Positions 1 through 34,355 of a stretch of DNA of 34,355 nt are shown one piece after another (position 1 is the stretch's first letter; each line of letters begins with the position of its first letter). This DNA comes from an uncultured bacterium (GTDB lineage Bacteria > Patescibacteriota > Minisyncoccia > Moranbacterales > UBA2206): assembly GCA_903937035.1 (NCBI GenBank), contig CAIZXS010000024.1, forward strand, positions 1-34,355, read 5' to 3'. The notes under the pieces are model-generated. The model did no database searches and was not told where the DNA came from. It was given only the letters and a program-made list of their open reading frames with translations. The translations under genes were made by a program, and so were the position numbers.

Positions 1-134
1 CTAAGAAAACAGATTTTAGTATGATTACAGAAGAAGAAATATCCAAAGTCGAGTATGAACTCAATACAAGGCCCAGAAAAAGGCTTAACTGGAAAACACC
101 ATTAGAATTAATGAGTGTTGCACTTCAGGGTTGA
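1..134 (+). CDS. IS30-family transposase, C-terminal end (partial)
   Basis: The frame is open from base 3 and ends in TGA at 132-134, giving 43 residues. They read as the C-terminal end of the IS30 DDE transposase: an LNTRPRKRLNWKTP motif matches the usual 'LN-RPRK-L-WKTP-E' tail and is followed by VALQG. The start and catalytic core lie outside the window. The terminal inverted repeat of IS30 elements usually lies at or just after the stop, so the right end of the insertion sequence is probably near 130-142. I cannot see whether the element is intact. Confidence 0.85.
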   Translation, partial: KKTDFSMITEEEISKVEYELNTRPRKRLNWKTPLELMSVALQG

Positions 135-141
135 ATTCGCC

Positions 142-170
142 AAAAAAACGCTTGACAAAAGCGTTTTTTT
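142..170 (+). terminator. Hairpin terminator after the IS30 transposase
   Basis: A perfect 10-bp stem (142-151 with 161-170) encloses a 9-nt loop. The 3' arm ends in seven Ts and the 5' arm starts with seven As, so it can work in both directions. The loop carries the -35 box of the next promoter. Confidence 0.7.
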
Positions 171-180
171 GTGCTAAAAT
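152..180 (+). promoter_or_regulatory. Sigma-70-type promoter with extended -10 at the IS30 edge
   Basis: TTGACA (152-157), a 17-bp spacer and TAAAAT (175-180) preceded by TG. The -35 box lies in the loop of the terminator hairpin. Transcription would start near 187 and run into the unknown gene at 445. The leader of about 250 nt has no convincing ORF. It contains a short hairpin at about 333-361 (ATAGGT paired with ACCTAT). Confidence 0.7.
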
Positions 181-444
181 TTTAAGTTAGTGAAAAAGTT
201 GCAAAAAATGAAATATTAGTGCAAGATAGGAGTGTAATCTAGGTGATTGTTTTTTGAAAGACAAAATCAACGGAGATATTATTTCATAAAGTGTAAGTTT
301 ATTGAGTCATATCTCGGATGATTTTGAATAGATAGGTTTCTTGCAACTGCAGGTTACCTATTAATGTGGTTCTTTGATTTTTTGAAGGCATCCTATTGTG
401 GGGTGCTAGTGGGTGGTAACTTTTCAAGAAGGGGGTACTGTTTC

Positions 445-795
445 ATGCTTCAAAGTCGTGCTTCCGCGGAATGTCCTGCGGAAAATATTAATCTCAGGGA
501 AGTGGGAATGCCTATCGAGAGCATTATCCCAATAGGACACATTGCGAGGGATGTGGATTGGAAAAATGAGAAGGAGGTAATCGATCTTCTCGAGCATCGC
601 TTTGCAGTGAGTTTATTGCCGTTTAAAGCTCGTTTAGAATTGTACATAAAGCTTATGACGGTGTTAAGTATCGACGGGTTGATATTTCATGTTGAGACCA
701 GGAGCGATCGCAAGAAATTGCGAAGGGGCGTCAAGATGAAAACCATCCAGTCATTACTTCTTCCTGAGATGGAGTATAGGGAGGGAAACTGCTAG
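445..795 (+). CDS. Hypothetical protein (116 aa)
   Basis: The reading frame is open from 364, but the ATG at 445 is preferred because an AAGAAGGGGG SD-like run (427-435) lies 9 nt before it, whereas 364 has none. The product is soluble, without signal peptide or membrane segment, and ends in a basic stretch (SDRKKLRRGVKMK). I do not recognise the family. The segment FKARLELYIKLMTVLSIDGLIFHVETRSD looks like a helix-strand fold. It sits between an IS30 end and convergent dnaE, so it may be accessory. Translation is plausible because of the SD and the upstream promoter, but not certain. Confidence 0.5.
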   Translation: MLQSRASAECPAENINLREVGMPIESIIPIGHIARDVDWKNEKEVIDLLEHRFAVSLLPFKARLELYIKLMTVLSIDGLIFHVETRSDRKKLRRGVKMKTIQSLLLPEMEYREGNC

Positions 796-840
796 TCTGG
801 TGAGGATTTTTCGCCAAAATCGCAGTAGTCCTAATAAAAA

Positions 841-872
841 AGGCAGAAAACCAAAACATCGGTTTCCTGCCT
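841..872. terminator. Bidirectional terminator between convergent genes
   Basis: A 12-bp stem (841-852 with 861-872, one mismatch) with an 8-nt loop. As precede it, so Ts follow it on the minus strand. It separates the plus-strand gene ending at 795 from dnaE, which ends at 898 on the minus strand. Confidence 0.75.
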
Positions 873-897
873 TTCATCATTTTTAGAGGACTATTTT

Positions 898-3800
898 TTA
901 GTAATTTTCCACAACTGCTCCAGGAATCAATTTACTAATTTCATTTTCAAGTTCTGCGCCTTTGGTTATGCAGTACGGTGTTTCCAGTTTTGTGTTGTTT
1001 ATTTTGAGATAGACTTTTGTGTCGCCAGTTGCACATTTTCCGAAATGAGCAGAAAGGGTTTTGAGCGTTTCTTGATTGGAAAATGTTGGAAGTGTGATGA
1101 TAATTTTTGGTGTATCGTCTAATGATGTCTTTGGGACATCATTTTTTTGTGGTTCAACGACCGGGCTATGGTTTTTTTGAGTGGCAATGATGCGGGCGCG
1201 CTGTTCCATTTCTTCCTGATTGATTACTTTGGCACTATCGACGAGAAGCTTGAAACTACCATCTTTATCGGAAATTTTTCCGGAAGCCAAGATAACCTTG
1301 TCTTCCGTCCAGAGTGATCCGGTGGCTTCAAGCACTTTGGGGAAAACGATTAGTTCGATATTGGAATACATATCTTCAAGTGTGGCAAAAAGCATCGTTT
1401 TTTGGTTTTTGAGAAAAATCTTTTTGACCTTGGCAATTACTCCGCCCAAAGATATTTCTTGTCCGACCAAATCTTTTCCGACGTTGCGAATTGGTACGGC
1501 GACTGAATCAATGTAGGCTTGAAAATCGGCGGCTGGGTGCCCGCTAATATAGAGTCCGATTAATTCCTTTTCCCAGGCTAGTTGTTGTTTTTTGGTGGCG
1601 GGAAAAGTCGGCAGAAGTTGAATTTCTGGTTCTGCCAGTTCCATTGCCCCGAAAAGACTGACTTGATTTGAGTTTTTGTTTTTCTGAAAGTTTTTCGAGT
1701 GCGAGAGGATATTTTCGATTGAAGCAACTATTTGATTGCGTTCTCCCAGATCTTCAAGTGCGCCCACTTTTGCCAGAGCCTCGATTGATTTCTTATTGAG
1801 ATCTTTCGATTCGACGCGCTCGATGAAATTAGCAAGACTGGTAAAACGGCCAGATTTTTTTCTTTCCTCGACGATGACGTGTGCGATTGTGTGCCCGACA
1901 TTTTTGACAGCATTGAGTCCAAATCTAATTTTCTCGGATTTTGTTTCAGGATCAATTATTACCGAGAATTCCTCAAAACTTTCATTGACATTAGGAGGTA
2001 AAACTTCGATGCCCATCTCGCGACATTCCGTGACTTCAATCGCAACACGATCAATGTCGTCTTGGTCAGAAGTGAGCAGCGCGGCCATAAACTCTGCTGG
2101 ATAGTGTGCCTTGAGGTAGGCTGTTTGATAGCCGATCATGGCATAACAGGCGGCGTGACTTCGATTGAAGCCATATCCGGCGAATGGTTCAATATAGGCG
2201 AAAACTTTTTCTGCTACCTTGCGGGCAGTGCCAAGCTTAACACTGCATTCAATGAACTTGATTTTTTGTTCAGCAATGAGAGCGAAGATTTTTTTGCCCA
2301 TCGCTTTTCGCAAAACATCAGCTTCGCCCAAGGTGAAGCCGGCCAGGGCTTGTGCAATTTGCATCACTTGTTCTTGATAGACTGCTACGCCATATGTTTT
2401 TTCCAAGATCGGTCTTAGTTTTGGATGGAGATATTGAATGGATTTTTCTCCATGTTTTCGGGAAATAAAGTCCGGGATCCAGTCCATTGGTCCTGGGCGA
2501 TAGAGGGCGACCATTGCAATGATATCCTCAAAAACAGATGGCCGAAGCAGTTTGAGGTATCTTTTCATGCCAGAGCTTTCTAGCTGAAAGACGCCGGTAG
2601 TTTGCGCTTTTTGAAGCAGTTGAAAAGTTTTCGGATCTTCTTCTGGGATGTCATCAATGTTTAAATTTAAATTTTTAGTTCTCTTGAGGATGCGCAGAGC
2701 ATTTTGCATGATGGTGAGATTTTTGAGACCCAAAAAGTCCATTTTGAGCAGACCAATTTTTTCCACGTAGCTAGACTTAGTTGAAGAGGAATATTGCGTG
2801 ACAGAACCTTCTTTTTTGCCTTGCATTTTTTGCAAAGGGGTATATTCCGTGACGGGTTCGCGGGTAATGACTACTCCACAGGCATGCATTGACGCATGGC
2901 GCACGACGCCTTCCAGACGCTTGGCGCTATCGACTAATAGTTTAGCGTCACTACCTGAGGCGTAAAAATCCTTAAATTCTTTGACGTTTTCTAATGCATC
3001 GGCAATGGTGGAAAATTGAGGAATGAGCTTGGCAGTTTTGTCGCAAAAATCATAGGGAATGCCAAGTGCGCGTCCAGCGTCTCTGATGGCGGCGCGGGCA
3101 GCCATGGTTCCAAATGTGATAATTTGGGCTACATGGTCATTGCCATATTTTCCTCGCACATAATCCAAAACTTCGTCGCGCCTATCATCAGCAAAGTCCA
3201 TGTCGATGTCAGGCATGGAGATTCTTTCCGGGTTTAGAAATCTTTCGAAGAGTAGGTCATATTTGATCGGATCAAGATTGGTGATGCCGATGAGATAGGA
3301 GATGAAGCTTCCAGCAGCGCTGCCACGTCCCGGTCCCACGATGATGCCCTGGTCCTTTGCCCAATTAATCATATCCTGGACGATTAAAAAGTATGAGGCG
3401 AAACCAGTCTTTTCGATAATAGAAAGTTCATATTCCATGCGATCTTTGTGGGCTTGGGTGACTTCCTCAGATTTGAATCTTTTTGCCATACCTTCTTCGG
3501 TCAGTTTCCGCAAGTATGTTTCTGTTGTTTCGCCTTGCGGCACGTCAAAATGGGGGAGTTGAGTTTCGCCCAATTTTATTTCTAAGTTGCACTTATCAAC
3601 AACTATTTGTGTGTTTGCGAGAGCCTCGGGGTTGTTTTGAAAATGCTTAGCCATCTCTTCGGGGCTTTTGAGATAGAGCTTGAAATCCATCAAATTCATC
3701 CGATTTGTTTCAGCTACCTTGCGATTGGTCTGGATGCAAAGCAAGATGTCTTGGACTGATGCGTCATCTTCTTTGACGTAATGAATATCGTTTGTCGCAA

Positions 3801-4410
3801 CGAGCGGGATGTTTAATTTTTTTGAAAGACTGATTAGCGCTTCATTTGCAATTACTTGTGGTGCGAAGTTGGGGTGGTGTTGAATTTCTAGGTAGAAGTT
3901 ACCTTCGCCAAAGATATCTAGATATTCTAAAGCTAATTTTTCAGCCTTTTCCATATTGCCCGAAATGGCAGCGGATGGCACCTCGCCCTCAGCGCAAGCA
4001 CTAAGACCAATGAGGCCATCGCAGTGAGAGCGGAGAACTGTTTTGTCGATGCGAGGCTTATAGTAAAATCCTTCCAAATGAGCGATTGTGATAAGACGCA
4101 TCAAATTTTTATAACCCGCTTCGTTTTTGGCCAGGAGAATGAGATGATGACGTTTACGATCAGCCGAGTCCGGATTTTTACTATGCAGATCGGTGGGCGT
4201 GATATACATTTCACAGCCAATGATTGGTTTTATGCCACGAGCCTTGGCTTTGATATAGAATTCAATCGCGCCATACAGCACACCGTGATCAGTAATTGCG
4301 AGCGAATCCATGCCCAGTTCCTTGGCGCGGTCCAGGATGTCGTCAATTTTAGCTAAACCGTCGAGCAGGGAGAAATGGGTGTGGACATGCAGATGAGTAA
4401 ATTTGGGCAT
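898..4410 (-). CDS. dnaE: DNA polymerase III alpha subunit (DnaE)
   Basis: Replicative DNA polymerase of 1170 residues, the normal DnaE1 length. The N-terminal PHP domain begins HLHVHTHFSLLDG (6-18). It keeps the set of residues that bind metals in active PHP domains: H8, H10, D17, H42 (TDHG), E67, H89, C139, and D208/H210 (NDIHY). The polymerase palm has GPGRGSAAGS (359-368) and the catalytic aspartates D401 and D403 (PDIDMDF) and D558 (KMDFLG). Fingers and helix-hairpin-helix regions follow, then an OB fold near residues 1010-1060 (LGGVIAKVKKIF) and a poorly conserved tail. The intact PHP site suggests built-in proofreading (inference; family knowledge). It is transcribed alone, convergent with the left-hand gene and divergent from rnhB. 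Confidence 0.97.
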   Translation of the reverse strand: MPKFTHLHVHTHFSLLDGLAKIDDILDRAKELGMDSLAITDHGVLYGAIEFYIKAKARGIKPIIGCEMYITPTDLHSKNPDSADRKRHHLILLAKNEAGYKNLMRLITIAHLEGFYYKPRIDKTVLRSHCDGLIGLSACAEGEVPSAAISGNMEKAEKLALEYLDIFGEGNFYLEIQHHPNFAPQVIANEALISLSKKLNIPLVATNDIHYVKEDDASVQDILLCIQTNRKVAETNRMNLMDFKLYLKSPEEMAKHFQNNPEALANTQIVVDKCNLEIKLGETQLPHFDVPQGETTETYLRKLTEEGMAKRFKSEEVTQAHKDRMEYELSIIEKTGFASYFLIVQDMINWAKDQGIIVGPGRGSAAGSFISYLIGITNLDPIKYDLLFERFLNPERISMPDIDMDFADDRRDEVLDYVRGKYGNDHVAQIITFGTMAARAAIRDAGRALGIPYDFCDKTAKLIPQFSTIADALENVKEFKDFYASGSDAKLLVDSAKRLEGVVRHASMHACGVVITREPVTEYTPLQKMQGKKEGSVTQYSSSTKSSYVEKIGLLKMDFLGLKNLTIMQNALRILKRTKNLNLNIDDIPEEDPKTFQLLQKAQTTGVFQLESSGMKRYLKLLRPSVFEDIIAMVALYRPGPMDWIPDFISRKHGEKSIQYLHPKLRPILEKTYGVAVYQEQVMQIAQALAGFTLGEADVLRKAMGKKIFALIAEQKIKFIECSVKLGTARKVAEKVFAYIEPFAGYGFNRSHAACYAMIGYQTAYLKAHYPAEFMAALLTSDQDDIDRVAIEVTECREMGIEVLPPNVNESFEEFSVIIDPETKSEKIRFGLNAVKNVGHTIAHVIVEERKKSGRFTSLANFIERVESKDLNKKSIEALAKVGALEDLGERNQIVASIENILSHSKNFQKNKNSNQVSLFGAMELAEPEIQLLPTFPATKKQQLAWEKELIGLYISGHPAADFQAYIDSVAVPIRNVGKDLVGQEISLGGVIAKVKKIFLKNQKTMLFATLEDMYSNIELIVFPKVLEATGSLWTEDKVILASGKISDKDGSFKLLVDSAKVINQEEMEQRARIIATQKNHSPVVEPQKNDVPKTSLDDTPKIIITLPTFSNQETLKTLSAHFGKCATGDTKVYLKINNTKLETPYCITKGAELENEISKLIPGAVVENY

Positions 4411-4434
4411 AATTCGTGTAAATAAAAAATATTG

Positions 4435-4464
4435 AAGTTAAAATTTCAAAGCTCAAATGTCAAT
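4435..4464 (-). promoter_or_regulatory. Possible dnaE promoter
   Basis: On the minus strand there is a perfect TTGACA (plus-strand 4459-4464), an 18-bp spacer and a weak -10, TAACTT (plus-strand 4435-4440). It lies about 25 bp upstream of the dnaE ATG. Only the -35 box is convincing. Confidence 0.35.
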
Positions 4465-4639
4465 TTTTTTTGTAATCTTTTATTGGAAAAACAAAAAACA
4501 CCCCGCAGAGCGTTTTAATAATTTCTTGGAAATTGGAAATTGGGAATTTGTCATTTAGTTTTGCTATCTTCATTGCCCGGACGAATCCTTGGGGTTTGCA
4601 AGATAGGTTATAAGGGTATTATAGCATATCTGTGGTCCA

Positions 4640-4648
4640 TGGTATAAT
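4640..4648 (+). promoter_or_regulatory. Extended -10 promoter, leaderless rnhB start
   Basis: TGGTATAAT at 4640-4648 is a perfect extended -10. There is no recognisable -35 box. The rnhB ATG starts at 4655, where transcription would be expected to begin, so the mRNA is probably leaderless; there is also no SD. Confidence 0.65.
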
Positions 4649-4654
4649 GAGCTC

Positions 4655-5359
4655 ATGATAACCGCAAATTTTGAACAAGAAGAGCATCTTTTGGCTTCAG
4701 GCTTTGATTTTGTCTTGGGGATTGATGAGGCGGGGCGAGGTCCACTGGCAGGGCCGGTTGTGGCAAGCGTTGCCATTCTCAAGGATTTCAAGAGTTTGAA
4801 TTTGGAAGACAAGAGATGGAATTTCATTCGAGATTCTAAGACGCTTTCGGAAAAACAGCGCGAATCAATGTTTGATTTTATCCATGAAAATTTTTATGTT
4901 GGCGTGGGAATTTGTGATCACTTGACGATTGATCGGATGAATATTTTAGAGGCGAGTTTTTTGGCGATGAAAAAGGCCGTGACAGATTTTCAAAATACAC
5001 AAAAGGAATTGTTGCGGAATAAAAATTGCATCGTATTGGTAGATGGGAACAAGGTCATTCCTAGTTTCTCATTGGAACAAGTGGCGATTGTTAGTGGAGA
5101 CAAGCTGGTTAAATCAATCGCTGCCGCATCAATTATTGCCAAAGTGACGCGAGATCGGATAATCTGCGAAGCGGATAAGTTATATCCGCAGTATGGCCTA
5201 GCTAAACATAAAGGCTATGGTACAAAAATGCACATGGAAGCACTTAAAAAGTATGGTGCTTGTCCAATTCACAGGCAGAGTTTTGAGCCAATGAAGAGCT
5301 GGACGAAGCGGGCTAAAGGGTGTTATTATAAGGGTGTAAAGTATCAGCTTAATCCCTAA
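4655..5359 (+). CDS. rnhB: Ribonuclease HII
   Basis: Cleaves the RNA strand of RNA-DNA hybrids, removing primers and misincorporated ribonucleotides. 234 residues, typical for the family. The hallmark motif IDEAGRGPLAGP (23-34) supplies D24 and E25; D130 (VLVDGNK) and D149 (SGDK) complete the DEDD metal site. The DSKTLSEKQRE motif (60-70) and SIAAASIIAKVTRDR (154-168) are also diagnostic. The ATG at 4655 directly follows an extended -10 box, which suggests a leaderless message. The GT4 gene starts 20 bp downstream and may be co-transcribed. Confidence 0.96.
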   Translation: MITANFEQEEHLLASGFDFVLGIDEAGRGPLAGPVVASVAILKDFKSLNLEDKRWNFIRDSKTLSEKQRESMFDFIHENFYVGVGICDHLTIDRMNILEASFLAMKKAVTDFQNTQKELLRNKNCIVLVDGNKVIPSFSLEQVAIVSGDKLVKSIAAASIIAKVTRDRIICEADKLYPQYGLAKHKGYGTKMHMEALKKYGACPIHRQSFEPMKSWTKRAKGCYYKGVKYQLNP

Positions 5360-5378
5360 CCCAATATACAAAAAATAT

Positions 5379-6545
5379 ATGAAAATAGGAATTGACGCTC
5401 GAACAATTTTGAATCCAGAGAGAGGTGAAGCAATCGGCGCTGGACATTATGCTTACCAATTGATCCGCCATCTTTTGGAAATTGACAAGGAGAATGAATA
5501 TGTTTTATTTTTTGATTTTCGTGTGCGCGAAAAAGATGTAAAGAAATTTTCCCGCGACAATGTGAAGATAAAATTCTATCCTTTTTCTGATTATAAAAAA
5601 TATCTGCCGGGAGCTTATAGCGAAATTTTGGGAACAGCAACGCTCACGAAAGAAAAATTGGACTTGCTTCACACAACTTCTCCAATGAGCAGAATTCCAG
5701 CAACGTACCGAGGAAAAACCGTAGTGACAATCTATGATCTTGCCGTTGCTAAGGTACCGGATGTTTTCCCTCAACTGGCGCGAGCAAAAACCAAAACAAT
5801 GCTCAATATGGCAGTCAGTCGGGCGGATAAATTGATTGCGGTTTCTGCTTCGACTAAAAAGGATCTTTGTGAAATTTTTAAGTGTCCCGAAGATAAGGTG
5901 CAGGTGATTTATAGCGGCTATGACGCACGCTTATCTGAAAAATCAGCTATGCCACGTGGGGACGTTTTGAAGCGTTATGGTATGGTGGAAGGGGACAAGT
6001 ATATGCTATTCCTCGGAACGATTGAGCCTTTGAAAAATATTACACGTCTTATGGAGGCTTTTGCGGCGTTTAAAAAACGCTTCCTGACGACAGGAAAGAA
6101 TTTTAACTATAAATTAGTTCTGGCAGGGAAGCGGGGCTGGCTTGCGGCTGAATACAAGCGTCTGGCAAAGGATTTGGAGATTGAAAAAGAGGTAATTTTT
6201 ACTGGCTATATCGTTGGTGATAATTTAGTACCACTATTTTCCCAGGCCGATTTTTTCGTGATGCCATCGCTCTATGAAGGTTTCGGGACGACAGTCCTCG
6301 AAGCTTTTGCCACTGGTGTGCCAGCTATTCTTTCCAATGTTTCTTCGATTCCAGAAATTGCTGGGGACGCAGCAAAGCTTGTGAATCCATTGGATGTGAA
6401 AGAGATTGCGGACGCAATGTTTCAATTTTCTCAAGATGAAAATTTGAAAAACAGCTATCGCGAGAAAGGCCATGCTCAAGTGGAAAAATTCAATTGGGAA
6501 AAAACGGCCAGGGAGACTCTGGAGCTTTATAAATCTTTGAAATAA
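5379..6545 (+). CDS. Glycosyltransferase family 4 (GT-B fold)
   Basis: A 388-residue retaining glycosyltransferase that would transfer a sugar from a nucleotide-sugar donor to a surface polysaccharide or lipid acceptor in the cytoplasm. The N-terminal acceptor domain opens MKIGIDARTIL. The C-terminal donor domain has LFLGTIEPLKNI, FVMPSLYEGFGTTVLEAFA with the E-x7-E pair E300/E308, and SSIPEIAGDAA. These are GT4 signatures. Acceptor and sugar cannot be told from the sequence. There is no SD at the ATG; it lies 20 bp after rnhB. The inverted-repeat element at 6553-6706 begins just after the stop. Confidence 0.9.
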   Translation: MKIGIDARTILNPERGEAIGAGHYAYQLIRHLLEIDKENEYVLFFDFRVREKDVKKFSRDNVKIKFYPFSDYKKYLPGAYSEILGTATLTKEKLDLLHTTSPMSRIPATYRGKTVVTIYDLAVAKVPDVFPQLARAKTKTMLNMAVSRADKLIAVSASTKKDLCEIFKCPEDKVQVIYSGYDARLSEKSAMPRGDVLKRYGMVEGDKYMLFLGTIEPLKNITRLMEAFAAFKKRFLTTGKNFNYKLVLAGKRGWLAAEYKRLAKDLEIEKEVIFTGYIVGDNLVPLFSQADFFVMPSLYEGFGTTVLEAFATGVPAILSNVSSIPEIAGDAAKLVNPLDVKEIADAMFQFSQDENLKNSYREKGHAQVEKFNWEKTARETLELYKSLK

Positions 6546-6552
6546 CTAAGTC

Positions 6553-6706
6553 TGCCTCCTCGCCCTTCGGGAGAGGATGTCGCGAGCACGTGATAGGTGA
6601 GGGTTTTCACCTATGTAGAAAAAACGAACAGTTAAATTAAAGCATCGATATTGCCAAGAACTCCCTCATCCGGTCTTCGACCACCTTCTCCCGGAAGGAG
6701 AAGCGG
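6553..6706. repeat. Inverted-repeat element, copy 1 (downstream of GT4 gene)
   Basis: The left arm (about 6555-6604) contains CCTTCGGGAGAGGATG and ends in GTGAGGG. The right arm (about 6661-6704) contains CCCTCATCCGG and CACCTTCTCCCGG. The arms are complementary with gaps and enclose about 55 nt. The same family recurs at 11523-11664 after ileS. Each arm also folds into its own small hairpin around CTTCGG. This is a REP/MITE-like non-coding element that could act as a 3' stem for the GT4 message. Confidence 0.75.
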
Positions 6707-6726
6707 ATATTTCTAAGATTTACTAA

Positions 6727-7038
6727 ATGGAAAAATTCTGGAAATCAATTTCAGCCGTAGAGGCGAAAGAAATCATTAAACAAAAATCCCACGATGGGGA
6801 TTTTTGCATTTTAGACGTGCGAACGGAAAAAGAATTTTTGAGTGGGGCAATCGATGGTGCGATTAATTTGGATTTTTACGCTTCAGATTTTTCGCAAAAA
6901 TTAAACAAGTTAGATAAAAATAAAATTTATCTGATCTATTGTCGCAGTGGCAATCGTAGTAAATCTGTGCTGATGATGATGAAGCAATTAGGATTTGGGT
7001 ATGTCTATGAATTGGATAGTGGGTTTATAGCTTATTAG
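6727..7038 (+). CDS. Single-domain rhodanese-like protein
   Basis: 103 residues forming one rhodanese homology domain, without signal peptide. It has the LDVRTEKEFLSGAIDGAINL segment (29-48) and the active-site loop CRSGNRS (72-78) with catalytic C72, which would carry a persulfide in sulfur transfer. The usual C-terminal 'GG-W' end is replaced by ELDSGFIAY, so the last helix is short. No SD is visible. Its partner and physiological acceptor are unknown. The gene lies between a repeat element and a separately promoted secreted protein, so it is probably a monocistronic leftover of the rnhB-GT4 unit. Confidence 0.88.
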   Translation: MEKFWKSISAVEAKEIIKQKSHDGDFCILDVRTEKEFLSGAIDGAINLDFYASDFSQKLNKLDKNKIYLIYCRSGNRSKSVLMMMKQLGFGYVYELDSGFIAY

Positions 7039-7047
7039 GTGCAAGGG

Positions 7048-7076
7048 TTGCCAAATTGGAGATATTGCGATATAGT
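7048..7076 (+). promoter_or_regulatory. Promoter of the secreted-protein gene at 7147
   Basis: TTGCCA (7048-7053), exactly 17 bp, TATAGT (7071-7076). Predicted start near 7083, so the hairpin at 7081-7108 would form the very 5' end of the RNA. Confidence 0.7.
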
Positions 7077-7080
7077 AACT

Positions 7081-7108
7081 ATCTATTAGCAGGCTCAGGC
7101 TAATAGAT
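7081..7108 (+). terminator. Leader hairpin with T-run (terminator or attenuator)
   Basis: Perfect 10-bp inverted repeat (7081-7090 with 7099-7108), 8-nt loop, followed by eight Ts. It could terminate upstream transcription. Because the 7048-7076 promoter lies just ahead of it, it may instead be an attenuator or a 5' stabilising stem of the downstream gene. Confidence 0.75.
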
Positions 7109-7146
7109 TTTTTTTCTTTTCAAATTTAAAACGGAGGAAATTAGCG

Positions 7147-7992
7147 ATGAAAACAAAAGCGTTTTTGGTGGCAATGGTTGGTATTCTGTTGGCGTATGCC
7201 CCGGTTATGGCTGGCAACTTCTATGTCGGGAAAATTCCCGCGCCGGGAAGCGGCGATAGATTTCTTTTGCAATCCAATAAGGTCTGGATCGGGAATATCC
7301 CTGGTCCGGGAGGTAGAGAAGGGGAGACGCTAATCAACGAAAGAAATAGCGACTCCTGCAAGTTGTTGAATAAGTGGGGTCTCGTTTTGGACGAGTGGAA
7401 AAATGGTAATGCCGAGCATAATATGACCCCTGCTGAAATACTCGTTTTCGCTACTCAAGAAAACGACGGGAACGTCGCTGCTATGCTGGTGAAAATGGAA
7501 ATGTCACAACGGCTAATTACTGTCGGCCAAAAGTGGAACAATGATTTCGAGTACAGGTTGCTCGAGCCAATGAGTTACGGAGCCAACCAGGCCGACAGGT
7601 GCCGATGGTATGGCTATGCTCCAAATATGGTGGGCGAGTCATATCAAAACTCTTTGGATGAAAGTCGTGGATTAACATTCAAGGAGACGTTTATGAAATC
7701 CACTGACAATCAGGGGAATTGGACAGAATTTCAAGAATTGTATGTCGCTTGTGCCCAGTTTATGAATGATAACCTCGGGCTAAATACGTCATACGAGACG
7801 AAACCAAGCTCTAGCGGCTATTATCACGATTTTTCAGTTACGCCGGAAAATCGTGACAAATATGTCGCTGCTGTCCAACTCCTCTTCGAGGTAGTTGGAT
7901 CGCCACTGGCGGACAAAGATCTTTTTAAAAAGTCCGGCACACCCAGCATCATCAACTATGATGCGCCGGAAAAATTTTGCCAGTGCCAATAA
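7147..7992 (+). CDS. Secreted protein of unknown function (281 aa)
   Basis: A clear Sec signal peptide, MKTKAFLVAMVGILLAYAPVMA, has an AxA-like cleavage site (VMA before GN). The mature start has two similar short motifs, YVGKIPAPGSGD and WIGNIPGPGGRE, about 23 residues apart, which look like a local duplication. The remainder is mixed alpha/beta with four cysteines after the signal peptide and ends FCQCQ. I do not recognise the fold. The TPAEILVFATQEN segment resembles the helix carrying the catalytic Glu of lysozyme-like hydrolases, but this is only a guess. The start is well supported by GGAGG (7133-7137) 9 nt before the ATG. The gene has its own promoter, a leader hairpin and a downstream terminator. 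Confidence 0.8.
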   Translation: MKTKAFLVAMVGILLAYAPVMAGNFYVGKIPAPGSGDRFLLQSNKVWIGNIPGPGGREGETLINERNSDSCKLLNKWGLVLDEWKNGNAEHNMTPAEILVFATQENDGNVAAMLVKMEMSQRLITVGQKWNNDFEYRLLEPMSYGANQADRCRWYGYAPNMVGESYQNSLDESRGLTFKETFMKSTDNQGNWTEFQELYVACAQFMNDNLGLNTSYETKPSSSGYYHDFSVTPENRDKYVAAVQLLFEVVGSPLADKDLFKKSGTPSIINYDAPEKFCQCQ

Positions 7993-8019
7993 GGCACGAG
8001 TGGAAGTAGATGGGATGAA

Positions 8020-8048
8020 GGGCTATGGTTGTTAATCATAGCCCTTTT
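8020..8048 (+). terminator. Terminator of the 7147 gene
   Basis: An 8-bp perfect stem (8020-8027 with 8037-8044), 9-nt loop, followed by TTTT. Confidence 0.75.
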
Positions 8049-8075
8049 GCATTTTTAAACTTAGGCGCGCTACTG

Positions 8076-8104
8076 TTGCCAAAAGTCCAAAATTAAGATA
8101 GAAT
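8076..8104 (+). promoter_or_regulatory. Promoter of the T-box-ileS unit
   Basis: TTGCCA (8076-8081), 17-bp spacer, TAGAAT (8099-8104). Predicted start near 8111, immediately before the first T-box helix. Confidence 0.65.
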
Positions 8105-8110
8105 CACATT

Positions 8111-8355
8111 ACAACTAAAAAGGCATTTGAGGGGGCAATCAACCTCCGAGCCGAAGAAAGAACTTTCGCGGTTTTACACGAAAAAGTAGACTCTTCCGGG
8201 TAAGCCCGTTAAAGCTGTCACGAGGATCATGTAACATGCAACATGAAACATGTAACAAATTTGTTATATGCTATATGCTTCATGTTCCATGATTAAATTA
8301 AGGTGGTACCACGATTTATTCGTCCTTATGCATTGTTTTGCGTAAGGCGTTTTTA
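8111..8355 (+). promoter_or_regulatory. T-box riboswitch (tRNA-Ile sensing leader) of ileS
   Basis: The T-box core AAGGTGGTACCACG (8300-8313) is essentially the consensus. Its UGGU bulge would pair with an NCCA end carrying discriminator A, as in tRNA-Ile. A terminator follows: CGTCCTTATGC (8321-8331) paired with GCGTAAGGCG (8340-8349), then a T-run. The antiterminator can form from AAGG (8300-8303) with CCTT (8324-8327). Upstream lie a short hairpin (GAGG/CCTC) whose loop contains ATC at 8138-8140 followed by A, the likely Ile specifier; a GAAA/TTTC hairpin (8156-8167); and CGGG-TAAG-CCCG. Stem I looks much shorter than the classic roughly 100-nt form. A long hairpin (8226-8293) sits between these helices and the antiterminator. 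Uncharged tRNA-Ile would be expected to prevent termination and raise IleRS. Confidence 0.88.
8226..8293 (+). repeat. 68-nt imperfect palindrome inside the T-box leader
   Basis: Two 34-nt arms (8226-8259 and 8260-8293) are complementary with about eight mismatches or wobbles and no loop nucleotides between them. Both arms are built from repeated ACATG/CATGT-like units. It lies between the upstream T-box helices and the antiterminator, where an extra stem is tolerated. It resembles a small palindromic insertion. Confidence 0.75.
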
Positions 8356-8372
8356 TTTTTAAAAATTATTTA

Positions 8373-8513
8373 TGTCATCCTGAGCGCAGCGTAGCGGAGT
8401 CGAAGGATCTGCCGTGAGTTATCGCAAGTTTTGTAGTGAGTTGCAAAAACTACGATTACGGCGAGCAGATCCTTCGACTGCGTCCTGAATACAGGACTCC
8501 GCTCAGGATGACA
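8373..8513. repeat. Inverted-repeat element between T-box and ileS
   Basis: The left arm, 8373-8411, starts TGTCATCCTGAGCG and contains CGAAGGATCTG. The right arm, 8466-8513, starts CAGATCCTTCGACTGCG and ends CAGGATGACA. The arms are complementary apart from a small inserted hairpin (GTCCTGAATACAGGAC) in the right one. The element fills the gap between the T-box terminator and the ileS ATG; its AGGATG (8505-8510) is the only SD-like sequence for ileS. Confidence 0.8.
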
Positions 8514-8522
8514 ACTATTAGT

Positions 8523-11516
8523 ATGTTCAAAAAAGTTGATTCAAGGAAAAAGTATTCTGAGATGGAGAGGGAAATTATCCAATTTTGGAAAGAAGATGGT
8601 ACTTTTCAAAAATCTGTCGAGCGCAGAAGCAAGGATAAATATTATAGTTTCTATGATGGACCGCCATTCATCACTGGTGTGCCACATTATGGCACTTTGC
8701 TTTCTTCCATTGTGAAAGACGCAGTTCCTCGTTATTGGACAATGAAAGGCTTTCGCGTTGAGCGGCGTTGGGGTTGGGATTGCCATGGGTTGCCGGCGGA
8801 GAATATGGTGGAGAAAAAACTCGGTCTCAAAAGTAAAAAAGATATTGAAAAAATTGGAGTGGATGTGTTTAATGAGGCATGTCTTAAAGAAACTTCGCAA
8901 ATTGCCAGTGAGTGGGAAGATGTGATTGATCGAGTTGGTCGTTGGGTGGAATTTAAAGGTGCTTATAAGACAATGGACAAGGGCTATATGGAATCAGTTT
9001 GGTGGGCATTTTCGGAGCTGCATAAAAAAGGTCTTATCTATGAAGATGTGCGTGTGTCACTATATTGTCCGAGATGCTCCACTCCGCTCTCGAACTTTGA
9101 GATTGCGATGGATAATTCCTATGAGATGGATAGCGATCCTTCGGTGTATGTGGAGATGTCCGCCCGAGGCGCCACGTCTGCCGGCGGGCAGGGATCCGTC
9201 TTGGACGGAAAAGTCGAAGAAAATACTCGTTTCCTAGTTTGGACAACAACGCCATGGACGCTTTTGGCGAATGTAGCACTGGCCGTAGGAAAAGATATTA
9301 ACTATGTGATGATTGAGAAAAAGGATGAAGGAGTTGGAGAGAAAGTTCGATTTATTTTAGCGAAAGAGCGATTGGAAAAAGTTTTTGGTAATGACGCGTA
9401 TGAAATTGTAAAAGAAATGAAAGGCGCAGATTTAGTTGGCATGGAATATGAGCCGATCTTCCCCCAGGAAATTGAAAATGGTTATCGTGTGATTGCCGGA
9501 GATTTTGTGACGACGGAAGATGGATCAGGAATCGTGCATATCGCGCCAGCCTTTGGTGAAGATGACTTTCAAGCTCGGAAGTCGAATAATTTGCCGATCA
9601 TCATGAACGTGGATGAAGAAGGACAATTCACGGAGGGGGAATGGCAAGGGAAAAAAGTTTGGGATGTGAACGCTGAAATTGTGAAATGGTTAAAAGTTAA
9701 TAATTTTCTTTTTAAGCGCGAACAGATTACACATAGTTATCCGCATTGTCACCGTTGTCACACAAAATTGATTTATAAGGCTCAACCGGCGTGGTATGTG
9801 AACGTGGACAAAATTCGCCAGAAGTTGCTCGATGAAAATGAAAAAATCAATTGGTATCCGGAATTTTTGAAACATGGCCGCTTTCAAAATGGAATTGAAA
9901 GTGCGCCAGATTGGAATATCTCGCGTGATCGTTATTTTGGAACAGCCATTCCGGTTTGGAAATGCTCATCAGAAAACAGTGATCCCTCCATCGCTAAAGC
10001 TACGGCGGGCAAGCAGGAAGAAAAATGCGGGAATATAAAGGTTGTTGGGTCTTACGAAGAACTGAAAGAGTTATCGGGAGTGGAGTTGCCTGATTATCAC
10101 CGACCGGGGGTGGATAATATCACTTTTAAGTGCGAGAAGTGCGGAGGGGAAATGAGAAGAATTCCGCAAGTGTTTGATTCTTGGATTGAGTCAGGGTCAA
10201 TGCCGTTTGCGCAGTTTCATTATCCTTTTGAAAACAAGGAAGTGTTTGAAAAAAGTTTTCCGACGGATTTTATCTCAGAATACATTGCCCAAACAAGAGC
10301 GTGGTTTTATGTGCTCCATGTGATGTCAGTCGGAATTTTTGGCAAAATCAGTTTCAAAAATGTGGTGACGACCGGGACGATTGCTGGATCAGACGGGAAG
10401 AAAATGTCCAAATCTCTTGGTAATTACCCTGATTCAAGTATTATCTTGGAAAAACACAGCGCCGATGCTCTGCGGTTCTATCTTTTGTCTTCGCCGCTAC
10501 TCAACGCACAAAATATCAGTTTTTCGGAAAAAGCGATTCAGGATATTCAGAGAAAAGTGCTTTCTACCCTTTGGAATAGCTATGCATTTTTCACGCTCTA
10601 TGCCGGAGTGGATAAATGGGAACCTAAGAATAAAACAGGCGCGGTAAAGCAAGACGCGATGAATCGCGTCTCTACAAAGACAAATCTTTTGGACCGTTGG
10701 ATTGTTTCTGAGTTGCACAAGTTGATTGGAGAAGTGGATTCCAATATGCAGGGCTATGACCTCGTGAAAGCGACGAGACCTTTTGAACTTTTTGTGGACA
10801 ATCTTTCCAATTGGTATATTCGTCGCAGCCGCAAACGTTTCTGGAAAAGTGAAAACGACGGCGACAAAAACAGCGCCTATGAAACTTTGCACTATGTTTT
10901 AGTGGAACTAGCTAAAGCAATAGCACCGTTTACGCCCTTCATTGCCGAGGAGATGTTTAAAAATTTAACGGGTGAGGAGTCTGTACATTTAGTTGATTTT
11001 CCCGTGAGTGATGAAAAATTAATCGATGAGAAATTAAATGCTGAAATGAAAAAAGTACGCGATGTGATTAGTGAGGGCTTGCAGCAGCGGGCACTCTCTA
11101 GGATCAAGGTTCGTCAGCCATTGGCAGCTGCTACGATCAAGCATAAAATTGAAAACGCCGAACTAGTAGAAATTATGCAGGAAGAATTGAATGTGAAAAA
11201 TGTTGCTGTTTTGGAGACGCAAGAAGAAAATATCAAGCTTAATACAAATATCACCCCAGAGCTGCGACTCGAAGGCACGGCGCGTGAGTTAGTGCGGGCG
11301 ATTCAGGAAATGCGCAAAGAGGCGGGCTATGAGGTGGATAATCACATTAAAATCGGTTACGTTGGCGCCGAGGAAGTTTTCGCTAAACATGGTGATTTAA
11401 TTTCCAAAGAAACGCTGGCGGATAACATTTCCGCAGGGGAGTTGGTGGAAGCCGATTTGCAAAAAGAGGTTTTGATTGATGAGGTGAAATATGTTATTTT
11501 TATTAGGAAGGATTGA
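8523..11516 (+). CDS. ileS: Isoleucyl-tRNA synthetase, eukaryote-like type
   Basis: Charges tRNA-Ile in the cytoplasm; 997 residues from the ATG at 8523. The frame is open further upstream (8436), but that part lies inside the palindromic repeat, so 8523 is preferred. Class I motifs: DGPPFITGVPHYGT with the HIGH-equivalent HYGT (55-58), GWDCHGLPAE (84-93), the editing-domain WTTTPWTL, and KMSKS (627-631). The PHYG form and overall pattern resemble the eukaryote-like (type 2) IleRS group common in CPR bacteria, which in characterised members is less sensitive to mupirocin (family knowledge). Three short palindromic repeats are translated in-frame at 9175-9192, 9981-10017 and 10652-10671. Expression is probably controlled by the T-box. 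The stop is followed within 10 bp by an inverted-repeat element. Confidence 0.96.
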   Translation: MFKKVDSRKKYSEMEREIIQFWKEDGTFQKSVERRSKDKYYSFYDGPPFITGVPHYGTLLSSIVKDAVPRYWTMKGFRVERRWGWDCHGLPAENMVEKKLGLKSKKDIEKIGVDVFNEACLKETSQIASEWEDVIDRVGRWVEFKGAYKTMDKGYMESVWWAFSELHKKGLIYEDVRVSLYCPRCSTPLSNFEIAMDNSYEMDSDPSVYVEMSARGATSAGGQGSVLDGKVEENTRFLVWTTTPWTLLANVALAVGKDINYVMIEKKDEGVGEKVRFILAKERLEKVFGNDAYEIVKEMKGADLVGMEYEPIFPQEIENGYRVIAGDFVTTEDGSGIVHIAPAFGEDDFQARKSNNLPIIMNVDEEGQFTEGEWQGKKVWDVNAEIVKWLKVNNFLFKREQITHSYPHCHRCHTKLIYKAQPAWYVNVDKIRQKLLDENEKINWYPEFLKHGRFQNGIESAPDWNISRDRYFGTAIPVWKCSSENSDPSIAKATAGKQEEKCGNIKVVGSYEELKELSGVELPDYHRPGVDNITFKCEKCGGEMRRIPQVFDSWIESGSMPFAQFHYPFENKEVFEKSFPTDFISEYIAQTRAWFYVLHVMSVGIFGKISFKNVVTTGTIAGSDGKKMSKSLGNYPDSSIILEKHSADALRFYLLSSPLLNAQNISFSEKAIQDIQRKVLSTLWNSYAFFTLYAGVDKWEPKNKTGAVKQDAMNRVSTKTNLLDRWIVSELHKLIGEVDSNMQGYDLVKATRPFELFVDNLSNWYIRRSRKRFWKSENDGDKNSAYETLHYVLVELAKAIAPFTPFIAEEMFKNLTGEESVHLVDFPVSDEKLIDEKLNAEMKKVRDVISEGLQQRALSRIKVRQPLAAATIKHKIENAELVEIMQEELNVKNVAVLETQEENIKLNTNITPELRLEGTARELVRAIQEMRKEAGYEVDNHIKIGYVGAEEVFAKHGDLISKETLADNISAGELVEADLQKEVLIDEVKYVIFIRKD
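9175..9192. repeat. Palindromic repeat translated within ileS (site 1)
   Basis: CTGCCGGCGGGCAG (9178-9191) forms a CTGCC/GGCAG stem. It encodes TSAGGQ inside the extra segment ARGATSAGGQGSVLDG, before the conserved FLVWTTTPWTL. A related sequence lies at 14482-14501. Confidence 0.6.
9981..10017. repeat. Repeat translated within ileS (site 2)
   Basis: TCGCTAAAGCTACGGCGGGC (9991-10010) encodes the SIAKATAGK stretch between PVWKC and the next Cys motif of IleRS. It matches the inverted-repeat arm near 18070-18090 (CGCTGAAGCTTCGGCGGACG) at most positions, so it looks like a mobile-repeat fragment captured in-frame. Confidence 0.6.
10652..10671. repeat. Perfect palindrome within ileS (site 3)
   Basis: Nine-bp arms AGACGCGAT and ATCGCGTCT with a 2-nt spacer, flanked by CTACA. 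It encodes QDAMNRVS in a linker near the start of the anticodon-binding region, a place where extra residues should be tolerated. Confidence 0.7.
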
Positions 11517-11522
11517 TAGGTT

Positions 11523-11664
11523 CCTCCTCTCCCTTCGGGAGAGGATGTCACGTACTCGTGACAGATGAGGGCAAGGGTGTTGCTAGTAGTGAGAGCTTTG
11601 TATCATAGAGAATAGTAAATATGTCAAACGCCCTTGCCCTCATCCGCCCTTCGGGCACCTTCTC
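11523..11664. repeat. Inverted-repeat element, copy 2 (downstream of ileS)
   Basis: Same family as 6553-6706. The left arm 11523-11579 has CCCTTCGGGAGAGGATG and GATGAGGGCAAGGG. The right arm 11624-11664 has CCCTTGCCCTCATC and GCCCTTCGGGCACCTTCTC. The inner 14 bp (11564-11577 with 11631-11644) are perfectly complementary. It begins seven bases after the ileS stop and may serve as a 3' stem or terminator. Confidence 0.8.
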
Positions 11665-11707
11665 ACTAATGAAGAAGAAGACATAGATAAAGTTTCACTC
11701 AAAAATT

Positions 11708-12262
11708 ATGCTCGAATTTCAAAAAACAAAAATTGAAGGAGTGTTTTTGATTAAACCCCAAGTAATTGGCGATCATCGTGGGTTCTTTTTGGAGACTTAT
11801 CGCGAGGAAGAATTTTTGGCAGTAGGGATTGACGTGAAGTTTATCCAGGACAATCATTCTTTTTCCACTGAGAATGGTGTGCTACGTGGTTTGCATTTTC
11901 AAAAACCGCCGTTCACGCAAGCGAAACTGGTGCGTGTGATCAAGGGTAAGGTGATTGATGTGGTGGTGGATTTGCGTAAATTTTCTCCCACTTTTGGACA
12001 ATGGGAAAGCTTTGAGCTTTCAGAGGATAACTTTCAGATGCTGTTTGTTCCGCATGGCATGGCGCACGGATTTTGTCTAGTCACGGAAAACACGCACTTT
12101 GTCTATAAGGTGGATAATTATTATCATGCCGATAGTGATGGGGGAGTTCTTTGGAACGATCCAGATTTGGGCATCACTTGGCCAGTTGAAAATCCGATTG
12201 TTTCAGAAAAAGATTCCAGATTGCCTATCTGGAAAGAGTTTCTAAAAGATAATCCGTTTTGA
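11708..12262 (+). CDS. rfbC: dTDP-4-dehydrorhamnose 3,5-epimerase
   Basis: Third enzyme of dTDP-L-rhamnose synthesis, epimerising dTDP-4-keto-6-deoxyglucose at C3 and C5. 184 residues, the usual length for this cupin-fold enzyme. Landmarks: GDHRGFFLETY (21-31), the substrate segment FIQDNHSFS (45-53), VLRGLHFQ with catalytic H63, VPHGMAHGF (114-122), and Y133 in the VYKVDNYY segment, the position of the usual catalytic tyrosine. No SD precedes the ATG. First gene of an rfbC - membrane protein - rfbB - rfbD cluster. It ends in TGA, showing TGA is a normal stop here. Confidence 0.95.
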   Translation: MLEFQKTKIEGVFLIKPQVIGDHRGFFLETYREEEFLAVGIDVKFIQDNHSFSTENGVLRGLHFQKPPFTQAKLVRVIKGKVIDVVVDLRKFSPTFGQWESFELSEDNFQMLFVPHGMAHGFCLVTENTHFVYKVDNYYHADSDGGVLWNDPDLGITWPVENPIVSEKDSRLPIWKEFLKDNPF

Positions 12263-12271
12263 AAAAAATAA

Positions 12272-12571
12272 ATGGCGACTCAACCGAACAACGTTAGAAT
12301 AATAAAGAAAATTATTTTGGGTGTAATCGTAGCTATTCCCGTGGTGATTACTTTGTTGACCTTGAATGAAACGCCCGGGTCAGGGATGAGCTACTTTTGG
12401 ATGCTTCCACTCATTGCGCCATTATGGGTTATATATCCCGTATATTTTACAATGCTTGCCTTGAATTATGCTAAAGAAAAAAGTGCAATGGACATAGTAG
12501 ATAAACTAACATTCTATGTTCTTCTAGCTCATATTGGGTGGGCATTTCTTGGGGCATTGGGCAAATTATAA
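12272..12571 (+). CDS. Small membrane protein (99 aa, three predicted helices)
   Basis: A polytopic protein with hydrophobic segments at about residues 12-28, 40-63 and 80-97, basic N-terminus (RIIKK) and no recognised domain. It starts 9 bp after rfbC and ends 23 bp before rfbB, so it is almost certainly co-transcribed with the rhamnose genes. A role in rhamnose-glycan export or assembly would be guesswork. Like its neighbours it lacks an SD. Confidence 0.7.
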   Translation: MATQPNNVRIIKKIILGVIVAIPVVITLLTLNETPGSGMSYFWMLPLIAPLWVIYPVYFTMLALNYAKEKSAMDIVDKLTFYVLLAHIGWAFLGALGKL

Positions 12572-12594
12572 ATTAACCGAATTAAAACTATCTT

Positions 12595-13602
12595 ATGAAA
12601 ATCCTCATCACCGGTGGAGCTGGTTTTATTGGCTCCAATTTTATCCACTATTGGACGCGAAAATATCCAACTGATACAATCGTCAATCTGGATAAATTAA
12701 CCTATGCAGGGAATCTGGAAAATTTGCGCGCGGTGGAAAAGTTGCCAAACTATAAATTTATCCAAGGCGATATAGCGGACGAGAAATTGGTGGAAAAATT
12801 ATTTTCCGAAGAGCAGTTTGATTTAGTGGTGCACTTTGCGGCGGAGAGTCATGTTGATCGATCGATCTTGGATCCGGACGCATTTATCCAAACCAATATT
12901 GTTGGCACGCACAATCTTTTACGCGCAGCGCTCAAAAGCAAAACCCGTTTTCATCATGTTTCAACGGATGAAGTTTTCGGCTCGCTCCAAAAAACTGACC
13001 CGGCCTTTAATGAAAAAACGCCTTATGACCCGCGCAGTCCTTATTCGGCATCGAAAGCAGCCTCGGATCATCTTGTTCGTGCCTACTTTCATACATATGG
13101 CTTGCCAATTACAATTTCCAATTGTTCCAATAACTATGGTCCCTATCATTTTCCTGAGAAACTCTTTCCGCTTTTCATTACCAATCTCTTAGAGGATAAG
13201 AAGATTCCGGTTTATGGCGATGGAACGAGCGTGCGTGATTGGCTCTATGTTGAAGATCATTGCAGTGCAATTGATTGCATTATTCGAAAAGGTCAAATTG
13301 GCGAAACTTATTGTGTGGGCGGGAACAGTGAGAAAACCAATAAAGAGTTTACCACTAAGATTTTGGTGCTGCTAGGCAAGGGTGATGAAATGATTGAATA
13401 TGTCACAGATCGTCCCGGGCATGATCATCGCTATGCCATCGACGCGACGAAAATTAAAAACGAATTGGATTGGGAGCCTTCAGTGACTTTTGAGGAAGGA
13501 TTGGAAAGAACTGTGAAATGGTTTCGGGAAAATGAGGCTTGGTGGAAAAGCATCAAAAGCGGAGAATATCAAGATTACTATAAAAAGCAATATGGAAAAT
13601 AA
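12595..13602 (+). CDS. rfbB: dTDP-glucose 4,6-dehydratase
   Basis: Extended SDR enzyme (335 aa) that converts dTDP-glucose to dTDP-4-keto-6-deoxyglucose with bound NAD+. Rossmann motif TGGAGFIGSNF (6-16); FAAESHVDRSI (81-91); the catalytic T124-D125-E126 (STDEVFG) and Y150-x3-K154 (YSASK) are all present; NCSNNYGPYHFPEKLFPL is the typical RmlB substrate segment. The stop overlaps the next gene, rfbD, by 11 bp, indicating translational coupling. Confidence 0.97.
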   Translation: MKILITGGAGFIGSNFIHYWTRKYPTDTIVNLDKLTYAGNLENLRAVEKLPNYKFIQGDIADEKLVEKLFSEEQFDLVVHFAAESHVDRSILDPDAFIQTNIVGTHNLLRAALKSKTRFHHVSTDEVFGSLQKTDPAFNEKTPYDPRSPYSASKAASDHLVRAYFHTYGLPITISNCSNNYGPYHFPEKLFPLFITNLLEDKKIPVYGDGTSVRDWLYVEDHCSAIDCIIRKGQIGETYCVGGNSEKTNKEFTTKILVLLGKGDEMIEYVTDRPGHDHRYAIDATKIKNELDWEPSVTFEEGLERTVKWFRENEAWWKSIKSGEYQDYYKKQYGK

Positions 13603-14458
13603 AAAAACTAAAGGTATTATTATTGGAGCGCAGGGGATGCTTGGCCAAGCATTGACTGAGGTGTTTTTCGGCGAAAAATATGAAACACTACTTTGGGATC
13701 GCGAGCAGATTGATGTTACTAACGGCGAGATGGTCGCGAAGATGATTAAAAGGGAAGAACCACGGTTAGTCATTAACGCTGTTGGACATAACGCGGTGGA
13801 CAAAATTGAAGAATATGATGTGACGTTCGAACTAGCGAGGAAGGTTAACGGCGAAGGGCCGTTAAGCTTGGCGCTAGCTTGCAAAAAAATAGACGCAATT
13901 CTGGTGCATTTTGTGTCTGACTATGTGTTTGACGGAGAAAAAGGGGAATATGTCGAGACCGATCTGCCTCATCCAATTTCTCGTTATGGTGAGACAAAAC
14001 TGCTTGGCGAACAGAATGTCATGAATAATTGTGAAAAATATTATCTCATCCGTATATCCAAATTGTTCGGTCCGCCGGCGATTTCTGAGGGCGCGAAGAA
14101 AAGTTTTTTTGAAACGATGCTCACACTGGCAAAGACCACTCCGAGCCTAAAAGTTGTCGACGCGGAATTTTCTTGCTTTACCTATTCCAATGATTTAGCG
14201 GATGCCGTGAAAAAACTGTGGGAAGAAAAGTTTCCTTTTGGGATCTATCATCTTGTGAACGAAGGACCGGAGACGTGGTGCACAGCGCTCAAAAAAGTTT
14301 TTGCGATTGCGGGAGTGGAGAATGTGGATATTATTCCTGTTTCGTCTGATGCATTTCCACGACCAGCCAAGCGCGCAACTTCAACGGTGCTCATGAATAC
14401 TAAATTTCCGAAATTGAGAAATTGGGAAGATGCGGCGAGAGAATGGATGGGTAAATAA
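13592..14458 (+). CDS. rfbD: dTDP-4-dehydrorhamnose reductase
   Basis: Final step of dTDP-L-rhamnose synthesis, reducing the 4-keto group with NAD(P)H. 288 residues from the ATG at 13592; an upstream in-frame start at 13532 would overlap rfbB by 71 bp and is less likely. It has the nucleotide-binding GAQGMLGQ (12-19), the RmlD-like NAVGHNAVDKIEEY region (62-75), VSDYVFDGEKGEY (108-120) and the catalytic Y132-x3-K136 (RYGETK). Overlap with rfbB implies one operon. No glucose-1-phosphate thymidylyltransferase (rfbA) is present in the window, so that step must be encoded elsewhere. Confidence 0.93.
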   Translation: MENKKTKGIIIGAQGMLGQALTEVFFGEKYETLLWDREQIDVTNGEMVAKMIKREEPRLVINAVGHNAVDKIEEYDVTFELARKVNGEGPLSLALACKKIDAILVHFVSDYVFDGEKGEYVETDLPHPISRYGETKLLGEQNVMNNCEKYYLIRISKLFGPPAISEGAKKSFFETMLTLAKTTPSLKVVDAEFSCFTYSNDLADAVKKLWEEKFPFGIYHLVNEGPETWCTALKKVFAIAGVENVDIIPVSSDAFPRPAKRATSTVLMNTKFPKLRNWEDAAREWMGK

Positions 14459-14481
14459 ATTTCCAAAGCCTAATTTCCAAC

Positions 14482-14501
14482 CTTGCCTACCGGCAGACAG
14501 G
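14482..14501. repeat. Short palindromic repeat downstream of rfbD
   Basis: CTTGCCTACCGGCAGACAGG resembles the translated repeat in ileS at 9175-9192 (CTGCCGGCGGGCAG). It is a member of the same small, GC-rich palindromic family. Confidence 0.5.
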
Positions 14502-14545
14502 TTTCTAATCAAATTCGAAGGTCTAATAACTAAAATATAAAAAAT

Positions 14546-14567
14546 CCAACCGGGAGGTTGGTTTTTT
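14546..14567 (+). terminator. Terminator of the rfb operon
   Basis: Stem CCAACC (14546-14551) with GGTTGG (14556-14561), 4-nt GGGA loop, then TTTTTT. Two other terminators in the window (21171-21212, 31780-31816) use the same CCAAC/GTTGG closing stem. Confidence 0.85.
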
Positions 14568-14589
14568 GTTGCTGATATTTTTCCCAGAA

Positions 14590-14824
14590 AAAAAAGAAAA
14601 CCATGAAGATTCAAGGGAATCTTCATGGATGTGTGGGGGTAGGGGTTTGGGGTAAGATATGTTAAGATATTTGGGAATTTTTTTGTGTAAGGTTCTACAC
14701 GAATTTTTTCCGAAATATCGAAATTGCTTGTTTCTACTAGCAGAGACGATTTTATCTTGCAAGAATCGCAATAGGGGATCGTTCTGCTAGCAGAAACTGG
14801 GCGTTTGGAGGCGCAAGGTACAAC
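14590..14824 (-). ncRNA. Candidate structured non-coding RNA
   Basis: This lies in a 639-bp gene-free gap (14459-15097). On the minus strand a promoter (14831-14858) is followed by about 210 nt ending in a perfect 12-bp hairpin (14601-14612 with 14617-14628) and then a T-rich tract (plus-strand As at 14588-14600), a textbook minus-strand terminator. Inside are a long stem (14731-14750 with 14778-14796, about 18 pairs) and a GTGTA/TACAC hairpin (14685-14700). No ORF with an SD is present. The long rod-like pairing recalls 6S RNA, but no conserved family signature is recognised. A plus-strand TATAAT (14828-14833) with a weak TTGGAG -35 (14805-14810) faces the other way. Confidence 0.5.
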
Positions 14825-14830
14825 GTCTAT

Positions 14831-14858
14831 AATCTAGCACGTCAGTTAGTTTTGTCAA
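14831..14858 (-). promoter_or_regulatory. Minus-strand promoter of the candidate ncRNA
   Basis: Reads on the minus strand TTGACA (14853-14858), 16-bp spacer, TAGATT (14831-14836) with a TG extension. Predicted start near 14824. Confidence 0.5.
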
Positions 14859-14973
14859 GTTAGTATGGGTCCAATTCCTGGTTAAATGGGTATATTTTGT
14901 CTCAGATTAGCCATGTTAGAGTTGGCAATATTTAGTCAGAGGAGGCCCTGTTTAATTATTTAATAAAACCCTT

Positions 14974-15002
14974 GCTTTTTTTTTAATTTCATGCTAGCGT
15001 AT
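14974..15002 (+). promoter_or_regulatory. Possible promoter of the CxCxC microprotein
   Basis: TTGCTT, a T-rich 17-bp spacer, and TAGCGT preceded by TG. The -10 is weak. It is followed by a leader of about 90 nt ending in a perfect AAGGAGGT SD. Confidence 0.35.
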
Positions 15003-15097
15003 ATCCAAGATTGGTCTTTCCCAATTTAGCAAAAAGCGCCAGCGAGCGCAAACAATAAACAGGAGAGGTGCGCTAAAAAGCGTGTCAAGGAGGTAGT

Positions 15098-15274
15098 ATG
15101 AAAAAAATAATATGCCGTTGTAATTGCAGCGAGAAGCCTTGGCGAGTCACTGATGCGCAGTTGGCAGCAATTGACATGCCCGGAAGAAAACCTAAGGTCT
15201 GGGGCGGTCAGGTTCTGGCCAAAATCAAGGCGGTGAAGGCAAGAAAAGCCGCTGAGCAGTTGGTAAATGTTTGA
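15098..15274 (+). CDS. CxCxC microprotein (58 aa), unknown function
   Basis: A short ORF that would normally be missed. ATG at 15098 is preceded by AAGGAGGT (15087-15094), a perfect SD, and the frame closes with TGA at 15272-15274. The product begins MKKIICRCNCSEKPW, with three alternating cysteines (6, 8, 10), then a basic Lys/Arg/Ala-rich helix (AKIKAVKARKAAEQL). It could be a metal-binding or redox-active peptide; I do not recognise it. A strong terminator follows at 15293-15324, separating it from the pilus-type ATPase. Confidence 0.65.
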   Translation: MKKIICRCNCSEKPWRVTDAQLAAIDMPGRKPKVWGGQVLAKIKAVKARKAAEQLVNV

Positions 15275-15292
15275 TTCTAGACGTTTGCCAAA

Positions 15293-15324
15293 AAAAAGAG
15301 ACGGTCTCCATGACGTCTCTTTTT
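15293..15324 (+). terminator. Terminator after the CxCxC microprotein
   Basis: Perfect 11-bp stem (15293-15303 with 15314-15324), 10-nt loop, ending in a T-run. It lies just 24 bp before the ATPase start codon, so it may attenuate read-through into that gene. Confidence 0.8.
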
Positions 15325-15347
15325 ACATTTCAAAAAAAGGGGGGGGC

Positions 15348-16649
15348 ATGGAAAATGATGATTTTTTAGTAAGATGTCAGCAGCATTTGAGAACTTTAAA
15401 CTCTCTTATTAGAGAGGCAAAAAAGGGGATTGGCTTGGTGCCTAAAAAAATTGTGCTAGAACTGATTGCGCTAGCTCTTTACAGGCGAGCAACTGATGTG
15501 CATATATCGGTTGGTGGAAAAGCTATCTCGCTCAGAGAAAATGGGAAGTTAATTTCATTGGATTTGGGTGCGTTGAATAGGGAGTTGCTGGAGAGTGTTA
15601 TTCGACACTTGGTGTCACTAGCAGAAGCAAGAAATGCTACGACAGTGAATCAATTTCACCAAGGAAGTTTTGTAATCACAGTTCCCAATGGTCAGGGAAG
15701 TATCGAAGTTAGTTGCAGAATTTCAGTGATCCCATTTGCGCAGGGTCAATCGGCCGATATACGGCTAAGAAGTCTCGAGAAACTTCCACTTTTTAGCCAA
15801 CTAGGATTGTCAGAGGAAATTGAAAAAAAACTACGACTTTGGGTAATCGAGAGATATATTCAAGGAGGTGTCGTCGTTGTGACGGGACCAACCGGTTCTG
15901 GCAAATCCACAACAATGCTTTCTCTGCTATGGGAGGTATTTGAAAAAGCTGGTCGCGAAATCGCGATTGGAACGATTGAAGATCCTGTCGAAATAATCGT
16001 CCCAGGATTTCAACAGCTTGAGGTTAGTGCTTTTGGGGACATTTCCTGGGAGACGGCGCTGTTGCATTTTCTACGACACGATTTGGATGCCGTATTGGTT
16101 GGTGAAATCAGGGATGAAGTCATAGCAGAGAAGGCGCTGGAAATTGCTATGACCGGGCATTTAGTTTTCACAACTCTCCATACAAGCGGTGCGCTCCAGG
16201 CCATTACAAGATTAAGAGGCTTGGGCATTTCGGGAAATATCCTCGCGGAGCAATTAATCGCAATCATTTCACAAAGACTCTTGCATGGTCTTTGCCCGGA
16301 ATGTAAAAAGGAATGTTTCATGAGTGAAAAAGATTACCGCTATCTTGAAAGTAAGGGTTATGGCAATGTAAGGACCTTTGAGATTAGTGAAGGTGGTTGC
16401 AAGGAGTGCGACTATTCGGGGGTATCAGAAGGAAAGATTCCAATCGTAGAGTTATTTCTAAATACCCCTGAAGCAAAAAAAGAATTTATAGATGAAGGGG
16501 TCCTTGAAAAATTTGAAGTAGTCGCAGGAAAACAAGGAATGAGAACAATGTTGGAGGATGCCTTAGAAAAAGTGGCGGATGGGATACTTTCTTTCGAGGA
16601 AGTTAGACTCGTCTTGATTACTCCTCAGGATTACGAAGATAATTCGTAA
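15348..16649 (+). CDS. Type IV pilus / type II secretion ATPase (GspE/PilB-PilT superfamily)
   Basis: Hexameric motor ATPase of 433 residues. The ATG at 15348 is preferred over upstream in-frame starts because a G-rich SD-like run (15339-15346) precedes it and the terminator ends at 15324. The N2-type region has RATDVHISVGGKAI (47-60, the 'SD-HI' motif). The ATPase core has Walker A GPTGSGKST (180-188), the Asp box IGTIEDPVE, the Walker B segment AVLVGEIRDE and the His box TGHLVFTTLHT. Near the C-terminus two Cys pairs (CPEC and CKEC) form the zinc site typical of PilB/GspE assembly ATPases. It lacks the long N1 domain of full-length PilB. No pilin, platform or peptidase gene is adjacent. Confidence 0.92.
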   Translation: MENDDFLVRCQQHLRTLNSLIREAKKGIGLVPKKIVLELIALALYRRATDVHISVGGKAISLRENGKLISLDLGALNRELLESVIRHLVSLAEARNATTVNQFHQGSFVITVPNGQGSIEVSCRISVIPFAQGQSADIRLRSLEKLPLFSQLGLSEEIEKKLRLWVIERYIQGGVVVVTGPTGSGKSTTMLSLLWEVFEKAGREIAIGTIEDPVEIIVPGFQQLEVSAFGDISWETALLHFLRHDLDAVLVGEIRDEVIAEKALEIAMTGHLVFTTLHTSGALQAITRLRGLGISGNILAEQLIAIISQRLLHGLCPECKKECFMSEKDYRYLESKGYGNVRTFEISEGGCKECDYSGVSEGKIPIVELFLNTPEAKKEFIDEGVLEKFEVVAGKQGMRTMLEDALEKVADGILSFEEVRLVLITPQDYEDNS

Positions 16650-16668
16650 CCCTAATCAGCCACCAGCC

Positions 16669-16704
16669 AATCGGACAGAAAGGATTTTTTCTTTTTGTCC
16701 GATT
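16669..16704 (+). terminator. Terminator of the ATPase gene
   Basis: Nine-bp stem AATCGGACA (16669-16677) with TGTCCGATT (16696-16704), followed by TTTATTTT. Confidence 0.8.
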
Positions 16705-16746
16705 TTTATTTTAGGTGCTATTTCTATATTTGTCGGCTCGCTCGCT

Positions 16747-16775
16747 TTGACAAAGCCCTAAAAACCTGCTATAAT
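16747..16775 (+). promoter_or_regulatory. Consensus promoter of the CAP-protein gene
   Basis: TTGACA (16747-16752), exactly 17 bp, TATAAT (16770-16775) with TG extension (TGCTATAAT). This is the best promoter in the window. Predicted start near 16782. Confidence 0.9.
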
Positions 16776-16781
16776 GGTAGT

Positions 16782-16906
16782 ACAGTGAATCGAGAAGTGT
16801 CGAAACGATGGGTGAAAGCCCGTTTTTTATTTATTTCAAAATTCATTAAAAAGGTGGGGGAAACCCCGAAAATCCCGCCAAGGCAGGATAAGGGGCAAGC
16901 ACCAAT
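16782..16906 (+). promoter_or_regulatory. Structured 5' leader, candidate cis-regulatory RNA
   Basis: About 125 nt lie between the predicted start and the ATG at 16907. They hold two GAAA tetraloop hairpins (GGGT-GAAA-GCCC at 16810-16821; GGGG-GAAA-CCCC at 16856-16867) and a possible alternative helix, GGTGGG with CCCGCC (16853-16858 with 16874-16879). The start codon is preceded by AAGGGGCAAGCACC, which could be sequestered by an upstream CCCC. I cannot assign it to a known riboswitch class. Confidence 0.45.
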
Positions 16907-17800
16907 ATGAAACAAAATAAACAAAAAATTAATAGATTAACTCTGGCTGTGATGAGTCTGGTTTTGACTTTGATTTTTGTTTCTCCAGTGTTGGCCAGTG
17001 AGATTAATGCGGAAAATGTGGTTCGCTATGTCAATGAAGCGCGTGCTAAAGAAGGACTTTCAAAACTTGTGGTCAATGATAAGTTAAATGAGGTGGCAAC
17101 GGCGAAAGTGAATGATATGGTGGAGCACAAATATTTTGCTCATACCTCACCAGCCGGACTCACTCCTTGGCATTGGTTTGAGCTCAAAGGCTATGACTAT
17201 AAATATGCGGGAGAAAATTTAGCGATTAATTTTTTGACCTCTGAGGCACAACAGGCAGCTTGGATGAAAAGTCCGACACATAGAAAAAATATCTTGAACG
17301 TTAACTATCAGGAGATTGGCGTGGCGGTAGCAGCAGGAGAGGTGAATGGAACAACAGGAATTATTGCGGTACAGGAGTTTGGAACATTGGCGACTGGTGC
17401 GGCTAGTGATGGCAAGAATTTTGCTCCAGTCAAAGATAGAGCATTACCAGATACGACCAAATTCGCTCCCGCCGTACTTTCAGTTGGAGACAATAAAGTT
17501 GGAGAAGAAAATTTGAAAAGAATTGGTGAAGAAATCACCGGACCGAAAAACAGTTGGTCACTGCGAAATGGAGCGGGCAATACTTTTTGGTTGGTACTCT
17601 TCATATTAATCGCTTTGCCACTAGTGATTGTGCAAATTGTTTCCGTCGGCAAATTTATGGGGCTATCTTGGTTTAAACTAATTGTGCAAAAAAGCTACGA
17701 ATCAGCTCAGATGGGTAACACGCGAGAATATTTTAGAAAATTAAAAGTCAGGGACTATGGAGAGTATAGTGTTATAAAAGTTAAGATAGTCGGAGTGTAA
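16907..17800 (+). CDS. CAP-domain (SCP/PR-1-like) surface protein, membrane-anchored
   Basis: 297 residues. The N-terminal signal or anchor segment (about 8-31, LAVMSLVLTLIFVSPVLA) is followed by a CAP domain (about 36-165). The domain shows VNEARAKEGLSKLVVNDKL, HKYFAHTSP, YAGENLA, AWMKSPTHRKNILN and IAVQEFG, all characteristic. The metal-site histidines are in HKYFAH and THRKN. A second hydrophobic segment (about 222-245) and a basic cytoplasmic tail follow, so the CAP domain faces outside. Bacterial CAP proteins are secreted and often linked to the envelope, but their activity is largely unknown. The gene has a consensus promoter and a structured leader. Confidence 0.93.
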   Translation: MKQNKQKINRLTLAVMSLVLTLIFVSPVLASEINAENVVRYVNEARAKEGLSKLVVNDKLNEVATAKVNDMVEHKYFAHTSPAGLTPWHWFELKGYDYKYAGENLAINFLTSEAQQAAWMKSPTHRKNILNVNYQEIGVAVAAGEVNGTTGIIAVQEFGTLATGAASDGKNFAPVKDRALPDTTKFAPAVLSVGDNKVGEENLKRIGEEITGPKNSWSLRNGAGNTFWLVLFILIALPLVIVQIVSVGKFMGLSWFKLIVQKSYESAQMGNTREYFRKLKVRDYGEYSVIKVKIVGV

Positions 17801-17859
17801 AAACTTCTTTGTCTCCCATCAAATCTGCGTCAGAAAATGGCTTGGAGTTGGTGGGGGGT

Positions 17860-17910
17860 AAAACAAAAACAAAAACAAAAGAGGTAAAAACAAATAGCAA
17901 AAACAAAAAA
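17860..17910 (+). repeat. A-rich low-complexity tract
   Basis: Irregular tandem AAAAAC units. It opens the 420-bp gene-free gap 17801-18220, which otherwise holds hairpins, a repeat arm and a promoter; no coding sequence is visible in the gap. Confidence 0.6.
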
Positions 17911-17935
17911 TCCCTAAAAAAGGATTAACATAATT

Positions 17936-18023
17936 AAGGCTAGATTCCTTGCCTTTTTCCTCGAAAGAGGAAGAACACATAAAAAGAGCGGTCTGGGCGT
18001 TATCGTCCAGGCCGCTTTTTTTT
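17936..18023 (+). terminator. Tandem hairpins ending in a strong terminator
   Basis: Three consecutive stems: AAGGC/GCCTT (17936-17955, then Ts), TTCCTC-GAAA-GAGGAA (17957-17972), and a long stem (17981-17996 with 18007-18023) closed by a 10-nt loop and ending in eight Ts. The last is clearly a terminator. The set could also be the 3' part of a small RNA. Confidence 0.75.
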
Positions 18024-18057
18024 GTCAAAAAAGAAAAATAATTTTTTTAGTGACGGT

Positions 18058-18137
18058 TTAATCCTCCTACGCTGAAGCTTCGGCGGACGAGCTAATTTGG
18101 AGTGAATTCTCCGTGGCTTGCCACGAATAGGGTCCAG
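18058..18137. repeat. Left arm of an inverted repeat flanking the beta-propeller gene
   Basis: Starts TTAATCCTCC and ends GGGTCCAGA. Its reverse complement matches 19563-19680 with few differences over the outer 60 bp. The inner CGCTGAAGCTTCGGCGGACG unit also resembles the ileS repeat at 9991-10010. Confidence 0.85.
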
Positions 18138-18169
18138 AGCTTACCCTGAGATTCATGTCTTTGATTTCG

Positions 18170-18178
18170 TGGTATAAT
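18170..18178 (+). promoter_or_regulatory. Extended -10 promoter of the beta-propeller gene
   Basis: TGGTATAAT, with no good -35. The same TGGTATAAT is used before rnhB and before the amidase gene. Predicted start near 18185; the leader is AT-rich and has no SD. Confidence 0.65.
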
Positions 18179-18220
18179 TAAAAACAAGCGGTGGAATATT
18201 TATAAAATAAATATAATAAA

Positions 18221-19522
18221 ATGAACAAAAAAATCAATACTATCTTGGCAGTCGTAATTATGCTTTCGATTGCTGGTATTTTCGGATTTTTATTCTGGCC
18301 AAAAGGAACTGGGCAAAAACCAGCAGTATCAGTAGCGAAGAAAGACAATAAGTTGGTCGAAAGTAAGAATGGTGGCAACGCTGCTGCTCAAAAGGCGCTG
18401 ACGAGTGGGTTTGCGTATAAATTAGGAAATAATATCATCTTGACTGATCCTGAAAGTGGACAGGAGAAGATAATTTTTTCTTCGGACCGACTGATTGATT
18501 TTGATTATTCGCATGATGGAAAATATTTGGCTTATTCTTTGCGGGAAGATGGATTTTCGGGTAACGCGGATATCTATTTTTTGGAGATTGCTAATGGGAA
18601 AACCGTGCGTTTGACTGAGAAAAATAATATTGCTTCTTTCAGTCCGAAAATTTATGCTGACGGGAAAAGGGTGGCCTATTTACGGCGTACGTTTGATGAG
18701 AAGAAAGGCAAGTTGCGAGACGGGGAAATTTGGCGGATTGATGCGAGCGGAGAAGTGGCGAGTTCCGTGAAGCTGTTTGGCGATGAAAGCAAGTCCTGGC
18801 TTGATCTTGATCCGAATAAGCGGTGTTGTGTTTGTGGCGCTGATGATGAGCCCTATGAACCGAAAAGCATGCTCGAACTTTCCGCAATTAGTGAAGATGG
18901 AAATTTCATTAGTTACCGAGAGGGCGATTTCAGCTTGATGTGTATGGCGGGATTCCAGATGGTGGATAAATTATATGACGTGAAAAAAAGAGAAACATTG
19001 CTCCAGACAAAAGTTTTGGCGACGAGGAATAATGAATATTACATCAAACTGCATTCGCAGTTTCCTCCGGATCCATTTCCCTTTTGCATTAGGAATACTT
19101 TTTTTGACAAAAATGATCAGCTAGTTTGGGATCCTGATAAAACTGGAGACGCTCCATGCCAGCATGATTATTATTACGAGCCAATCGACTTTACGATCAG
19201 CGGAAAAGATGTGGACATGCTCTATCTTGGTTTTAATAAAGCGGGTAATGTGACGGTTTTAGCGAGAAGCGCTTTGATTTTCGGCAGTGATCTTGGCGCA
19301 TATTTTCTGGGGGAGCATCCGGCGGATATTCTTTATCAACCAAAATTAGCCTTTGCGCGTCTTGTTGACGCCAGGAAATTGGGAAATTTTGTGGCCTTTA
19401 CTGAATGGCCGGATGGAGCGAAATTTCCGACCTTAAATATCTTGGATCTGAAGACAAAAAATATTTTGCGCACAATCAATCTGGATAATGCACAGCAGTT
19501 TGATGTTGTTTCGAGTGATTAA
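18221..19522 (+). CDS. Membrane-anchored TolB/WD40-like beta-propeller protein
   Basis: 433 residues. One N-terminal transmembrane anchor (about 7-27, ILAVVIMLSIAGIFGFLFW) is followed by an extracytoplasmic region. That region has repeated PD40-like blades, for example DFDYSHDGKYLAYSLREDG, IYADGKRVAYLRR and AISEDGNFISYREG. Such propellers usually bind peptides or glycans; no enzymatic motif is seen. A Cys-rich patch (RCCVCGADDEP) near residues 204-214 is unusual and may be disulfide- or metal-linked. No SD. The gene lies alone between two arms of a long inverted repeat, with its promoter inside that bracket. Confidence 0.8.
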   Translation: MNKKINTILAVVIMLSIAGIFGFLFWPKGTGQKPAVSVAKKDNKLVESKNGGNAAAQKALTSGFAYKLGNNIILTDPESGQEKIIFSSDRLIDFDYSHDGKYLAYSLREDGFSGNADIYFLEIANGKTVRLTEKNNIASFSPKIYADGKRVAYLRRTFDEKKGKLRDGEIWRIDASGEVASSVKLFGDESKSWLDLDPNKRCCVCGADDEPYEPKSMLELSAISEDGNFISYREGDFSLMCMAGFQMVDKLYDVKKRETLLQTKVLATRNNEYYIKLHSQFPPDPFPFCIRNTFFDKNDQLVWDPDKTGDAPCQHDYYYEPIDFTISGKDVDMLYLGFNKAGNVTVLARSALIFGSDLGAYFLGEHPADILYQPKLAFARLVDARKLGNFVAFTEWPDGAKFPTLNILDLKTKNILRTINLDNAQQFDVVSSD

Positions 19523-19562
19523 TCAAGGGAAAATAATTAAAGGCATAAACCTCATAGCAATA

Positions 19563-19680
19563 TCTGGACCCTATTCGCGGCAAGCTACGGAGAATTTACT
19601 TAAAATTAGCTCGTCCGCCGACTTGTCTGCCAGAGTTTTAACGGAGGCAGAATCCGCCAGCTGGCGGAGCAGGAGGATTA
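19563..19680. repeat. Right arm of the inverted repeat flanking the beta-propeller gene
   Basis: TCTGGACCCTATTCG through TCGTCCGCCG matches the reverse complement of 18079-18137. The arm then carries an extra roughly 45-nt palindromic insert (AATCCGCCAGCTGGCGGAG and flanks) before the shared end AGGAGGATTA. Confidence 0.85.
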
Positions 19681-19686
19681 AAAAAG

Positions 19687-19716
19687 CAGCCCGAGTTTTA
19701 GCAGGGGGCTGTCTTT
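19687..19716 (+). terminator. Terminator
   Basis: CAGCCC (19687-19692) paired with GGGCTG (19706-19711), then TCTTTTT. It separates the propeller gene and repeat from the next unit. Confidence 0.7.
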
Positions 19717-19744
19717 TTATTTACAGAGACAATATTTTTTGAAA

Positions 19745-19773
19745 TTGACAAAGTCATTAGCTTAGATTAATAT
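19745..19773 (+). promoter_or_regulatory. Promoter of the SPFH-like/receiver unit
   Basis: TTGACA (19745-19750), 17 bp, TAATAT (19768-19773). Predicted start near 19780. Confidence 0.7.
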
Positions 19774-19821
19774 TGGGGATTATTGGCAGACCTTAACAAT
19801 CCAAAAAGGGGGAGGGGGAGC

Positions 19822-20526
19822 ATGGAAAAGGGGCAAAGACGAATCGCATTATTAGGGGCAGTGGTGGCTATCATAGTAGCTTTGGTAGCGGTTAGTTTTG
19901 AGGGACTTTTTAGAATGGTCGATGAAAAGGAGATTGTCGGGATTCAGTTTCCCTTTAAGCGGGGCATGACTTGGCACACCAGCCCAGGGTTGAAACTGAG
20001 ACTTTTTGGTAAAGTCGTTCGATACGACAAGGAGTTCAGTTTTAGCATAAACAGCATGGACGCTGGACATATCAAAATTGTTGCCTCGTCTTATGTTAAC
20101 ATGCCATGCGATGAAGTTAATTTGAATAAATTGGCCCATCAGCTTGGCAGTCAGTATGCGATTCAACTCAAACTGTTGCAACCCGTATTTGACCGTGCGA
20201 TTTTTCGGAGCAGTATTCTTGTGGCAAAAATCAAGAGCGATGCGGACAGGCAAGCGCAACTGAGGTTCTTTATTGAAGATCAAGCTGCGATTGGGATATA
20301 TAAGACGACGGCCAAAAATGAAGTAATCCGCGATCCAGCCACAGGTGAGGAAAAAAACGTGATGGCTGTTGAAGTTGTTGCTGATCCTCAAAATCCCAGT
20401 GACTATTTGCGGGCAGAGGTTTCGCCGCTGCTGGATTATGGATTGAAAGTTCATGATCTCATTATCCATGAACTTGTTTTTTATAGGAAAAACGCGACAT
20501 ATTTCGGAAACTCGAATAGGTATTAA
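19822..20526 (+). CDS. SPFH/band 7-like membrane protein
   Basis: 234 residues from ATG 19822, which follows a GGGGGAGGGGGAG purine run; an upstream TTG at 19783 lacks any SD. An N-terminal membrane segment (about 7-26, ALLGAVVAIIVALVAVSF) is followed by a region with the SPFH pattern: EKEIVGIQFPFKRGM, SPGLKLRLFGKVVRYD, a central helix-rich part, and the closing YGLKVHDLIIHELVF typical of prohibitin-like folds. It would form oligomers at the membrane and may organise partners. The stop codon overlaps the start region of the receiver-like gene, suggesting coupled translation and a functional link. Confidence 0.6.
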   Translation: MEKGQRRIALLGAVVAIIVALVAVSFEGLFRMVDEKEIVGIQFPFKRGMTWHTSPGLKLRLFGKVVRYDKEFSFSINSMDAGHIKIVASSYVNMPCDEVNLNKLAHQLGSQYAIQLKLLQPVFDRAIFRSSILVAKIKSDADRQAQLRFFIEDQAAIGIYKTTAKNEVIRDPATGEEKNVMAVEVVADPQNPSDYLRAEVSPLLDYGLKVHDLIIHELVFYRKNATYFGNSNRY

Positions 20527-20540
20527 TGGGAGGGAAAGGA

Positions 20541-20990
20541 ATGAGAGAATTCAGGCTGCTTATTGTTGAGGGAATCTCACAGCTTGGGGAGTCGACGGCT
20601 CAAAAAATCAAAAGTGTTTTTCCTGATTGTCAAATCGATATTGTGGATAGTGCCGAGCGGGCTTCTCAAGCCGTGAAGAATATCCGCTATGATGTTGTCA
20701 TGAGTTTTTTCGATTTCGGCAAAGAAGATCGTAATGGAGTGGATGTCCTTTTTGCTGTCAAAAAGCAACATCCCAAAATTGGGACGATTCTCATTTTGCT
20801 TTATTTCAAGGGTGGGATGGTTATTGATCGGACAAAACTGGTGATGGCGGTGGATTATATCCGTCAACAAGCCATTGCGGACGAATGGGTCAAAAGGGTA
20901 TTTGGCAGCTTGCTGGAAGAAAAAAAGTTTGTCCAAGGGAACTTCTTTCATTTAGCGATGCACCACGGACAAGTAAATAGAGCGAAATAA
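20541..20990 (+). CDS. Degenerate response-regulator receiver domain protein (1)
   Basis: 149 residues from ATG 20541, preceded by GGGAGGGAAAGGA. An in-frame ATG at 20526 overlaps the previous stop and has no SD of its own. The secondary-structure pattern of a CheY-like domain is visible: FRLLIVEG (4-11), RYDVVMSFFDF (49-59), GTILILLYF. The acidic pair is reduced to E10, the phospho-acceptor position falls on F56/F57 with D58 one or two residues off, and the conserved Lys-Pro is missing. It is therefore unlikely to be phosphorylated normally. No output domain. Co-transcribed with the SPFH-like gene. Confidence 0.7.
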   Translation: MREFRLLIVEGISQLGESTAQKIKSVFPDCQIDIVDSAERASQAVKNIRYDVVMSFFDFGKEDRNGVDVLFAVKKQHPKIGTILILLYFKGGMVIDRTKLVMAVDYIRQQAIADEWVKRVFGSLLEEKKFVQGNFFHLAMHHGQVNRAK

Positions 20991-20995
20991 TTTTG

Positions 20996-21030
20996 AAGGG
21001 AAAAAGGTGAACACACCTCGTTCCCTTTTT
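20996..21030 (+). terminator. Terminator of the SPFH-like/receiver unit
   Basis: AAGGGAA (20996-21002) pairs with TTCCCTT (21021-21027), inner GGTG/CACC, 4-nt loop, T-run. Confidence 0.85.
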
Positions 21031-21044
21031 TCTTTGGGAAAAAT

Positions 21045-21072
21045 TTGCATATTTTTGCATTGGGCGTATGAT
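21045..21072 (+). promoter_or_regulatory. Promoter upstream of the Cys-rich cluster
   Basis: TTGCAT (21045-21050), 16 bp, TATGAT (21067-21072). Predicted start near 21079, about 200 nt before the first Cys-rich gene. Confidence 0.5.
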
Positions 21073-21078
21073 GAAAAT

Positions 21079-21212
21079 ATCAAGGAGTAGGGTTAGTTAA
21101 AATTAAATAGGTTTTCCCATAAGGATTGTTTTTATTGAGTATGAAGAATGGATATTTTGGGATATTTTTGCAAAAAACCAACTTAAGACAATAGTCTCGG
21201 GTTGGTTTTTTG
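21079..21212 (+). ncRNA. Candidate leader RNA/attenuator ahead of the Cys-rich cluster
   Basis: From the predicted start the RNA runs about 90 nt without an ORF. It ends in a perfect 12-bp stem (21171-21182 with 21201-21212) with an inner AGAC/GTCT hairpin and a T-run. It could be a stand-alone small RNA or an attenuator controlling the three genes that start at 21282. Confidence 0.5.
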
Positions 21213-21281
21213 TGTTGGTCCTTTAAAAAAGAAAGTAGCGTTCGCAAGGTTTAAATTGATCCATTAAAATTGGGGGTGAAA

Positions 21282-21566
21282 ATGGAATGCAAGCGTTGCA
21301 TTAGACACAGGGTTGATAAATGTGATGACTTTCCCAAGGAATCGATTCCCAGCGGGAAACGATGTTTGTATGGCAATAAAACTCAACATGATGCGCAAGT
21401 AGGAATGGTGTTGCCGGTATGTGCGTCAGAACCGATTGTGTTTCGCAAGCATCTCGGCTTGGCACTTTGGCTGTTTGTGGCAAAAAAGCTGGCAGGGATT
21501 TTTTCCGGGATGCAAAGAGTGTTTCCTGTCAAAGCCGAGAGTTTGGAACAAGGGGAAGGGGGTTGA
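21282..21566 (+). CDS. Small Cys-rich protein Z1 (94 aa)
   Basis: ATG 21282 follows a GGGGGTGA run. The N-terminus is zinc-finger-like: MECKRCIRHRVDKC with C3, C6, H8 and C14, then C28. The middle is hydrophobic (about 54-70, GLALWLFVAKKLAGIF) and could be a membrane or amphipathic helix. The family is not recognised. It is the first of three closely spaced Cys-rich genes; Z2 begins three bases after its stop. Its Cys spacing (C-x2-C-x7-C-x13-C) is related to, but looser than, that of Z2-Z4. Confidence 0.6.
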   Translation: MECKRCIRHRVDKCDDFPKESIPSGKRCLYGNKTQHDAQVGMVLPVCASEPIVFRKHLGLALWLFVAKKLAGIFSGMQRVFPVKAESLEQGEGG

Positions 21567-21569
21567 GCT

Positions 21570-21791
21570 GTGAAAATAGACTGTTGTCCGCTGTGTGAGG
21601 TCGGTGAAAATTGCCGAAAGGTGAGAGAGGTTAGTTTTTGGCGTAGCTGTGGCAATGCACATCGCCCAATTAACTTCCAGCTTTGTGTCTGTCCTGGGCA
21701 GGTCAAGGGTTCATCTTCTTTCGGGTTGTCATTTGGCGGTTCGCAAAACAGGGGTATCATTGAAGTCCAAATGTGGGGACTTGTTCGTTAG
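21570..21791 (+). CDS. Small Cys-rich protein Z2 (73 aa)
   Basis: GTG start at 21570, three bases after Z1 stops, with AAGGGGAAGGGGG upstream. Residues 5-42 contain C6-x2-C9-x5-C15-x11-C27-x3-H31-x7-C39-x-C41-P. This is the same order of metal-ligand candidates as Z3 and Z4, with His in place of the fifth Cys. The C-terminal part is Gly/Ser-rich and variable. It would be a small zinc-binding protein; the partner is unknown. Confidence 0.6.
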   Translation: MKIDCCPLCEVGENCRKVREVSFWRSCGNAHRPINFQLCVCPGQVKGSSSFGLSFGGSQNRGIIEVQMWGLVR

Positions 21792-21800
21792 TGGGGAGAT

Positions 21801-21825
21801 GGGGAAAGAGCAGCGACTCTTCCCC
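21801..21825 (+). other. Intercistronic hairpin between Z2 and Z3
   Basis: GGGGAAAGAG (21801-21810) pairs with CTCTTCCCC (21817-21825) around a 6-nt loop. There is no T-run, so it is more likely an RNA-processing or stabilising stem than a terminator. Confidence 0.5.
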
Positions 21826-21860
21826 CCCCCTAATCCAAAAGCACCAAAAGGAGGTGTGCG

Positions 21861-22052
21861 ATGGCAAGAAAAGATGATGTTTGCAAACATTGCAAAAAAA
21901 GAGTCAGTTGCGTCAAAGACGGAATTTCCATGGGGCCATGTTTTGATTGTCAGGCGAAACAGTGCGAATCTGCGCTTGCTCAATGCTATTGCAGCCCAAA
22001 AGATATTCCCTTGCAAGATCTCATGAGCTTTGCTCGTGTGAGATATGTATAG
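21861..22052 (+). CDS. Small Cys-rich protein Z3 (63 aa)
   Basis: Strong AAAGGAGGTG SD (21849-21857) before ATG 21861. Eight cysteines: C8, C11, C17, C27, C30, C35, C42, C44 (C-x2-C-x5-C-x9-C-x2-C-x4-C-x6-C-x-C-x-P). Z4 at 24711 has the same length and nearly the same spacing, so the two look like paralogs 2.7 kb apart. Two zinc sites of four Cys each would fit. No known family is recognised. Confidence 0.7.
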   Translation: MARKDDVCKHCKKRVSCVKDGISMGPCFDCQAKQCESALAQCYCSPKDIPLQDLMSFARVRYV

Positions 22053-22054
22053 GC

Positions 22055-22090
22055 GCGGAATGGGGGAAGAGAATGTTCTTTCCCCGTTCC
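22055..22090 (+). terminator. GC-rich hairpin after Z3
   Basis: GGAATGGGGGAAGAG pairs with CTTTCCCCGTTCC around AATGTT. It is followed by an AT-rich stretch without a clean T-run. Confidence 0.55.
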
Positions 22091-22156
22091 ATTATTACTT
22101 AGTATTTTAGATGCTACTATATATAGAAGGGGAAAGAGTTGAACATTTTTTAGTTT

Positions 22157-22180
22157 AGGACCATCCTGGGTCCTTTTTTT
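22157..22180 (+). terminator. Terminator of the Z1-Z3 cluster
   Basis: AGGACC (22157-22162) pairs with GGTCCT (22169-22174), followed by seven Ts. Confidence 0.8.
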
Positions 22181-22206
22181 AATCAAAAAATACAAATACA
22201 AATATC

Positions 22207-22235
22207 TTGACGATATTTCTCTAGTAATGTAAGAT
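22207..22235 (+). promoter_or_regulatory. Promoter of the TasA-SipW operon
   Basis: TTGACG (22207-22212), 17 bp, TAAGAT (22230-22235). Predicted start near 22242; AT-rich leader of about 95 nt without SD. Confidence 0.65.
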
Positions 22236-22336
22236 TAGAAGGTTGTGAAAAAAATATTGTAACCCGTCAAAATATTTTTTTTGATCAATAAAAACGGGAA
22301 ATAAAAAAATAATTTAATTAATTTTAAAAAAAACAT

Positions 22337-22960
22337 ATGAACAAAAAAGTTCTCTATTCCCTGGGTACAATCGGCATTATTACGGGCCTGACTATCAGTG
22401 GGACGTATGCCTATTTTACCGCCAATCAAAAAACAGGCACAAATCGATTCATGGCCGGAACATTAGACCTTGATGTTTCCGCTAACGGAAATAAGCTGGA
22501 GCCATTTGTAATTGAGAATATTGGTAGTGACGGTAATGTCGGTGGAACAAAAACTTGGACGATAAAAAACACGGGTTCTTTACCTGGTCGGCTGTTTATT
22601 GGATTGCAAGATGTAGTTAATCTCGAAAATGGTTGCAATGACCAGGAAAAAGCGGTTGATCCTACTTGTGATAATCCAGAAAAGCAAGGTGATTTGGGCA
22701 AAATTGTGACTTTGAATATTGCCCTGGATGGCGTTGATAAGGTTAGCTCGACTTTGGCGCCTAATCAAGGGCAAAAGATTGGCTCTGATTGGGAGGCTTT
22801 GTCGGCCATTATCTTACAGCCGAATGAGCAAAAGACGCTGACTGCTTATTGGGCGGCTGATGCCAGTTCCTATGGAAATGAAATCCAAAGCGATGAAACG
22901 CAATTCAATATCAACTTTCGCTTGAATCAACTAATTGCCGGCGCCCCTTCGAGCAACTAA
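22337..22960 (+). CDS. TasA/camelysin-like matrix protein with SipW-type signal peptide
   Basis: 207 residues. The N-terminus has the SipW-cognate signature: hydrophobic SLGTIGIITGLTISG, then GTYAYFTANQ (22-31) and FMAGTLDLDV (38-47). The rest is beta-rich, as in the TasA/CalY (peptidase M73-like) fold, with NTGSLPGRLFIGLQDV in the middle. In Bacillus such proteins are cleaved by SipW and form extracellular matrix fibres (family knowledge). Here the next gene is a SipW-type peptidase, which strongly supports the assignment. First gene of a three-gene operon. Confidence 0.85.
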   Translation: MNKKVLYSLGTIGIITGLTISGTYAYFTANQKTGTNRFMAGTLDLDVSANGNKLEPFVIENIGSDGNVGGTKTWTIKNTGSLPGRLFIGLQDVVNLENGCNDQEKAVDPTCDNPEKQGDLGKIVTLNIALDGVDKVSSTLAPNQGQKIGSDWEALSAIILQPNEQKTLTAYWAADASSYGNEIQSDETQFNINFRLNQLIAGAPSSN

Positions 22961-23022
22961 CAAAATTAACAATGGAACGGGTCGAAGCGTCATAGCTAGC
23001 ACCTTTTCAAGATAAGGTTAAG

Positions 23023-23526
23023 ATGATGATCATTAAAGTAATTTTTGATTTGCTAAAATCAGTGCTGACGATTTGCACTTTGCTTCTAGCTGTGTGGTTT
23101 CTCAACGCGCATTTTAATTTTTTTGGGAATTATCAACCGTTTCTCGTTCAGTCCGGATCGATGGAGCCGACAATTATGATTGGGGATATCGTTCTTGTTC
23201 AAGATAGGCCTGCCTATGCAATCAATGACATCGTAACTTTCAGAAATGAGACTGGTCGAGTGATTACGCATCGCATCGTGACGATGGAGCAAAAACAAGG
23301 CGGGACCTATGCAACCAAGGGGGATGCTAATCAAGCGGAGGATGATAGTAATATTTCAGAGGAACAGATTGTGGGAAAAGTCGTTTTTACTTTGCCCAAG
23401 CTTGGATTTGCAATTTCTTTTGCCAAGTCTCGCTGGGGGTTGGTTCTACTTTTGATTGTTCCCGCAATCTTTTTCATTCTAGACGAATTGCTTAAGTTGA
23501 AAAGAAATGCTAACGCTGTGGATTAG
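23023..23526 (+). CDS. sipW: Signal peptidase I, SipW/ER type
   Basis: 167 residues with N- and C-terminal membrane segments (about 10-28 and 137-156). The catalytic serine lies in QSGSMEPTI (S46), and the second catalytic residue is a histidine in VITHRIV (H83), in place of the Lys of ordinary bacterial LepB. This Ser/His arrangement is the ER/archaeal/SipW type. KGDANQAED (99-107) is the conserved aspartate region. A weak AAGG lies upstream; ATG 23026 is an alternative start. It most likely processes the flanking TasA-like proteins. Its stop overlaps the next gene by 20 bp. Confidence 0.92.
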   Translation: MMIIKVIFDLLKSVLTICTLLLAVWFLNAHFNFFGNYQPFLVQSGSMEPTIMIGDIVLVQDRPAYAINDIVTFRNETGRVITHRIVTMEQKQGGTYATKGDANQAEDDSNISEEQIVGKVVFTLPKLGFAISFAKSRWGLVLLLIVPAIFFILDELLKLKRNANAVD

Positions 23527-24085
23527 GAGGATTGCCATCCTTTCAATATTGTTATATCTATTCTTTAGTCGGACTGATTATACTGATGCTGATATGTTTG
23601 CCGAAAGAGTGGTCGCGCATAATACTTTTTCTGGCCTGACACTTAGTTTTTCAATCGGAAGTTCAGCGAACAATAATCCAACCACTAAACTTTTTCAGTT
23701 GTCTGATCTGCAATCAGGTGGTTTTGATCTTGGAGCACTGAGAGTCAATGTGGGAGCGGGGAGCGAATTCAATTATCAACTAAGAGCGATTAGGCTGGGT
23801 GGCGACGAGGCTTTTTGTGATTCTTTGCAACTGAAGGTTACGGATCGCAATTTGGTCGAACTTTACGCGGGTACTTTGGCAAATCTTTCTCTGTCGGCCG
23901 TCTCTACTGATGTTGCTTTGAGAGAACTTGTTTTTATCGTGAGCCTGGATGAGCAAAATGAAGCACTCAAAAACAAAGACTGCGAATTCAACTTAAGTTT
24001 CAAAACCTATCGGGATAATCCTGATGAAACGGGGGGTATTAATGCTTGGCAATTGATCCACAACTCAATTTCAAGTGGTTCCTGA
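23507..24085 (+). CDS. Secreted TasA/TapA-like protein, third gene of the SipW operon
   Basis: 192 residues starting inside the end of sipW (20-bp overlap, translational coupling). An N-terminal hydrophobic helix, IRRIAILSILLYLFF, is followed by DADMFAERVVAHNTFSGLTLSF. The last part mirrors the 'N-F-AGTLDL' motif of TasA-like proteins, so it is probably a second SipW substrate. The remainder is beta-rich with two cysteines that could pair (CDSLQL and DCEFNL). The gene order fibre protein - SipW - accessory protein resembles tasA-sipW-tapA of Bacillus in reverse, although sequence similarity to TapA cannot be claimed. Confidence 0.7.
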   Translation: MLTLWIRRIAILSILLYLFFSRTDYTDADMFAERVVAHNTFSGLTLSFSIGSSANNNPTTKLFQLSDLQSGGFDLGALRVNVGAGSEFNYQLRAIRLGGDEAFCDSLQLKVTDRNLVELYAGTLANLSLSAVSTDVALRELVFIVSLDEQNEALKNKDCEFNLSFKTYRDNPDETGGINAWQLIHNSISSGS

Positions 24086-24203
24086 TAGTATTTCTCTGTT
24101 TGACCAAAAAAGACTGGATTTCCTATCTTCCCCCAAATTTTTTTGTGGAAATATGAATTATGACAAAAAGGGACAGCGGATGCCCGAAAGGATGCCCAAA
24201 AGA

Positions 24204-24232
24204 TTGACAAAGTGGTTCTTTTAAGCTAGAAT
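24204..24232 (+). promoter_or_regulatory. Promoter of the second receiver/Cys-rich unit
   Basis: TTGACA (24204-24209), 17 bp, TAGAAT (24227-24232). Predicted start near 24239; the leader ends in AAGGAGAAAGGAGAG. Confidence 0.8.
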
Positions 24233-24280
24233 TTTGGATTATGGAAAGAACATTGAAAATAAGGAGAAAGGAGAGAGGAC

Positions 24281-24742
24281 ATGCGAGATTTTAGTTGTTT
24301 GGTAGTCGGGCGCGAGTCTAATTCATTTGGAATAACAATTGCCCAAATGATTCGACGAAAATTTCCGCGAAGGTATGTCCGTTTCGTGGACAATCCAGAC
24401 TCGGCGCGCAATAGTTTGGACATATTCCAATATCAGATTGTCGCTTGCGATTTTTAACTCAACGCAAATTATACTGGGGTAGAATTTCTTTTGGCGGTGA
24501 AAAATCACCAGTCAAAAACAAAGACTATTTTGCTGGTGAAAAATTTTTGCGAGGATTGTCCAAAAATCAAATTGGACACCCTGGAATTGCTCAGGGCGGT
24601 TGATTGCATTTTGAGAGTTCCCGCTACCATCGAGCGTGTCGTGGTGACCGTTGGTGGATTTTTGCAAGCACAAGATGTTCGCTATAATTTCAATCAAAAG
24701 GAGGGCGCACATGACAGAGTCGGTAGACTGCGATGGATGTAA
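24281..24742 (+). pseudogene. Receiver-like gene interrupted by an in-frame stop
   Basis: ATG 24281 has an excellent SD (AAGGAGAAAGGAGAG). The first 58 codons encode a receiver-like start (FSCLVVGRESNSFGI) up to IVACDF, where D57 lies at the expected phospho-acceptor position. The next codon is TAA (24455-24457). The same frame then stays open to 24742 and continues the receiver pattern (NYTGVEFLLAVK, KTILLVKNF, VDCILRVPATIERVV). So one nonsense codon splits an otherwise continuous domain of about 150 residues. Either the gene is a recent pseudogene, or a 58-aa fragment is made, or the stop is read through. Its 3' end overlaps the Z4 start. Confidence 0.75.
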
Positions 24743-24902
24743 GGAGTTAAGGGGGTGCTTTGATGGAGAAGAGATCCTTCTCTGTCGTCGTTGTGCCAAA
24801 CCCAAGGCAAATTGTCAGCATAGAGGGCGTTCGTATTGCGGATGCTTCCCGCAACCGTACCCGCTTGTCGGGGATGATCACCTTGAGGTCGGGCATGCTT
24901 AG
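24711..24902 (+). CDS. Small Cys-rich protein Z4 (63 aa)
   Basis: ATG 24711 is chosen because AAAAGGAGGG (24696-24705) precedes it; the frame is open further upstream without an SD. Eight cysteines: C7, C10, C16, C25, C28, C35, C43, C45 (C-x2-C-x5-C-x8-C-x2-C-x6-C-x7-C-x-C), followed by FPQPYP. This is almost the same as Z3, which is also 63 aa. It overlaps the end of the broken receiver frame and lies 47 bp before the next receiver, so all three are one transcription unit. A small double-zinc protein is the best guess. Confidence 0.7.
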   Translation: MTESVDCDGCKELRGCFDGEEILLCRRCAKPKANCQHRGRSYCGCFPQPYPLVGDDHLEVGHA

Positions 24903-24949
24903 CCTGGTGGCCAGTTACTAATTGTTTCCCATAGAGAAAGGAGGGATAG

Positions 24950-25303
24950 ATGCGGATATTAGTAATCGAGGGAAGCGAGTCCTCGCTAAAATTGATGAAA
25001 GTATTTCTGTTAAGATGGAATATCTCCGGTGAATTTTTTTCGAATTCGCAAGATGCACTGAAATTTTTTGAGCCAGGTCGATTTGACCTGCTCATTACGA
25101 ATTTCGGGAAGAATGGCGAGGGGCCAGCTTTGATTCGAAAAATCAAAGAAATCCAGCCAGGGATAAAGATTATTTGCCTGACTGGCTACAATGCTCGGGA
25201 AGTCAGGGAGGCTTGCTTAGCTGCCGGTTGTGACAGTTTCCTGAGTAAACCGTTTGGTCTGGATGAATTGGGGTCAGCAATCGAGAGATTGTCTGAAGAA
25301 TGA
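24950..25303 (+). CDS. Receiver-domain protein with Asp-to-Asn at the phosphorylation site (2)
   Basis: 117 residues, exactly one CheY-like domain, no output domain. SD GAAAGGAGGGATAG precedes ATG 24950. The fold is well kept: MRILVIEGSES (1-11), FDLLITNF (45-52), ICLTGYNA (75-82) with T78, and FLSKPFGLDEL (97-107) with the conserved K100-P101. The phospho-acceptor Asp is replaced by N51 and one acidic-pocket residue is lost (IEG). It therefore cannot be phosphorylated in the standard way and probably works as a constitutive binding module. Last gene before a strong terminator. Confidence 0.85.
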   Translation: MRILVIEGSESSLKLMKVFLLRWNISGEFFSNSQDALKFFEPGRFDLLITNFGKNGEGPALIRKIKEIQPGIKIICLTGYNAREVREACLAAGCDSFLSKPFGLDELGSAIERLSEE

Positions 25304-25336
25304 TCAGCACTTCAGGCATATGCTCTGTTCTATGTG

Positions 25337-25372
25337 GCGAGGGAGGGACAATGGTTCCCTGCCTCGCTTTTA
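25337..25372 (+). terminator. Terminator of the second receiver/Cys-rich unit
   Basis: 12-bp stem GCGAGGGAGGGA (25337-25348) with TCCCTGCCTCGC (25356-25367), 7-nt loop, then TTTTAATTTT. Confidence 0.9.
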
Positions 25373-25402
25373 ATTTTGGAATAGAGGTTAAAATTATTTA
25401 GA

Positions 25403-25428
25403 CCATAATTTTTTCCTTTTTTAAAGCC
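25403..25428 (+). repeat. Cassette-boundary motif, copy A
   Basis: CCATAATTTTTTCC, then T-run and AAAGCC. It matches the copies at 26794, 30296 and 31581. It lies 41 bp upstream of the AbiEi promoter -35. Confidence 0.65.
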
Positions 25429-25443
25429 GAAGAAGACCTTTAT

Positions 25444-25493
25444 TTGACAAATAGCTCGAAATATTGTAAACGGTAAGTATGAATAAATCATAC
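25444..25493 (+). promoter_or_regulatory. Promoter and operator of the AbiE module
   Basis: TTGACA (25444-25449), 17 bp, weak -10 TAAACG (25467-25472). Just downstream is an inverted repeat, GTATGA (25477-25482) and TCATAC (25488-25493) with a 5-bp spacer. AbiEi antitoxins bind inverted repeats near their own promoter, so this is a plausible autoregulatory operator. Confidence 0.55.
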
Positions 25494-25512
25494 CTATAGA
25501 CGACAAAACACT

Positions 25513-25599
25513 ATGGATGGGTTTTTACTAAAAATATATAGCGCTAAGCAAAACGTGCTGACGAGTCGAGAAATCGCTCTAATTACCGGTGATATGTGA
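25513..25599 (+). pseudogene. Detached N-terminus of AbiEi antitoxin
   Basis: ATG 25513 opens 28 codons, including the segment NVLTSREIALITGD, which is the first helix-turn-helix part of AbiEi family antitoxins, and then hits TGA (25597-25599). The next frame continues with VKRGDLLRLRRGIFA. In intact relatives about 15 residues separate these two pieces. A small out-of-frame deletion therefore appears to have removed the DNA-recognition part of the winged helix. Confidence 0.65.
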
Positions 25600-26054
25600 A
25601 GCGTGGAGATCTTTTGCGTCTGCGCAGGGGGATTTTTGCCAGGAACAAGGATTTTGACGAAAAGGAATGCGCGGTGCGAATCTATACGCCGGCCTACATC
25701 AGCTTGGAAACCGTCCTTGCTCAGGAAGGAGTCATTTTTCAATACTACTCCTCAATTTTTGCGGTGAGTTATCTTTCGCGCGATATCGCCTATGGGGAAA
25801 ATAAGATAACGTACAAAAAAATCAAAGACGGAATCCTTTTGAATCAGGCGGGGCTGGTGGACAAGGGGACATATTTTGAAGCGACTAAAGAGCGGGCATT
25901 TTTGGATCGGCTATATTTGAGCGGCGATTATTATTTCGACAACTTGCGCAACATCGATTGGCAGGCCTGTTTTGAACTGGTGAAGATCTACGAGAATAAA
26001 GCGCTGGAAAATAAACTTAAAAATTATTATAAAAATTATGCTCAACAAAAATAG
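25596..26054 (+). CDS. AbiEi-type antitoxin, N-terminally truncated
   Basis: 152 residues readable from GTG 25596: KRGDLLRLRRGIFAR is the wing of the winged helix, followed by the AbiEi C-terminal domain (YTPAYISLETVL, GVIFQYYSSIFAVSYLS, TKERAFLDRLYL). It would neutralise the AbiEii toxin encoded next and repress the operon. The HTH part is in another frame upstream (25513-25599). No SD precedes the GTG, so antitoxin expression is doubtful or depends on the upstream short ORF. It overlaps the toxin start by 17 bp. Confidence 0.75.
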   Translation: MKRGDLLRLRRGIFARNKDFDEKECAVRIYTPAYISLETVLAQEGVIFQYYSSIFAVSYLSRDIAYGENKITYKKIKDGILLNQAGLVDKGTYFEATKERAFLDRLYLSGDYYFDNLRNIDWQACFELVKIYENKALENKLKNYYKNYAQQK

Positions 26055-26736
26055 ACACAAATTAGTGATGACGCAGATCATTAAAGATATCTATTCTGAT
26101 GTTTCGATTTCATCGCTTTTGGGATTCAAGGGCGGGACCGCGGCGTTCATCTTTTTCGCGCTTCCCAGATTCTCCGTCGATCTTGATTTTGATCTTTTGG
26201 AGGACAGTGAAAAAAACAGGGAGTTGGTTTTTGGAAAAATAGAAAAAATTCTTTTGAAATATGGCGAGATAAAGGACAGTCAGCAGGAATTTGCCACGCT
26301 CTTTTTCGCGCTTTCCTATGGCGCCCATGAGCATCAGATTAAAGTGGAAATTAACACAAGAAAGACCGGTGCGCACTATGAGTTGAAAAGCTATTTTGGC
26401 ATCGGCATGTTGGTTGTGGAAAAGGCTTCGATGTTGGCGGGAAAATTAATGGCGCTCACGGGAAGAAAAGTTTTTGCGGCGCGTGACCTCTTTGATACGC
26501 ATTTCTTTTTGCAACAAAGATGGGAGATTGAAAAAGACGTCCTTGAGGCTTACGGCGAAAAATCAACAAAAGCCTATCTTGGCAGATGCATTACCTATGT
26601 GGAAAAGTTGCCGGAGAACAAATTACTTGGGGGCTTGGGCGAATTGATTTCGGAAAAGGAAAAAACTTTCGTGCGCAATCAACTGAAGCGAGAAGTCCTG
26701 TTTTTGCTCAGGGCTTATCAGGATATTGAAAAATAA
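26038..26736 (+). CDS. AbiEii/AbiGii-family nucleotidyltransferase toxin
   Basis: 232 residues. The nucleotidyltransferase core motif is intact: GFKGGTAAFIFF (24-35), LPRFSVDLDFDLL (37-49) with the metal-binding Asp pair, then a helical C-terminal domain with AGKLMALTGRKVFAARDLFD. AbiEii toxins are GTP-binding nucleotidyltransferases that inhibit growth, and in some systems give phage abortive infection (family knowledge; type IV toxin-antitoxin). Here the toxin frame is whole whereas the antitoxin looks damaged. It starts within the antitoxin gene. Confidence 0.88.
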   Translation: MLNKNRHKLVMTQIIKDIYSDVSISSLLGFKGGTAAFIFFALPRFSVDLDFDLLEDSEKNRELVFGKIEKILLKYGEIKDSQQEFATLFFALSYGAHEHQIKVEINTRKTGAHYELKSYFGIGMLVVEKASMLAGKLMALTGRKVFAARDLFDTHFFLQQRWEIEKDVLEAYGEKSTKAYLGRCITYVEKLPENKLLGGLGELISEKEKTFVRNQLKREVLFLLRAYQDIEK

Positions 26737-26793
26737 TTCGATCCTTTCAGTTTTCGGCAGTTGAACTTTTGCGAAGGGAACAAATAAATCAGG

Positions 26794-26818
26794 CCATAAA
26801 TTTTCCTGTTATCAATCC
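26794..26818 (+). repeat. Cassette-boundary motif, copy B
   Basis: CCATAAATTTTCCTGTTATC, then AATCC, preceded by CGAAGGGAA. It forms a GGGAA...TTTTCC stem after the toxin gene, and lies 34 bp upstream of the amidase -35. Confidence 0.65.
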
Positions 26819-26827
26819 AAGAAAAGT

Positions 26828-26855
26828 TTGTCTATTTTTCTCGCAGTGGTATAAT
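26828..26855 (+). promoter_or_regulatory. Promoter of the amidase gene
   Basis: TTGTCT (26828-26833), 16 bp, TGGTATAAT extended -10 (TATAAT 26850-26855). AT-rich leader of about 70 nt, no SD at the ATG. Confidence 0.7.
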
Positions 26856-26931
26856 TTAAATAGAAGGAAATGAAACTATTTTTATTTTTAAAATCCAAAG
26901 TTAATTAATTTAATTTAAAATAAAAAAAACA

Positions 26932-28872
26932 ATGAAACAAAAATGGCGGAAGAGTATAATTCGATCCGGAGCATTTATTATGATCTTGGGATTGCTTTTA
27001 GGAACGTTGCCGCTCACTCCAACGGTTAGTGCGAAAACAGTGCATAAAACTTTGTCCTATGATGGGACGATTGAAGAGGCAGAGGATTTTGCCAAGGGTG
27101 AGGGGAAAAATATCAAAACCAAAAAAACCGAAAAAGGGGTTGAGTTGAGTTTGGCAGGGGAGGGCGCGGGAGAATATCTTGCACCGGTGATTGAGGTGCC
27201 CTTCAAGGCGATGTTTGTCGGTTTGCATTGGCAGGAAGAGACGGCTGATGAAAATTTGCTTTCAGCCTCTGTTCGTTCCAGCGAGGACGGAAAGAATTTT
27301 GGTGAGTGGGTGAAGATTTCGGTCGAAATGGATGAGCATCGTGACAACTGGGACAGTGATGAAATATTTGGCGCGCTGGTCGGTATTGAGAAAGCTTCTT
27401 TTGTTCAAGCTAAATTTGAGTTCTCTCCTCAAGGGGGAAAATCTCCCAAACTGAAAAAGATTACCGTTACCTGCCTCAATACCGGAGAAGAATCGGCGCG
27501 AACGGAAAAGGAATTGAGTTTTCTTCCCCAAAGTAACGCGGAAGGTGTGGGAGCATTGAAAACTTCACCCAATGGACACACGGTCAATGTCATTTCTCGT
27601 GAAGACTGGGACGCCGATGAAACAATCCGGCTCAATAGTGATGGGACTGAAAACTGGCCTCGATCGTACCACGGCACCAGAAAACTGGTCGTCCATCACA
27701 CTGCTGATCCTGCCTCGAACGGCCAAACTGATTTGGAAGCCAATAAGGCTGTTGTGCGAGCGATCTATCAGTATCACACCATAACAAGAGGCTTTGGCGA
27801 TATTGGCTATAACGCGTTGGTTGATGCGTCCGGCAATGTCTATGAAGGGCGCTATGGAACGCATGGTTCGATCCAGCGCACCGATCCGACAGCGGATCCG
27901 CTTAGGGCGGGAGAGATAATGGAACTGGATGTGGAAGCGGGGCATATGGCCGGCTATAACAGTGGCAGTTTCGGCGTGTCGGCGTTGGGCGATTTCACTT
28001 CTTTCACTCCTCCAACAGCTCAAGTGGAAGGCATTCAAAAAGTGTTGGCTTTTGTGGGTGACAGTCGGGGAGTCAATCTGCAAGGCAAGAGCGATTTTCG
28101 TCGCTATGACGGAAGTTGGCACTTGGGATTGAATAATGGCTTGGCGCATCGTGATGGCATAGCAACCGCTTGTCCGGGTGATAAGCTCTATGCAGAAATA
28201 ACCAACATCAAATCTGAGGTGGACCGTCGTCTTGATCCTAATCTTTCTGAATTTGACACTCTGACAGGAACAATCAATGGTTTTCCGATTAGTGGAACAA
28301 ACGCCGTGGCGGGAACGATTAATTTCAGTTGGTCAGAAGGAGGCGCCACCAAGTATCAATATGTTCTAGAACGGGTTCACGGGGTTACCGGTTCGACGGA
28401 TAATCAAACTTGGCAATCGGCTTGGTTTGATGAAAATTCAGCAGTCACAACGACTACTACGAACGCTGATACTAGTGTGGGTATTGATTCAAGAACTTTG
28501 CTCATCGGCGGTAATTATGTTTTCTATGTACGCGCTTTGGACGCCGATGGGAAAGTGATTTCGACGGTGGCGCATCTCAATTTCACTCGCTCAGATACGG
28601 ATGTCCAAAAACCAATCGCAAAAATTAGCAGTCCAACACTCACAACCCCAATCATCGGTATTGTCCCGATCAGCGCCAGCGCGACGGACAATCTCAAAGT
28701 GACTTCGATGAAACTGTACATCGGCACAAAATTGGTGGCGAGTAGTTCGTCAGGAACATTGAATTATAATTGGAGTACGGCAAAAATAAGAACTGGATCT
28801 TATACCTTGAAAGTCAACGCCTATGACGCGAAAGGCAATGTGGGCGAAACCTCGATAACAGTCAGAAAATAG
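26932..28872 (+). CDS. Secreted N-acetylmuramoyl-L-alanine amidase (PGRP/Amidase_2) with Ig-like C-terminus
   Basis: 646 residues: signal peptide (about 1-35, ending VSA-K), an N-terminal beta domain of unknown type (about 40-190), a peptidoglycan-recognition amidase domain (about 220-440), a Fn3-like domain (about 450-560) and a C-terminal bacterial Ig-like repeat (about 562-646, TDNLKVTSMKLYIG). Zinc ligands are visible: H255 or H256 in VVHHTAD, H406 in LAHRDG, and C414 in ACPGD; REDWDAD and YNALVDASGNVYEGRYG are typical PGRP landmarks. It would cut the amide bond between MurNAc and the stem peptide, in its own or another cell's wall. No SD. Confidence 0.93.
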   Translation: MKQKWRKSIIRSGAFIMILGLLLGTLPLTPTVSAKTVHKTLSYDGTIEEAEDFAKGEGKNIKTKKTEKGVELSLAGEGAGEYLAPVIEVPFKAMFVGLHWQEETADENLLSASVRSSEDGKNFGEWVKISVEMDEHRDNWDSDEIFGALVGIEKASFVQAKFEFSPQGGKSPKLKKITVTCLNTGEESARTEKELSFLPQSNAEGVGALKTSPNGHTVNVISREDWDADETIRLNSDGTENWPRSYHGTRKLVVHHTADPASNGQTDLEANKAVVRAIYQYHTITRGFGDIGYNALVDASGNVYEGRYGTHGSIQRTDPTADPLRAGEIMELDVEAGHMAGYNSGSFGVSALGDFTSFTPPTAQVEGIQKVLAFVGDSRGVNLQGKSDFRRYDGSWHLGLNNGLAHRDGIATACPGDKLYAEITNIKSEVDRRLDPNLSEFDTLTGTINGFPISGTNAVAGTINFSWSEGGATKYQYVLERVHGVTGSTDNQTWQSAWFDENSAVTTTTTNADTSVGIDSRTLLIGGNYVFYVRALDADGKVISTVAHLNFTRSDTDVQKPIAKISSPTLTTPIIGIVPISASATDNLKVTSMKLYIGTKLVASSSSGTLNYNWSTAKIRTGSYTLKVNAYDAKGNVGETSITVRK

Positions 28873-28912
28873 TTTTTTCGAGCGGGATAATAATTAATTA
28901 CTTAATAAACAA

Positions 28913-30181
28913 ATGAAGAAAAAATTGATTGTGAGTTTGCTAGCGGTGTCTGCTTGGGCTTTTGGATTTTTGGTTGTGCCAACAGTCAATGCGGAAAGTA
29001 AGGCTGAGGGAAAAATTCCCGGGCAATACATTGTTGTTTTCAGAGACAACATTGAAGTGGAATCGGTGACCAAGGAGTTGGTTAAAAATCAAGGTCTCGG
29101 GCATCTTTTCACCTATGCGCATGCGCTCAAGGGTTTTGCCGCTACCATTCCTGACGCGAAACTGGCAAAGATCAAAAATGATCCGCGCGTGGCGGCTGTG
29201 GTGGAAGATCGGATTGTGACGGCGAATGTCAAACCGGCTCCTGTGGTTGCCCCGATAACTTCGCCGACACAAAAAGTGCCTAATGGAATCAAGCGGATTG
29301 GTGCGGAAGGTTTAGCCAATAATGGTCTTGGCGTGACCGTAGCGGTGATTGACACCGGGATTGACCTGACACATCTCGATCTCGCGACTAATATCTTAGG
29401 CAAAGGAAAGAGTTGTGTTCCAAGAGTTGCTTCGGCAAAGGATGATAATGGACATGGGACGCATGTGGCAGGCACAATTGCGGCCGCTGATAATAGTATT
29501 GGTGCGATTGGAGTGGCTCCACAGGCAAAATTGGTGCCAGTCAAAGTGCTGGACAAAACAGGTTCCGGCAGCACATCCAGCGTGATCTGTGGAATTGACT
29601 GGGTGACCGCGAATGCCTCCACACTGAAGATTAAGGTGGCCAATATGAGTTTGGGTGGAGGAGGTTTGAGCGATAATAATTGTGGCTATACTAATGGTGA
29701 TTTGATGCATCAGGCGATTTGCAAATCTCGCGATGCCGGTGTCACCTATGTTGTGGCGGCGGGAAATGAAGGTGTAGACGCTTCAAATTCAGTGCCAGCG
29801 GCCTATGACGATGCGGTCATCACCGTTTCCGCATTAGTTGATACGGATGGGAAATTCGGTGGCTATGGCGGCTTAACCAGTTATGGCACCGATGATACTT
29901 TCGCCAGCTTTAGTAATTACGGAACGGTGGTTGATCTGGGCGCGCCGGGAGTGAATATTTATTCGACTTGGAAAGGTGGAGCATATAATACAATCAGCGG
30001 AACCAGTATGGCAACCCCGCATGTCAGTGGCGCGGCCGCGCTGTATCTTTCCGCTTACCCAGAATCTTCATGGACGACAGTGCGGGATGAGTTGCGTTTA
30101 TTGGGAGAAAAAATCGGCGATGGGCACACGGACCCAACCGGAAAATATCTTGACCCGGTAGTTAATGTTCTTGGTTTCTAG
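28913..30181 (+). CDS. Secreted subtilisin-like serine protease (S8)
   Basis: 422 residues: signal peptide (about 1-27, TVNA-ES), an I9 propeptide (about 34-104, GQYIVVFRDNIEVE), and a catalytic domain with D147 (VAVIDTGID), H181 (DDNGHGTHVAG) and S365 (SGTSMATPHVSG). The oxyanion Asn is in VAAGNEG. The length matches a simple extracellular subtilase without C-terminal extensions. It would be auto-processed outside the cell and could degrade proteins of neighbours or mature the surface proteins encoded nearby. It lies 40 bp after the amidase gene, no SD, and is followed by a terminator. Confidence 0.96.
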   Translation: MKKKLIVSLLAVSAWAFGFLVVPTVNAESKAEGKIPGQYIVVFRDNIEVESVTKELVKNQGLGHLFTYAHALKGFAATIPDAKLAKIKNDPRVAAVVEDRIVTANVKPAPVVAPITSPTQKVPNGIKRIGAEGLANNGLGVTVAVIDTGIDLTHLDLATNILGKGKSCVPRVASAKDDNGHGTHVAGTIAAADNSIGAIGVAPQAKLVPVKVLDKTGSGSTSSVICGIDWVTANASTLKIKVANMSLGGGGLSDNNCGYTNGDLMHQAICKSRDAGVTYVVAAGNEGVDASNSVPAAYDDAVITVSALVDTDGKFGGYGGLTSYGTDDTFASFSNYGTVVDLGAPGVNIYSTWKGGAYNTISGTSMATPHVSGAAALYLSAYPESSWTTVRDELRLLGEKIGDGHTDPTGKYLDPVVNVLGF

Positions 30182-30244
30182 TTTTGCGTTTATTGAAAAA
30201 AATTAATGTAAAGGTCAAAAGGATCAGTTAGTTTTGAAATTTCA

Positions 30245-30278
30245 AAAACAATCCCGCAATCGCTGGGGTTGTTTTTTT
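30245..30278 (+). terminator. Terminator of the amidase-protease unit
   Basis: CAATCCC (30249-30255) paired with GGGGTTG (30265-30271), flanked by As and seven Ts. Confidence 0.8.
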
Positions 30279-30295
30279 GGAGAAATATATTTACG

Positions 30296-30320
30296 ACATA
30301 ATTTTTCCTTTTGTCAAACC
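30296..30320 (+). repeat. Cassette-boundary motif, copy C
   Basis: ACATAATTTTTCCTTTTGTC, then AAACC. Matches copy D at 22 of 25 positions. It lies 40 bp upstream of the ATPase promoter -35. Confidence 0.7.
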
Positions 30321-30335
30321 TAAAAACAGCATAAT

Positions 30336-30404
30336 TTGACAAAATATCATAATATGTGTATAGTTGATACATAAATTAGATATAAAATATGTATTACTAA
30401 TACA
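30336..30404 (+). promoter_or_regulatory. Promoter and double operator of the AAA-ATPase gene
   Basis: TTGACA (30336-30341), 17 bp, TATAGT (30359-30364). Two dyads share TGTAT...ATACA: 30357-30371 (5-bp spacer, overlapping the -10) and 30390-30404 (TGTATTA-C-TAATACA, perfect), 33 bp apart, about three helical turns. This looks like a two-site operator for a dimeric repressor. Confidence 0.7.
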
Positions 30405-30411
30405 CAAATTT

Positions 30412-31536
30412 ATGATTAAGCGCTTTTTTAGCCCCATTGAGCCATTGTTAGCACCGAACAAGGTGCTGATTATCTATGGTCCAAGACGGGTTGGCAAAAC
30501 AACCCTGCTCAATGAACTACTTGAGAATACAGCTCTAAAATATCGTTTTGATTCTGGAGAGAATATCCGCGTGCAAGAAGTGTTGAGTTCGCGCGACTTT
30601 GAAAAAATCAAAGAGTATGTTGGAGACAATGAACTGATTGCGATTGATGAGGCGCAACAAATTCCCAACATTGGAATGGGGCTGAAAATTATTGTTGATC
30701 AAATCCCGGGGATAAAAGTTGTTGTGACCGGCTCATCAAGTTTCGAATTATTCAATCAAGTTGGAGAACCGCTGGTGGGCAGAAAAAAAACTATTACGTT
30801 ATTTCCCTTTGCCCAACTGGAACTGGCTAAACTATACAATACTTTTGAGCTTACCGGGCGTTTGGAAGAATTTCTGGTATATGGAGCATATCCGGATGTT
30901 TTTTTGGCAAAAACGAAACAAGAGAAAATGATTTTGCTCAACGAAATTGTCGATGCCTATCTTTTGAAAGATGTGCTGGCGCTGGATGATATCAAAAAAT
31001 CGCGCACACTAGTGGATTTGGTGAAGTTGCTCGCACTTCAAATTGGCTCCGAGGTGTCGCTCAATGAATTGGCCAGGCAGTTGAGCGCCAATGTGCGCAC
31101 GATTGAAAAATATTTGGATATTTTGGAAAAAGGTTTTGTGATTGTTTCTCTCTCTGCGCTGAAGCGCAATCTGCGCAATGAAATTCGCGATAAAAGAAAA
31201 TATTATTTCTATGATTTGGGAGTGCGCAACGCTTTACTTTCCCAGTTTAATGACGTAACTCTCAGAAATGATATCGGGGCACTTTGGGAAAACTTTCTTT
31301 TTATTGAACGGCTGAAAAAATGTTCCTACCAATCCTTGTTTTCCAGTCGGTATTTCTGGCGCACCTATGATCAAAAAGAGCTTGATCTCATCGAGGAATA
31401 TGGTGGAGTTTTTCATGCCTATGAGTTTAAATGGAAAAAAATCAAAGCGCCTTATCCGAAGAAATTTATGGAAAGTTATCCACAATCCAAATTTACAGTA
31501 ATTAATCGGGAAAATTTCTTGGAGTTTGTAATTTAA
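30412..31536 (+). CDS. AAA ATPase with DUF4143 domain
   Basis: 374 residues from ATG 30412; an upstream TTG overlaps the -10 box and is rejected. AAA_14-type P-loop IIYGPRRVGKTTLLNEL, Walker B LIAIDEAQQIPN, sensor VVVTGSSSFEL. A winged-helix-like part follows (SLNELARQLSANVRTIEKYLDILEKGFVI), then the DUF4143 nuclease-like end with RTYDQKELDLIEEYGG and EFKW. This family is widespread in archaea and CPR as solitary accessory genes; its role is unknown, with defence or mobile-element functions suggested. Here it stands alone between two copies of a repeated boundary motif. Confidence 0.9.
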   Translation: MIKRFFSPIEPLLAPNKVLIIYGPRRVGKTTLLNELLENTALKYRFDSGENIRVQEVLSSRDFEKIKEYVGDNELIAIDEAQQIPNIGMGLKIIVDQIPGIKVVVTGSSSFELFNQVGEPLVGRKKTITLFPFAQLELAKLYNTFELTGRLEEFLVYGAYPDVFLAKTKQEKMILLNEIVDAYLLKDVLALDDIKKSRTLVDLVKLLALQIGSEVSLNELARQLSANVRTIEKYLDILEKGFVIVSLSALKRNLRNEIRDKRKYYFYDLGVRNALLSQFNDVTLRNDIGALWENFLFIERLKKCSYQSLFSSRYFWRTYDQKELDLIEEYGGVFHAYEFKWKKIKAPYPKKFMESYPQSKFTVINRENFLEFVI

Positions 31537-31562
31537 CGGTTGAGTTTTTAATCGTTTTTCGA

Positions 31563-31605
31563 AGGGAAAAATCATTCGGGCCATAATTTTCCCTTTTGTC
31601 AAGCC
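31563..31605 (+). repeat. Cassette-boundary motif, copy D, also a terminator-like hairpin
   Basis: Core 31581-31605: CCATAATTTTCCCTTTTGTC, then AAGCC. Upstream AAGGGAAAA (31562-31570) pairs with the TTTTCCCTT of the motif, giving a stem with Ts behind it that can terminate the ATPase transcript. It lies 35 bp before the next promoter. Confidence 0.7.
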
Positions 31606-31615
31606 AAAAAGATGC

Positions 31616-31643
31616 TTGACAAGTTTCAAAGTGTTGGTATACT
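31616..31643 (+). promoter_or_regulatory. Promoter of a candidate small RNA
   Basis: TTGACA (31616-31621), 16 bp, TATACT (31638-31643) with TGG extension. Predicted start near 31650. Confidence 0.8.
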
Positions 31644-31649
31644 TTAGCC

Positions 31650-31816
31650 AATAATAGTTTTTCGTAAGGGTGAGGCCAAAATAATACACAACTGAATAGC
31701 GGTTTTTCATGCGTGGATTATTTTGCGTGCAATGGAACTATGAACAGAAATAAAAATTTTAACGTGAATTTTTTTGTCGACCAACTCTAGGCAGTTTGCT
31801 TTGGGTTGGTTTTTTT
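31650..31816 (+). ncRNA. Candidate stand-alone small RNA (about 165 nt)
   Basis: A near-consensus promoter and a clear terminator (ACCAAC 31780-31785 with GTTGGT 31805-31810, then Ts) bracket 165 nt with no credible ORF. Two in-frame ATGs lack SDs. No known RNA family is recognised. It lies in the 615-bp gene-free gap 31537-32151, which also holds motif D, a MITE-like repeat and the promoter of the surface-protein gene. Confidence 0.6.
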
Positions 31817-31871
31817 ATTTTCTACGAATTACGAATAGATACGAATGTACGAATATACAAAAAGTTTCCTA

Positions 31872-32039
31872 GTGTCATCCCCGAGAAGTCGGGGATCCAG
31901 GTACCTCGGGTTTGGTAGATAGAAAAAAGAGCGATTAGGTAAGAAGCTGACTGTAACATAAAGTAAAAAGATTTATAATTCGATTTGCTAGAGTTTATAA
32001 CTAGTGGAACTTGGATTCCCGTCTTCACGGGAATGACAC
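31872..32039. repeat. MITE-like element with terminal inverted repeats
   Basis: The left end GTGTCATCCCCGAGAAGTCG (31872-31891) and the right end (TTCACGGGAATGACAC, 32024-32039) are inverted complements. Each end also contains its own hairpin (CCCCGA-GAAG-TCGGGG; TTCCCGT-CTTC-ACGGGAA). Total 168 bp, no ORF. GTCAT(C/T)CCCG-type ends are common in small bacterial palindromic elements. Confidence 0.8.
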
Positions 32040-32074
32040 GCAAGGGGTGAAGGTGGTATAAGCTAAATAATTTA

Positions 32075-32104
32075 TTGTAACATTTTTTTAACATTTTTTA
32101 TGAT
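32075..32104 (+). promoter_or_regulatory. Possible promoter of the surface-protein gene
   Basis: TTGTAA (32075-32080), 18 bp, TATGAT (32099-32104). AT-rich leader of about 40 nt, no SD. Confidence 0.45.
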
Positions 32105-32151
32105 AGCATGATAGTAAGCTTAATAAATAGGTATTTTTTAATATTAAACAT

Positions 32152-34355
32152 ATGAACAAAATGAAAAAACTGTTTCAAATGCAGTGGACGCAGAAAGAAC
32201 TGCGAACGGGGAAAAGAATTATGGCAAGCATCATGCTTCCGATTTTGATTTTCCAAATGACCTCTATGAATTTTCTGGCGATGGAGATGATGACGGCGAT
32301 GGCCGCCGATGGATCGGGAAATATGACAATTGACCGCGACACAACAGCGGCTGGTGCGACGCATGATTATCGCTTGACTTTTGATCCAACCGAGGCGATG
32401 GATGGTGGAAAAGTTAAAGTTAATGTGCCGGATGGTTGGACAGCACCTGACTGCAGCGGAGATGATGCGAATGTTGCAATGCATGATGTGGGGAGCCCTA
32501 CTGGACTTTCTTTGAGTTGTAGTGGGAGAGATATCGAGGTGACTATTGGAACAATGGCTTCCAATCAAGGCTTCTATTTGAATCTAACTGATTTTGTGGC
32601 ACCAAATACAACAGGAACTGCCAGGTTTAACACGGAAACAAAAATTAGTGCCGGTGGGAGCTATAATGGGATCAACGATGATCCTGAGGTGACAATTACT
32701 CCTGGAGCGGTTGCGAGTTATCAAATCAGCACGATTGCTGATCAAACTGTCGGTGTGAATTTTCCAGCGATAACAATTACCGCGAAAGATATTAATGGTA
32801 ATAAGACTAATGGAAGTGCTAGTGTTAATATTTCAGTGAAAACCGGAACTGGAAATTTAGTGGGTGATACTTCGGCTAATACTTCAACCGATGGAGATGA
32901 CACCGTTACTCTGAAATATGACAAGGTTGAAAATGGTGTAATTCTCGAGGCGGACGATGGAACGATTGATGATAACAGTAATGCTTTTGATGTGGATAAT
33001 ATTTTGGCACCGGTGATTTCTCTGCCGGCATCAAGCACGAATGATTCAACACCGCTGGTGAATTGGAATGATGTGAGTGGAACGGGATTGGAATATGCAA
33101 TGAAACTCATTCCTAAGGTTGCGGGCAGTTGCGATGCTGACGATTATTCTTCCCCGCTTGTGAGTTATTCTGGTGCGACTTCTCAGTATCAGGTTTTGCC
33201 TGGTGAAGCGCTTTTGGACGAAACAACTTATTGTATTCAAGTAGTGGGAACGGATGATTATGCTAATGTGGCTAGCGGGTATAAACAATTTGGTCTTTTG
33301 ACCGCCAAACCGGCAACACCGAGCGCAGTGACGATTCCAGCTTCGGTTGATACGCCAGCAAATACGATTAACATATATAATAATGAATCCTTTGATACAA
33401 TCACTACTTTTGGAGGAAATCTTGATGGTGGAAATGTTTATGTGAAATTGGTAGATGGTTTGAGTTTACAAGCGCTTGATGATGCGGCTATTTCTGGAAA
33501 TGGAACCACCGCGACAACTAGTGGGGGAGATGCAAGCTCTTTGCAACAAGGATCACTCAATCTTTATGCTAGAGTATCTGATTCAGCCACTAATTCGAGT
33601 GACTGGAGTGGAGCGCAAGTGATTAATAAAGATACGGATACCCCAGACAAGCCAGCTGGACTTTCAGCGACGACTCCAACAAACGATTCAACTCCGGATT
33701 TGAATTGGGATGATGCTAGTGGAGCTTCGCATTATTATCTTGAATTGGACAATGATTCAAATTTTTCTTCTCCAGTTAAAAGCGTTGCTGATCACACAAC
33801 AATTACAGCGAGTAACTATACTTTAGCTGGAACGACACTCACAACTGATGGCACATACTATTGGAGAGTGAGAAGTTTGGACGCAGCATGGAACAAATCC
33901 AACTGGAGCACCAGCGGAAGTTTTGTGTTTGATGGAACGGCGCCGATTGTTGATGCGGGAGCAAATATAACAACGAACACATTATCTCAAGCAATAAATG
34001 CCACAGTCGATGGTTCAGTTTCTGGAGTAGCGACATATCTTTGGGAACAAGTAGGAGGAGCTGAAGTATCTTTTAGTGCAACTAATGTTAAAGATCCTGA
34101 TGTAACTGCCATAAGTGCGCAAGGGACATATACCTTAAGATTGACTGTTACTGATAATGCTGGAAATAGTGCTAATGATACGATGACGTTTGTGTATGAT
34201 ACAACCGGTCCAACTCTTTCATTCACGGATGATGTATTGGCTGGGCCAGTTACTAGCGATACGGTGGCTGCCGATTGGGGAGATGCAATTGTCTTGAAGT
34301 GGGACTATGATACCGACGGAACTTGCTCAACAACTGCTGGAGATTATTCCAAGAC
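32152..34355 (+). CDS. Large cell-surface protein with Ig/Fn3/PKD-like repeats (partial)
   Basis: The frame opens at ATG 32152 and is still open at the window end: 734 codons with no stop, so the protein is longer. The N-terminus has a long signal region (GKRIMASIMLPILIFQM and MAA near residue 51). Then come beta-sandwich modules: an adhesin-like first domain (about 52-190); an Ig-like domain (about 190-285); two related Fn3-like domains sharing NDSTP-x2-NW-D (about 300-380 and 505-590, the second with YYWRVRSLD); and a PKD-like domain (about 600-685, DAGANITTNT to LRLTVTDNAGNS). The composition, rich in Thr/Ser/Asp/Gly with few Cys, fits an S-layer or adhesin protein. Confidence 0.85.
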   Translation, partial: MNKMKKLFQMQWTQKELRTGKRIMASIMLPILIFQMTSMNFLAMEMMTAMAADGSGNMTIDRDTTAAGATHDYRLTFDPTEAMDGGKVKVNVPDGWTAPDCSGDDANVAMHDVGSPTGLSLSCSGRDIEVTIGTMASNQGFYLNLTDFVAPNTTGTARFNTETKISAGGSYNGINDDPEVTITPGAVASYQISTIADQTVGVNFPAITITAKDINGNKTNGSASVNISVKTGTGNLVGDTSANTSTDGDDTVTLKYDKVENGVILEADDGTIDDNSNAFDVDNILAPVISLPASSTNDSTPLVNWNDVSGTGLEYAMKLIPKVAGSCDADDYSSPLVSYSGATSQYQVLPGEALLDETTYCIQVVGTDDYANVASGYKQFGLLTAKPATPSAVTIPASVDTPANTINIYNNESFDTITTFGGNLDGGNVYVKLVDGLSLQALDDAAISGNGTTATTSGGDASSLQQGSLNLYARVSDSATNSSDWSGAQVINKDTDTPDKPAGLSATTPTNDSTPDLNWDDASGASHYYLELDNDSNFSSPVKSVADHTTITASNYTLAGTTLTTDGTYYWRVRSLDAAWNKSNWSTSGSFVFDGTAPIVDAGANITTNTLSQAINATVDGSVSGVATYLWEQVGGAEVSFSATNVKDPDVTAISAQGTYTLRLTVTDNAGNSANDTMTFVYDTTGPTLSFTDDVLAGPVTSDTVAADWGDAIVLKWDYDTDGTCSTTAGDYSK

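Follow-up and report, generated by a model that had tools for sequence, protein, structure and literature searches.

A probable lineage-specific, partly decayed expansion of stand-alone receivers around a tasA-sipW operon in a Moranbacterales genome

The locus lies on contig 24 of a 1.22 Mb genome (98.7% complete, 26 contigs; the genomes of relatives span 0.6-1.4 Mb), sizes in keeping with Patescibacteria. The window, i.e. the whole stretch of 34,355 nucleotides that was analysed, contains an interval with an SPFH-like gene, three receiver-like genes (R1, R2 and R3), four small Cys-rich ORFs (Z1 to Z4) and a tasA-sipW operon, all of them on the forward strand. They fall into four units with promoter-like or terminator-like ends, in the order SPFH-R1, Z1-Z2-Z3, tasA-sipW-second gene and R2-Z4-R3. 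The first unit is preceded by a sigma-70-type promoter (19745-19773, TTGACA-17-TAATAT) and a terminator-like hairpin is located 3' of R1 (20996-21035, z -3.2); a strong hairpin marks the end of the Z1-Z2-Z3 unit (22057-22090, z -4.5), a promoter-like signal is found in front of the tasA operon (22207-22235), and the last unit runs from a near-consensus promoter (24204-24232, TTGACA-17-TAGAAT, 11/12) to a terminator-like hairpin 3' of R3 (25336-25368, z -3.9). The first and the last unit have promoters that both contain TTGACAAAGT and that resemble those of two related receiver loci described below (C4 and G003), two such matches within the window alone not being beyond chance (14/100 shuffles). 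Only short chance matches were obtained as DNA direct repeats between the two R...Z halves, and an Rfam search gave no match. The layout agrees with the original prediction in having three receiver-like genes, the matrix-fibre operon in their middle and, within the interval, neither a histidine kinase nor an output domain; six histidine-kinase ATPase domains are encoded elsewhere in the genome. Concerning the flanks, a beta-propeller gene upstream of the locus, sought for a synteny check, has no homologue in the family, and an AbiEii-type nucleotidyltransferase toxin gene lies at 25596-26736 (Pfam 1.6e-16), overlapped from upstream by an ORF that is probably the partner of the toxin.

The SPFH-like gene (19822-20526, 234 aa, coding-like composition) stands directly upstream of R1, with a gap of 11 bp, consistent with the predicted coupling of both genes. 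It is a genuine SPFH/band-7 homologue, as proposed, but a truncated one. Although no Pfam match was obtained, comparison with a full-length homologue in the class gives an E value of 1e-27 and with phage proteins named SPFH one of 5e-12; band-7 proteins are matched both in crAss-like phages and in large phages. Full-length proteins are matched in 13 of the 384 class genomes, the own genome counted, and none were found in other genomes of its family. The homologues have 400-475 aa, and an alignment with nine full-length ones shows that the ORF stops where their coiled coil starts and that one loop is shortened, so the coiled-coil half is missing. The short protein may be a reduced form that still functions. 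None of the nine loci of full-length homologues that were read has receivers nearby.

R1 (20538-20990) is a stand-alone pseudo-receiver of coding-like composition, with Phe at the acceptor position and the Thr/Ser and Lys positions lost; only one of the five catalytic residues, an acidic one, is kept. Pfam yields a receiver match at E=0.04 only, and R1 is recognised as a receiver through its homologues: as a query against its own genome it retrieves R2 (E=1e-8, 30% identity) and the two receivers at C4:9119-9860, over a range of 1e-8 to 4e-5, and the family profile including R1 matches CheY/NtrC structures. The predicted structure of R1 alone has a pLDDT of 49, too low for a fold search. No relatives of R1 were found among viral contigs, and in the other six genomes searched of the same genus R1, the SPFH-like gene and Z4 have no relatives above chance level.

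R2 (24281-24742) is homologous to R1 and has an Asp at the acceptor position (motif IVACDF), followed one codon later by an in-frame TAA (24455-24457). Receiver homology goes on for ~95 codons past the TAA in the same frame, and the coding score is coding-like after the stop and borderline before it; apart from the acceptor Asp, all scorable catalytic residues are gone. An error in the assembly or variation between strains could account for the stop. Recoding of the TAA was dropped as a candidate, no sign of an altered code having appeared among what was seen, short of a systematic survey. In the receiver tree, whose deeper nodes are weakly supported, R1 and R2 form a clade with a support of 0.99 beside the C4 and G003 receivers; this identifies them as sister paralogues, next to the glmS-recO receivers of their own genome and genus.

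R3 (24950-25303) is a stand-alone receiver with a clear Pfam match (E=6e-16) and coding-like composition, in which the acceptor is Asn and three of the five catalytic residues (Thr, Lys and an acidic one) are kept, while Gly stands in place of one of the two acidic residues that bind metal. Its best matches, with up to 37% identity, are catalytically complete recO-linked receivers of a sister genus in the family, with which it groups in the tree (support 0.905). Hence, the absence of a standard phosphorylation site, predicted for all three receivers, applies to R1 and R3, which lack the acceptor Asp and are pseudo-receivers in that sense, but R2 does have the Asp, in a broken gene. A regulated R3, switched when its Asn is deamidated to Asp or otherwise modified, and served by a trans-acting kinase, would fit the retained Thr, Lys and acidic residue as well as the six kinase ATPase domains of the genome, and receivers are described in which an acceptor Asn reverts to Asp via deamidation (PMC4395418); the Gly at a metal-binding position and the lack of a known partner weigh against it, and we give this idea only a very slim chance.

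The C4 pair of the own genome is flanked by glmS and recO, and comprises a receiver with five of the five catalytic residues (acceptor Asp) and another with one of five (acceptor Glu); at the glmS-recO site of G003, from the same genus, there is one receiver with every catalytic residue present. Among 30 recO loci of the family about one third carry stand-alone receivers at most 1.5 kb away. A complete and a degenerate receiver stand together beside recO in C4 (D, E), G028 (D, G) and G015 (D, V), with G029, G030 and G414 as less complete cases, and degenerate receivers occur alone beside recO in G007 and G031. Loss of the catalytic site is therefore recurrent in this receiver group and not specific to the window. 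The acceptor Asp is absent in 7/35 scorable receivers of the stretches read, which is not a genome-wide rate because these stretches were picked around receivers; for reference, Asp-less receivers amount to ~4% across all life, and pseudo-receivers to ~6% in bacteria (PMC12632262). Relatives with an intact Asp, anticipated by the original prediction as evidence against a special system if accompanied by ordinary kinases, thus exist for both the R1/R2 and the R3 lineages; they are also stand-alone, no kinase being shown alongside. An alignment of the C4 and G003 receivers retrieves from named genomes just general receivers of other phyla.

Some further observations concern this receiver group. 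Tandem stand-alone recO receivers recur across the family (L009:9119-9860; L230, L232, L233, L235, L237 and L042), and the recO clusters contain a further broken receiver, a fragment without its N-terminal half beside recO in G029 (L231:110-289). A receiver with a Gly acceptor (IFSGIIMP / IFTGIIMP), found in the own genome (L017:5972-6541, minus strand) and in the same genus (L069), is probably a conserved pseudo-receiver.

Four Cys-rich proteins had been proposed, of which Z3 and Z4 are solid, Z1 is plausible and Z2 doubtful. Z1 (21282-21566, 5 Cys) is coding-like and has no demonstrated homology to Z2, Z3 or Z4. Z2 (21570-21791, GTG start, 7 Cys) has a composition that is not coding-like and falls in the wrong-frame range; it is perhaps a decayed relative of Z4. 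Z3 (21861-22052) and its paralogue Z4 (24711-24902, overlapping the end of the R2 frame) each have 63 aa, 8 Cys and a strong ribosome site. The composition of Z4 is also in the wrong-frame range, its support coming from the ribosome site and the likeness to Z3. Among the 49 small ORFs that have a strong ribosome site in 166 kb of the genome, both stand out with 12.7% Cys, the next having 6.8%, and they also exceed all 135 such ORFs in 427 kb of relatives. The eight-Cys spacings of the pair, 3-6-10-3-5-7-2 and 3-6-9-3-7-8-2, place all eight in register, a match with P of about 1e-5 under random placement and 2e-4 with the span fixed. Beyond the Cys the likeness is not significant (P 0.26, Cys fixed), and since the other residues add little, the kinship of Z3 and Z4 rests on Cys spacing. 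Both proteins probably fold around metal bound by their eight cysteines. The predicted structure of Z4 with Z3 reaches a pLDDT of 54, too low for a fold search. Neither has a match in Pfam, PHROG or PDB. A profile search of the genome with Z3 and Z4 found no further members elsewhere; another Cys-rich small ORF of the genome, of 84 aa and 9 Cys (L017:1935-2189), was not among the relatives retrieved.

The original prediction went on to a dedicated phosphorylation-independent system in which pseudo-receivers bind zinc microproteins (R1-Z3, and R2-Z4 or R3-Z4), with the SPFH protein as anchor and a link to the matrix fibre. We regard such a system as improbable. What speaks for it is only an apparent duplication of an R...Z unit, within this locus alone: there are R1/R2 paralogues and Z3/Z4 paralogues, one each per side of the tasA operon, and the reading frames of R2 and Z4 overlap in a unit that also includes R3. 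However, the proposed pairing was not found anywhere else, and the grounds for rejection named in the original prediction itself largely apply. The 55 relatives, searched with one Z query, gave chance-level matches only; the 130 other genomes of the order gave none, as seen with a two-row profile of short sequences of low sensitivity, and in the own genome no Z was found beyond the locus. Furthermore, the recO-linked receiver clusters of relatives are without a Z-like ORF, the SPFH homologues lack receivers nearby, R2 is broken and the SPFH protein truncated. A scaffold or sensor role through contacts with zinc proteins is thus not supported.

The operon in the middle consists of a TasA/CalY-type matrix protein with a SipW-type signal peptide (22337-22960; TIGR04088 24.4 bits, cut-off 19), a SipW-type signal peptidase I (23023-23526; TIGR02228 95.9, cut-off 51.85) and a second exported protein (23507-24085), whose homologue in a relative likewise follows sipW. 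This gene order recurs in relatives, mostly without receivers, and hence the operon has no link to the receiver cluster except position. A receiver-like gene is near sipW in one of seven loci of relatives (G007); this degenerate receiver adjoins recO, which explains its presence there. As a side observation, 3/7 of these sipW loci encode between the tasA-like gene and sipW a conserved protein of 50-63 aa with a CxxC...SHGxCPEC pattern (L039:3204-3395, L044:5327-5506 and L045:7285-7437, all on the minus strand; 47-61% identity to the first), which may be a small zinc-ribbon protein that partners the matrix operon. The likeness of Z3 and Z4 to these ribbons is weak (probability 4%).

Taken together, we favour as reasonably probable that tandem stand-alone receivers have expanded specifically in this lineage, and in part decayed, around a tasA-sipW operon that is conserved and independent of them. 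Another account, plain gene decay that has left the receivers, the Z ORFs and the SPFH stub without function, would explain the interrupted R2, the truncated SPFH gene, the poor coding scores of Z2 and Z4 and the absence of R1, SPFH and Z4 from the other six searched genomes of the genus, but is unlikely in view of the coding-like composition of SPFH, R1, Z1 and R3, the strong promoters and terminators, and the fact that Z3 and Z4 have strong ribosome sites and conserve the spacing of their eight Cys. Within the favoured expansion itself, selection may be maintaining R1, R3, Z3 and Z4 instead of leaving them to decay, because the composition of R1 is coding-like and strong promoters remain.

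R1 and R3 cannot work as ordinary phospho-receivers, which is the part of the predicted phosphorylation-independent role that stands, so any function of theirs probably does not depend on Asp phosphorylation, which is also the case in known pseudo-receivers. If made, R1 and R3 would fold like receivers and act as pseudo-receivers, their output being set by the amount made and by their binding partners; they would bind to, or compete with, an intact receiver (that of C4, for example) or the kinase of such a receiver. The switching of bacterial pseudo-receivers still awaits an explanation (PMC12632262), and this family offers a natural series, with tandem recO receivers that are complete in some genomes and degenerate or both in others, plus the all-degenerate cluster of one species, so that the loss of phosphorylation, and its replacement, can be compared directly. 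The receiver-zinc idea would matter only if binding were shown. Its boldest form, a real lineage-restricted signalling pair of duplicated pseudo-receiver and eight-cysteine microprotein, in which the metal-bound microprotein replaces phosphorylation as receiver input and controls the surrounded matrix-fibre operon, seems to us very improbable.

Most parts of the locus belong to known kinds. The SPFH-like protein shares with SPFH/band-7 proteins, including those of crAss-like phages, a membrane-anchored SPFH domain (~26-35% identity), but has only this half, whereas the C-terminal coiled-coil half, expected for oligomer formation, and one loop are missing. The operon resembles tasA-sipW biofilm matrix operons in its SipW-type signal peptide, archaeal-type signal peptidase I and second exported protein after sipW, although its proteins are very divergent and the four-Cys ribbon gene that three relatives have between tasA and sipW is absent. 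Z3 and Z4 are like bacterial zinc-ribbon microproteins (CxxC...CxxC) in their ~60 aa and ribbon-like spacing of Cys pairs, and differ from them in having eight Cys and a C-terminal CxC, with no family or profile match. Finally, R1 and R3 resemble the receiver homologues without the acceptor Asp and other catalytic residues described as ALR or PsR, for which Asn and Gly are known acceptor substitutions, some of which are stand-alone and which make up several percent of all receivers (PMC4395418, PMC12632262); unlike these in general, the present ones, known from sequence alone, form tandem clusters, some of them beside complete paralogues, in a small-genome lineage.
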